Shown here in pieces: positions 1 to 52,733 of a DNA stretch of 52,733 bases (the first letter of the stretch is position 1; each line of letters starts with the position of its first letter). Location of the stretch: positions 1-52,733 of the forward strand of contig JAQBPN010000043.1 of NCBI GenBank assembly GCA_028287505.1. The letters run 5' to 3'. Origin of the DNA: Fibrobacterota bacterium (GTDB lineage Bacteria; Fibrobacterota; Fibrobacteria; UBA11236). Position numbers and translations under genes: made by a program. The notes under the pieces are model-generated. The model searched no databases. It saw nothing but the letters and a program-made list of their open reading frames with translations, and was not told the DNA's origin.

Positions 1-14
1 AAGTAGAAATATTT

Positions 15-129
15 CGTCGGGCGTCGGGCGTCGGGCGTCGGGCGAGAAAACCGAAGAATGCTCTGAATAACTTCAGAGCGCGGTTTTCTCTTTTCTTCGC
101 GCCCGACGCCCGACGCCCGACGCCCGACG
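15..129. repeat. GTCGGGC-arm intergenic element, copy 1
   Basis: Four head-to-tail copies of CGTCGGG (15-42) face four copies of CCCGACG (102-129), so the arms are inverted repeats of each other. Between them sits a terminator-like hairpin. This is the cleanest copy of a family seen four times in this window; its centre contains CTCTGAATAA, which also occurs in the centre of copy 2. The gene to its left is outside the window, so I cannot tell whether this copy also lies between convergent genes. Confidence 0.85.
45..97. terminator. Hairpin terminator inside element copy 1
   Basis: Outer stem AGAAAACCG (45-53) pairs with CGGTTTTCT (81-89), and an inner stem CTCTGA (61-66) pairs with TCAGAG (73-78). 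A T-rich tract follows on the + strand and the A-run on the left gives a T-run on the - strand, so it could act in both directions. Confidence 0.6.
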
Positions 130-217
130 GAGCGATGCTACAATGCTTAGCTGTTTCTAGTCCCGCCATCGCTTCTCCCGCATTCTTCCCACTCCCCGCA
201 TTCCCCTCCGAGGCCTT

Positions 218-736
218 ATGAAAAGCCGTACCTTCATGATCATCAACCTTCTTGTCAGCGCGATCGCGGTGGCATTTCTTTTCTGGCTGCTCTATCTGCG
301 CAAGGGACAGGGTGAGCCTTCGGCCTTGTCGTTCCTGCCCGCGGTCAATGCCGCCTTGAATGCCACCACGACCGTTTTCCTGCTGCGCGGGTGGTTGGCC
401 ATCAAGGCGGGAAACCGGGTTCTCCATGCATTCTGCCAGAAGACGGCCTTCATCGTCTCCGCCGTGTTCCTGGTCTGCTACATCGTGTACCACAGCGTCC
501 ACGGCGACACCCACTTCCCGGGCCAGGGTCTCATCAAGCCGGTCTACTTTTCCATCCTCATCTCGCATATCGGACTTTCCATCGTGGCCTTGCCTATGAT
601 TCTCGCCACCTTCTTCTTCGCGCTGACCGGACGCTTTGCCACCCACCGGAAGCTGGCCCGGATCACCTTCCCGATCTGGCTTTACGTTTCCATAACCGGA
701 GTGGTGATTTTCGCCGTTTTGAAGGCGTATACCTGA
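218..736 (+). CDS. DUF420 family membrane protein (YozB/CtaM-like)
   Basis: A 172-residue protein with about five hydrophobic segments starting at the N-terminus. The spacing of histidines (YHSVHGD, about residues 91-97; SHIGLS; THRKLARITFPIWLYVSITGVVIF near the end) is typical of DUF420 proteins. Members of this family are commonly encoded beside heme-copper oxidase genes and are thought to assist oxidase assembly, but their biochemical role is not settled. It is the first gene of a + strand respiratory cluster and lies 137 bp before ctaA. The family call rests on sequence pattern and context; the function is inferred. Confidence 0.8.
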   Translation: MKSRTFMIINLLVSAIAVAFLFWLLYLRKGQGEPSALSFLPAVNAALNATTTVFLLRGWLAIKAGNRVLHAFCQKTAFIVSAVFLVCYIVYHSVHGDTHFPGQGLIKPVYFSILISHIGLSIVALPMILATFFFALTGRFATHRKLARITFPIWLYVSITGVVIFAVLKAYT

Positions 737-873
737 GGGCGCGGCGGCAGTTTCCGAAATTCGGGCAAGCCCACCGGGCCAGGACCGACTAGGGTTGGAG
801 CCCGGCCAAGCTCCATAGCCATCCCTTTCCGAATTTCATACGTTTTGCGTCCGATCATGAATCCGGCACCTGT

Positions 874-1890
874 ATGACTTCCGATTCGCGGCCCCGTTTC
901 CTGGCCTTCCTGCACGCATACGGGATCACCCTCTCCATCTGCACCTTTCTCCTGCTGTTCGCGGGGGGCATGGTCACCAGCACCAATTCCGGGTTGTCCG
1001 TGCCCGATTGGCCCACCACTTTCGGGCAAAACATGTTTCTTTTCCCGCCTTCCATGATGAAGGGGGGCATTTTCTACGAGCATGGCCACCGCCTTTTCGC
1101 TTCCCTGGTAGGTTTCCTCACGATCGGGAACTGCCTGGCTCTCTGGTTCCTGCAAAAACGGAAATGGTTGTCCTGGGCCGGAACCCTGGCCTTGGTTCTC
1201 GTGATCGTCCAAGGCGTTTTGGGCGGATTGACCGTCAAATACAAGCTCCCTATGCCGGTTTCCGCGGCCCATGCCTGCACGGCGGAACTCTTTTTCGGGC
1301 TTACCCTGCTGATGGCTTTTTCCACCTCCCGGGCCTGGACCGGCGCCAAGACGCCGCGATTCCGGTTGAGCCTCCCGGAGCAGGCGCTTTCCCTGGCCTT
1401 TTGCGTGGCAGTGTTTCTGCAAATCCTGGTGGGAGCGGTGATGCGCCATAGCTATGCGGGTTTATCGATTCCGACCTTTCCTCTGGCATACGGGCAGATT
1501 GTTCCGCCTTTTTGGAATTTTGGCATCGCGGTCCATTTCCTGCATACCCGGGTGGGGGCATCCGTGCTGGTTGTGCTGGGCGCGGCCTTGATACTTGCCG
1601 TCTTCATCTCCAAGCGCATGCCCGGGTCGGTCAAGGCCCTGGCCGGATTTCTGGCGGTTGCCCTGTTATTACAATGTTTTCTGGGAATGGTGACGATTTG
1701 GACGGGAAAAGCGCCTGTTCCGACCACCTTCCATCTCTCCGTGGGCGCCTTGGTTTTCGCCACCGGATTGCTACTCTTGTTGGCGATTTACCGGTTGCAA
1801 AAACCGGTTCCCGATCGAACGGAACCGAAGGGAAACGCCGTGAATCCTAATCCCCATTCCCTTCACCAGGATGGCGTGGCCCTGACATGA
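874..1890 (+). CDS. ctaA: Heme A synthase (COX15/CtaA)
   Basis: A 338-residue polytopic membrane protein that should oxidise heme O to heme A for the caa3 oxidase encoded downstream. It has the conserved N-terminal pattern VTSTNSGLSVPDWPTTFG (about residues 34-51) and the EHGHR motif (69-73) with heme-ligand histidines. About eight hydrophobic helices in two four-helix halves can be seen; the second half has HFLHTRVGA and a late TFHLSVGALVF. Length is normal for the family. The stop codon overlaps the ATG of ctaB (ATGA, 1887-1890), which indicates translational coupling. The 137-bp gap to the previous gene may hold a promoter, but I see no convincing one. Confidence 0.93.
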   Translation: MTSDSRPRFLAFLHAYGITLSICTFLLLFAGGMVTSTNSGLSVPDWPTTFGQNMFLFPPSMMKGGIFYEHGHRLFASLVGFLTIGNCLALWFLQKRKWLSWAGTLALVLVIVQGVLGGLTVKYKLPMPVSAAHACTAELFFGLTLLMAFSTSRAWTGAKTPRFRLSLPEQALSLAFCVAVFLQILVGAVMRHSYAGLSIPTFPLAYGQIVPPFWNFGIAVHFLHTRVGASVLVVLGAALILAVFISKRMPGSVKALAGFLAVALLLQCFLGMVTIWTGKAPVPTTFHLSVGALVFATGLLLLLAIYRLQKPVPDRTEPKGNAVNPNPHSLHQDGVALT

Positions 1891-2837
1891 AAGCCGTAGT
1901 GCCAGCGCCCATCCTCCCGGGCGGCAGCAAGGTATCCGGCGGCCCATCCGTGCCCCAGGTTCCGCCTCTGACCCAGGTCATCTCCTCCTTCTTCGAAATG
2001 ATGAAGCTGAAGATGGTTTTCCACATCCTCATCACTACTTATGTCGGCTACTACTTGGGCAGCAAGGTGGAAATGGCCTCGGCGCTCCTGTGGCATACCC
2101 TGTTGGGGACCGGCCTGCTCGCTATCGGTGCGTTCGCCTTGAACCAGGCCATCGAAAAGGACTATGACAAGCTGATGGAGCGCACCCGTCAGCGCCCCAT
2201 TCCCACCGAACGGGTGGGGAAGACCGCGGCCGTGGTGTTCGGGTGTCTGTGCTTCGCCGTCGGAACCGCCTATTTGTGGATTTACGTAAATCCCCTCACG
2301 TCCTTCCTTGGGGGCCTGACCCTGGTTTTATACGCGGCCGTCTACACCCCGATGAAACGCATGACCAGCCTCAACACCCTGGTGGGAGCCATTCCCGGCG
2401 CCCTGCCCCCGTTGATGGGATGGACCGCGGCCCAGAACTCGATTGGAATGGGAGGTATGATTCTCGCCTCCATCCTTTTCTTCTGGCAGTTGCCCCACTT
2501 TCTCGCCTTGGCCCTGATGTACAAGGACGATTACCGTCTGGGCGGCTTCAAAATGCTCAGCGTCACCGACCCTTCCGGAGAAGCCTGCTATCGCCATATC
2601 ATCGTGCAGACCCTGATCCTGGTGCTGGTATCCCTGTTTCCCTTCGTGTTCCGCCTGGCGGGACCGTGGTACCTTGCCATCGCCCTGATTGGCGGCGGCT
2701 ATTTTCTATTGGCCGCTATCTCCCTATCGCGCCGTCGCGACCGGCCCGCCGCGCGCGCCCTCTTCTTCACTTCGCTCGTCTATCTGCCCGTATTGCTGTT
2801 GGTGATGGCCTGGGACAAGGCCATCCTGTTCGTTTAG
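1887..2837 (+). CDS. ctaB: Protoheme IX farnesyltransferase (heme O synthase)
   Basis: A 316-residue UbiA-family prenyltransferase that attaches farnesyl to heme B to make heme O, the substrate of CtaA. The signature NxxxDxDxxMxRTxxRP is present (N86, D92, D94, M97, R99-T100, R103-P104), and a second Asp-rich loop occurs in YKDDYRLGGFKML. About nine membrane helices fill residues 40-316. The first 30 residues are Pro/Gly-rich and unlike the family core; an in-frame start further in is possible, but the ATGA overlap with ctaA favours this one. It is the last gene before a 444-bp gap. Confidence 0.93.
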   Translation: MKAVVPAPILPGGSKVSGGPSVPQVPPLTQVISSFFEMMKLKMVFHILITTYVGYYLGSKVEMASALLWHTLLGTGLLAIGAFALNQAIEKDYDKLMERTRQRPIPTERVGKTAAVVFGCLCFAVGTAYLWIYVNPLTSFLGGLTLVLYAAVYTPMKRMTSLNTLVGAIPGALPPLMGWTAAQNSIGMGGMILASILFFWQLPHFLALALMYKDDYRLGGFKMLSVTDPSGEACYRHIIVQTLILVLVSLFPFVFRLAGPWYLAIALIGGGYFLLAAISLSRRRDRPAARALFFTSLVYLPVLLLVMAWDKAILFV

Positions 2838-3281
2838 TCTCGTCGATCGAGGGGTCGATGTAAAGATATCCGGCACAGCGGCCCTGCCGCCAGGATTAGT
2901 GGAACCGGAATCGGGAACTAGTGTGGAGCCAGCCGCGCCCTGCCGGTTCGAGAGGCGCGCGCCGCCTACGTAGCGTCGATGCGACGTGAGGGCCCGGCCT
3001 TCCCCGACCATAAACGACTGTCGCTGCACCGGTTAGAAACCACTTTACGATTAGTTGCCACGCGCGCCGGAGCCTCTGTGACAACATTTCCCAATTCCAA
3101 CTTGTGCCAATAGCGGAACCCATGCTATCGTTTCGGCGGATGGACCGGAATTTTTCTTCATCATCACGATTGAATGGATTGAATTTCAAATTGAGCTTGT
3201 TTATCTTTTTCCGCCGTTGATGATGACATCGGACAAAAGCATTTTTCTTCTCGCTCAACTCCTGCAACGGAGAGCTACTTA
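2838..3281. other. Non-coding gap before the Alternative Complex III genes
   Basis: This is the longest gene-free stretch inside the respiratory cluster. It changes from GC-rich (2838-3060) to AT-rich (3100-3270), which suggests a promoter region for actA, but I found no hexamer pair close to consensus. A ribosome-binding site GGAGAG lies about 8 nt before the actA ATG at 3282. A GGTTCGA string near 2942 recalls a tRNA T-loop, but no cloverleaf can be built around it. Confidence 0.5.
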
Positions 3282-3910
3282 ATGGTATTCCCAAAGTGGA
3301 CCAACAAGATCCCGGCGATCGCCGCGGTATCCGCTTTCGTACTTCTAAACCTGGTTATCTTCGTCTTCTGGTATTGGTTCTCGCCAAAGCACCTGAACGT
3401 CGGATATCAGCCGGAACAACCGATCCACTACAGCCATAAGCTGCATGCGGGACAGCTTGGCATCGATTGCAGGTATTGCCATTTCAACGTGGAGCGCGGC
3501 CAGTTCGCCGGCGTGCCTCCCACCGAAGTGTGCATGAACTGCCATACGACCATCAAGACCACTTCTCCCGAGATCGTCAAGATCCGCGAGGCGTTCACCA
3601 CCGGCCGGCCCATTCCCTGGGTGCGGATCCACAAGCTCCCCGAGTTCGCCTACTTCAACCACAGCGCCCACGTGAACAAGGGCGTCAGCTGCGTGGTCTG
3701 CCATGGCCGCATCGATCAGATGGACGTGGTCCGCGAGGCGAAGCCCCTGAGCATGTCCTGGTGTCTGGATTGCCACCGCGACCCGGCCAAGAACATCCGC
3801 GACCGCAAGCTCGTGACCAATCTCGCCTGGCATCCCGATGGAGACCCGGTGGTGAACGGCCGCAAGTTCATGGAAAAGTATCACGTCAATACCAGAACGG
3901 ATTGCTCGAC

Positions 3911-3923
<13 letters not shown>
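3282..3923 (+). CDS. actA: Alternative Complex III pentaheme cytochrome c subunit ActA
   Basis: A 213-residue protein with one N-terminal membrane anchor (about residues 11-33) and a periplasmic domain carrying five CxxCH heme c sites at residues 63-67, 84-88, 137-141, 161-165 and 208-212. Five hemes and an uncleaved anchor are the normal ActA pattern. It passes electrons from the quinol-oxidising part of Alternative Complex III to ActE or to the oxidase. The last CxxCH is at the extreme C-terminus, and its codons overlap the actB start by 13 bp, so the pair is translationally coupled. GGAGAG upstream is a good ribosome-binding site. Confidence 0.96.
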
Positions 3924-7054
<3,131 letters not shown>

Positions 7055-7087
7055 GGCCAAGGCACCGGGTAAAAGGTAAGGACCTCT

Positions 7088-8502
<1,415 letters not shown>

Positions 8503-8505
8503 GAA

Positions 8506-9060
8506 ATGGAAAAGACCATCTCCGACGTCAAACCCAAAGTATTCGGCGTGCTGGCCCAATTCTCCAGCCCGAAGGACGTATACCACGCGGCTGAAAAAGT
8601 CCGCGACAAGGGCTATAAGAAGTGGGACGTGCATAGCCCGTTCCCCATCCACGGGATTGACGGGGCCATGGGCCTCGGTGATTCGCGCATGGGTTGGATC
8701 GCGCTTTTCTCGGCCATGGCCGGTTGCTTCGGCGGATTCGGACTCCAGTACTGGATCAACATGTTCGCCCAGCCCGTGGTCATCGGCGGCAAGCCCCTGA
8801 ATCCGTATCCCGCCTTCGTCCCCGTCTCTTTCGAACCGGGCATTCTGTTCACCGCTTTCGGCTGCCTGCTGGGCATGCTGGCCCTGAACGGATTGCCCCG
8901 CCTGTACCACGCCCTGTTCAAGAGCGCCAATTTCAAGAAATTTTCGGATGATGGGTTCTTCATCAGCATCGAGGCCCGGGATCCCCGTTTCAATTTGAAC
9001 GAAACGCGCAAGCTGCTGGAAGATATCGGCGGCCGCAATATCGAAGTCGTGGAGGATTGA
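8506..9060 (+). CDS. actD: Alternative Complex III membrane subunit ActD (DUF3341)
   Basis: A 184-residue protein with two central membrane helices (about residues 62-82 and 103-125) between soluble ends. The N-terminal pattern VFGVLAQFSSPKDVYHAAEKVRDKGYKKWDVHSPFPIHGID is diagnostic of DUF3341 proteins, which are the ActD subunit. The C-terminal segment FFISIEARDPRFNLNETRKLLEDIGG also fits. ActD packs against ActC and ActF and carries no cofactor. It starts 3 bp after actC and ends 4 bp before actE, consistent with one transcript. Confidence 0.94.
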   Translation: MEKTISDVKPKVFGVLAQFSSPKDVYHAAEKVRDKGYKKWDVHSPFPIHGIDGAMGLGDSRMGWIALFSAMAGCFGGFGLQYWINMFAQPVVIGGKPLNPYPAFVPVSFEPGILFTAFGCLLGMLALNGLPRLYHALFKSANFKKFSDDGFFISIEARDPRFNLNETRKLLEDIGGRNIEVVED

Positions 9061-9064
9061 ACCC

Positions 9065-9679
9065 TTGAAATCCCATAACACAACCGCATTGGCCCTCGCC
9101 GGCCTCTCCCTGGTCTCGGTACTTTTGGGTTGCCGCGGCCAGACTTCGGAAAAGACTCCTATCTGGATCAAGCACGGCATGGAATTCCAACCCAAGCTGC
9201 TGCCCTATGGACGCAACGAGATGTTCCCGGACGGCCGCAACATGCAGCATCCGCCCGAAGGCACCGTGGCCGTGGGTCTTTTGAAGGAAGACGATCTCTA
9301 CTACCGCGGGGGAGCGGATACGGCCCATTTCGGCGCCAACCCCATGAAAATCGACGCGATGCTGCTGGAGCGCGGCCAGGAACGCTTCCAAATCTATTGC
9401 ACGCCTTGCCACGGCCGCACCGGAGCCGGCAACGGCATGGTGATCGCCCACGGTTTTCCGGTCCCGCCTCCGAACTTCCAGGACGACCGCATCGTGGCCA
9501 TGCCCGACGGACAGGTGTTCCACACCATCACCTACGGCGTACGCAACATGCCTTCCTACGGCAAGCAGATTCCCGAAGAGGACCGTTGGGCCATCGTGGC
9601 CTACCTGCGGGCCCTGCAACGGAGCAATCACGCCACCATCAATGATGTTCCCGAGAGTGAACGGGCCAACCTGAAGTAG
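9065..9679 (+). CDS. actE: Alternative Complex III monoheme cytochrome c lipoprotein ActE
   Basis: A 204-residue lipoprotein: signal peptide with lipobox ending at Cys23 (LLGC), then a class I cytochrome c domain with CTPCH (112-116) and a methionine ligand at Met162 in RNMPSYG. It should take electrons from the ActA hemes and hand them to the oxidase or a soluble cytochrome. The start is TTG at 9065, 4 bp after actD; no better ATG exists before the signal peptide. Length and heme count are normal for ActE. Confidence 0.94.
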   Translation: MKSHNTTALALAGLSLVSVLLGCRGQTSEKTPIWIKHGMEFQPKLLPYGRNEMFPDGRNMQHPPEGTVAVGLLKEDDLYYRGGADTAHFGANPMKIDAMLLERGQERFQIYCTPCHGRTGAGNGMVIAHGFPVPPPNFQDDRIVAMPDGQVFHTITYGVRNMPSYGKQIPEEDRWAIVAYLRALQRSNHATINDVPESERANLK

Positions 9680-9691
9680 CAAGGATTAGGG

Positions 9692-10891
9692 ATGTCTAAG
9701 GATAATTACAGATTGAACGTAAAACTGGGGGGCGGGCCCATCTTCTTGGGAGCGGGAGTTCTCGGCGCCGTGCTGTGCGTCGTGAGCTACGTGCAAAACC
9801 CCAGGGATTTCTTCGCGTCCTACCTGACCGCGTTCGCCTTCTTTCTGGCGATCGCCCTGGGGTCCTTCTTCTTCGTGTTCGTGCAGCACTTGGCGCGCTC
9901 GGCCTGGAGCGTCACCGTCCGCCGGATTTCGGAAACCGTAGCCGCAAACCTTCCCTGGATGGCTTTGTTGTTCATTCCCATCGTAGTGGGAGCCCACTAT
10001 CTGCTTCCCTGGCTGGATCCCCACATGCGCGCCACCGACCGGCTGGTGCAGATGAAGGCCCCGTATCTCAATCAGACCTTCCTTTGGATCCGCGCCGCCG
10101 CCTACTTCATCATCTGGAGCGTCCTCAGCCTTTACTTCCTGAACACCTCCAGGAAGCAGGATGAATCCAAGGACCCGGCCCTCACCACCCAAATGGGCAA
10201 GGTAGCCGCCGCGGCCGCAATCCTGTTCACCCTGACGCAGACCTTCTGGGCCTTCGATTGGATCATGTCCCTGGACCCGCACTGGTTCTCCACCATGTTC
10301 GGCGTGTACTATTTCGCCGGCTCCGTGGTCGCCCAGTATTGCTTCCTCATCCTGATCAGCGCCGCCCTGCGCGGCAAGACCGGCCGGAAGGACATTTACC
10401 GCACCGATCATTTCCATGACGCCGGCAAACTGCTCTTCGGCCACAACGTCTTCTGGACCTACATCGGCTTCAGCCAGTTCTTCCTGATCTGGTACGCGAA
10501 CATTCCGGAAGAAACCCTTTTCTTCCTCCACCGTTCCGCGGGATCCTGGAAGGTCGTCAGCCTCATGCTCCCCTGGTGCCATTTCGCCATTCCGTTCCTG
10601 TATCTCATGTCCTGGCACGTGAAGCGGAACATCGTGGCCATCTGCATCGGGTGCGCCTGGCTGTTGACCATGTGCTACATCGACATATTCTGGCTCATCC
10701 AACCGAACTTCCACCACGAAGGCGTGCATTTCGGCCTGAGCGACATCGGTTCCATTCTGGCCGTGGGCGGCTTCTTCCTCTTCTTGTTCATCCGCCGCCT
10801 CAACAGCGCCAATCTGATTCCCGCCGGCGATCCGCGCCTGCCGGACTGTCTTACCTATGATAACGGGGTAATCACCAATGAGCAGCACTGA
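9692..10891 (+). CDS. actF: Alternative Complex III NrfD-like membrane subunit ActF
   Basis: A 399-residue membrane protein with about ten predicted helices, a paralogue of ActC. Characteristic segments include KAPYLNQTFLWIRAAAYF, FAFDWIMSLDPHWFSTMFGVYYFAG and PWCHFAIPFLYLMSWHVKRN, which match ActF rather than ActC. It stabilises the membrane domain and may form part of a proton path, although quinol binding is placed in ActC. Start codon ATG 9692 follows AAGGATTAGGG; the gene overlaps the next one by 14 bp. Confidence 0.94.
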   Translation: MSKDNYRLNVKLGGGPIFLGAGVLGAVLCVVSYVQNPRDFFASYLTAFAFFLAIALGSFFFVFVQHLARSAWSVTVRRISETVAANLPWMALLFIPIVVGAHYLLPWLDPHMRATDRLVQMKAPYLNQTFLWIRAAAYFIIWSVLSLYFLNTSRKQDESKDPALTTQMGKVAAAAAILFTLTQTFWAFDWIMSLDPHWFSTMFGVYYFAGSVVAQYCFLILISAALRGKTGRKDIYRTDHFHDAGKLLFGHNVFWTYIGFSQFFLIWYANIPEETLFFLHRSAGSWKVVSLMLPWCHFAIPFLYLMSWHVKRNIVAICIGCAWLLTMCYIDIFWLIQPNFHHEGVHFGLSDIGSILAVGGFFLFLFIRRLNSANLIPAGDPRLPDCLTYDNGVITNEQH

Positions 10892-11453
10892 TTCCCGCAC
10901 GGTGGATCCCGCCGTACCGCATCCGTCGGAAAACGGCGGCCACGAAATGTCCGATTTCAGCTGGACCACGGTCCTCTGGCTGATTCCCATCGCCGTCATC
11001 GGCCTGGTGGTGTTTTTCGGGATCAGCATCGCCTGGTTCAAGGGCGCCAAGGATCGCGAACTGGATGAGAAGCAATCCGTTTTCCAGACCTCGGAGCTGA
11101 ATGAGCTCCATGCCAAGGAAGGCGAAATCCTGACCTCCTATAAGTGGGTGGACAAGGATAAGGGCCGCGTGCAAATCCCCATCGATAAGGCCATGGAACT
11201 GATTGCCAAGGAACATCAGAATTCCCAAGGCCGGGAGTGGAAGCCCATCACGGATACCTATCTGGAGGGCGCGCCTTTCGCCGCCCTGGCCGCAAGCAAG
11301 GAAAAGGAAGGCCCGTCCTCGGGTATTTCCATCGACGAGGTCGAGGCGCCCAAAGCGAAAAAGGGAGCCAAACCGGCTCCCGCCGCCAAGGTCAAGGCTG
11401 CTCCCGCCGCGGAAGGCCAAAAGGCCGAGGAGAGGGTCAAGCAAACGAAATGA
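10878..11453 (+). CDS. Single-pass membrane protein between ACIII and SCO genes
   Basis: A 191-residue protein with one membrane helix (about residues 35-57), a middle region containing YKWVDKDKGRVQIPIDKAM, and a Lys/Ala/Pro-rich tail of about 60 residues that is probably disordered. I recall the 'WVDKDKGxVxIPIDxAM' pattern from small proteins encoded next to SCO and oxidase genes in other bacteria, so an assembly or accessory role with the respiratory complexes is likely; no activity can be assigned. It overlaps actF by 14 bp and the SCO start by 4 bp (ATGA). An inner ATG (MSDFSW, residue 24) is an alternative start. Confidence 0.75.
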   Translation: MSSTDSRTVDPAVPHPSENGGHEMSDFSWTTVLWLIPIAVIGLVVFFGISIAWFKGAKDRELDEKQSVFQTSELNELHAKEGEILTSYKWVDKDKGRVQIPIDKAMELIAKEHQNSQGREWKPITDTYLEGAPFAALAASKEKEGPSSGISIDEVEAPKAKKGAKPAPAAKVKAAPAAEGQKAEERVKQTK

Positions 11454-12349
11454 TCCTGTCCAACCCGTCTTTGCGTATCTCCCTGGCCATATTCGCCGCT
11501 TCGATCGCCTGGTTCCGCCAGGACGCGTCAGCTTTCGGCGGCAGCTATGACAGCCAGACGGAGACCGTCAAGGGAGCGGATGGACAGTCTCTTCCCGCCA
11601 ACCTGGTTGACGTGGGCATCGACGAACACCTCGGCGAGCCTGTTCCCATGGATGCAAAGTTCAAGGATGAGACCGGCAAGGAAGTGACGCTGGGAGATTA
11701 TTTCAAGTCCGGAAAGCCCGTGCTTGTGAACTTCGCCTATTTCAAATGCCCGATGCTTTGCAATCTTGTTTTGAGCGGGATGCTGGAAGGCATGAAAAAG
11801 CTGGATTGGACCCCCGGCAAGGAATATGAAGTCGTAACCATCAGCATCGATTCGCGGGAAGGCCCGGAGCTGGCGGCCGCCAAGAAACAGTCCCATATGG
11901 ATGCCCTGGGCAGACCGGACGCGGCCCCGGGATGGCATTTCCTCACGGGAAAAGATGCGGAAATCGAAAAGGTAGCCAAGGCAATCGGGTTCAAGTACCA
12001 GTACATCCGGGCCACCAACGAATTCGCCCACGCGGCTGCGGTGTACACCATTTCCCCTGCCGGGAAGATCTCACGGTATCTGTACGGCGTGGAGTTCAAG
12101 AAAAAGGATTTGCGCTTGGCCCTGTTGGACGCCTCGGAGGGCAAAGCGCTTTCGATAGGGGACAAGGTCGTGCTGTTTTGCTATCGCTACGACGCGAATG
12201 CCAAGGGATACGTGCTGTTCGCGCGCAATTTCATGAAGGGTTCCGGATACGTGGTTGTCGCGGGCTTGGCTTTGTTTATGTTCGCCATGTGGCGCAAGGA
12301 ATTCAAACGGCGGGGCGTCGCCCAAAGGCCTGTGGCCACGAGCACATAG
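11450..12349 (+). CDS. SCO1/SenC-type copper chaperone
   Basis: From ATG 11450 the protein has 299 residues. An N-terminal hydrophobic segment (about 8-28) leads into a thioredoxin-like SCO domain with CPMLC (C100, C104) and the third copper ligand His194 in EFAHAAAVYTISPAG. It should deliver copper to the CuA site of CoxB. After the domain there is a C-terminal membrane helix (about 266-282), so it may be anchored at both ends, which is unusual for short SCO proteins but common in this subgroup. The start overlaps the previous stop (ATGA), which is why I prefer it to longer readings that shadow the upstream gene. Confidence 0.92.
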   Translation: MILSNPSLRISLAIFAASIAWFRQDASAFGGSYDSQTETVKGADGQSLPANLVDVGIDEHLGEPVPMDAKFKDETGKEVTLGDYFKSGKPVLVNFAYFKCPMLCNLVLSGMLEGMKKLDWTPGKEYEVVTISIDSREGPELAAAKKQSHMDALGRPDAAPGWHFLTGKDAEIEKVAKAIGFKYQYIRATNEFAHAAAVYTISPAGKISRYLYGVEFKKKDLRLALLDASEGKALSIGDKVVLFCYRYDANAKGYVLFARNFMKGSGYVVVAGLALFMFAMWRKEFKRRGVAQRPVATST

Positions 12350-12381
12350 AATCTTTTAAATACCGGGTATAAGAGAAGAAT

Positions 12382-13320
12382 ATGGACAACAGCAAAACAT
12401 TCTGGCTCCCTGAAAAGGCCTCCACTTTCGTCGATATAGTGGATCCGGCCTTCGATCTGTTCCTCTGGATATCCATTTTCTTTTTCGGGCTCATCATCAT
12501 CCTGGTGACGGTGTTCACCGTTAAATACCTGCGTCGACGCCCCAACCAGCTGGCCACGGCCCAGATCACCCATAATCTGACCCTGGAACTGGGTTGGACC
12601 ATCATTCCGTTGATCATCGTCATGGGCCTGTTCTTCCTGGGCATGAAGGGCTTCCTGCACATGCGCGTCGCTCCCTCCGGCTATATGCAGGTCAACGTGA
12701 AGGCCCAGAAATGGAGCTGGAGTTTCGAATATCCTTCCGGCGCCGTGAATGATACCCTGGTCGTTCCCGTCAATACGCCTGTCAAGCTGGCCATGACCTC
12801 GCGGGACGTGTTGCACAGCTTCTACATCGCGGCATTCCGCACCAAGGCGGACGTAGTACCCAACCGTTGGCACGCCCTCTGGTTCCAGGCCACCCGCACG
12901 GGAATCTTCCCGGTGCAGTGCACCCAGTATTGCGGCACCAACCACTCTTACATGCTCACCGCCGTCAAGGTGGTGGAACCCGAAGCGTACCAGGAATGGC
13001 TCGCCACGGCATCCGATCCCGGCAAGGGCAAGACCCCGGCCGAATTCGGCGCCATCCTGTATCAGAAGCGCGGTTGCAACGCTTGCCATACCATCGATGG
13101 CAGCAAAGCCGTGGGGCCCTCCTGGAAGGGCATTTTCGGAAAGCAGGAAACCACCAACGTCGGAATGGTGAGCGTGGATGAGGCCTACCTCCACGAATCC
13201 ATGATGACGCCGACCGCCAAGGTAGTGACCGGCTTCCAGCCCGTAATGCCCACCTTCCAGGGCGTGCTTTCCGACCGGGAAGTCGCCGCTCTCGTAGAAT
13301 TCATCAAGACATTGAAGTGA
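12382..13320 (+). CDS. coxB: Cytochrome c oxidase subunit II with fused cytochrome c (caa3 type)
   Basis: A 312-residue protein: two N-terminal membrane helices (about 25-50 and 70-92), a cupredoxin domain with CuA ligands H145, C180, C184, H188 and M191, and a C-terminal cytochrome c domain with CNACH (232-236) and Met289 in PVMPTF. The fusion defines a caa3 oxidase, which can take electrons directly from ActE or a soluble cytochrome. The Glu usually found inside the CuA loop is Gln here (CTQYC); this residue binds through its backbone, so the site should work. No signal peptide is evident; the first helix serves. Confidence 0.96.
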   Translation: MDNSKTFWLPEKASTFVDIVDPAFDLFLWISIFFFGLIIILVTVFTVKYLRRRPNQLATAQITHNLTLELGWTIIPLIIVMGLFFLGMKGFLHMRVAPSGYMQVNVKAQKWSWSFEYPSGAVNDTLVVPVNTPVKLAMTSRDVLHSFYIAAFRTKADVVPNRWHALWFQATRTGIFPVQCTQYCGTNHSYMLTAVKVVEPEAYQEWLATASDPGKGKTPAEFGAILYQKRGCNACHTIDGSKAVGPSWKGIFGKQETTNVGMVSVDEAYLHESMMTPTAKVVTGFQPVMPTFQGVLSDREVAALVEFIKTLK

Positions 13321-13344
13321 CAGCTTAAAACTGGACGGATCAAC

Positions 13345-14949
13345 ATGATTGCCCACGTACATCACGAAAACATCAATTATCTGAAGGCCTCCAAGGGCCT
13401 CAAGAACTGGTTGATCACGGTGGATCACAAGCGCATCGGCATGATGTACTTGGCTTCCATCCTGTTTTTCTTCATCGCCGGCGGCACGTTCGCGGGCCTG
13501 TTCCGCTTCGAGCTCTGGAGTCCGCTCAAGAACTTTCTGACTCCGGATCAGTACAACCAATTCTTCACCCTGCACGGGGTGATCATGGTGTTCCTGGTCG
13601 TGGTCCCGGGCATTCCGGCGGCGCTGGGCAATTTCATCCTGCCCATCCAAATCGGCGCCAAGGATCTGGCCTTTCCCAAGCTGAACCTCACCAGCCTTTA
13701 CCTGTACTGGATCGGCGCGGCCATCGCGCTCTATTCCATAGTCGCCGGCCATGCGGATCAGGGCTGGACCATGTACGCCCCGTATTCGCTTTCGCGCAAT
13801 CCCGCCGTGCTCTATATGATGATCGCGGCTTTCATCCTGGGATTCTCCTCCATCCTGACCGGCCTGAACTTCATCGTCACCATGCATAACATGCGCGCCC
13901 CGGGCATGACCTGGTACCGTATGCCCCTGTTCCTGTGGGCCATGTACGCCACCGGCATAATGCAGATTTTCGCGACGCCGGTGCTCGCCATCACCCTGAT
14001 ACTGCTTCTGCTGGAAAACTTTTTCGGCATAGGCATCTTCGACCCGGCCTTGGGCGGGGACCCGCTCCTGATGCAGCACTTCTTCTGGTTCTACTCCCAT
14101 CCGGCCGTGTACATCATCGTCGTGCCCGGGTTCGGCATCGCCTCCGAAATCATCGCCGCGTTCTCCAAGAAGGACATCTTCGGGTATCGCTTCGTAGCCT
14201 ACTCCTCCGTAGCCATCGCCATCATCGGCTTCGTGGTCTGGGGCCATCACATGTTCGTGGCGGGCCAATCGGAATTGGCTGATTCCATTTTCTCCTTCCT
14301 CACCTTCTTCACCGCCGTGCCCTCGGCCATCAAGGTGTTCAACTGGACGGCCACCCTGTACAAGGGTTCCATCGATCTCAAAACCCCGATGCTCTACGCC
14401 CTCCAGTTCCTCTTCAACTTCACCATCGGCGGCCTCACCGGCATCATCCTCGCCATCCTTTCGGTGGACATCCATCTGCATGACACGTACTTCGTGGTGT
14501 CCCATTTCCACTACGTGGCCATGGGCAGCACCATGATCGCCTTCATCGGCGGTATCCACTACTGGTGGCCCAAGATGACGGGCAAGATGTATAACGAGAA
14601 GGTGGGCCAGATCGCCGCCGTCCTCGTGTTCATCGGATTCAACACCACCTTCTTCATTCAGCTCATCATGGGCTCGCAGGGCAGCCCCCGGCGCTATTAC
14701 CATTATCAGGATCAATTCCAGATCCACCACCAGGTCTCGACCATCGGGTTCGTCATCCTGGCTACGGGCTTGTTCATGGCCCTGTTCAACCTGATCGCTT
14801 CCTTTTTCAACGGCTCGGTCGCTCCCGCCAATCCCTGGGGCGCCAAGACCCTCGAATGGCAGACGGATTCCCCCCCGCCGCTCTATAACTTCAAAGAAAC
14901 GCCCGTGGTCACCCACGGACCTTACGCCTTCGAGACGGAGAAAGCCTAA
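13345..14949 (+). CDS. coxA: Cytochrome c oxidase subunit I, A2-type caa3
   Basis: A 534-residue catalytic subunit with twelve helices. Heme a ligands H77 (LHGVIMVF) and H389, heme a3 ligand H387 (SHFHYV), and CuB ligands H252, H301 and H302 are all present, as is Tyr256 for the His-Tyr crosslink. The D-channel glutamate of mitochondrial-type enzymes is missing; instead there is YSHPAVY (250-256), the Tyr-Ser pair typical of A2-type oxidases such as that of Rhodothermus, which also uses Alternative Complex III. It reduces oxygen to water and pumps protons. The stop overlaps the coxC start (TAATG). Confidence 0.97.
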
Positions 14950-15602
14950 TGGCCACCGCAAGCACCGGTTTACCCGAACACCACGTAGCCCATCATTTCG
15001 ATTCGGCCGATCAGGAGTTCGATTCCGCCAAGACGGGCATGTGGCTGTTCCTGGCGTCCGAGATCATGATGTTCGGCGCCCTGTTCGTGGGCGCCCTTGT
15101 CTTCCTGACCCTGCATCCCGCGGCCTTCCGCGAAGGGTCCCACCATCTCGACTGGCGCATGGGCGCCATCAACACCTTTTTCCTGCTGACCAGCGGTCTC
15201 ACCATGGGCCTGGCGGTCATCGCCGCCCAGGCCGGACAGCAGGCCAAGGTTCGCTTGAACATTATCATCAGCCTTTTCCTGGCTTCCGGGTTCCTGGTCG
15301 TGAAGTCCATGGAATACGCCGTCAAGATCCACCATGGAACCCTTCCTGGCCGCCTCTGGCATGGGGAAGGCTTCCACGATCCTTTCGCGCATATCTTTTT
15401 CGGCCTCTATTTCGTCATGACGGGCCTGCATGCCTTGCACGTCCTGATCGGCATGTCCCTGATGATTTTCGCCCTGATCCGGTCCCGCAAGGTCCAGTTC
15501 ACGCGCTCCTACTTCACCCCTGTCGAAATGGTGGCCCTGTATTGGGCCCTGGTCGATTTGGTCTGGGTGTTCCTTTTCCCTCTTCTCTATCTGATAGGGT
15601 AA
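14949..15602 (+). CDS. coxC: Cytochrome c oxidase subunit III
   Basis: A 217-residue membrane protein with five to seven helices. KTGMWLFLASEIMMFGALF (about 27-45), GLHALHVLIGM and FTPVEMVALYWALVDLVWVFLFPLLYL are hallmark segments of oxidase subunit III. It stabilises subunit I and helps proton uptake, without cofactors. Its ATG shares one base with the coxA stop codon, and coxD follows 4 bp later, so the oxidase genes are translated as a block. Confidence 0.96.
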   Translation: MATASTGLPEHHVAHHFDSADQEFDSAKTGMWLFLASEIMMFGALFVGALVFLTLHPAAFREGSHHLDWRMGAINTFFLLTSGLTMGLAVIAAQAGQQAKVRLNIIISLFLASGFLVVKSMEYAVKIHHGTLPGRLWHGEGFHDPFAHIFFGLYFVMTGLHALHVLIGMSLMIFALIRSRKVQFTRSYFTPVEMVALYWALVDLVWVFLFPLLYLIG

Positions 15603-15606
15603 TCGC

Positions 15607-16071
15607 ATGTCAAACCACGAATATCCGGGCCACGCCATCCCCAAGTCGACCATTGTCGGCAGTTATTTCGCGCTCCTGTTCCTGGCGGCCGTCATGATCG
15701 GCCTTTCCCGCCTCGACGTGGACCGCTTCGGCATCGATTGGATGGACCTGCACGCCTTCAAGTCGGTGCTCATCATGTCCGTGGCACTGGTCATGGGCAT
15801 CATCGTTTCCATGTTCCTGATGGGCCTGCGCTACGAGAGCAAGCTGCTGAATCTGACCATTTTCCTTTCCAACTTCGTCTTCCTGTTGATTTTCGTGCTC
15901 TTCACCTGGACGGACACGTCTTTCCGCGGCGAGGTGGACCCGAGCTTCAACCAGAAGATCAATTTCACTTCTCCCATCAAGGTGGAAGAAGAATCCGCCA
16001 CTCCGGAAAAGGCTCCCGCTCCCGCGGCGCCCCAGGCCGCTCCGGCCGCCGAAGCGGCTCCCGCAAAGTGA
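15607..16071 (+). CDS. coxD: Prokaryotic cytochrome c oxidase subunit IV
   Basis: A 154-residue protein with three membrane helices in residues 15-105 and a 40-residue Ala/Pro/Glu-rich tail that looks disordered. The pattern of three closely spaced helices with a DLHAFKSVLIM loop, immediately after subunit III, fits the COX4_pro family. The tail, rich in EEESATPEKAPAP-type sequence, is not needed for the family fold and resembles the tail of the 191-residue protein upstream. Function as a small structural subunit is inferred mainly from position and topology. Confidence 0.85.
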   Translation: MSNHEYPGHAIPKSTIVGSYFALLFLAAVMIGLSRLDVDRFGIDWMDLHAFKSVLIMSVALVMGIIVSMFLMGLRYESKLLNLTIFLSNFVFLLIFVLFTWTDTSFRGEVDPSFNQKINFTSPIKVEEESATPEKAPAPAAPQAAPAAEAAPAK

Positions 16072-16107
16072 TCCCCGCTTCCGGCGTCTAGCCGAAAGGA
16101 AACCCCC

Positions 16108-16797
16108 TTGGCAAACAAGTCTTCCTCCCCTTCCCCTTCCCGGGGCGGGGAAGAGCCCGTCATCGCGAAGGGCCCTTTCCTTATTTTCCTCTTCATGATG
16201 CCGGCATTCATATTCATCATCGCGTTGATGCTGGTGACCATGCAATACAAGCAGTTGCATGCATTCGTTTCCGACCGGCCTATGCAGATGGCGACCGTGC
16301 CGGTATCCCCCGAGGCCCAGATCAAAGTCCGGGCCGACGTGATGGCCTTCTTCGCCGATACCTCCCGTGACACGCTTTCCATGTCCACGGAGGATATCAA
16401 CCATCTGACCCGCACCAGCAAGGCGCTGGCCGATTTGCGCCTGGACTATCACTTGTCCCTGGAAGACTCCCTGGTGGTGGCCCGTAACAGTCTGCCCGTC
16501 AGCACGCTCCATGGCACCTTGGGCACCTTGGCCAAGCTTACGCGCATCAAGGGATATCTCAATTCGGAGATGAAGGGCTATCCCGAATTGAAGGACGGCA
16601 AGATCACGATGGTGCCGGTGGGAGCCGTCATGAACGGGATTCCCGCTCCGGTATCGGTGCTGGATCAGAAAGGGCCCCTCGATTTCCGCGAGTGGGTCTC
16701 GGACAAGGATTCTTACGATCAGGCCCTGGCGCGCCTCGCCGACGTAAAGGTGCAGGGCGGGCGGTTGTTGTTGATTAAGAAGAAGATCGCTTCATAG
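16108..16797 (+). CDS. Unknown membrane-anchored protein at the end of the cox operon
   Basis: A 229-residue protein with one membrane helix (about residues 24-45) and a soluble domain of about 180 residues outside it. I do not recognise the family. The soluble part has no cysteines or obvious metal motif and looks helical up to residue 150, then mixed. It starts at TTG 16108, preceded by AAAGGAA at a suitable distance, 36 bp after coxD, and is followed directly by a terminator inside repeat copy 2; it is therefore the last gene of the respiratory operon. A role in oxidase assembly is possible but rests only on position. Confidence 0.7.
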   Translation: MANKSSSPSPSRGGEEPVIAKGPFLIFLFMMPAFIFIIALMLVTMQYKQLHAFVSDRPMQMATVPVSPEAQIKVRADVMAFFADTSRDTLSMSTEDINHLTRTSKALADLRLDYHLSLEDSLVVARNSLPVSTLHGTLGTLAKLTRIKGYLNSEMKGYPELKDGKITMVPVGAVMNGIPAPVSVLDQKGPLDFREWVSDKDSYDQALARLADVKVQGGRLLLIKKKIAS

Positions 16798-16867
16798 TGC
16801 GGGCGGAATATTTGGATGCTGTTGTAGTGCTGTAGTGTGCATTTCGTCGGGCGTCGGGCGTCGGGCG

Positions 16868-16915
16868 AAAAACCAGGAGTCCTCTGAATAAGGGTTCCTG
16901 GTTTTTTCTTTCCTC
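16868..16915. terminator. Bidirectional terminator hairpin in copy 2
   Basis: Perfect 11-bp stem AAAAACCAGGA (16868-16878) with TCCTGGTTTTT (16896-16906), followed by a T-rich tract on the + strand and an A-run on the left that becomes a T-run on the - strand. It would end both the cox operon and the antiporter transcript. Confidence 0.75.
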
Positions 16916-16941
16916 CTCTTCTCTTTTCTTTACGCCCGACG

Positions 16942-17005
16942 CCCGACGCCGAGGCGCCACGTCGAAGTGGATAAAATGCGGCTCGTACGCGCCGGTCGCC
17001 CGACG
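16942..17005. repeat. Nested cassette with conserved 18-bp ends (copy A)
   Basis: CCCGACGCCGAGGCGCCA (16942-16959), then 28 nt of unique sequence (16960-16987), then CGCGCCGGTCGCCCGACG (16988-17005). The same two end blocks, in reverse orientation and around an unrelated 29-nt centre, occur at 39678-39742. GGCGC in one end can pair with GCGCC in the other, enclosing the variable centre. Confidence 0.75.
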
Positions 17006-17013
17006 AGACGCTT

Positions 17014-18504
17014 CTACAGCGCTCTCGGAATCAAATCCGATTCCCGATTCCCTGGGGATCTTCCCCGTCCCACTTTCAGCATCGACAGCAACGGGCCCGT
17101 CATGGCCGTGGTCGCCAGCGCGACCAGCACCATCATGGTGAAAATCCTGGGAGACAGGATCCCCAGGTCCAGGCCCACGTTCAGGACAATCAACTCCATC
17201 AATCCGCGCGTGTTCATCAGGGCCCCCAAAGCGAATGCGTTGCGCCAGGAGGCGCCGGTGAAGCGCGCCGCCAGGCTGACCCCTCCCAGCTTTCCCGCCA
17301 CCGCCAAGGCCATCAGCGCGGCGAATACGGCCCAGTCGCCCCCTTGATCCATTATGTCCACGCGGGCGCGCAATCCCGTCGAGGCGAAAAATACCGGCAG
17401 GAGGAACAGGGATGCCGAATATTCCAGGCGTTCCCGGAGGAAGGTGCGGAAGGCTTTGGCCGGAGGCATGATCGTCCCCGCCAGGAATGCCCCGAAAAGC
17501 GAGTGGATGCCGATGGCCTCCGTGGCCACGGAACTGAGGAACACGCAAATCAAGACCAGGGAAGCCAGGCCGCGACCGGGTCCCTGTCCTGCAGGGTCTC
17601 CCTGCGGATCGAGGCCCCTGGCCATCCAGCGGGCGGCCAGGGGCCGCATCAGGAACACCATGGCCAAGGTGAAAGCCAGGGCCATGGCCGCGATGGGCAA
17701 GGCTGAAAAAGGCGACTGCGCGCGCGCGACCGCGATGACCAGGGCCAATAGCGTCCAGGCGGTGACATCGTCCACGGCGGCGCTGGCCATGGCCGTGGTC
17801 CCCAGGCTGGTCGAGGAAAGGCCGCGTTCCTCGATAATGCGGGCCAGCACGGGAAAGGCGGTAATGCTCATGGCGATGCCCATGAACAAGGCGAAGGCCG
17901 GAAACTTCACGTCCGCGGGCGCATAATCCCGGAACAGCAGGAGGGCCGCAATCATTCCCAGAAGGAAGGGCATGACTATGCCGGCATGGCTTACGAACAC
18001 GGCCACCTTGGCGTGTTTGCGCAGGGAGCCCAAATCGATCTCCATGCCCACGGAAAACATGAAAAGAATGATTCCCACCTGGCTGAGCAGGTTCAGGTTG
18101 GCCAGGCTGGCGGGAGGAAAGAGAAACCCTTCCACCGCGGGGAGGAAATGCCCCAGCAAGGAGGGACCCAGGATGATACCGGCGGCCATCTCACCGATGA
18201 CGGACGGCTGGCCCAAACGCCGGGACAGTTTGCCGCACAGCAGGGCGGCGGCAACCACCGCGGCCAATTGGCACAAGAGGATGGGGAAGGGGCGTTTGAA
18301 CGTGTCCCGCAGGTCGGCGGATATCCCGGATGGATGGGTCTTGGACGGGATCGGGTTGATTGCGGCTGTTTCCGGTTCCCGCGTTGGGGAGGAAGGCGTC
18401 TCCGCCGATTTCCTCGCTATCGGGTTGGCCAGAATCGCCCAGGCGGCCGCTGCGAAAAGGGCCAGGAAGAGAAGGTAGGCCAGGGTTCCTTTTGCATTCG
18501 CCAT
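17014..18504 (-). CDS. CPA2 family cation:proton antiporter
   Basis: A 496-residue membrane protein. Residue 1-25 is a hydrophobic segment followed by a Pro/Ser-rich stretch (about 30-65), then a Na+/H+ exchanger domain with about 12 helices (75-480). GQPSVIGEMAAGIILGPSLLG, LFMFSVGMEIDL, SITAFPVLARIIEE and ASAAVDDVTAWTLLALV are standard CPA2 (KefB/NapA-like) motifs, including the Asp-Asp pair for ion exchange. No C-terminal TrkA-N domain is present, so it is closer to plain exchangers than to Kef potassium efflux systems. The transported ion (Na+ or K+) cannot be read from sequence. It converges with the cox operon across repeat copy 2. Confidence 0.88.
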   Translation of the reverse strand: MANAKGTLAYLLFLALFAAAAWAILANPIARKSAETPSSPTREPETAAINPIPSKTHPSGISADLRDTFKRPFPILLCQLAAVVAAALLCGKLSRRLGQPSVIGEMAAGIILGPSLLGHFLPAVEGFLFPPASLANLNLLSQVGIILFMFSVGMEIDLGSLRKHAKVAVFVSHAGIVMPFLLGMIAALLLFRDYAPADVKFPAFALFMGIAMSITAFPVLARIIEERGLSSTSLGTTAMASAAVDDVTAWTLLALVIAVARAQSPFSALPIAAMALAFTLAMVFLMRPLAARWMARGLDPQGDPAGQGPGRGLASLVLICVFLSSVATEAIGIHSLFGAFLAGTIMPPAKAFRTFLRERLEYSASLFLLPVFFASTGLRARVDIMDQGGDWAVFAALMALAVAGKLGGVSLAARFTGASWRNAFALGALMNTRGLMELIVLNVGLDLGILSPRIFTMMVLVALATTAMTGPLLSMLKVGRGRSPGNRESDLIPRAL

Positions 18505-18636
18505 ATCGGCACGGACCTTCGTGGTTGGTTCCGCGCCAAAAGCTAATAAAGACGCCCCGGGCCCGCGTCCATCGCCGGGAACCGCGTACGGTCCGTGGGA
18601 CGATGGAAGCGCAGGCCGGTGGACTTGGCGGCGGCC

Positions 18637-19287
18637 TCAGGCGGCGATGAGATGCAATTCCGATTCCAGACCCAGGTTCTCCAAATCGGAGACTCCCACG
18701 GGAATGGATGCGAATGCGTCCCTGTGGAGGCGGGTCTTGGCGCGGGGATTCGCGCGCGCGAAAGCCAGTTCGCGGGTCTGGCCCACCTCTTGCAGTTCCT
18801 TCTTGAACCGCGACAGGCGCCGGGTGATGGCGACGCGGGACACGCCCAGGCGGATGGCGATTTCCCGATGGTTGAGGCCCTGTTCCAGGCTCAGCCGCAG
18901 GATTTCCCGCAACTTGCCGCGCACCCCGGGCATGAGCTTTTCCAGGCGCATGCGGTGCAGGAGCAGGTCTTCCGCGGGTTCGCAGTTCAACATGGTTTCC
19001 TCCTCCATGGCCAATTGGGCCCGGCGGTCCAGCTGCTTCTTGACGCGTTGCCGCCGGCTGAAGCAATCATGCTTGGCGATGGCGCCGATCCAGGTCAAGG
19101 GATCGCATTTCCATTCGAAATCCTTCCAGGCCCGGAAGGCCTTGATAAAGACATCGTGGGCCGCGTCCTTGGCCTCTTCCCGGTCCTTCAGGAAATAGAG
19201 GCAGATGCCGAATACCTTCTGGTGGTACCGGTTGTAAAGCTGGGTCTGCCAATCGGCGCTGTTCCTCAATTCTTCATGTCCCGACAT
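18637..19287 (-). CDS. ECF-like RNA polymerase sigma factor
   Basis: A 216-residue sigma-70 family protein from the ATG at 19287. Region 2 (about 15-75) includes YNRYHQKVFGICLYFLKDREEAKDAAHDVFIKAF and PLTWIGAIAKH; region 4 (about 110-165) has LREILRLSLEQGLNHREIAIRLGVSRVAITRRLSRF, a helix-turn-helix. There is no region 3, as in ECF factors. AAGAAGGA stands 4-5 nt before this ATG; an upstream ATG at 19329 gives 14 more residues but has poor ribosome-binding spacing. No anti-sigma gene is adjacent. The last 40 residues after region 4 are not conserved. Target genes are unknown. Confidence 0.85.
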   Translation of the reverse strand: MSGHEELRNSADWQTQLYNRYHQKVFGICLYFLKDREEAKDAAHDVFIKAFRAWKDFEWKCDPLTWIGAIAKHDCFSRRQRVKKQLDRRAQLAMEEETMLNCEPAEDLLLHRMRLEKLMPGVRGKLREILRLSLEQGLNHREIAIRLGVSRVAITRRLSRFKKELQEVGQTRELAFARANPRAKTRLHRDAFASIPVGVSDLENLGLESELHLIAA

Positions 19288-19540
19288 TTTATCCTTCTTT
19301 CCGAATCCGTTTTTGTTGTCCGGACTCATGGCCCTTCGACGGAAAAAATATCCAGGATTGTTGTCGTCCCAACCGCGGGGTGATTACAAAACGCTCCAAT
19401 CTGTGAGCACTCTGCGGGCCCTTGCGATTCGTGAAGATTTGGGGGGAGGCCGGCGCGGCAGGCAGGATGAAAGGGGATCCATATCCGCGCCGGACGAGGT
19501 ATAGACAAGCATGCGGGAGGGTGGGTAATCCGGAAAAGAA

Positions 19541-19566
19541 AAAGCCACGCGGACCCGCGTGGCTTT
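19541..19566 (-). terminator. Terminator of the helical-repeat protein gene
   Basis: Perfect 11-bp stem AAAGCCACGCG / CGCGTGGCTTT around a 4-nt loop. Read on the - strand, it is followed by a T-rich run, 28 bp after the stop codon of the 538-residue gene. Confidence 0.85.
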
Positions 19567-19594
19567 CAGAAGGGGAGGGGAAGCGGCGCGCGGG

Positions 19595-21211
19595 CTATTT
19601 TGGCGCGGGAGCGGGCGCAGCCTTCTTTTCCGGCGCCGTGGTCTTGGCGGGCGCGGCTGCTTTCAGGGAGTCCGCATGGGCTGCCTTTTTGGCTGCCACG
19701 GCGGAATCATTGGCCTTCTTGACGGCCGTGGCCAGAGCCAGGGCCGCCTTGATCGAGTCTGCCCGGGCGGCCTTCACGACGGCGGCGACGGAATCCTTGG
19801 TCTTCTTGGCTGCGACGGCCATCGCGGCCGCAGCTTTGACGGAATCCCGCTTGGCGGCTTTCTGCGCGGCGAGGGTGGAGTCCTTCGTTTTCTTCTCGGC
19901 TGCCGCCATGGCGGCAGCGGCCTTGATGGAGTCGCGCTTGGCGGCCCGGCTCACGGCCGCTGCGGAGTCGCTCGCCTTTTTGGCGAGAGCCGCTTGGGCG
20001 GCAACCGCTTTGAGAGAGTCCGCTTTCGCGGCCTTGAGGGCGGCAGCGGTCGAGTCCTTGAGCTTCTTTGCCTCGGCGACCACGGCGGAAACCCGCTTGA
20101 GGGAGTCGAGCTTGGCGGCCTTATGTGCGGCCGCGGTTGAATCGGCGGCCTTCTTGGCCAGGGCGGCCTGGGCTGCCGCTTGGGCGGCTGCCGCTTTGGC
20201 CGAATCCCGCTTTGCGGCTTTCACGGCGGCAGCGGCGGAATCATTGGCGTGTTTATTGGCCGCGGCTATGGCGGCGGCGGCCTTGAGCGAGTCGGCGTGG
20301 GCCTTTTTTTGCGCAACGGCGACCGAGTCCTTGGTCTTTTTGGCTGCTGCGGCTATGGCGGCGGCGGCCTTGATGGAGTCGGCACGGACGGCTTTTTGCG
20401 CGGCAAGGGTGGAATCCTTGCTCTTTTTCGCGGCCGCGGCCGTAACAGCCGCCGTCTTTATGGAATCCTGCTTGGCGGCCTTGTGTGCGGCAGCGGTGGA
20501 GTCCTTGACCTTTTTCACGGCGGCAAGGGAGTCCTGCGCCACCTTGGCATGGGCCTGAGCCAGGTCATGGGCGGCCTTGCGGGCGCCGGCCAGGGAATCC
20601 TGCTTGGCCTTGTGGGCGGTGGCCGTGGAGTCCTTGACGAAATTGTTGCGGGTGTCCGCGGAATCCTTTTTGGCCTTGTTGTGCGCTGCGCTCGAATCCC
20701 GGACGAATTTATTGCGCGCATCGGAGGAATCCTTTACGGCCTTGTGGTGCACCATGGTAGAGTCCAGGACGAACTTGTTGCGCGCATCGGCGGAGTCCTT
20801 CATGGCCTTGGAGCGGACGGCCAACGAATCCTTCACGAATTTCCGGCGCGCATCCAGGGAATCCTTCAAGGCCTTGTTATGGGCGGCGATGGAATCCTTG
20901 AAGGCTTTGCTGCGCAAGGCGATGGAATCATGGACCGCCTTGGTATGCGCAGCCAGGGAGTCCTTGACCACTTTGGAACGCGCAGCGGCGGAATCCTTTG
21001 CGGACACCTTAGCCGCGGCTTTCACGGTATCCTGGGAAATGACGATACCCGTCTTGGCGGGTTCATTGGCCGCCACCTTGGGCGCAGCCGGAGCGGATGC
21101 CGGAGCCTGGGTTGTAGCCGCAGCCAAGACCTCCGCCGTCTTTGCCTGGACGGTGGCGCGCAAAGGCATGGCGATGGTCGCCAGAATTGAAAACAGTACA
21201 GCTCTATTCAT
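19595..21211 (-). CDS. Secreted Ala/Lys/Asp-Ser repeat protein (11- and 29-residue helical repeats)
   Basis: A 538-residue protein with a signal peptide (1-23) and a Pro/Ala-rich segment (31-60). Residues 72-225 are fourteen successive 11-residue repeats of the form KDSxAARxKxV. From 236 the protein changes to a 29-residue repeat, (K/N)DSTAAAHKAAKxDSIKAAA..AAAKKx, present nine times (one copy with four extra residues) and once partially, up to about 523; the end is Lys/Pro/Ala-rich. Eleven and 29 residues are close to three and eight helical turns, so a long continuous helix or coiled coil is likely. No enzyme motif exists. GGAG upstream of the ATG and a terminator downstream support this strand over the opposite open frames. 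Function unknown; a periplasmic spacer or envelope fibre is a guess. Confidence 0.8.
   Translation of the reverse strand: MNRAVLFSILATIAMPLRATVQAKTAEVLAAATTQAPASAPAAPKVAANEPAKTGIVISQDTVKAAAKVSAKDSAAARSKVVKDSLAAHTKAVHDSIALRSKAFKDSIAAHNKALKDSLDARRKFVKDSLAVRSKAMKDSADARNKFVLDSTMVHHKAVKDSSDARNKFVRDSSAAHNKAKKDSADTRNNFVKDSTATAHKAKQDSLAGARKAAHDLAQAHAKVAQDSLAAVKKVKDSTAAAHKAAKQDSIKTAAVTAAAAKKSKDSTLAAQKAVRADSIKAAAAIAAAAKKTKDSVAVAQKKAHADSLKAAAAIAAANKHANDSAAAAVKAAKRDSAKAAAAQAAAQAALAKKAADSTAAAHKAAKLDSLKRVSAVVAEAKKLKDSTAAALKAAKADSLKAVAAQAALAKKASDSAAAVSRAAKRDSIKAAAAMAAAEKKTKDSTLAAQKAAKRDSVKAAAAMAVAAKKTKDSVAAVVKAARADSIKAALALATAVKKANDSAVAAKKAAHADSLKAAAPAKTTAPEKKAAPAPAPK
19643..20506 (-). repeat. Coding array of 29-codon repeats
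   Basis: Nine full 87-bp units (one enlarged by 12 bp) and a partial tenth, covering residues 236 to about 523. Each contains two DS pairs 12 residues apart and an Ala-rich second half ending in KK. Confidence 0.85.
20507..20998 (-). repeat. Coding array of fourteen 11-codon repeats plus one short copy
   Basis: Each unit is 33 bp and encodes KDS (or HDS, LDS, RDS, QDS) followed by eight residues. Units are in strict register from residue 72 to 225, with a final 10-codon copy. Confidence 0.85.
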
Positions 21212-21595
21212 AGTGGGCTCCGCGAAAGATGATGAATGGGATCGATATGCAACCCATTCACAGTTAACCTGAATACTTCAAATTGATTCTTCGTCTACTT
21301 CCCATCCGAATCGATTATTTGCGATAACCGGATGGGAAAGGTCCTATTTGGGACGGACCCGATGATCACCGAATCATCAAGGCCGGCTTTCCAGTAATAC
21401 GGCGACCCGGGAATATAGCAACAGAACCCGGTTTCCCCTTGGAGGATGTACTTGAATTGAAAAGCAAGGAATCAATAGTTCTCCCGTCAGAACACATTCC
21501 TTCAGTTAGTCTGGGAGAACTTTGCGAAAATGCAGAAAGGGGAGGCCCAGAAAAGCTTAAGGCATCATTTCTGGGAAGGAAAATCGGAAAGCCGC
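21212..21595. other. Gene-free stretch with two long inverted repeats
   Basis: Upstream region of the repeat-protein gene. It contains TTCCCATCCG (21299-21308) pairing with CGGATGGGAA (21329-21338) over a 20-nt loop, and AGTTCTCCC (21477-21485) pairing with GGGAGAACT (21513-21521) over a 27-nt loop. Neither is followed by a clear T-run. They could be operators or the 3' structure of the lipoprotein operon. A + strand open frame starting at 21439 runs into the lipoprotein gene and is not accepted. Confidence 0.55.
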
Positions 21596-22711
21596 TTACC
21601 TGGGAGGCGGCAGCGAGGCTTTGGGAGGCGGAGGGAAAGCCCTACCCGGGACTCCAGGCAGGAAGACCTCGTTCTCCCCATCGGGCCAGCAAAAGCCCAG
21701 GGAGGGAGTGCAAGGGAAATGGAAGTACATCACCAGAGGGTCTTGCAGCGGGAACGTGGTCTGGTTTTTCTCAGGCTCGCGAGGACGTTTCAGCCTGGCA
21801 GTGGCCACCACCGTGACCCTGGGAACGAGTACCTTGGCAGGAGCGGAATCGCCGTTCGGGGGCGCGGTGATTTCCACATAGGTATTGATGATTTGCGTTA
21901 CGGCCAAGTCGGTGATGTACGGCATATCGGGATGGCTGGAAAAGCGCAGGCATACCGGTTTATTCCGTGATTTTTTCCAACGGCTCAGGCTGTCCCACAC
22001 AGCGCCCCGCGTCGGAACATTCTCCACGCCGGATTGGGTGCGCGCCGGATCCCGGAAGGAAAAAAAGGCGGGCATATCGTTGGCGCCGAATCCGGCCCGT
22101 ACCTGGAAGTCGCCTCCCAGCACATGCCGGTTGTTCAACTTCATCACGTACCGGCCGAAATAGTATTCGTCCCTCAGGGTCGTATCCTCGATGGTGGACA
22201 TGCGGCTTTTTTCGACGTTGGTGAAAGAGAAGTCCTTGGCCCTTTCGCCCAGGACCTTCTTCAGCAGGGAATCCGTCTTCATGCGTATCATGCGATCATC
22301 CAGGGGCTTGCCGTCCCGCCCCCACGTCGGCGTATTCCTGCGATAGTAGGAGAGTTCGGACGAGGGCCCGAAGTAATTGATTATGCCGCTGTCCCCGCCG
22401 GCGCTCCGATACTGGAAATTCCCCTTGCCAATTTCCATTTCCTGGGACCTGACGACGCCGAAAGTTCCGATGAATTGTTTCGCGTCCTCCCGGCTGAACG
22501 GTTTGGCGGAGATCTTGTAGACCGGCATCTCTACCGAAACATCCTTGCTTTTTTCCGGGCGCGCGGGAAGCTGGAACTGGAAGGAATACCCGCCGCAGCA
22601 AGGCTTGGAACTGCATGCGATGAAAACCGGGAACATGGCGGACACCATGATCATCACGGTTGAGGAAAGGGAGAGAGCCGGGCTGAAGCGGGCTTGGGGC
22701 TTATTGTTCAT
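21596..22711 (-). CDS. Predicted lipoprotein of unknown function
   Basis: A 371-residue protein with a signal peptide ending in a lipobox (FIAC, Cys33) and a second Cys pair just after it (KPCCGG). I recognise no domain. The middle part mixes charged helical stretches with beta-like segments (RVTVVATARLK; TDLAVTQIINTYVEI). The C-terminus is Pro-rich and contains two cysteines (FPCTPSLGFCWP). It is the last gene of a four-gene operon and overlaps the gene before it by 11 bp, so it should be made together with the DUF6345-like protein. Confidence 0.7.
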   Translation of the reverse strand: MNNKPQARFSPALSLSSTVMIMVSAMFPVFIACSSKPCCGGYSFQFQLPARPEKSKDVSVEMPVYKISAKPFSREDAKQFIGTFGVVRSQEMEIGKGNFQYRSAGGDSGIINYFGPSSELSYYRRNTPTWGRDGKPLDDRMIRMKTDSLLKKVLGERAKDFSFTNVEKSRMSTIEDTTLRDEYYFGRYVMKLNNRHVLGGDFQVRAGFGANDMPAFFSFRDPARTQSGVENVPTRGAVWDSLSRWKKSRNKPVCLRFSSHPDMPYITDLAVTQIINTYVEITAPPNGDSAPAKVLVPRVTVVATARLKRPREPEKNQTTFPLQDPLVMYFHFPCTPSLGFCWPDGENEVFLPGVPGRAFPPPPKASLPPPR

Positions 22712-23585
22712 AGACCGGAGTTCCCACCACGTAGACGTGCGTTACCGCCGCGCCATTTTCGGCCTTATTCATGTCCACATCCTGGAAGCTCTCCCGGCAA
22801 TAGTCGTTCTTGCCCCCGTTCGGCGGGGCAGACAAACATGCGATGATCACCCCTTTGTGGGTGGCCTCTTCGTATCTCCTCTGCGATTCCGCGAAAGCGA
22901 ATCCGAGGCTGTAGCCGGCATGGGTCCAGTCGTACCAGAACTCTTGGAACATGTTCAGGCTCCCGCTGAAGTCGGAAGTTATCGAACCGAAGCCCAGCAT
23001 GGCCTTCAAGCCCCTGAAGGCCGGTGACCAATAAAGGGCGCCTGATCCGGGGGTGTCGAAGGCGGAGCAGCTGTTGGCCCAGAACCAGCGGACGGCGCCA
23101 GCCCCGGCTTGGGAAGAGCCTGAGGCGGTATTGGCCGCGCCAAGCTTCAGATCATCCGGCAGGATATACCCATAGGAACCGCCCAATCCAAGGAAAAGGG
23201 ATCCTTTGCCCCCATGGCCCGCATAGAGCAGGAAATTGTTTTCCTCGCGGTGGGAGCCGGAACCAACGTTGACATCGGTGACATTGCTGCGGGTTACAAA
23301 GGTGTTCTCAAGCTGCTGGCCCCGGATGACGTTGATCGAGCCCGGAATACCGGCATGGCTGATGGGGAGCGCGCCAAGAGCGCCGGCGTAGAAGTTTTGC
23401 GCCAGACCGGTCATGTAGGTGAAATCCGCCATTCCGACCATACCTCCCGGGGTTCCATTCGAGGAGTAGAGGTTGATCGCATAGGTGCCGATTTTGAGGT
23501 CGTAGGGGGTGGGTGGCTGGGCCGATCCGTTCGGATGGAAGACAAGCAGCAACCATGCTGCGGCAATCGCTAGGGACTTTGACAA
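22701..23585 (-). CDS. Secreted DUF6345-like protein with a His/Cys pair
   Basis: A 294-residue protein with a signal peptide (1-22). NFLLYAGHGGKG (His124) and WFWANSCSAF (Cys173) are spaced like the catalytic pair of clan-CD cysteine peptidases (caspase/gingipain fold), and the following FRGLKAMLGFGSITSDF and later helices resemble DUF6345 proteins, which share that arrangement. This assignment is from pattern memory and is moderate at best. It could be a protease acting outside the cytoplasm or an inactive relative. It overlaps both neighbours (16 bp and 11 bp), placing it between two lipoproteins in one operon. Confidence 0.7.
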   Translation of the reverse strand: MSKSLAIAAAWLLLVFHPNGSAQPPTPYDLKIGTYAINLYSSNGTPGGMVGMADFTYMTGLAQNFYAGALGALPISHAGIPGSINVIRGQQLENTFVTRSNVTDVNVGSGSHREENNFLLYAGHGGKGSLFLGLGGSYGYILPDDLKLGAANTASGSSQAGAGAVRWFWANSCSAFDTPGSGALYWSPAFRGLKAMLGFGSITSDFSGSLNMFQEFWYDWTHAGYSLGFAFAESQRRYEEATHKGVIIACLSAPPNGGKNDYCRESFQDVDMNKAENGAAVTHVYVVGTPVYEQ

Positions 23586-24544
23586 GGAATTCCTCCCGTG
23601 GTGTCAAGAACCGGCGCTTCCCGCAAGGAGAGTAGAGTGGACATCTTTCCGGACCAGAGCGGATTGACCAATCGGAAAAATTGATCGTAGACAACCCCCG
23701 CCCCGACGGGGCGACTTATGTCTTCAAACATGATGTCGAAGATTTCCACCAAGCTTTCCTTTCCTTTGCCGTCCACGTCGGTCACGCGGAGAAGTCGCAA
23801 TGGATAAGCACCTTGCGGGATAGGACCAAGCTTGATGATCGCGCCCGGCTCCTTGATCCAATAATAAGGTGTGCCCGGAATATAGATACTAGTAGTCGAA
23901 TTTCCGCTGGTTGATGGTAATGCCTTTTGCAAGGTGTCGCTTCGTCCTTCGAAAAAATATACTGGTTTTTTCAAAAAGTATGTTTTTCCAGGAAAGAGCG
24001 AAACCGGACTCCGAAGGAACCGTTTCTGTTTCAGGGAGTACACGTAACCTATAAGTAAACACTGGGATTCTCCCGACTCCACCCGCATGGAGAAGGAAAG
24101 GGTATCGTCTCCGGGGATGGCCAGCGAATCCTTGAGCCGGTCCAAGGGAATGGGCAGCGAATCTCCCTCCGGAAATTCCCATTCCCAGGTTTTGATAGGC
24201 GCGATGGAAGGGATGCCGCCGCTTTTGTAAAAGGAGACTTTTCCGCGCACCTGGGCGGGAACCTGGCTGTTCCAGAAAAGCAGGCTCAAGGTCGAGTCCA
24301 TGCGGAAAAGGACTTGAACGTCATGACCGCAGGCTTCCGGCGGAGGCCAATTGGTGGTCGAGGAGGCGCCCGCCATATCATCGTCCGTGGGGAGTATGCT
24401 ATTCTCGGTGTCGACCGGGCCGGACCCCGGCGCAGGCTCGGAAAGGCAACCGGTCAATGCGCCGACGATCAGCATCAGAAGGGTCCATCGGGGGCTCGGT
24501 AACATAGAGGTTTCCCGGGAAGCCGTGCGAATCCGGATATTCAT
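23570..24544 (-). CDS. Predicted lipoprotein of unknown function
   Basis: A 324-residue protein with a signal peptide and lipobox LTGC (Cys33). After a Ser/Thr/Pro/Asp-rich linker (34-68) the sequence looks like two beta-rich domains; there is no recognisable motif. AAGGGG stands 6 nt before the ATG at 24544, which I prefer to an inner ATG at 24505 that would give a shorter n-region. It follows the TIGR02147 gene by 15 bp and overlaps the DUF6345-like gene by 16 bp. Its position suggests it works with the other two exported proteins. Confidence 0.72.
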   Translation of the reverse strand: MNIRIRTASRETSMLPSPRWTLLMLIVGALTGCLSEPAPGSGPVDTENSILPTDDDMAGASSTTNWPPPEACGHDVQVLFRMDSTLSLLFWNSQVPAQVRGKVSFYKSGGIPSIAPIKTWEWEFPEGDSLPIPLDRLKDSLAIPGDDTLSFSMRVESGESQCLLIGYVYSLKQKRFLRSPVSLFPGKTYFLKKPVYFFEGRSDTLQKALPSTSGNSTTSIYIPGTPYYWIKEPGAIIKLGPIPQGAYPLRLLRVTDVDGKGKESLVEIFDIMFEDISRPVGAGVVYDQFFRLVNPLWSGKMSTLLSLREAPVLDTTGGIPCQSP

Positions 24545-24559
24545 GGCATACCCCTTTGC

Positions 24560-25399
24560 TTAACGCGTGTTCGGAATCATCTGGAAAATCATGGTGCAGA
24601 CCTTGTCCGTGGTCTTGTCCTTGGAGGCCACCTGCTGCACTTCTTCCTGGAAGGCCGCGAATTTCTCGCGTATGGCTTTGAGGCTGGCGTCTGAAACGGT
24701 GATCACCTGGGTGTTGAAGGCCTTGAAGCCCTTGAATCCGTTCTTCACCAGATCGTCGCTGAGGTTGTGGATTTGCCGGTTGTACTCCAGAGCCACTTCC
24801 CCGCGAAAGGCCTCGCCGGAAACGAGATGGTTTTTGGACAAGACGTATCCGCTTTCGCTTTTCCGGATCAACTCCAGTTGCAGAAGCAAATCGATGGCCT
24901 CCTGGACCTGGTCCACGGTCAAAGGCGGGTTGATCTCCTTGGCAATGTCGGCGGTGCGGCCCTTCCTGTGATCCAGGCCGATATAGTTGAATACCACGGC
25001 GTAATACCACTTGGTGTAGTACTTATGCTGGTTTTCGCGGACGACCCAGGGCTTGGAGTTCCGGAACTTGGAGAGAAGGTCGAATAGAAAGTTGCGCTCC
25101 ATATCGGTTTTCGCCTGGTTATGCTGGACCAGCAGGTCGAAGTACTGGTTTTCCTTCTCCGTAAGCCCCATCGCGGCGGCGCAACGCACCCGCAGTTTCG
25201 GACCCATGTCCCGCTGCCCCTGGATCACCGAATACAGGATCCCCGTGGAGCCGAGATACTTCTGTGAGAAGGCCCGCTTGGAAAAATGGGGATTGCCTTT
25301 TTGTTTCCATTCCACGAAGTCCCCAAGGAAGACACGGTATTCCAGGTATTGGAACAAATCCGGCTTCGCCACTTGCGTCTTGGGCTGTAGAGTGATCAA
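24560..25399 (-). CDS. TIGR02147 family protein
   Basis: A 279-residue protein with the TIGR02147/DUF4423 layout: FQYLEYRVFLGDFVEWKQ at the N-terminus, an HTH-like segment with FSQKYLGSTGILYSVIQGQRDM, the middle KYYTKWYYAVVFNYIGLD, and a winged-helix-like part VDQVQEAIDLLLQLELIRKSESGYVLS. The family is strongly expanded in Fibrobacter and also occurs in predatory bacteria; members usually sit beside genes for exported proteins and are thought to be regulators. Start is TTG 25399, preceded by GGGAG. It is the first gene of the exported-protein operon and probably controls it. Confidence 0.88.
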   Translation of the reverse strand: MITLQPKTQVAKPDLFQYLEYRVFLGDFVEWKQKGNPHFSKRAFSQKYLGSTGILYSVIQGQRDMGPKLRVRCAAAMGLTEKENQYFDLLVQHNQAKTDMERNFLFDLLSKFRNSKPWVVRENQHKYYTKWYYAVVFNYIGLDHRKGRTADIAKEINPPLTVDQVQEAIDLLLQLELIRKSESGYVLSKNHLVSGEAFRGEVALEYNRQIHNLSDDLVKNGFKGFKAFNTQVITVSDASLKAIREKFAAFQEEVQQVASKDKTTDKVCTMIFQMIPNTR

Positions 25400-25529
25400 G
25401 GGCTCTCCCAGGTAATGCTTTGCTTCCGTATTCGACGTTTATTACGCTCCATTTTGTGAGCGCCAAATCGATGGAAAACTACTTCGCAGGGGCGAATTTC
25501 GCCAGGTTTGGAGGGGAAATAAATAAATA

Positions 25530-25553
25530 GGGAAGCGGTCTGGACCGCTTCCC
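25530..25553. terminator. Hairpin between the TIGR02147 promoter region and korB end
   Basis: GGGAAGCGGTC pairs with GACCGCTTCCC in a near-perfect inverted repeat. It lies 37 bp after the korB stop codon on the - strand and is followed there by TATTTATTTATTT, so it should end the korAB transcript. Confidence 0.7.
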
Positions 25554-25589
25554 TTTGGTTTCAAATCAATTAAGGCGGTTTATTCCGCC

Positions 25590-26593
<1,004 letters not shown>

Positions 26594-26597
<4 letters not shown>

Positions 26598-28486
26598 TTC
26601 TGGGTCTCCAAAATCCGATGCAGTTCCGATGCGAGATATGAAACTTTGAAGGGCTTGCCCCTCACTTGATTGATGCCCTGGATCTGAATGCCGAACGTGC
26701 CGCCCAGGAGCATTCTGAGCTGGCCCATGTTCAGTTCGGGAACGATGATGCGTTCGAAGCTGGCCAGTATCTCTCCGAGGTTCTTCGGGAACGGGTTCAG
26801 GTAATTCAGATGGACATGGCCGAGCTTGAGGCCGGCCTTGTTGCATTCTTCGATCGCCGTGGACACGGTGCCGAAGGTGCCGCCCCAACTGACGACCAGG
26901 GCGTCGCCGTCCTTGTGTCCGGCGATTTCCGCCAGGGGGATGTCATTGGCGATGCCGGCGATTTTGGCATGGCGCTCATTGGTCATGCCCTGATGGTTTT
27001 CGGGATCGTAGGCGACCGCGCCGGTATTGCGCGCTTTCTCCAGACCGCCGATGCGGTGCTCGAGTCCCGGCGTGCCGGGAATCGCCCACTTGCGCGCGCT
27101 GGTGATGGGGTCGCGGGCGTAAGCCTGGAAAGACTCGCCGGTGGCGGCGAGATTGGTTTTCATTTCCGGGATGGCCGCGTGATCCGGGATGAGCCAGGGT
27201 TCCGAGCCGTTGGCGATGTAGCCGTCGGAGAGGAGGACCACCGGGGTCATGTATTTCAGCGCGATGCGCGCGGCTTCCACGGCCATGTTGAAGCAATCGC
27301 TGGGGGACTTGGCGGCCAGCACGGGAAGCGGGCTGTCGCCGCTGCGGCCGAACATGACCATCAACAGATCCGATTGCTCGGTCTTGGTGGGCAGGCCGGT
27401 GGACGGTCCGCCGCGCTGTACGTCCACGATGATAAGGGGCAATTCCGTCATGACGCCCAGGCCCATGGCCTCGAGCTTCAGACAGATGCCGGGACCGGAG
27501 GTGGCGGTGACGCCCAGGCCGCCCGCATACGCGGAGCCGATGGCCGAGGCGATGGCGGCGATTTCGTCTTCCGCCTGGAAGGTGATGACGCCGAAGTTCT
27601 TGTGCTTGGAAAGTCCATGCAGGATGTCCGAAGCGGGCGTGATGGGGTAGCTGCCGTAGAAGAGCGGGCGCCCGGATTTCTGGGAGGCGGTGAGCAGGCC
27701 GAAAACCGTGGCCTCATTGCCGGAAATCTTGCGGTACTTGCCTTTGGGCAGGGCCGCTTTCTTGACGCGGTAATGGGATGTGAACAACTCCACCGTATCC
27801 GCGAAATTGTAGCCGGCCGTCAGAGCGCGCTTGTTGGACTCGGCGATTTCCGGCTTGTCCTTGTATTTGGTCTTGGCGCCGTACTTCTCATCCAGCCACT
27901 TGAGGGTGTGGTTGAGGGGGCGGTCGTAGAGCCAGTACATCATGCCCAAGGTGAAGAAGTTCTTGCAGAGTTCCGCGGACTTGCCTTTGAGGCCGGTTTC
28001 CTTGACCGCATTGATGGTCAATTCGGTGATGTTGGCCTTGATGACCCGGTAACCGTCGAGCGACCCATCTTCGAGGGGGTTGCTCTTCATCTCCGCCTTC
28101 TCGATGTCCTTTTCCCCGAATCCGGCTTCGTCGACGAGCAGGATGCCGCCTTCTTCCAGGTCGATGATGTTGGCTTTGAGGGCGGCCGCGTTCATGGCCA
28201 CCAGCACGTTGAGATCATCGCCGGGGGTTTTGATGTCCTGGGACGAGAAATGGATCTGGTAGGCGCTGACGCCCGCTACGGTTCCGGCCGGGGCGCGGAT
28301 TTCGGCGGGAAAATCCGGCATGGTGGCCAGATCGTTGCCGAAAATGGCGGATGCATCGGTGAATTGGGTGCCCGTGATCTGCATGCCGTCGCCGGAATCG
28401 CCGGCGAATCGGATGGTCACCGAGTCTACATCGATGTGGGATTTTTCGTTCGGAAAGATCGGGATGTTATGCACGTCTGTCGACAT
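26594..28486 (-). CDS. korA: 2-oxoacid:ferredoxin oxidoreductase, fused gamma-alpha subunit
   Basis: A 630-residue protein. Residues 20-200 form the gamma domain, starting with TIRFAGDSGDGMQITGTQF; the alpha pyrimidine-binding domain follows (SYPITPASDILHGLSKH, FQAEDEIAAIASAIGSAYAGG, TATSGPG), then the C-terminal domain II near 500-620. This gamma-alpha fusion is the KorA form found in two-subunit enzymes. With KorB it gives a CO2-producing or, with strong reductant, CO2-fixing 2-oxoglutarate step. There is no separate ferredoxin-like delta subunit, so an external ferredoxin must serve. Its presence beside an aerobic respiratory chain suggests an oxygen-tolerant version, as known in mycobacteria. 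Confidence 0.93.
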
Positions 28487-28681
28487 AATTTGGAACGGCT
28501 CCAGATGCGGGGATTTTTGTCATTGAGTCCGGGTGTAAGATAACAAAAGCCGGCTTTTTTCTCTCGCCAAATATCGGGAATTTGGGCGGTTTCGCGAAAG
28601 TGTCCAAGGCATTTTCGGACCTGAAAAGTAAGGTGACGAGAGCGTCCGGTTACGTGGGGCCGACCTGCGCCCTTCGCAAGA

Positions 28682-29728
28682 TTATTTCCTGAGGGAGTCG
28701 ACTTCGCGCACCAGACTCGCCGGTAACCACTTCATGATACCCTTATACCCCGGCGAATACCATGTCGCCAAATGCCGTTCCAGCGATTCCCGGCGTTTTT
28801 GGGTGGCGTCGATCTTCGCCAAATTGCCCACTGAGCTCAGATAACCCAACGGGAGGTAGGCCGGGAAGGGGTAATTCCGCCCTAATCCCTCGTATTCCGC
28901 AAGCAACGCTTCGTGAAGGCGCCGGGCCGAGTCCAGGTCACCCTGGCGATACCGGAAATCCGCCAGCATCTGCCGGTAGGCCCGATTGCCGGGATAACGC
29001 GCCAGGAAGGCCTGGATCGGTTGCGTCCCCGCATCGTACCGGGCGGCATCATAGTGGATCCACAGCAGGGAGGTCCGTAGGATTTCCCCCAGGTACCGGG
29101 ACTTGGGGACGGCGCCTTCCAACCGGCGCAGGGGCCCCTCTTTGTCGGCCGTGACGAAAGGGAGCCAGTCCACGCCTTTGAGAAGCGCCGCCTTATAATA
29201 ATCGTAGAGCGCAATCGCGGCCGCGGCCTCCGCGCGGTCGGAGAGCGGGCGCAAAAGTCCCACCGCTTTCCGTCCCAGGCGCGCGGCGCGGATGCGTCCG
29301 CCGGTCATGCTGGCCACGTAGCTGAGTTGAAGTTCGGAAAGGCCGCGATAGAGAGGGTAATTCCCATCCCGCAGGAATGCGGAAGCGGCGGTATCGGAAG
29401 CGCGATCGAGCCGTTCCCACATCGCCTGGGCGGCGAAGAGGGCGGCGGTGTCCCCCAGATCTTCATATCGGTTGATGCGCACCAGTCCCCGGAAATAGTC
29501 GCGTGCGGGACATGAGGGCAGGGCGGAGAGAATGCTGTCGGCCGTGTCATATTCGCCGCGGTAAACGCGGTCGAGGGCGAGCAGGATGGCGGTGTCGTGG
29601 ACCGGTTCATACAGACTGCCGGAATGGACGGAATCGGGGGAAACGCGGGCGTCCACGGAGAGACTGAATGCCAGCAGGCCCGATAGCAGAAGAAAAACCT
29701 TCGCGACCCGGCCCGCGGTCGGCGCCAA
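28682..29728 (-). CDS. Secreted helical-repeat (TPR-like) protein
   Basis: A 348-residue protein reading from TTG 29728: a signal peptide (VAKVFLLLSGLLAFSLSVDA) and then helix pairs with TPR-like spacing, for example LALDRVYRGEYDTADSILSAL, and near the C-terminus FRYRQGDLDSARRLHEALLAEY. No enzyme motif. Longer readings start at ATG 29803 but would begin 2 bp from the divergent aroD start and lack a ribosome-binding site, so I favour the shorter one without being sure. It is transcribed alone, away from aroD. Probably a periplasmic or outer-membrane scaffold protein. Confidence 0.7.
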   Translation of the reverse strand: MAPTAGRVAKVFLLLSGLLAFSLSVDARVSPDSVHSGSLYEPVHDTAILLALDRVYRGEYDTADSILSALPSCPARDYFRGLVRINRYEDLGDTAALFAAQAMWERLDRASDTAASAFLRDGNYPLYRGLSELQLSYVASMTGGRIRAARLGRKAVGLLRPLSDRAEAAAAIALYDYYKAALLKGVDWLPFVTADKEGPLRRLEGAVPKSRYLGEILRTSLLWIHYDAARYDAGTQPIQAFLARYPGNRAYRQMLADFRYRQGDLDSARRLHEALLAEYEGLGRNYPFPAYLPLGYLSSVGNLAKIDATQKRRESLERHLATWYSPGYKGIMKWLPASLVREVDSLRK

Positions 29729-29804
29729 TGTGTCGACTACTGTATATTTGAGATGGAAAAGGTGAGGGCCGGGGTTGGATACTAATGTAAATTTGGAAGG
29801 CATC

Positions 29805-30626
29805 GTGGGTGAAAGTACAAAAAACCGATTTGGGGCCAGAATCATCGGCATCGTAACCGCCTCCAATCGGACCGATCCCGCCATTTGGGAAGCCTTGGCG
29901 GATTGCGATATGGTCGAACTGCGCGCCGACGGATTCGAACGCTCCACCATCCCCGGAGAAGCCCGTGAGTTCAGACGGGAATGCCTGCGAAGATTCGGCC
30001 CTTCCATGGAGACTCTCCTGACCATCCGCTTGAAACGCGACGGAGGCGCCTGGCCGGATTCGGAAGCGCCCCTGCGCGAGGATGTCTGGCAATCCTTGGG
30101 CCTGGACGCGAAGGATCCCGCTTGCGATTGGGTGGATGTGGAGGTCGAGGAAATCGCTTCCTTGTCCGTCCGCGCCAAATCCCTGGTCTCGTCCGGGTCC
30201 GCCAAACTTCTCCTGTCCCATCATGATATGCGCAGAAGCCTCCCTCGGGAAGGCCTGCGCAACCTGATGCATGAAATGCAATCCCATCGGCCCGCCGGCA
30301 TGAAGTTCGCCATGACCTGCGGCGGACGGGAAGAACTTTTGGATTTGCTCGCCTTCGCCCGGGAAGTGGCCGCGGCCACCTCCAACGGCTGCGTGCTTTC
30401 GATGGGCCGGACCGGTCGGTCCAGCCGCGTGTTGGCGCCCCTGCTGGGCTGTCCCTTGACCTACGGATATCTGACCGGGGGCGCGGTGGCCCCGGGTCAA
30501 CTGTCGGCGCGCGAGCTGCGCAATTTCTACCATGACCTTCCCCCGGAATCCGGGGATGCGGAAATCGATTCCCGTTTGTTGGATTGGGCCGAGGCCCGCT
30601 TCGAGGGAGATATGCTTGCGGATTAA
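29805..30626 (+). CDS. aroD: 3-dehydroquinate dehydratase, type I
   Basis: A 273-residue type I enzyme of the shikimate pathway that dehydrates 3-dehydroquinate through a Schiff base. The motif VELRADGFE, the catalytic His in LLLSHHDM, the Schiff-base Lys in AGMKFAMTCGG and the late LSMGRTGRSSRVLAPLLG with PGQLSARELRNFY are all present. GTG 29805 is the likely start because GGAAGG (29795-29800) precedes it by 4 nt; a TTG at 29775 has no such site. The last codons overlap the start of the outer-membrane protease-barrel gene by 11 bp, an unexpected partner for a metabolic enzyme. Confidence 0.88.
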   Translation: MGESTKNRFGARIIGIVTASNRTDPAIWEALADCDMVELRADGFERSTIPGEAREFRRECLRRFGPSMETLLTIRLKRDGGAWPDSEAPLREDVWQSLGLDAKDPACDWVDVEVEEIASLSVRAKSLVSSGSAKLLLSHHDMRRSLPREGLRNLMHEMQSHRPAGMKFAMTCGGREELLDLLAFAREVAAATSNGCVLSMGRTGRSSRVLAPLLGCPLTYGYLTGGAVAPGQLSARELRNFYHDLPPESGDAEIDSRLLDWAEARFEGDMLAD

Positions 30627-33600
30627 GCTGCTGTCGGCGGGAGCGTTGCTGGCCGTCCTGGTCGCGGGGATGCCCGCAACGGGATTGGGACAGGGCTTCG
30701 GCCAGAACAAGGTGCAATACAACCAGTTCAAGTGGTCGTATTTCCGCACCGAACATTTCGACATCTATTTTCCGCAAGGCGCGGACCTGATCGCATCCTT
30801 CGCGGCGCGCAACGTGGAAACCATGTACAAAGGCGTCTCCACCATGGTCGGCCACAAGCTGGGAGCCCGGGTGCCGATCATCCTGCACAATTCCCATGCC
30901 GAGTTCGAGCAGACCAACGTCATCCGCCTGCCCCTGCACGAAGGTATCGGCGGCTTCACGGAAATCTTCAAGAACCGGATAGTGCTTCCCTTCGAGGGCA
31001 GCTATACGGAGTTCTACCACGTTCTCAAGCATGAAATGACCCATGCCGTCGTCTTCGACATGCTCTTCGGGGAGAATGCCGCGTCCATGGTTTCCCATCA
31101 GACCGCCCAGTTCCCCCTGTGGGTGAGCGAAGGCCTGGCCGAATACACCTCCCTGGGATGGGATCTGTCCTCGGAGTTTTTCATGCTGGACGCCACCACC
31201 TTCGGCTACGTGGCTCCGCCCACCGTGGATTTCGGAGGCTTCCTGGCCTATAAGGGCGGCCAGTTGTTCCTGCATTTCGTCGATGCCACCTACGGCAAGG
31301 GGACCGTCACCAAGCTCATACAGGCGCTGGCGGACGCCCACGATTTGCCCCAGGCATTCAAGAAAGTGACCAGGACGTCCCTGGAAGAAGCGGGGGAGAT
31401 CTGGCTGCGTGAGTTGCGCTTCATCTATTGGCCGGAGCTGGGCCAGCGCAAATACGGCAAGACGGTGGCGCGCCAGCTCACCGATCGCAGCAAGGATCAG
31501 TCCTTCTACAATCTCCAACCCTCCATTTCCCCCAACGGCCAGGAGATAGCCTTTTTCAGCGACCGGGAATCGTGGGAAGCCATCTACATCATCAACATCA
31601 AGAGCGAGAAGGTCACGCGCTCCGTCATCCAGGGAGGCAAAGGAGAGAAGCACGAGAGCTTCCACTCCTTCAAATCCGGAATCACCTGGAGCCCGGACAG
31701 CAAACAGATCGCCATTGTCAGCAAAAGCCACGGCAAGGATGTCATCCACCTGATCAACGCCTCGAAGAAAGGCAAGGGCACCATCACCCGGGAAATAGCC
31801 CCGGACGTGCAGGCCATCCTGTCCCCGAGCTGGTCCAGGGACGGCAGCTACATCGCGTTCAGCGGCATGAAGAACGGCCTTACGGATATCTACGTCTGGG
31901 ACCTGCACAAGAACGCGCTGAAGCAGCTCACCCACGATCTGGCCCACGATGATCATCCCACTTTCTCGCCTTCGGGAAAATGGATCGCTTTCGAATCCGA
32001 CCGCCGTAACGCCTTTGTTACCTCCCCCTCCGCAAATCCCCTGGACGGCTACGACAGCCTGCTCATGTTCAACGATATCTACAAGATCCGCCTGGAGGGG
32101 GACAGCCTCACCAAGGTGGCGGGCGGGGCCTACGACGAAAAGCAACCCTCCTACGGTCCCTCCGATTCCTCCCTGATATTCATTTCCAACCGCTCCGGCA
32201 TCGACAACATCTATCTCAGCCGGGATTCCGCCGGTTCCTACCTGGACAAACCCCTGACCAATCTGCTCTCCGGATGTTTCACGCCTTCCTGGTCCTGGGA
32301 CGGAAAGTTCATCGCCTTTTCGCTTTTCGAGGAAGGGGGATGGGATATCTATCTCATGAAAGACCCCATGAGCAAGATCATCGCCGGGGAACTGCCCAAG
32401 ACCCGCTTCATCAAATCCCTGGAAGACAGCACCCTGGGTTTCTTCCGCCCCCTCAATTGGGCCAACCTGTCCAGCTACAATGCGGACAGCATCCGCACGG
32501 ATTCCATCGCGCGCGTGGATTCCATCAGGACCGCAGTCGCCAAAAAGGATTCCACCGAGAAGATCCGCAAGGCGAAGGCTTCCGCGGAGGTGGGGGCGGC
32601 CATCGCCCGGGATTCCGCCGCGCTGGCGAACCGGACCCCGAAGGACTCGGCGGCCGCCAAGGCCCGGGCGGCCGCGGGCCGCCCGGATTCCGCGCTCGCG
32701 GCCGCAGCCAAACCGGTTTCCGATTCGGCCGCCAAGTTTGCCAGGGACAGCGCACTCGCCTCTGCGGCCTCGCCCGGGAATCCCAAGGCGGACAGTTTGA
32801 AAAAAGCGGCGGCGGACGATTCCGCCAGGACCGCGGATGGAAAGGATCCGGAGAAATCCCGCAAGAAGAAAAAGGCCATCAAATCCCCCTTCCTGGCCGA
32901 CAGCTCCATCTATATCGCCGACGACGGCAGCTTCCGCAAGAACAGATATACCCCGATCTGGAGCCTGGATAATGCCAATGCGGCCTTGGGGATCGACAAC
33001 CAATACGGGTATGGCGGCCTGGCCTATATCACCTTGAGCGATCTGATGGGCGACCAGGAACTTTCCTTCGCCTTGAGCATCAACGGGAGCTGGGAGAATA
33101 CCAACGGCGCGGTTTCGTACGATTACCTGGCGCTGAAAACGGATTTCTCAATCATGGCCTACCATCAGGCCCAACTGTCCCAGTACAGCCTGTTCCCGGA
33201 TTCCAACTCCGTATTCGGCGAGGACAGCATCTTCCTGGATCGCCAATGGGGATTCGGAACCACGGCCAGCTATCCCTTCTCCGTATTCAACCGCCTGGAG
33301 TTCGATGCGCGCACGCTCTTCACCTCCCGGACCCACCAGAACAATGACGGAGGCAAGCTCTCCACGGACGATGACTACAAATCCATCACCATCAACGCGC
33401 TGTTCCCCAGCGTGCGCTTTGTCCACGACAATACCTTGTGGGGCATAGTGGGTCCCGTGAACGGCGAACGCGTCTACGCCAATGTCACGGCCGTACCCCC
33501 GGTCTTCCAGGACAATCTCTCCTACGTGGTCCTGGATGCGGACCTGCGCAAGTATTGGGAGTATTTCAAGAAGTACACTTTGGCCGTGCGGGTGTCCGGA

Positions 33601-34071
33601 GGCGTTTCGGAGGCGTTGGGAGATTACGAAAACCCCCACCAATTCTGGGTGGGCGGCGAGGATTTCACCTTCAATGCCCATGCGAACAAGGATAATCTCC
33701 CCAAAAAGTTGGAGGAGTTTTATTTTTCCCAGTTCGATTTTCCCCTGCGTGGATTCGACTACTATGAATTCAAAGGCACCAGGAAGTTCGTGTCGAATCT
33801 CGAATTCCGGTTTCCCTTCGTCCGGGAGTTCACCATTGTCTGGCCCATACCTCTCAGTCTGAGGTATGTTATGGGCAACGTATTCGCGGATTACGGCGGA
33901 GCCTGGTCCACCGGAAACGCATTCGATCAAATGGGCCTGGGGCTCGGTTACGGCGCGCGCATGAACCTGGGGATATTCGTCCTCAAGTATACGCGGGCCT
34001 GGGCGATAAAGGACGTAGGCACCCACGATAATCCCCAACGGGATTACTGGTCCCTGGGCGCGGAATTTTAG
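30616..34071 (+). CDS. Outer-membrane protein: metalloprotease-like domain, TolB-like propeller and Omp85-like barrel
   Basis: From TTG 30616 (GAGGGA 6 nt before it) the protein has 1151 residues. After a signal peptide (1-26) comes a peptidase-MA-like domain with HEMTH (139-143) and Glu172 in SEGLAEY, so zinc ligands and catalytic Glu are present. Residues about 290-610 contain repeated 'SPSWSxDGxxIAFxSxxxG' blades of a TolB/PD40 propeller. Residues about 620-760 are a linker of repeated DS pairs with Ala and Lys, ending in KSRKKKKAIK. The last 380 residues resemble an Omp85/BamA-type barrel (FNLEFRFPFVREFTIVWP; final aromatic residue Phe). It would sit in the outer membrane with protease and propeller in the periplasm or outside; substrate unknown. 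Confidence 0.82.
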   Translation: MRIKLLSAGALLAVLVAGMPATGLGQGFGQNKVQYNQFKWSYFRTEHFDIYFPQGADLIASFAARNVETMYKGVSTMVGHKLGARVPIILHNSHAEFEQTNVIRLPLHEGIGGFTEIFKNRIVLPFEGSYTEFYHVLKHEMTHAVVFDMLFGENAASMVSHQTAQFPLWVSEGLAEYTSLGWDLSSEFFMLDATTFGYVAPPTVDFGGFLAYKGGQLFLHFVDATYGKGTVTKLIQALADAHDLPQAFKKVTRTSLEEAGEIWLRELRFIYWPELGQRKYGKTVARQLTDRSKDQSFYNLQPSISPNGQEIAFFSDRESWEAIYIINIKSEKVTRSVIQGGKGEKHESFHSFKSGITWSPDSKQIAIVSKSHGKDVIHLINASKKGKGTITREIAPDVQAILSPSWSRDGSYIAFSGMKNGLTDIYVWDLHKNALKQLTHDLAHDDHPTFSPSGKWIAFESDRRNAFVTSPSANPLDGYDSLLMFNDIYKIRLEGDSLTKVAGGAYDEKQPSYGPSDSSLIFISNRSGIDNIYLSRDSAGSYLDKPLTNLLSGCFTPSWSWDGKFIAFSLFEEGGWDIYLMKDPMSKIIAGELPKTRFIKSLEDSTLGFFRPLNWANLSSYNADSIRTDSIARVDSIRTAVAKKDSTEKIRKAKASAEVGAAIARDSAALANRTPKDSAAAKARAAAGRPDSALAAAAKPVSDSAAKFARDSALASAASPGNPKADSLKKAAADDSARTADGKDPEKSRKKKKAIKSPFLADSSIYIADDGSFRKNRYTPIWSLDNANAALGIDNQYGYGGLAYITLSDLMGDQELSFALSINGSWENTNGAVSYDYLALKTDFSIMAYHQAQLSQYSLFPDSNSVFGEDSIFLDRQWGFGTTASYPFSVFNRLEFDARTLFTSRTHQNNDGGKLSTDDDYKSITINALFPSVRFVHDNTLWGIVGPVNGERVYANVTAVPPVFQDNLSYVVLDADLRKYWEYFKKYTLAVRVSGGVSEALGDYENPHQFWVGGEDFTFNAHANKDNLPKKLEEFYFSQFDFPLRGFDYYEFKGTRKFVSNLEFRFPFVREFTIVWPIPLSLRYVMGNVFADYGGAWSTGNAFDQMGLGLGYGARMNLGIFVLKYTRAWAIKDVGTHDNPQRDYWSLGAEF

Positions 34072-34125
34072 ATTTGCAGGGCCGGCCGGCGGGATTCCCC
34101 CGGCGGGCGCTGTGACAACGGCCGG

Positions 34126-34158
34126 GGCCGGGACGACCTCTTTAAAGGCGTCCCGGCC
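34126..34158 (+). promoter_or_regulatory. Perfect 10-bp hairpin just before the PtsN-like gene
   Basis: GGCCGGGACG (34126-34135) pairs with CGTCCCGGCC (34149-34158) over a 13-nt loop. It ends 6 nt before the ribosome-binding site GAGGAA of the next gene and has no T-run, so it may separate or protect transcripts rather than end them. Confidence 0.5.
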
Positions 34159-34176
34159 CGGGCAGAGGAATGCATC

Positions 34177-34641
34177 ATGAGGCTTTCGGAACGATTCACT
34201 GACAAATGCATCATCATCGATTCCCAGAAGCCCAATAAGCGGGAAATCATCGAAGAGATGGTGAACCTGCTCTGCCAGGCATACGAGATCGAAAACCGCG
34301 ACGGCATCATGCGGGCCGTGCTGGGGCGGGAGGAAAAGATGTCCACCGGCATCGGGTGCGGGCTGGCCGTTCCCCACGGCAAGGTGGATTTCCTGGACAA
34401 GATGTGCGTGGTGGCCTGTTCGGTGAAGCGCGGCATCGACTTCGAGGCCATCGACAAGGAATCGGTCTATCTCCTGTTCCTGATCGTCTCCCCAGCAAAT
34501 ACCACGGGGCCGCATATCCGCGCGCTCTCGGCCATCTCCCGCATCATGGCGGACGCGGACATCCGCAAGAGCCTGATCGCGTCCAACAGCCCGGTGGAGT
34601 TCTACGCCAATCTCAAGATCGGCGAAGAGAAGTACACGTAG
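34177..34641 (+). CDS. PTS EIIA-like protein (PtsN family)
   Basis: A 154-residue EIIA domain of the fructose/nitrogen type. The phospho-accepting His67 lies in AVPHGKV, and STGIGCGLAVPHG plus ISRIMADADIRKSLI fit the family. No EIIB or EIIC gene is near, and a GAF-containing EI (ptsP) is encoded at 46628-48907, so it is more likely a regulatory nitrogen-PTS protein than a sugar transporter part. Three cysteines near the active site (KMCVVACSVKR; GCGL) are uncommon. Ribosome-binding site GAGGAA precedes the ATG. Repeat copy 3 with a terminator follows. Confidence 0.87.
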   Translation: MRLSERFTDKCIIIDSQKPNKREIIEEMVNLLCQAYEIENRDGIMRAVLGREEKMSTGIGCGLAVPHGKVDFLDKMCVVACSVKRGIDFEAIDKESVYLLFLIVSPANTTGPHIRALSAISRIMADADIRKSLIASNSPVEFYANLKIGEEKYT

Positions 34642-34672
34642 GAGTCAGAGCGGTCTTTACCGCATTGTCTTC

Positions 34673-34803
34673 CGTCGGGCGTTCGGCGTCGGGCGTAAAA
34701 GAAAAACCGGGGATGAACTCCGGTTTTTTCTTTTTACGACCTATGGGTGCGGAAAAAGTTTTACGCCCGACGCCGTCGGCTCCAAGGGAGCCGCACGCCC
34801 GAC
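34673..34803. repeat. GTCGGGC-arm intergenic element, copy 3
   Basis: Left arm: CGTCGGG (34673-34679), a degenerate CGTTCGG, and CGTCGGG (34687-34693). Right arm: CGCCCGACG from 34764, broken by a small hairpin CGGCTCC/GGAGCCG (34777-34793), then CGCCCGAC ending at 34803. From 34720 to 34769 it is identical to copy 4 except for one T. It lies between the convergent ptsN-like and glycosyltransferase genes and overlaps the end of the latter. Confidence 0.85.
34695..34737. terminator. Bidirectional terminator hairpin in copy 3
   Basis: Inner stem AAAAACCGG (34702-34710) with CCGGTTTTT (34720-34728), extended by GTAAAAG and CTTTTTAC outside it. T-rich on both strands. Confidence 0.75.
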
Positions 34804-35948
34804 CTCGTTTCCTCAGCAATCTCATCCATAAGCTCCGCCAGCCTGGCCAATCCGTGCTTCCAGCTGAAATGCGACCGCACCCATTCCGGGCCGGCTTCGC
34901 CCATGGCGAGCAGTTGATCGGGAGACGCCAACAAGGCGGCCAATTTCTCGCGCAGGTCGTCCCGGTCCCCGGCGCGGAACAGGACGCCCGTTCTGCCTTC
35001 CAGGACGGCTTCCGGAATGCCGCCCGTCCGGGCCGCCAGCACCGGCAGACCCAGGCTTTGGGCTTCCAATAAGGTCAGGCCCAATCCTTCCACATGGTTG
35101 TTTTCCACCGGAGGCAGGCTGGGGAGGATGAACAGGGAGGCGTCCAGGAGCAGACGGATCTTTTCCGCTTCGTCCACCGGTGGGCGGAAACGGATCCTGT
35201 CGCCCAGGCCGGATGCGCGCACTCGCTCCTTCAGATTGGCTTCTTCTTCGCCGGCGCCCACGATGTCCAGGGTCCAGGGAAGGCCGGCCAATTGCCCGAT
35301 CGCGTCCAGGAGCAGGGCCGTGCCTTTGCGCGGCACCAGGCGGTGCATGCACAGGAGGCGCGGACCCTGGGTAACCTGGGTGGTACGATGGCCGGCCGAC
35401 GCCGCCGGCCCGCCTTCCAATGGATTTCCATAAGGGATCACTTCCAGGCGGCGGCATTTGATTCCCAGTTGCCCCACGATTTCCGCGGTGTGCCGCGAGC
35501 CGGCCACCACGGCGTCGGCCCGGGAAAGGACCGCTTTCTTGAACAGGCGTACCACGAAGCGTTCGGGATCGATCAGTTCCGCCCCGTGGACCAGGACCAG
35601 GTAATGGGTGCCCGTTCCCAAGCGGCTCAGGAGCATGGACGGAATGGCCGTGGTCCATTGCATGTGCAGCAGGAAATCCGTCTTGAACCGGAAGCGGTAC
35701 CAGGGAATGCTCCAGAGGCTCCACCAGAAGGCGCGCCAGCGCGTCCGGCCGTTTCGCCAGGCCAGGCCCACCCCTGCCGCCGGCGGAGGCAGGGCCTGGA
35801 GGGCATGATCGCTTCCGGCCAGGACATGCGTGAGCCGGCCGCCGGGAAAATCCCGGGCGATGCGATAGGAGTATGTCTGGAGACCTCCCACGTCCGGGGG
35901 ATAGTCGGTGGTGATCAACAGGGCGCGGACACCGCGGGCATTTGGCAT
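34761..35948 (-). CDS. GT4-family glycosyltransferase
   Basis: A 395-residue GT-B enzyme. The N-terminal domain begins RALLITTDYPPDVGGLQTYSYRIAR; the C-terminal domain has EVIPYGNP, a donor-binding region and LEAQSLGLPVLAARTGGIPEAVLEGRTGVLF, the E-x7-E motif of GT4 enzymes. It transfers a sugar from an activated donor, probably to a lipid or polysaccharide; substrates cannot be read. The natural domain ends near ELMDEIAEE; the last dozen or so residues (SGVRLPWSRRRRA) and the stop codon are encoded by repeat copy 3. There is no linked polysaccharide cluster. Confidence 0.88.
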   Translation of the reverse strand: MPNARGVRALLITTDYPPDVGGLQTYSYRIARDFPGGRLTHVLAGSDHALQALPPPAAGVGLAWRNGRTRWRAFWWSLWSIPWYRFRFKTDFLLHMQWTTAIPSMLLSRLGTGTHYLVLVHGAELIDPERFVVRLFKKAVLSRADAVVAGSRHTAEIVGQLGIKCRRLEVIPYGNPLEGGPAASAGHRTTQVTQGPRLLCMHRLVPRKGTALLLDAIGQLAGLPWTLDIVGAGEEEANLKERVRASGLGDRIRFRPPVDEAEKIRLLLDASLFILPSLPPVENNHVEGLGLTLLEAQSLGLPVLAARTGGIPEAVLEGRTGVLFRAGDRDDLREKLAALLASPDQLLAMGEAGPEWVRSHFSWKHGLARLAELMDEIAEETRSGVRLPWSRRRRA

Positions 35949-36114
35949 TCTTTCCCAAATTATCCAAGATCAGGGCCGGAAATTCAACTTGGAGGAAAAA
36001 AAACGTAAACGGGGCGATTGGACCATCGGCCCCTGTCGACAAAGATTACAGATTTCCATGCCTTTGGGGCACGGTTCCTGGGGCGATTTTTTTGTTTATA
36101 TTTATCCACTGTCA

Positions 36115-36147
36115 GCCGCAAGCCCTAGTTGGATCTAGGCTGGCGGC
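36115..36147 (+). promoter_or_regulatory. Inverted repeat in the leader of the recombinase-like gene
   Basis: GCCGCAAGCCCTAG (36115-36128) faces CTAGGCTGGCGGC (36135-36147) across TTGGAT, matching with one bulge and one mismatch. It lies between an AT-rich TATATTTATCC (36095-36105) that may contain a -10 box and the ATG at 36183. It could be an operator or binding site for the neighbouring protein. Confidence 0.5.
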
Positions 36148-36182
36148 GAATACTGTCCTGGGTCAACAGCGGGAAAGCATTC

Positions 36183-36947
36183 ATGGAAAAGCATCCGAAA
36201 AATCCGAAAGCTCTTCTCTATTGTTCGGTCTGGCCGGACGAAGGGCAGGAGCTTTCCCTGGAATCCCAATCCGTGGAGCTGCAGACCTACTGTCTCATGA
36301 ACGGACTTGAGGTTTTGGATATCATTTCCGATGTCGGACCCCATGTCAAAGGCAAGCTCCGCACGGGCATGGAGCGCCTGCTTTCCCGGGCCATGCAGGA
36401 AAGCATCGGACATATCGTCATCCACAACGTGAGCCGGGTGGGCCGGGATTCCCGGGAGGTCATGACCTTCCTGCGGGATACGTTCGATTGCAACCGCACC
36501 GAGATCCATGTCAGCCTTTGGAAAACCAGCACCGCTTCCGCCGAATGCGCGCGCATCATGGCCATGGCGGGGGAAATCCTCGGTCTGGATCATCCCCAGC
36601 CCGCCAAGGAAACGGCCGTACGCACCGAAAAATTCCGCGTCAAGCCGCTCTGGGTCAAGCTCTTCGGCATGCTGCAGGATGAACGCTACGCCGAGCTCCT
36701 CATCAAGGCCCTTTTCCAGCTGAAGGATACGGTCAAGCTCACGGAGAAGGAATACATGGCGGTACATGGAGGTTACGATCACCTCAACATGTTCCGCGCC
36801 CTCGGCTTCCGCATCAAAGGCGAGAAGACCGACAACACCAAGCTGGTTACCGACGTCCTGGTCCGGTATTGGGACAAGCTGAAGCTCCACCTGAGCGCGG
36901 ACCTGTACCGGATCATCGAAGGCTCCGAGACCGGCGCCGTACTCTAG
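36183..36947 (+). CDS. Serine-recombinase-like protein lacking the catalytic serine
   Basis: A 254-residue protein from ATG 36183 (a TTG at 36129 lies in a hairpin loop and has no ribosome-binding site). Residues 10-125 follow the resolvase N-terminal domain: LSLESQSVELQTYCLMNGLEV, DVGPHVKGKLRTGMERLLSRAM, and HIVIHNVSRVGRDSREVMTFL with both conserved arginines. The motif that normally reads YARVSTDEQ is YCSVWPDEG here, so the nucleophilic serine is replaced by Trp. The C-terminal 120 residues do not look like a recombinase domain or a zinc ribbon. It probably binds DNA or partner proteins without recombining. Confidence 0.7.
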   Translation: MEKHPKNPKALLYCSVWPDEGQELSLESQSVELQTYCLMNGLEVLDIISDVGPHVKGKLRTGMERLLSRAMQESIGHIVIHNVSRVGRDSREVMTFLRDTFDCNRTEIHVSLWKTSTASAECARIMAMAGEILGLDHPQPAKETAVRTEKFRVKPLWVKLFGMLQDERYAELLIKALFQLKDTVKLTEKEYMAVHGGYDHLNMFRALGFRIKGEKTDNTKLVTDVLVRYWDKLKLHLSADLYRIIEGSETGAVL

Positions 36948-37057
36948 CCGACCGTCTTTCGGGATCCGATTTCCCGCTCCCATTTTCCTTCCACCCGTTT
37001 GCATCGCAACCGTGACCGGCGTCTCCCGCGCCGGCTCCGCCTCTCCCGGCATGGGTT

Positions 37058-37085
37058 TTGAGGGGTGGTCATTGTTATATATATT
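37058..37085 (+). promoter_or_regulatory. Possible promoter of the topoisomerase gene
   Basis: TTGAGG (37058-37063) and TATATT (37080-37085) are 16 bp apart, 38 bp before the TTG start. The -10 box matches five of six consensus bases, the -35 four of six. Confidence 0.35.
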
Positions 37086-37123
37086 GGAACCGACCTCATC
37101 TTGACCAGGAAGGATGGCTGAAT

Positions 37124-39652
37124 TTGGCCGTCGAAGCCACCAAAACCCTCATTATCGCCGAAAAACCCAGTGTTGCAGGCGACATCGTAAAAGCCCTGCC
37201 GGAAAAGTTTGAAAAGTACGATGCCTATTACGAGAGCCCCGGTTTCGTGGTCTCCTTCGCCATCGGTCACCTGGTCAGCATCGCCAATCCCAAGGACATG
37301 GATGAACGTCTCAAGGCATGGACCTTGGACAACCTGCCCATCATCCCGGAAAAATTCGCCATCACGCCTCTGCCCAAAACCAAGGCGCAGTTGTCCACCC
37401 TCGCCAAGCTGCTCCGCCGCAAGGATATCAAGGAAGTCATCAACGCCTGCGACGCCGGTCGGGAAGGCGAACTGATTTTCCGCTATATCCTCCAGTACGT
37501 TTCCGAAACCAAACCGGTCAAGGCCGGAATCCGCCGCCTGTGGCTCCAGAGCATGACCAAAACCGCCATCGAGGAGGGTTTCAAACACCTTCGCACGGAC
37601 GGGGACATGCAGAACCTGGCCCAAGCCGCCATGTGCCGATCCGAAGCCGACTGGCTGGTGGGCATCAACGGTTCGCGCGCCCTCACGGGTTACAAATCCC
37701 AATGGGGAGGGTTCTTCCTGACTCCCTGCGGCCGCGTGCAGACCCCGACCCTTTCCATGATCGTCCGCCGCGAATGGGAGCGGGATGCTTTCATCCCCAA
37801 GGATTACTGGGAGGTCCATGGGGATTTCGGCATCGTGGGAAGCAAGGCCGAACACGGCGAGTACCAGGGCCGCTGGTTCGATCACGAGTTTAAGAAGAGC
37901 GATGAAAAGGACGACACCAAGTCGGAACGAATCTGGGAGGAAGCCAAGGCCCAGGCCATTCTGGCGAAGTGCAAGGGCAAGCCGGCGGAAGTGACCGACA
38001 CCCAGAAGCCTTCAACGCAAGGTGCGCCGTCCCTGTACGATCTCACCAGTCTGCAGCGCGAGGCCAATGCCCGCTTCGGCTTCTCGGCCAAGAATACCCT
38101 GGGGCTGGCCCAGGCCTTGTACGAACGCCATAAGGTGCTGACCTATCCGAGAACGGACAGCCGCTACCTGCCGAACGATTACGTGGCCGTGGCCAAGGAA
38201 CTGATGCAGAATCTGCAGAAGTCCGAATACGGCCGGTTCGCCACCCAGGCCCTGGAAAAGGGCTACGTGCGGATGGACAAGCGCATTTTCGATGAGTCCA
38301 AGGTTTCCGACCATCATGCCATCATCCCCACCAATGTGATGCCGGGGGAGCTCTCGGAACCCGAGCGCAAAATCTACCAGGCCGTGGTGCAGCGTTTCCT
38401 GGCCGTGTTCTTCCCGCCCGCGCGATTCCTCAACACTTCGCGCATCACCATCGTCGAAGGCGAGCATTTCAAAACGGACGGCAAGGTGCTGGAAGAACCG
38501 GGATGGAAGGCCATCTACGGCATCGACAAGAAAGAAGAAGAGCTGCTGCCCAACCTCAAGGCCGGCTCCAAGTATTTCGCCAAGGACGTGACCCTGCGCC
38601 AGGACGCGACCCGCCCCCCGCCGCGCCTCAACGAATCCACCCTGCTCTCCTTCATGGAAAGCGCCGGCAAGTACGTCGAGGACGAGGACCTGGCGGAGGC
38701 CATGAAGGAACGCGGTCTGGGGACGCCGGCCACGCGCGCCGCCGTCATCGAAGGCCTGCTGTACGACAAGTACATCGTCCGCGAAGGCAAAGAACTGGTG
38801 CCCACCGCCAAGGGAGCCGACCTGATGCGCCTGCTCTCCGCCATCGGCATCGAAGAACTGGTCTCGCCGGAATTGACGGGTGGTTGGGAATACAAGTTGA
38901 ACCGCATCGAACGCGGCCTGTATACCCGGCCCGAGTTCATGAAGGAAATCGTGGATTTCTCCCGCACCATCGTCGCGAAGATCAAAGGCTTCGACGAGGA
39001 CAAGCTCAAGCAGGAAGCGCCTTTCAAGAGCCCCATCGACGGGCAGAAGATGTTCGAAACCCTGACCCGCTACGAGTCCGAGGACGGGACCCTGCTCATC
39101 CGCAAGGTGCTCGGAGGGCGCCAGATGACCGAGCCCGAGGTCATCGAGCTCCTGGAAAAGCGCCAGATCGGTCCGTTGCAAGGCTTCCGCAGCAAGATGG
39201 GGAAGCCTTTCACGGCGGTCCTCAAGATCAACGACAAGAACAAGGTGGAGTTCGTTTTCGACGACACCGCCTCGGGTCCGGACGGCCAGCCGCTGGATCT
39301 CGCCAAGGAAGAACCCATCGGAATCTCTCCCGTGGACGACACCAAGGTATATGAAACCCTGACGGGCTACGTATCGGAAAGCGCCCTGGCCGGGGATGCC
39401 AAGAAGGGGCTCAAGATCAACAAGATGATCCTGGGCAAAACCCTGGATCGCGACGTCATCAAGCGCCTGCTTTCCCTGGAACGCACGGATCTGATCAAGG
39501 GGTTCCAATCCTCCAAGACCCGGCGCTTCTTCGATGCCTATCTGAAGCTGAACAAAGAAGGCAAGATTTCCTTCGAGTTCCCGCCGCGGGAGTTCAAGGG
39601 ACGGGGGAAGAAGAAGGCGGTTGAAGCAGATGCAGCGGCGCCGGAGGCTTAG
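37124..39652 (+). CDS. topB: DNA topoisomerase III (type IA)
   Basis: An 842-residue type IA topoisomerase. The Toprim domain begins TLIIAEKPSVAGDI and includes NACDAGREGELIFRYI; the catalytic Tyr341 is in LTYPRTDSRYL; KVSDHHAIIPT and GLGTPATRA also match TopB. It passes single strands to decatenate or unwind DNA. The end (from about 660) has four-times repeated units of the form 'GxxMFETLTRYESEDG...IRKVLGGRxMTxxEVIELL', the small topoisomerase C-terminal repeats, instead of zinc fingers, then a Lys-rich tail. TTG 37124 is preferred: GGAAGGA stands 9 nt before it; an upstream TTG at 37058 adds residues unlike the family. Confidence 0.92.
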   Translation: MAVEATKTLIIAEKPSVAGDIVKALPEKFEKYDAYYESPGFVVSFAIGHLVSIANPKDMDERLKAWTLDNLPIIPEKFAITPLPKTKAQLSTLAKLLRRKDIKEVINACDAGREGELIFRYILQYVSETKPVKAGIRRLWLQSMTKTAIEEGFKHLRTDGDMQNLAQAAMCRSEADWLVGINGSRALTGYKSQWGGFFLTPCGRVQTPTLSMIVRREWERDAFIPKDYWEVHGDFGIVGSKAEHGEYQGRWFDHEFKKSDEKDDTKSERIWEEAKAQAILAKCKGKPAEVTDTQKPSTQGAPSLYDLTSLQREANARFGFSAKNTLGLAQALYERHKVLTYPRTDSRYLPNDYVAVAKELMQNLQKSEYGRFATQALEKGYVRMDKRIFDESKVSDHHAIIPTNVMPGELSEPERKIYQAVVQRFLAVFFPPARFLNTSRITIVEGEHFKTDGKVLEEPGWKAIYGIDKKEEELLPNLKAGSKYFAKDVTLRQDATRPPPRLNESTLLSFMESAGKYVEDEDLAEAMKERGLGTPATRAAVIEGLLYDKYIVREGKELVPTAKGADLMRLLSAIGIEELVSPELTGGWEYKLNRIERGLYTRPEFMKEIVDFSRTIVAKIKGFDEDKLKQEAPFKSPIDGQKMFETLTRYESEDGTLLIRKVLGGRQMTEPEVIELLEKRQIGPLQGFRSKMGKPFTAVLKINDKNKVEFVFDDTASGPDGQPLDLAKEEPIGISPVDDTKVYETLTGYVSESALAGDAKKGLKINKMILGKTLDRDVIKRLLSLERTDLIKGFQSSKTRRFFDAYLKLNKEGKISFEFPPREFKGRGKKKAVEADAAAPEA

Positions 39653-39677
39653 GAGCTTTTAGCGGCGTTTCGTCGGG

Positions 39678-39742
39678 CGTCGGGCGACCGGCGCGCCAGA
39701 TCAAACATTTGATAAGCAATTCCTTGGCGCCTCGGCGTCGGG
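39678..39742. repeat. Nested cassette with conserved 18-bp ends (copy B)
   Basis: Reverse-complement ends of the cassette at 16942-17005: CGTCGGGCGACCGGCGCG (39678-39695) and TGGCGCCTCGGCGTCGGG (39725-39742). The 29-nt centre (39696-39724) is unrelated to that of the other copy and includes ATCAAACATTTGAT, a short palindrome. Confidence 0.75.
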
Positions 39743-39752
39743 TGAAAAGACA

Positions 39753-39787
39753 AAAAACCGGAGATGGACTCTCCGGTTTTTCTTTTT
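39753..39787. terminator. Bidirectional terminator hairpin in copy 4
   Basis: Perfect 11-bp stem AAAAACCGGAG (39753-39763) with CTCCGGTTTTT (39771-39781) and a 7-nt loop, followed by CTTTTT. It should end both topB and the methyltransferase operon. Confidence 0.8.
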
Positions 39788-39901
39788 ACGACCTATGGGT
39801 GCGGAAAAAGTTTTACGCCCGTCGCCCGACGCCCGACGAAACGCATACTACAACTGCCGCTGCTTCAATCATAGCTCCCCGCCCAGTCCCGCAACTCTTC
39901 T

Positions 39902-40813
39902 TCATATCGCCGTGAACTCACTGATAAAATACCCGCCCGTCTTATCGCTGGGGTCTTTCGTCTGGTGATACACGTCCAGGATCACCTGGGACCGGAAGAA
40001 CTTGTTGGTCACATATCGGAAGAATGCCTGACACCACATCTCCTTGACGGATTCTTCCAGAGCGCCTTCCACGAAGAGGGAGCGGATCTGGGTGAGCTTG
40101 CTCAGTTCGTCCCGGTGGGCGTTGGCGTAATCCACCTTGTAACAGGCGCCGCTTTTTTTCACCAGGTGCCGCAGGTTCCGGCTGATGACGCGATCGGTCA
40201 TCAGGCCGTCGTACATTTCCTTGGGATTGTTGACGGCCACTTCGTCTTCCGGATCCATTTCCCTCAGGCGGGCCAATACGGTGCAGACGTTCACGTCTTC
40301 GCGCTTCTTGTACCCGTGCTTGTCGTAATAGTCCTGATCGCCCGGGGCGGGGGTCAGGTTGGGGAATACGAATATCACCGCGTCCGCCTTGTTGGCGGGC
40401 AGGGAGAAGTTGGGAAGCGAGGTCTGCACCAGGCGGATGCGCGGCCCCTTGGCATCGAAGCAGCGCTTGGCGTCCACGGGTCCGGATTCATGCCCCGATT
40501 TCGCGAGGCGCATGCTGGCGCGTTCCAGCATCTTGCGCGATCCGTCCAGGGCCACGATGCGGGCTTCCGGGAAACGGTCCGCCAAGGCGGCCAGGAAAGG
40601 GCCGCTGCCGCAGGCGTAATCCACCAGCCATTTGGGCTTGGGTTTGCCGCGCCCTTTGAGCTGCGCGTGGACGAATTCCGCGACCGCGGCGTAGGCTTTG
40701 CGGTGGGCGCCGTTGGAGGCTTGGCCCTCCCACCAGTCCCCCACGGCGGTGTCGTAGGATTTGTGGCCTTTCAGAAAGGCTTTTTCGAAGTCGATTTTCT
40801 TGTGGTCGGCCAT
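39902..40813 (-). CDS. Class I SAM-dependent methyltransferase
   Basis: A 303-residue protein with the SAM-binding motif I VDYACGSGPFLAAL (about 63-76), the acidic end of strand 2 in IVALDGSRKMLERA, and motif ADAVIFVFPNLTP where strand 4 is expected. The C-terminal 130 residues, including VNNPKEMYDGLMTDRVISRNLRHL, have no family I can name. The substrate is unknown. It is the last gene of a five-gene operon after the rluD-type gene (1 bp gap), so an RNA target is possible but unproven. Confidence 0.8.
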   Translation of the reverse strand: MADHKKIDFEKAFLKGHKSYDTAVGDWWEGQASNGAHRKAYAAVAEFVHAQLKGRGKPKPKWLVDYACGSGPFLAALADRFPEARIVALDGSRKMLERASMRLAKSGHESGPVDAKRCFDAKGPRIRLVQTSLPNFSLPANKADAVIFVFPNLTPAPGDQDYYDKHGYKKREDVNVCTVLARLREMDPEDEVAVNNPKEMYDGLMTDRVISRNLRHLVKKSGACYKVDYANAHRDELSKLTQIRSLFVEGALEESVKEMWCQAFFRYVTNKFFRSQVILDVYHQTKDPSDKTGGYFISEFTAI

Positions 40814-40814
40814 G

Positions 40815-41801
40815 TCAGATTTCGCGTTTGAAGCGTTCCAGGAACGCCAAGGCTTGGAGGAATTCCGGCGGCAGCGGGCTTTTGAATTCCATCTTTTTCC
40901 CGCTGACGGGATGGGTGAAGGTCAGGCGGTGGGCATGCAGGGCCTGGGAGGCGAAGTACGACAACAGCTTGGTGGCGAAAGGATGGTAGATGGGCTGGAC
41001 GCGGTCCAGATAGGCCAGGCGTCCCCCGTAGAGTGGGTCTCCCACCACAGGGTGCTGGATGTGCGCCATGTGCACGCGTATCTGATGGGTCCGTCCCGTT
41101 TCCAGTTCCAACTCGAAATAGGTCGCGAACTGGTAGAACCCGATGGTGCGGAAATGGGTCACGGCCCGCTTGCCGTCCGCATGCACGCCCATCTTGAGCG
41201 GGTCCCGCGGGTTGCGGGCGATGGCCTGATCGACGAGGCCGGAGGTCTCGGCGGATTCCCGCCAGCATAGGGCGTGATAGATGCGTTTGATCTCGCGGGC
41301 TTCCAACTGATGGGCCAGATGCAGATGCGCGGCGTTGTTCTTGGCCACCACCAGCAATCCCGACGTATCCTTGTCGAGGCGGTGGAGGATCCCCGGCCGC
41401 AGAGGACCGTTCACGTCGGAAAGGGTTTTGAACTTGAATGCGAGGGCGTTGGCCAAGGTGCCGGAATGGATTCCGTTTCCGGGATGGGTGACCATGCCCT
41501 TCGGCTTGTCCACCACCAGCAGATCATCGTCCTCATAGGCGATGGAGAGGGGGATGTCTTCGGGCTTCAGGGTGGAGGACTCGTCCGGCGCGGGAGCGGC
41601 GAGCACGATCACTACGTCGCCTTCGGCCATGGTGTGGTTCTTCTTCCCCGGGATTCCATTCACCAGGAAGCAGCCCGCTTCGATCCATTTCTGGACGCGG
41701 CTGCGCGAAGTATCGGCCGCGCGCGCGCCGATGAACAGATCAAAACGCAATCCGGCTTCTTCCGGTCCGCATGTCCAACCGGTGCCTGCTTCAAAACTCA
41801 T
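40815..41801 (-). CDS. RluA/RluD-family 23S rRNA pseudouridine synthase
   Basis: A 328-residue protein with an N-terminal S4 RNA-binding domain (about 15-75; RVQKWIEAGCFLVNG) and a pseudouridine synthase domain with the catalytic Asp in LHRLDKDTSGLLVVAK. ETGRTHQIRVHMAHIQHPVVGDPLYGG is the conserved RluA-family segment. It converts uridines of 23S rRNA to pseudouridine; RluD is the closest match because of the S4 domain, but the site cannot be fixed from sequence. It directly follows lspA, a gene order seen in many bacteria (lspA-rluD). Confidence 0.92.
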   Translation of the reverse strand: MSFEAGTGWTCGPEEAGLRFDLFIGARAADTSRSRVQKWIEAGCFLVNGIPGKKNHTMAEGDVVIVLAAPAPDESSTLKPEDIPLSIAYEDDDLLVVDKPKGMVTHPGNGIHSGTLANALAFKFKTLSDVNGPLRPGILHRLDKDTSGLLVVAKNNAAHLHLAHQLEAREIKRIYHALCWRESAETSGLVDQAIARNPRDPLKMGVHADGKRAVTHFRTIGFYQFATYFELELETGRTHQIRVHMAHIQHPVVGDPLYGGRLAYLDRVQPIYHPFATKLLSYFASQALHAHRLTFTHPVSGKKMEFKSPLPPEFLQALAFLERFKREI

Positions 41802-41811
41802 TGTGGATGCC

Positions 41812-42387
41812 TCAGGGGTTGGTTTCTGGTGTTTCGCCGGCCGCCTGGGGAGCGCGCTTGCGCGGCATCCAGGAGGAAAGGAGGATCATGGCCACGCCCA
41901 CGCAGACGCAACTGTCGGCGATGTTGAACGTGGGCCAGCGGGTGGGCATGCCCGGGATGCCCACGTCGATGAAGTCGGTGACTTTTTGGAAGCGGAGCCG
42001 ATCGATCAGGTTGCCGAAGGCTCCCGAGAGAATCAAGGTGATGCCGGCCTTCTGCCAAAGATCCTCGCGCGGCAGCTTGCGGTAAAGGATGGTGAGAAAA
42101 CCGATGGCCACCGTGGAAAACAGCACGTAGAAAAGAGTGGGGTTGAGGAAGGGCAGGAACTGCTGGGGCTTCATGCCGAAGGCGGCGCCGGTATTATAGA
42201 TGAGCCGGAACTGCAGCCATTCCCCGATCACGTGCTTGACCTTGAAATAATCCGGTTCCCCGCCCGGAAACCCGAAATTCATCCGCGCCAGGTACTTGGT
42301 CCATTGATCCACGATGAGGGTGATCAGCAGGAGGATGGAGAGACCCAGGCGGGAACGCCAGGTGGGGGAGGCTTTGATCGAGGTCAT
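41812..42387 (-). CDS. lspA: Lipoprotein signal peptidase (signal peptidase II)
   Basis: A 191-residue membrane aspartyl protease that removes signal peptides from prolipoproteins such as ActE and the two lipoproteins of this window. It has four helices and the active-site segments ILSGAFGNLIDRL and FNIADSCVCVG with the two catalytic aspartates, plus IVDQWTKYLA near the N-terminus and NTGAAFG. A 50-residue insertion between the first and second helices (MNFGFPGGEPDYFKVKHVIG) is longer than usual. Start ATG 42387 overlaps the stop of the squalene synthase gene (ATGA); longer readings shadow that gene. Confidence 0.93.
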   Translation of the reverse strand: MTSIKASPTWRSRLGLSILLLITLIVDQWTKYLARMNFGFPGGEPDYFKVKHVIGEWLQFRLIYNTGAAFGMKPQQFLPFLNPTLFYVLFSTVAIGFLTILYRKLPREDLWQKAGITLILSGAFGNLIDRLRFQKVTDFIDVGIPGMPTRWPTFNIADSCVCVGVAMILLSSWMPRKRAPQAAGETPETNP

Positions 42388-43640
42388 GGCATGGCTCCGG
42401 AAACCGCGTCGGCGGCATGTTGGGCGCCGGGGCGGGCCCCGGCTTGGGTGCGCGCAAGGGCGGCCTGGAGCCGGTCCATGGAACCGCGGAACATGGATCG
42501 GATCCAGAGGTTGGACCAGCACGCCAGGCTGGTGCGTCCCACGATGTCCTTCACCTGTTTGCGGGTGATTTTCAGTTTGCCCTCGGACTGGAATCCGTTC
42601 AGGCTTTCCCCCATCAGGACCAGGTTTTCCACGGCCATGAACAGGGGCCAAAGGCAGAACAGCCGCAGTCGCGGCTCCAGGCGGGGAAGCAGGCAGCTAT
42701 ACTCGAGGGCATCCCGGAGATGGGCTGCGGCCTTTTCGATCAGCCTGGCCATGATACGGGCCGCGGCGGCGTTGGCGGAACCGGGCTTTTCGGAGGATTC
42801 CCCTTCGGAAGACAGGAATTCGGATTCGGTCAGGCCTTCCTCTTCCAGCAGGCTGTTGGGAATGTAGGATACGTTCCGGCGGCGATCCTCCTGGACGTCC
42901 TTGAGGATATTGGTGAGTTGCAGGCCGACCCCGAAGGAAACCGACAAGGCGCGCAAGTCCTGGGCCCGCTTGGTTCCGATCAATGGGGAATGCAGCGTGA
43001 AAAGATCGCAAAGGAGGTTTCCCACCGTGCCCGCCACGTAATAGCAATACCGATCCAGATCCGCGATCGATTCGATGAGGACCTGGCCAGCCCGGGTCTT
43101 GGCCTGCCTGCGGGTGAAATCGATCATGCCGACGCTCATTTCGTCGACGCAACGGGAGATGGCGGATACCACCGCTTCCGGAAATTCCGACAATTGCGGG
43201 TAGATCCAATCGCAATGATGCACCAGCAAACGGTCCCAGCGCTCGGACCGGGCCCACTCGGGAGGCAGGTCCGCGCGGAACGCCGCCAGCCGGGCGGATT
43301 TGTCGGGGCCCGGCGGGAAAAGGCCGCGGAAGGATTCCAGCAGGCTGATCTTGGTGGTTTCCCCGAGTTCGCCGTCATCTTCCAAAGTGTCCGCCATGCG
43401 GCAGAAGAGATAGGCCAGCAGGACTTGGCGGCGGAGCCCGGTGGGCAGGACCTGGATGTTGAGGGCGAAGGTGCGGGAGGTTTTCCCCAGCATGAAGGCG
43501 GCGAACCCCTTGGGGTCATCGATCCGGCCATCGGCCATGGCTTTTTTCCAGGTGGCTTCCGTACGCGGGTCGTCGGTCTTTGCGGAGATCAGGAACATCA
43601 GGAGAGGCTTGCCGGGCCTGGGCGGGAACGCATGGGGCAA
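42384..43640 (-). CDS. Squalene/phytoene synthase family protein
   Basis: A 418-residue trans-isoprenyl diphosphate synthase that should join two farnesyl (or geranylgeranyl) diphosphates head to head. The first Asp-rich motif is DTLED (84-88) in FCRMADTLEDDGEL; the second is NILKDVQEDRRRN. DRYCYYVAGTVGNLL resembles squalene synthase more than phytoene synthase, so squalene is the likelier product. The C-terminal 120 residues include a helical segment (ALEYSCLLPRLEPRLRLFCLWPLFMAVENL) typical of eukaryote-like squalene synthases. An inner ATG (MFLISAK, residue 15) could be the true start. No cyclase or desaturase gene lies nearby. Confidence 0.87.
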   Translation of the reverse strand: MPHAFPPRPGKPLLMFLISAKTDDPRTEATWKKAMADGRIDDPKGFAAFMLGKTSRTFALNIQVLPTGLRRQVLLAYLFCRMADTLEDDGELGETTKISLLESFRGLFPPGPDKSARLAAFRADLPPEWARSERWDRLLVHHCDWIYPQLSEFPEAVVSAISRCVDEMSVGMIDFTRRQAKTRAGQVLIESIADLDRYCYYVAGTVGNLLCDLFTLHSPLIGTKRAQDLRALSVSFGVGLQLTNILKDVQEDRRRNVSYIPNSLLEEEGLTESEFLSSEGESSEKPGSANAAAARIMARLIEKAAAHLRDALEYSCLLPRLEPRLRLFCLWPLFMAVENLVLMGESLNGFQSEGKLKITRKQVKDIVGRTSLACWSNLWIRSMFRGSMDRLQAALARTQAGARPGAQHAADAVSGAMP

Positions 43641-43683
43641 ATGATAAAAAAAAACGCAGGGGGTGTGACGCCCTCCGATCGGG

Positions 43684-44259
43684 TCAGGTCTCGACGGTTT
43701 CCCGCGTTCGCACTTCCTTGCGGTATTTACGGGAAATTTTGGCCTGGTTTTTCAGGGTCTTGATGAGGGTGCCGCCCTCATCGGCCTTCCGCAGCAGATT
43801 TTGATGCTGGTAGGCGGCCAGGCTCTTGAAGGCCGATTCGGCCATATCCTTGCCTTCGCCTTCCAGTTTGGCGCGCAGTTCATCGTGCAGGAAGTAATAG
43901 GAATCCTCCTGCTGCCGATAACGGAAATCCAGCCAAAGCGAGTTCAGGCGCAGCACAAGAAACCCAACGGCCAGCGTATAGAGCAGGATCCAAGGAGCTT
44001 CCGTCTTGTGGGTAAAATCCCTCAGCAGCGCCACGCTGACGGCCACCAGAGCGAGCATCAGGATGCGGGTGACCAGCACGATTTGGAATTTGTAGGAGCC
44101 CTTCCAGCGGATTGGGATGTAAACCCAAGGCTTTCCCCGCTTCAATTTCTTTTCGAAGGAAATGGGAAAGGCGATGAAGTGGCACCATAGCCAGTGCAGG
44201 ATGAGCAATCCGGCCAGCAATCCTAAGGCGATATACTGGTAGTTGGGTTTCGGGATCAT
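43684..44259 (-). CDS. Unknown membrane protein, first gene of the lspA operon
   Basis: A 191-residue protein with an N-terminal helix (about 9-31), two adjacent helices (60-105) and a charged cytoplasmic C-terminal half rich in Lys, Arg and Glu that is probably helical. I do not recognise the family. It precedes the squalene synthase gene by 43 bp on the same strand and starts an apparent five-gene transcript (this gene, squalene synthase, lspA, pseudouridine synthase, methyltransferase). Confidence 0.65.
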   Translation of the reverse strand: MIPKPNYQYIALGLLAGLLILHWLWCHFIAFPISFEKKLKRGKPWVYIPIRWKGSYKFQIVLVTRILMLALVAVSVALLRDFTHKTEAPWILLYTLAVGFLVLRLNSLWLDFRYRQQEDSYYFLHDELRAKLEGEGKDMAESAFKSLAAYQHQNLLRKADEGGTLIKTLKNQAKISRKYRKEVRTRETVET

Positions 44260-44683
44260 CGGAGAAATGGCATTTCGCTTGGTCTCAATTTTAGCTTAGG
44301 GATTCGGGCGAAACAAGGGAAGACGCATGCATGGACCCTATAAAATAAGGTAGCTATTTCCTTTTGGGTGGAATTGGGGACCGAGGGCCCCGCTTGGAGC
44401 GCATATTGGGCCTGTTCTAGCCGGCTTGACCGACCGCGGCGGCCCGGTTTCCGGGTTCTGTGGAATTCCAGTTGATTAATTGTTGAAAACCTGCCGGTGC
44501 CCGTCCCATCGGGCCCGCCAAACATCGCGTTCGCGTCGGCCTTGTTGATTATATTTTCCCCTTCAGGCTCAAAAGGTTTCGAGACACAAACATGGTATTT
44601 ACGCACGCCAGCCGTCGGGAGCGCCTGCAATCGCAGGATTGCCTCCGCCGTCCATTCGTCCCGAACCTTGAAGGGCCGGCCGC
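44260..44683. other. Gene-free region between divergent operon and dnaA
   Basis: Carries the divergent promoters of the lspA operon and dnaA. TATATT (44550-44555) is a possible -10 box for dnaA but no matching -35 box is visible. Two overlapping, mutually exclusive small hairpins lie in the dnaA leader: CCTGC/GCAGG (44624-44637) and GCAATC/GATTGC (44627-44642). I see no DnaA box (TTATCCACA or close relatives), so this does not look like a replication origin. Confidence 0.5.
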
Positions 44684-46027
44684 ATGATCAATTCGGCGAC
44701 ATCGCTACATCCCTGGACCTCCTGCCTTTCCTCCCTCAAGGAGAAGCTGTCCGAGGACGTTTACAATCAATGGATCACCCCGCTGAAAGTGTTCGATCTG
44801 AGCGAGTTCCAGGTCAGCCTGGCCGTGCCGCAGAACATCGACATGGAGCAGTTGGGCAAGATGTATCTGGGGCTGATCGAGCATTGCTTCCAGGAGGCCA
44901 ACGGCCGCGAAGTCCGCATCCAACTGCGCCGCATGCCCAATACCCTGGCTTCGACGCCCGGTTATGCGCATCCCTTCACGGGCATGCCCGTCATCGATCT
45001 CAACCCGAATTACACCTTCGAGGAATTCGTGGTGGGCAGCAATTCCCAGTTCGCCTACTCCGCGGCCCAGGCTGTGGCCAAGGACCCGGGGGGCACCAAG
45101 TTCAATCCCCTGCTCATCTACGGCGGCGTGGGCCTGGGCAAGACCCATCTCTTGCAGGCCATCGGCAATTACGTGATGTCGGAAAACTCCCGCAAAAAGG
45201 TCCGCTACGTCACCTCCGAAGCGTTCTACCGGGAGTTCGTGGAGTCCATCCAGCACAACCGCATCAACGAACTTTCGAATTATTACCGCAACGAGGTGGA
45301 TCTCCTCCTGATGGACGACGTCCAATTCATGAGCGGCAAGGATCGCACCCAGGAAGAGTTCTTCCATATCTTCAATTCCCTGCACCAGAGCCGCAAACAG
45401 ATCGTGCTCACCAGCGATGCGCCTCCGGGCGAGCTGAAGGGCTTGGAAGACCGCCTGGTCAGCCGCTTCCAATGGGGCCTGTTCGTGGACATCCAGCCTC
45501 CGGACCGGGAAACCCGCGAGGCCATCCTGCGCCGCAAAGCCATCGCCCTCAACCTGGACATCTCCGACGATATCATCGGCTTTCTCGCCGAGGCCATCGA
45601 TTCCAATATCCGCGTGATCGAAGGGGCCATCCGCCAGCTTTTGCTGCAAGCCTCCATCAAGCATTCCGACATCACCATGGAACTGGCCAAGGAAATCGTC
45701 AATCGCACGGGCATCAACCGCCCCAGCAAGAAGGTGACTCCCGAGGACATCACCACCGTGGTGGCCAACTACTTCGTGGTGGAAGTGGATAAGATCATCG
45801 AACAGGGACGCGGCACCAAGGAAGTGGCCCAGGCCCGCCAGCTCGCCATGTTCCTGATGAAGGAATTGACTTCGGCCTCGCTCAAGACCATCGGCCAACG
45901 TTTCGGGGGCCGCGACCACAGCACCGTGGTCCACGCCATCAAGACGATTGAAAAGGCGATGGAGAGGGATGATTCCTTCAAAAAGAGCGTCGACGCCATC
46001 ATGAGCAAACTAGCCGCCCGCGGCTAG
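44684..46027 (+). CDS. dnaA: Chromosomal replication initiator protein DnaA
   Basis: A 447-residue protein with all four DnaA domains. Domain I covers about 1-80 (WTSCLSSLKEKLSEDVYNQWITPLKV), domain II is very short, domain III is the AAA+ ATPase with Walker A GGVGLGKTH (about 147-155) and Walker B LLLMDDVQF, and domain IV holds the DNA-binding signature GGRDHSTVVHAI (from about 407). It binds DnaA boxes and opens oriC. AAGGG stands 9 nt before the ATG. It is not followed by dnaN or other replication genes; its downstream neighbour converges on it. Confidence 0.97.
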   Translation: MINSATSLHPWTSCLSSLKEKLSEDVYNQWITPLKVFDLSEFQVSLAVPQNIDMEQLGKMYLGLIEHCFQEANGREVRIQLRRMPNTLASTPGYAHPFTGMPVIDLNPNYTFEEFVVGSNSQFAYSAAQAVAKDPGGTKFNPLLIYGGVGLGKTHLLQAIGNYVMSENSRKKVRYVTSEAFYREFVESIQHNRINELSNYYRNEVDLLLMDDVQFMSGKDRTQEEFFHIFNSLHQSRKQIVLTSDAPPGELKGLEDRLVSRFQWGLFVDIQPPDRETREAILRRKAIALNLDISDDIIGFLAEAIDSNIRVIEGAIRQLLLQASIKHSDITMELAKEIVNRTGINRPSKKVTPEDITTVVANYFVVEVDKIIEQGRGTKEVAQARQLAMFLMKELTSASLKTIGQRFGGRDHSTVVHAIKTIEKAMERDDSFKKSVDAIMSKLAARG

Positions 46028-46151
46028 CGGGCGGCGCTTCGCGAGTCGCGTTGAGTTTGCCGCGCAAACTCAGAAGCGGCGAGCCTGATCCCTGGCCGCA
46101 CGCGGCAAGCCCTTCGCATCGCGCCCGTAGAAGCGCTCTACCGGGCCCGGG
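46028..46151. other. Hairpin-rich convergent gap after dnaA
   Basis: Two structures: TGAGTTTG (46052-46059) pairing with CAAACTCA (46065-46072), further enclosed by GCGCTTC / GAAGCGG, and GCCCGTAGA pairing with TCTACCGGGC (46122-46145, one bulge). Neither is followed by a T-run. Unlike the other convergent gaps, this one has no CGTCGGG heptads. Confidence 0.5.
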
Positions 46152-46619
46152 TCAAAACAGGTTCGCCGATTCGGCGAAAACCCTATCCAGCTCTTTCCGA
46201 TTGAACGCCAAGGCCACGGTCAGGGTCTTCTCTACGATACCCAACTCCTCCGGGCCCTCATAGGTGAAGTCGACGGTGAATTCCATCTCCACCGGTACGG
46301 ATCCCGATTCCGCTTTTCCGAAAGCGAGACGCGTGCAATCCACCGGATTATGCGCTTCCCCCAGAAAAAGGGATCCGTCGATGTAGCCGTCGGCGGGATT
46401 GACGGGAAACCAGTAGGTCGTGTCTTCCATGTCTTCGAGACCGTCCGCTGCCAGGCGGATGAAATCAAGCTGGATTTCGGTCGCGACCGGTTTGCCTTCG
46501 AAAGGAACGGTCACGGGGACCGTTATGGAAAAGACCATCCGCTTCCGGATGCCCAATTCCTGGTTTTCAAAAATGGAAGCGGAAAGGGATCCGGCACCGG
46601 GTTCGACGCTTAGGGACAT
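46152..46619 (-). CDS. Unknown small beta-rich protein
   Basis: A 155-residue cytoplasmic protein without signal peptide, membrane helix or cysteine motif. It is predicted to be mainly beta strands with alternating hydrophobic residues (VFSITVPVTVPF, EIQLDFIRLAADG, VEMEFTVDFTY, KTLTVALAFN). I do not recognise the family. It follows ptsP by 8 bp on the same strand and so is probably translated from the same message; a link with the regulatory PTS is possible but unsupported. Confidence 0.65.
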   Translation of the reverse strand: MSLSVEPGAGSLSASIFENQELGIRKRMVFSITVPVTVPFEGKPVATEIQLDFIRLAADGLEDMEDTTYWFPVNPADGYIDGSLFLGEAHNPVDCTRLAFGKAESGSVPVEMEFTVDFTYEGPEELGIVEKTLTVALAFNRKELDRVFAESANLF

Positions 46620-46627
46620 ATTTCCCT

Positions 46628-48907
46628 TTACAGGGCGGGAACCGATTCGAGAAATGCCTCGATCTCATCCTTGACCTGTTCCGCCGTATGCAGATTGGCG
46701 ATCTTCCCCAAAAGCTTTTTGCAATCCTTCACGCTCAGGTTCCGCAGGGCCGTGCGGATGGCGTCCGCGGCCGCGGGGGCGATGGAGAGATGCGTGATGC
46801 CCAGGGCCAGGAAGAGCGGCAGCGCCTGGGGATCGGAAGCCATTTCGCCGCATACCGTAACGACCTTGCCCGCATCGTGCGCGGCGGCGGTGATGCGCAT
46901 CAGGGCCTGGATCAGGGCGGGATGGAAAGGCTGGTAGTAGGAGGCGACCCGCTCGTTGCCGCGGTCGATGGCGAACAGGTATTGGATCAAATCGTTGGTG
47001 CCGATGCTGAGGAAATCCGCCTCGCGGGCGAAATCCCGGATCTGCATCATGGCCGAGGGGATCTCGATCATGGCGCCTATGGGCGGCATGCGCAGAGGGT
47101 GCCCGGCTTCGGCCTCCAGTTCCGTGAGCACTTCCTGGATTTGCTCCTTGAGCGCGCGGAACTCGGTGATGAGGGACAGCATGGGAATGACCAGCCGGAA
47201 CTCGCCGAACTGGGCGGTGCGCAGCAACGCGCGCAGATGCGGCCGCAGGATGTCCGGCCTGGACAGCAACATGCGGATGGAGCGCCAACCCAGGCTGGGG
47301 TTCTCTTCCTTGCCCCAATCGAAATATTTGAGGGGCTTGTCCCCGCCCACGTCGAGCAGGCGGAAGGTGGCGCCGTGGGAGCCGCAGCGTTCCAGGACCC
47401 GGCGGTAGATTTCGAACTGGGTCTCTTCGTCAGGGAAGGAGCTGCGGATCATGAAGAAGAATTCGGAACGGTAGAGGCCCACGCCTTCGATGCCGTATTG
47501 CTCCATCAGTTCCAGATCGGAAATCAGGGAGAGGTTTCCCGACAGGTGGATTTGCTCGCCGTCCCGGGTGACGGATTCGAAGCTGGGCACCGCGAGCATG
47601 CGCGTTCCCAGGTCTTCCAGGAGGCGCGAGTACTCGCGTTGCACGTGCGCGTCCGGATTGATGTAGATGAGGCCGGAGTTCCCGTCCATGATGACGCGCG
47701 TATTGTTCTGCAGATAGGAGGTGAGTCCGGGGATGCCCATGAAACAGGGGATGCCCAGGGAGCGCGCCAGGATGGCCGCGTGGGAGGTGAGGCCGCCCGT
47801 TTCGCACATGATTCCGAGAATCTTGCGGGTGGACAGGTAGATGAGATCCGAGGGGAGCAGTTCCACGGCCGCGACGATGTTGCCGTCCTCGGCCTGATCG
47901 TGTATGGATTTGCTCTGTTTGACCTCGCCCAAGGCGTTCAGGATGCGCAGGCCCACGTCCCGCAAATCGGCGGCCCGGCTGGACAACAGGACGTTCCCCG
48001 TATCCATCATGGATTTCACCAGCTCGCGGGTGGCCAGCTTCACGGCGAACGGCGCGGCCAGGTTTTCCCGGATATGGCTTTCGATGAGCCCGATATAATG
48101 CTCGTCCTTGAGCATGAGTTCATGGGCTTCGAAAATACGCGCGTCCAATTCGGCGAACAGCTCTCCCGCGCGCTTCTTGAGCCACAGGCTTTCCTGGCGC
48201 GCCACTTCCAGGGCGCGCTGCAAGAGCTGGATTTCCACGCGCGGATCTTCGCACTCGGTGAAAATGATGGTGTCCCAGATCTGATGCGTCTTGAGGATGA
48301 CCGTGCGGCCGTCCGCGATGCCGCCTACCGCCACCTGGGCCCGCACGAAAGGCGGAGCCTCCTTGGGCGCTTCCGGATCCGCCTTGCCGGGCAGGGCGCT
48401 GACGGATTTGAGGCTGCGGTTTTCCAGCAGGGTGCCCAACTGCGCGGCCAGGGTGTAGGCCAGGTCTTCGACCATGGAAGGGAATGGCTCGCCTTCCGTG
48501 GACTGCAGGGTCATCACGCCCGCGCCCCATTTGGAGGCCGGAGGGATGGGGATGCCCAGGAAATTCTTGAGACGATCCTCTCCCAGGGCCGGGAAATATT
48601 TGTTGCGGCTATCCTCGCTCGGATTGGCGATGTTGACGATCTCGCCGCGGCTGAATACGTAACCGGTCAGGCCCTCTCCCGGGGACATGGTCACGTCGGA
48701 AAGGCGTTCCCGGTTCAGGCCCTCGCTGGCCGCCAGACGCAGGCGGTTCGTATCCGGCTGGTAGAGGTAGATGGAGCAGACGTCCACATCCATCTTCTCC
48801 GAAATGAGCTTGACCACGGCCTCGAGGGCTGGGCGTGTGGAAGCCGACTCCTGCATGGTCTGGGCCACGGAGCGGATGATTTCCAAAGCGGTGGAAGCGT
48901 CAGACAT
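46628..48907 (-). CDS. ptsP: PEP-protein phosphotransferase with GAF domain (EI-Ntr, PtsP)
   Basis: A 759-residue protein: GAF domain (about 5-165), then the EI swivel domain with active-site His376 in GGLTSHAAILARSLGIP, then the PEP-binding TIM barrel with VLERCGSHGATFRLLDVGGDKPLKYF and the catalytic Cys in TVCGEMASDP. It takes phosphate from PEP and passes it to an HPr-like protein (not found here) and on to EIIA proteins such as the PtsN-like protein at 34177. The GAF domain probably senses a small metabolite. It is followed by the 155-residue gene. Length is normal for PtsP. Confidence 0.94.
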   Translation of the reverse strand: MSDASTALEIIRSVAQTMQESASTRPALEAVVKLISEKMDVDVCSIYLYQPDTNRLRLAASEGLNRERLSDVTMSPGEGLTGYVFSRGEIVNIANPSEDSRNKYFPALGEDRLKNFLGIPIPPASKWGAGVMTLQSTEGEPFPSMVEDLAYTLAAQLGTLLENRSLKSVSALPGKADPEAPKEAPPFVRAQVAVGGIADGRTVILKTHQIWDTIIFTECEDPRVEIQLLQRALEVARQESLWLKKRAGELFAELDARIFEAHELMLKDEHYIGLIESHIRENLAAPFAVKLATRELVKSMMDTGNVLLSSRAADLRDVGLRILNALGEVKQSKSIHDQAEDGNIVAAVELLPSDLIYLSTRKILGIMCETGGLTSHAAILARSLGIPCFMGIPGLTSYLQNNTRVIMDGNSGLIYINPDAHVQREYSRLLEDLGTRMLAVPSFESVTRDGEQIHLSGNLSLISDLELMEQYGIEGVGLYRSEFFFMIRSSFPDEETQFEIYRRVLERCGSHGATFRLLDVGGDKPLKYFDWGKEENPSLGWRSIRMLLSRPDILRPHLRALLRTAQFGEFRLVIPMLSLITEFRALKEQIQEVLTELEAEAGHPLRMPPIGAMIEIPSAMMQIRDFAREADFLSIGTNDLIQYLFAIDRGNERVASYYQPFHPALIQALMRITAAAHDAGKVVTVCGEMASDPQALPLFLALGITHLSIAPAAADAIRTALRNLSVKDCKKLLGKIANLHTAEQVKDEIEAFLESVPAL

Positions 48908-48952
48908 GGGAAACGATCTTCAGGTTAGTAGGAGAAATGTCAGGCGGAAAGC

Positions 48953-49240
48953 TCAGTCCCACATGATACCGGGCTTGGCATCGGGAAGCTTGTCCTTGTT
49001 CTTCTTGGCCCATTCGAATTTCTTGTTGAGGAGATCCAGGCGGCTGTCCTCCTCTTTTTTGGCGGCGTCGAACTTGGCGGCCAAATCCTTGGAGCGGTCT
49101 TTGTCCGCTTTCATGAACTGTTCCAGGCTGGGCGCCTCATCCTTATGGGGAAAGAACTTGATCACGCCGCCGGTGGCGGTGTCGATGATCAATTGGGCCT
49201 TGCAACAGGGGCAATCGAGCTTGATTTCCTTCGATTCCAT
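48953..49240 (-). CDS. Small protein with an N-terminal Cys pair
   Basis: A 95-residue protein. LDCPCCKAQLIID (residues 8-20) is half of a zinc-ribbon-like knuckle (C-P-C-C), but no second Cys pair is present, so metal binding would need a dimer or is absent. The rest is highly charged and helical (KDLAAKFDAAKKEEDSRLDLLNKKFEWAKK). It lies between glgE and ptsP on the same strand, 45 bp before ptsP. Family and function unknown. Confidence 0.7.
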   Translation of the reverse strand: MESKEIKLDCPCCKAQLIIDTATGGVIKFFPHKDEAPSLEQFMKADKDRSKDLAAKFDAAKKEEDSRLDLLNKKFEWAKKNKDKLPDAKPGIMWD

Positions 49241-49443
49241 TGGCTTTCCGTTCCGGGCCGGACCCGCTTACCGGTTCACGCCGGAACGCCCCCGCCACGG
49301 CCAACGCAGTGGGGCACCCGGCCTTCCCTTAATATAGGACTTTTCGGATCTTTTTGACGGGAAAGCTGCCTTGACGCCCGTGCGAAACGTGCGTGCGCGG
49401 GGGATGCAACCGGCGCGGGACCGTTCCCGCGCCTATCGGATTG
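49241..49443. other. Gap with a perfect hairpin after glgE
   Basis: GGCGCGGGA (49412-49420) and TCCCGCGCC (49425-49433) form a perfect 9-bp stem with loop CCGT, 11 bp after the glgE stop on the - strand; there is no T-run, so termination would need Rho or other help. AATATAGG near 49331 (CCTATATT on the - strand) may be the -10 box of the 95-residue gene. Confidence 0.5.
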
Positions 49444-51489
49444 TCAAAATTTCTCAATCTTGAAGATGTGCATCACTTCCTTTTGGGGAGCCAGTTCCAC
49501 ATAGTTATGCCTGCCGGACCAGACGTAGCTCTCATGGGACAGGAGGTCGTACAGCCCGTATATGTTCTCCGCCGCCAGCCCCATGGCCGCCAGGTCCAGG
49601 GTCACGGTGGCGCCCTGTTTGTTGTGGGGATCCAGATTGACCACGAACAGGAGGATATTCTCCTCCCGTGTCTTGGAATAGACCAGGATGTTGGGGTTGT
49701 TGGCGTCATGGAAGCGCAGGTTCTTGAGATGGTGCAGGGCGCGGTTGTCCTGGCGGATTCCGTTCAAGGCTTTGATGAAGCCTTTGATGTTTCCGGGACG
49801 GTTCCAATCCCAGACCTTGTACTGGTACTTCTCGGAGTGGGTGAACTCTTCCTTGCCGGGAACGGGGGTGCCTTCGCACAACTCATAGCTGTTGTAGATG
49901 CCGTAGGAACCCACCAGGGTGGCGGCCAGGGCGAAGCGGATCTTGAACATCGCCGGCGACGCGTTTTGCAGATGCCAGGGGAGGATGTCCGGAGTGGTGG
50001 GGAAGAAAATCGGTTTCATGTACAGGCTGGCGGGACCCTGGGTGAGCTCTTCAAGGTATTCGCGCAGTTCCGCGGCGTTGGTGCGCCAGGTGAAATAGGT
50101 ATAGGACATGTCGAAACCGATTTTGGCCAGACGCTTCATCACCTTGGGGCGCGTGAAGGCTTCCGAGAGGAAGACCACTTCCGGATTCTCGGCTTTGATT
50201 TCCCGGATCATCCATTCCCAGAAGCTGAACGGCTTGGTATGGGGGTTGTCCACGCGGAAGATGGTGACGCCCATGTCCATCCAGAATTCCACGATGGATT
50301 TGATTTCCTTCCACAGGTTTTTGCGATCCTGGCAGAAGAAATTCAGGGGGTACACGTCCTCGTATTTCTTGGGCGGATTCTCCGCGCACTTGATGGTGCC
50401 GTCCTTTTCGCGGTAGTACCAGTCGGGATGCGCCTTGACGTAAGGGTGATCGGGCGAACAGTTGAGCGCGAAATCCAGGGCGATGGTGAAGCCCATGTCG
50501 CCGGCGGTCCGGATGAACTTCCGGCATTCCTCGAGGGTGCCCAATTCCGGATCCACCGCTTTGTGTCCGCCGTGCTTGTTGCCGATGGCGTAAGGGCAGC
50601 CGGGCTCGCCCGGTAGCGCGACCAGGGCGTTGTTCGCGCCCTTCCGCTTGGTGACGCCGATGGGATGGATGGGAGGCAGATAGAGCACGTCGAAACCGAG
50701 GTCTTTGATCTCGGGCAGACGGTTGGCCATGTCCTGGAAAGTGGCGCTCTTGTGGGGGTCGGTGCCCTGGGAACGGGCCCACATTTCGTACCAGGCGCTG
50801 AACTCGGTGAGGGGAGAGTCGACCCGCAGGGAGGCCGCGGGCTGATAGCGGTTGGGCGTATCCGTGAACGGGACTTCGCTGAGGTTGGAGTGGCCCAAAG
50901 TGCGGGCCTCCACGGTGTACTCGTAATTGCCCGCCTCGAAGGCGGTGAACTTCCCGAGCCAGGAGTCGTTGTCGACGAACTCCATGGGGGCGCGCTTCCA
51001 CTTCTCTTCGCCTTCCTTGCGGAAAAGCAGAACGGCTTCGCACTTCTCATGGCCGTCGCGGAATATGTCCGCGGTGACTTCGATGATTTCTCCGGGTACG
51101 GCCTTGACGGGGAAGCGTCCTCCGTCGACCACGGGCTGGAGGTTCTCCACCACGGCATGCACGGCTTGGAGATCCGGAACCTTGGACCGGGCGCGGATGG
51201 CCGCTTTGGCCGCTGCGCTCAGGGGCGCGGCTTTGGCCGGTGCCGTCGGCAGGCCGGCGGGCGCTTTCCCAGCCGGAGCTTTCACGGAGGCCAAGGGGGC
51301 GGCGGAGACCGCGGCTTTTGCCGCCGGGGAGGCGCTCTTGGATGCCGTCTCGGGTTTTGCCGGCGCGGTTTTGGCCACGGGCTTGAAGGTTGCAGCGGAT
51401 TTCACCGCGGGTTTCGCCGCGGGGGTTTTGGACGCCGCACCTTTGGCGGGCGTCGGCTTGTTCTTTACGGATTGCTTAGGGGCGGCCAT
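49444..51489 (-). CDS. glgE: Alpha-1,4-glucan:maltose-1-phosphate maltosyltransferase (GlgE)
   Basis: A 681-residue GH13 enzyme that extends alpha-1,4-glucans with maltosyl units from alpha-maltose-1-phosphate. After an Ala/Lys/Pro-rich extension (1-100, likely disordered) come the N-terminal beta domain (about 105-225) and the catalytic barrel with LGFDVLYLPPIHPIG (264-278), nucleophile Asp414 in FRVDNPHTKP and acid Glu443 in LSEAFTRPKV. The C-terminal beta domain is complete. The extension is not part of GlgE and resembles the other Ala/Lys tails of this genome. Start ATG overlaps the end of glgM by 14 bp. Confidence 0.93.
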   Translation of the reverse strand: MAAPKQSVKNKPTPAKGAASKTPAAKPAVKSAATFKPVAKTAPAKPETASKSASPAAKAAVSAAPLASVKAPAGKAPAGLPTAPAKAAPLSAAAKAAIRARSKVPDLQAVHAVVENLQPVVDGGRFPVKAVPGEIIEVTADIFRDGHEKCEAVLLFRKEGEEKWKRAPMEFVDNDSWLGKFTAFEAGNYEYTVEARTLGHSNLSEVPFTDTPNRYQPAASLRVDSPLTEFSAWYEMWARSQGTDPHKSATFQDMANRLPEIKDLGFDVLYLPPIHPIGVTKRKGANNALVALPGEPGCPYAIGNKHGGHKAVDPELGTLEECRKFIRTAGDMGFTIALDFALNCSPDHPYVKAHPDWYYREKDGTIKCAENPPKKYEDVYPLNFFCQDRKNLWKEIKSIVEFWMDMGVTIFRVDNPHTKPFSFWEWMIREIKAENPEVVFLSEAFTRPKVMKRLAKIGFDMSYTYFTWRTNAAELREYLEELTQGPASLYMKPIFFPTTPDILPWHLQNASPAMFKIRFALAATLVGSYGIYNSYELCEGTPVPGKEEFTHSEKYQYKVWDWNRPGNIKGFIKALNGIRQDNRALHHLKNLRFHDANNPNILVYSKTREENILLFVVNLDPHNKQGATVTLDLAAMGLAAENIYGLYDLLSHESYVWSGRHNYVELAPQKEVMHIFKIEKF

Positions 51490-52708
51490 GATTCTGGATC
51501 AGCTCCTGGTAAAAGTGATAGGTGCGCCTGGCCACTTGGGTCCAGGCGAAATGTTCTTCGACCCGTTTGCGGGCCTTCTTGGACATGGATCGGCGCAATT
51601 CGGCGTTGTCGAGCAGGGAATTGGTCGCTTCCGCCAGGTCGTGGGAGAACTTGGCCGGATCCTTGGGTTCGAAATCGTCCGGGCCTTTGGGATCGAAGGC
51701 CACCAGCAACCCGGTTTCCCCTGGAACCACCACCTCGGGAATGCCGCCCACGCGGGAAGCCACCACCGGGGTCTCGCAGGCCATGGCCTCGAGATTGATG
51801 ATGCCGAAGGGCTCGTACACGGAGGGGCAGATGAATACGGCCGCGTGCGTGTAAAGGGAAATGACCTCGCGTTTGGGCAGCATCTGCGGGATCCAGATGA
51901 TGGGGTGGGCGGAATCCTTGCGGGCCTCCTCCACCTTCTTCTTCATCTCCTCGCCGATTTCCGGGGTATCCGGCGCTCCCGCGCAGAGCACGACCTGGGT
52001 GCCCGGGCGCAGGTGGCGGATGGCATTGATGAGATGCAACACGCCCTTCTGCCGGGTGATGCGGCCTACGAACAGGACGAAGGGGAGGGCGGGATCGATG
52101 CCATACGCGCCCAAAAGCGCCGGGTCCGGAGTGGGGTGGTATTCTTCCGGATCGATGCCGTTGGGGATGACCCTGATGCGATCATGGGGTACGCCGTACA
52201 ACTCGTGGACGTCCCGGCGCATGGACTCGGAAACCGCCACCACTCCGTCCGCATTCTGGTAGGCGGTGCGCTCCAGCCAGGTGGAAACGTGATAGGCCGT
52301 GCCCAATTGCTCCACCTTCCAGGGACGATGCGGCTCCAAAGAATGGGTGGTGAGCACCAAGGGCGCATTGAACAGCTTCTGCAGGATGCATCCGCCGAAA
52401 TGGGTATACCAGGTATGGCAATGGACGATATCCATGGGGGCCGCGGATCCGGACATCATCACGTTGCGGGCCAGGGTATCCATCAACTTGGCGAACTGGG
52501 GATTCTGCGCGGGCAGGACGAAGTCCGGCTTTACGCCCCGGGCCGTGAGGCTGCCTTCTTTGATCTTCTGATCGCCGAAGCAGAGGATATCGACGGTATT
52601 CCCCGCATCGGGAAGGGTGGCGAGGGATTTGGAGAGATATTCCACATGGACGCCGGCGCCGCCGTATACATAGGGAGGAAACTCATTGGTGAGGAGCGTT
52701 ATCTTCAT
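51476..52708 (-). CDS. glgM: GT4 glycogen synthase / maltose-1-phosphate synthase (GlgM type)
   Basis: A 410-residue GT-B enzyme of the actinobacterial glycogen-synthase type. NEFPPYVYGGAGVHVEYLSKSLA opens the first domain; FVGRITRQKGVLHLINAI and EPFGIINLEAMACETPVVASRVGGIPEVVVPGETG mark the second, with the E-x7-E motif. Paired with glgE (14-bp overlap) it most probably makes maltose-1-phosphate from ADP-glucose and glucose-1-phosphate, the substrate of GlgE. No treS, pep2, glgB or glgC gene lies in the window. The upstream neighbour is cut off; the sequence TAATG at its start suggests coupling to another gene. Confidence 0.88.
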   Translation of the reverse strand: MKITLLTNEFPPYVYGGAGVHVEYLSKSLATLPDAGNTVDILCFGDQKIKEGSLTARGVKPDFVLPAQNPQFAKLMDTLARNVMMSGSAAPMDIVHCHTWYTHFGGCILQKLFNAPLVLTTHSLEPHRPWKVEQLGTAYHVSTWLERTAYQNADGVVAVSESMRRDVHELYGVPHDRIRVIPNGIDPEEYHPTPDPALLGAYGIDPALPFVLFVGRITRQKGVLHLINAIRHLRPGTQVVLCAGAPDTPEIGEEMKKKVEEARKDSAHPIIWIPQMLPKREVISLYTHAAVFICPSVYEPFGIINLEAMACETPVVASRVGGIPEVVVPGETGLLVAFDPKGPDDFEPKDPAKFSHDLAEATNSLLDNAELRRSMSKKARKRVEEHFAWTQVARRTYHFYQELIQNHGRP

Positions 52709-52733
52709 TATCGCGGACCGAATCCTCCATCAT

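Follow-up and report, generated by a model that had tools for sequence, protein, structure and literature searches.

The two repeats at 16942-17005 (plus strand) and 39678-39742 (minus strand) of the window, by which we mean the whole 52,733-nt stretch analyzed (contig C118 of G000, the 6.07-Mb draft genome of an uncultured Fibrobacterota bacterium), are copies of one cassette, type A, taken here with its heptad borders. This cassette probably represents a side hairpin that fills one of four slots in the arm of a lineage-specific, BIME-like 3′-end/terminator element and from which a putative binding loop protrudes. The preliminary description had reported identical 18-bp ends around centers of 28 and 29 nt, located inside opposite arms of a repeat element, and in these respects it was accurate, including the exact coordinates: the first copy lies in the right arm of heptad element 1 and the second in the left arm of heptad element 2. 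It had also called the two centers unrelated. They are not; the centers at 16960-16987 (plus strand) and 39696-39724 (minus strand) are both degenerate copies of a common core.

Anatomy and position of the heptad element

The element that houses the cassette consists of inverted arms, CG(TCGGGCG)4, around a terminator-like hairpin with runs of A and T. Arms were parsed over 853 kb of G000 plus the fetched loci and coded as strings of H (heptad), c (cassette), and V (the variant heptad CCCGTCG); most have four units (HHHH 20, HcHH 15, HHcH 13, and HHVH 8), the rest being shorter or variant. A cassette replaces one of the four heptads of its arm, there is at most one cassette per parsed arm, and a cassette and V never share an arm in G000, with the proviso that our parser opens and closes arms at plain heptads and end-slot cassettes of types other than A could escape it. 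The slot can also hold a short hairpin (e.g., CCGTCGGCGCCAAGGGCGCCGCACG) or a core of type C (CCTAGGCGCGAAG...GCCGTACG).

Four elements are present in the window. Element 1 (16845-17005) has a left arm of three heptads, a terminator-like hairpin, and a right arm of the form H-H-cassette-H. Element 2 (39671-39838) has its H-H-cassette-H arm on the left, followed by a bidirectional intrinsic-terminator-like hairpin (39752-39782), a spacer module, and a right arm that includes a variant heptad. The third element (34673-34804) carries a short hairpin cassette, CCGTCGGCTCCAAGGGAGCCGCACG, in its right arm, and the fourth (15-129) has two HHHH arms without a cassette. Whole elements fold far better than their shuffles, with the arms paired (z = -6.5 and -9.9). 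A simple terminator scan returned a match at element 2 and none at element 1, whose hairpin is imperfect and has a longer loop.

Heptad elements sit 3′ of genes, in convergent or tandem gaps, as REP and REPIN sequences do. Based on gene orientations from our own codon-based gene caller, the 27 elements with at least four heptads that could be placed between called genes in the 853 kb of G000 comprise 14 in convergent, 12 in tandem, and one in divergent gaps, against 79, 461, and 75 for all gaps, a convergent excess with p = 6e-7. Both elements of the window that carry type A lie in convergent gaps: element 1 is read into by a gene at 16108-16797 (plus strand) and, from the other side, by a gene for an antiporter-like membrane protein (17014-18504, minus strand), and element 2 by a topoisomerase III-like gene (37058-39652, plus strand) and a methyltransferase-like gene (39902-40813, minus strand), all names being given from sequence character. 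Weak conservation extends about 60 nt outside the arms, as far as the stop codon of the incoming gene, and the distance from these stop codons to the arms is concentrated at 55-64 nt. Degenerate blocks, AAACGC..TCAAATCC..TTCCCGATC..CTCTTC, can be discerned in these outer 60 nt, between arm and stop codon.

In tandem settings, 23 of 29 long cassettes (at least 36 nt, orthologs counted once) are in the arm transcribed before the terminator (p = 0.002, six exceptions), whereas short cassettes have no such preference (7:11, that is, 7/18 before the terminator). The tally was made by hand and includes one element (C35:199188) whose neighbor was called differently in another count. The preference was noticed post hoc, at 23:3 before orthologs were collapsed, and became 23:6 after this step and the addition of a second, less selected sample from G005, and we regard it as a tendency and a lead.

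A paired stem around a degenerate core

The end blocks of the cassette recur in G000 far beyond chance. The genome contains 11 exact copies of the 18-bp left end and 18 of the right end, plus three right ends with a single mismatch. These 21 right ends define the 21 cassettes of G000, and every one of them is paired with a left end at a distance of 28-31 nt. The near-constant length of the center that had been proposed from the window's pair of copies therefore holds, most centers being 30 nt. Two copies (L038 and L040) have a left end that is interrupted by a small hairpin, GGACCAAGGGTCC. A heptad-free search pattern found no type A copy outside heptad arms and none in the end slots of arms.

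Aligned, the 21 centers yield an AT-rich consensus, AAGCnAATGtctnTnAAatGtTnnnctc, with the common letters AAGCnAATG...TnAA..G. Their mean pairwise identity is 0.53, compared to 0.26 for shuffled letters, and when each of the 21 is compared with a profile of the remaining twenty, it scores above 2000 of its own shuffles (z 3.7-5.9). For the two window centers the leave-one-out values are z = 4.6 and 4.8, with none of 2000 shuffles as good in either case. Their relatedness had been missed by eye since two sequences at 48% identity, which is the value for this pair (0.48), are hard to relate. That the centers in G000 are degenerate versions of one sequence is the very outcome on which the simple idea of a cassette with a replaceable center had been staked, and in that form the idea fails.

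Columns of the core differ greatly in their constraint, some being saturated and others 95% fixed, and this pattern argues that parts of it are under selection. Copies from G002 also show the fixed letters. Inner pairing of the core was considered and rejected, as type A showed neither covariation nor excess folding on either strand (in the folding test part of the stem rim had been trimmed off). A long core in G005 (L064, L067, L069, L073, and L075) is unlike the unpaired type A core in this regard, since it contains a hairpin of its own, GGYGCGGAGCRCC, in which a compensatory change is seen. In the type A consensus AATG and AAATG form a direct repeat 11 bp apart, a spacing known from the sites of some dimeric regulators.

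The ends, by contrast with the core, can pair with each other. GGCGC opposite GCGCC is extended by CGAC opposite GTCG with small bulges, and compensatory changes are found in L043 (GTCGC/GCGAC) and in L044 and L045 (GGTGC/GCACC). The compensated variation is limited to two stem pairs in three copies, and in L029 one stem pair is broken. These changes lend support to the earlier suggestions that the ends pair and that the cassette is a structural spacer, and the cassette is predicted to form a side hairpin inside the larger element.

We infer that the element most likely serves one or two genes as their 3′-end module. Their transcript would fold into a long stem, the terminator would end transcription, and the cassette would protrude from the transcript as a stem, kept by selection, with a loop of about 30 nt. 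As this loop has a few fixed letters and lacks inner pairing, it would likely act as a binding site for a protein or an RNA.

Slot occupants in related genomes and competing explanations

Exact paired heptads number 283 in G000, 143 in G005, and nine in G002, and there are none in G001, G003, G004, or 55 further relatives of the class. Element matches recorded as Fibrobacteria or Fibrobacteres bacteria (L108-L110) proved to be loci L092, L084, and L080 from G002 and G005. Hits in Planctomycetota and Bradyrhizobium (L107 and L111) are without a surrounding heptad element and look like chance.

At locus 1 the convergent gene pair is kept in G002, G003, and G004 with little or no gap and without the element, so that the element was either gained in G000 or lost in the relatives. 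Orthologous arms were compared at locus 2 and six further loci. At locus 2, G005 has an element in the same convergent gap, and in the same arm the slot that holds type A in G000 is filled by a short hairpin. Elsewhere, both species have a type A core and one an extra hairpin (L086/L038); the arm is kept and the core differs (L089/L003 and L095/L046); a short hairpin (L106) stands opposite type A (L025), with the other arm of the same pair having a long cassette in G005 (HHc) and the variant heptad in G000 (HHVH); an HHHH arm in G005 is matched by an HcHH-type cassette arm in G000 (L077/L023); and a G002 copy has a type A-like core in degenerate arms (L104/L017). These differing occupants at orthologous slots indicate that the slot is retained even as different units come to fill it, and replacement at the level of the slot is real. 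The proposal of a replaceable core is thus to be modified, not discarded: it does not apply within G000, where the centers are related, and it stands in a wider form, in which sister species have another cassette or a plain heptad at the orthologous slot. The rim is nearly identical at 21 places, while the middle has drifted or been swapped between species.

In this picture, whole elements are gained or lost between species, and cassettes change by substitution of one unit. Because different occupants are found at one slot, we suspect that exchange proceeds via the repeated heptads and end blocks; these are nearly identical from copy to copy and would probably serve as sites of recombination or template switching. 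A more ambitious reading is a two-level mobile system, in which heptad elements spread via the 3′ ends of genes and a dedicated slot exchanges small hairpin cassettes between copies, the long ones being favored in the first-transcribed arm as RNA regulatory loops; as a whole we consider this doubtful.

The arms might instead act at the DNA level, as a cruciform or a site bound by protein (nucleoid protein, gyrase, or IHF-like), with the AT-rich core as the binding site. It would suit this explanation that the core is AT-rich within GC-rich surroundings and has fixed letters, and that AATG and AAATG are 11 bp apart. We think it unlikely, however, since the position behind genes, the scarcity of elements in divergent gaps, and the preference of long cassettes for one arm better fit a role in RNA, and the core is not matched to a known protein site.

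Mobility was weighed at two scales. For the whole element the model would be a REPIN/REP-type sequence that a tyrosine (Y1, RAYT) transposase mobilizes in the form of single-stranded DNA, with the cassette lying within the recognized hairpin. Paired inverted arms 3′ of genes, presence or absence between species, and a bulged cassette hairpin would be expected of such an element, but the heptad unit itself is not palindromic, and the Y1_Tnp domain (PF01797) is absent from the carriers G000, G002, and G005 and present only in the element-free G001. Mobility by a Y1 transposase is therefore not supported, and we judge this explanation very unlikely. For the cassette, the corresponding model is a minimal element, either mobile or exchanged site-specifically, with heptads as its insertion sites. 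It would account for the exact swap of one heptad for a cassette at orthologous arms and for differing occupants of one slot, including CCCGTCG in G000 where G005 has a cassette. Against it, type A is confined to heptad arms, no recombinase was identified, and the recent, identical cores expected of fresh copies are missing, the highest identity between any two cores being 0.8. Searches of phage, plasmid, and viral-contig sequences also produced no cassette match and hence no sign of such an origin. We found no evidence for the site-specific recombination raised earlier, and insertion of this kind seems quite improbable. Neutral decay, in which gene conversion with neighboring heptads homogenizes the ends and the core is a drifting relic, would explain near-identical ends around cores that are about half identical, but it is highly improbable given core columns that range from saturated to 95% fixed and the return of the same letters in G002.

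Relation to known repeat families

An Rfam search of the window gave no family match above the gathering score, and a tRNA search found none. Our literature search (heptad strings and Fibrobacterota intergenic repeats) yielded no description of such a repeat in the phylum. BIME, REP, and REPIN sequences are mosaics of short palindromic units in inverted pairs with structured spacers, are located behind genes, and have a presumed RNA role (PMC3733652, PMC3116915, PMC8266576), and CGTC-tagged REPs occur without a dedicated transposase (PMC3733652). The heptad element is similar to the former in its inverted pairs, structured spacers, mosaic make-up, convergent and tandem gaps, and presumed RNA role, and to the latter in lacking a dedicated transposase. 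It departs from REP and REPIN in having a non-palindromic heptad, four per arm, a terminator in the spacer, and a fixed cassette slot. As in BIMEs, its parts (heptads, cassette types, and spacer modules) occur in varying combinations, but it is not built from REP units; a GTAG- or CGTC-tagged palindromic unit was not seen, TCGGGCG being non-palindromic and pairing between arms. Since its unit is not a REP, we place the element as BIME-like, outside the REP family.

Heptanucleotide tandem repeats (STRR) of cyanobacteria likewise have seven-base tandem units between genes; inverted pairs, a fixed number of units, and a cassette set the heptad element apart from them. With MITEs it shares inverted ends, presence or absence (at locus 1), and a lack of coding capacity, and it differs in the terminator inside it and in that neither a transposase nor a target-site duplication is established, the borders at locus 1 being coarse. 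The cassette alone is reminiscent of integron attC sites, whose conserved ends fold into a bulged hairpin with a variable tip as its own do, although no GTTRRRY/RYYYAAC boxes were apparent by eye and there are no gene cassettes. Mosaic palindromic repeats are common and are known from other bacteria; element and cassette appear to be a new variety of them, one that follows set rules. The rules can be counted (four units per arm, one slot, one cassette), copies are numerous, and the element is present in some sister species and missing from others, so that gain, loss, and exchange of parts could be tracked here and RNA roles tested.

Some G000 contigs start inside elements (the window at position 15; C4:1), leading us to suspect that the elements break assembly. 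The spacers themselves contain further repeats. A 28-nt module, TTTTTCCGCACCCATAGGTCGTAAAAAG (minus strand), is identical at 34730-34757 and 39782-39809 and is found with changes in further G000 elements, making it a second nested repeat. A third, larger and GC-rich hairpin module similar to GGGCGGCTGGGG...CGCTGCCGCTTCCCAGC occupies spacers at C39:99876, C35:59031, C35:103944, and C128:35472 of G000.
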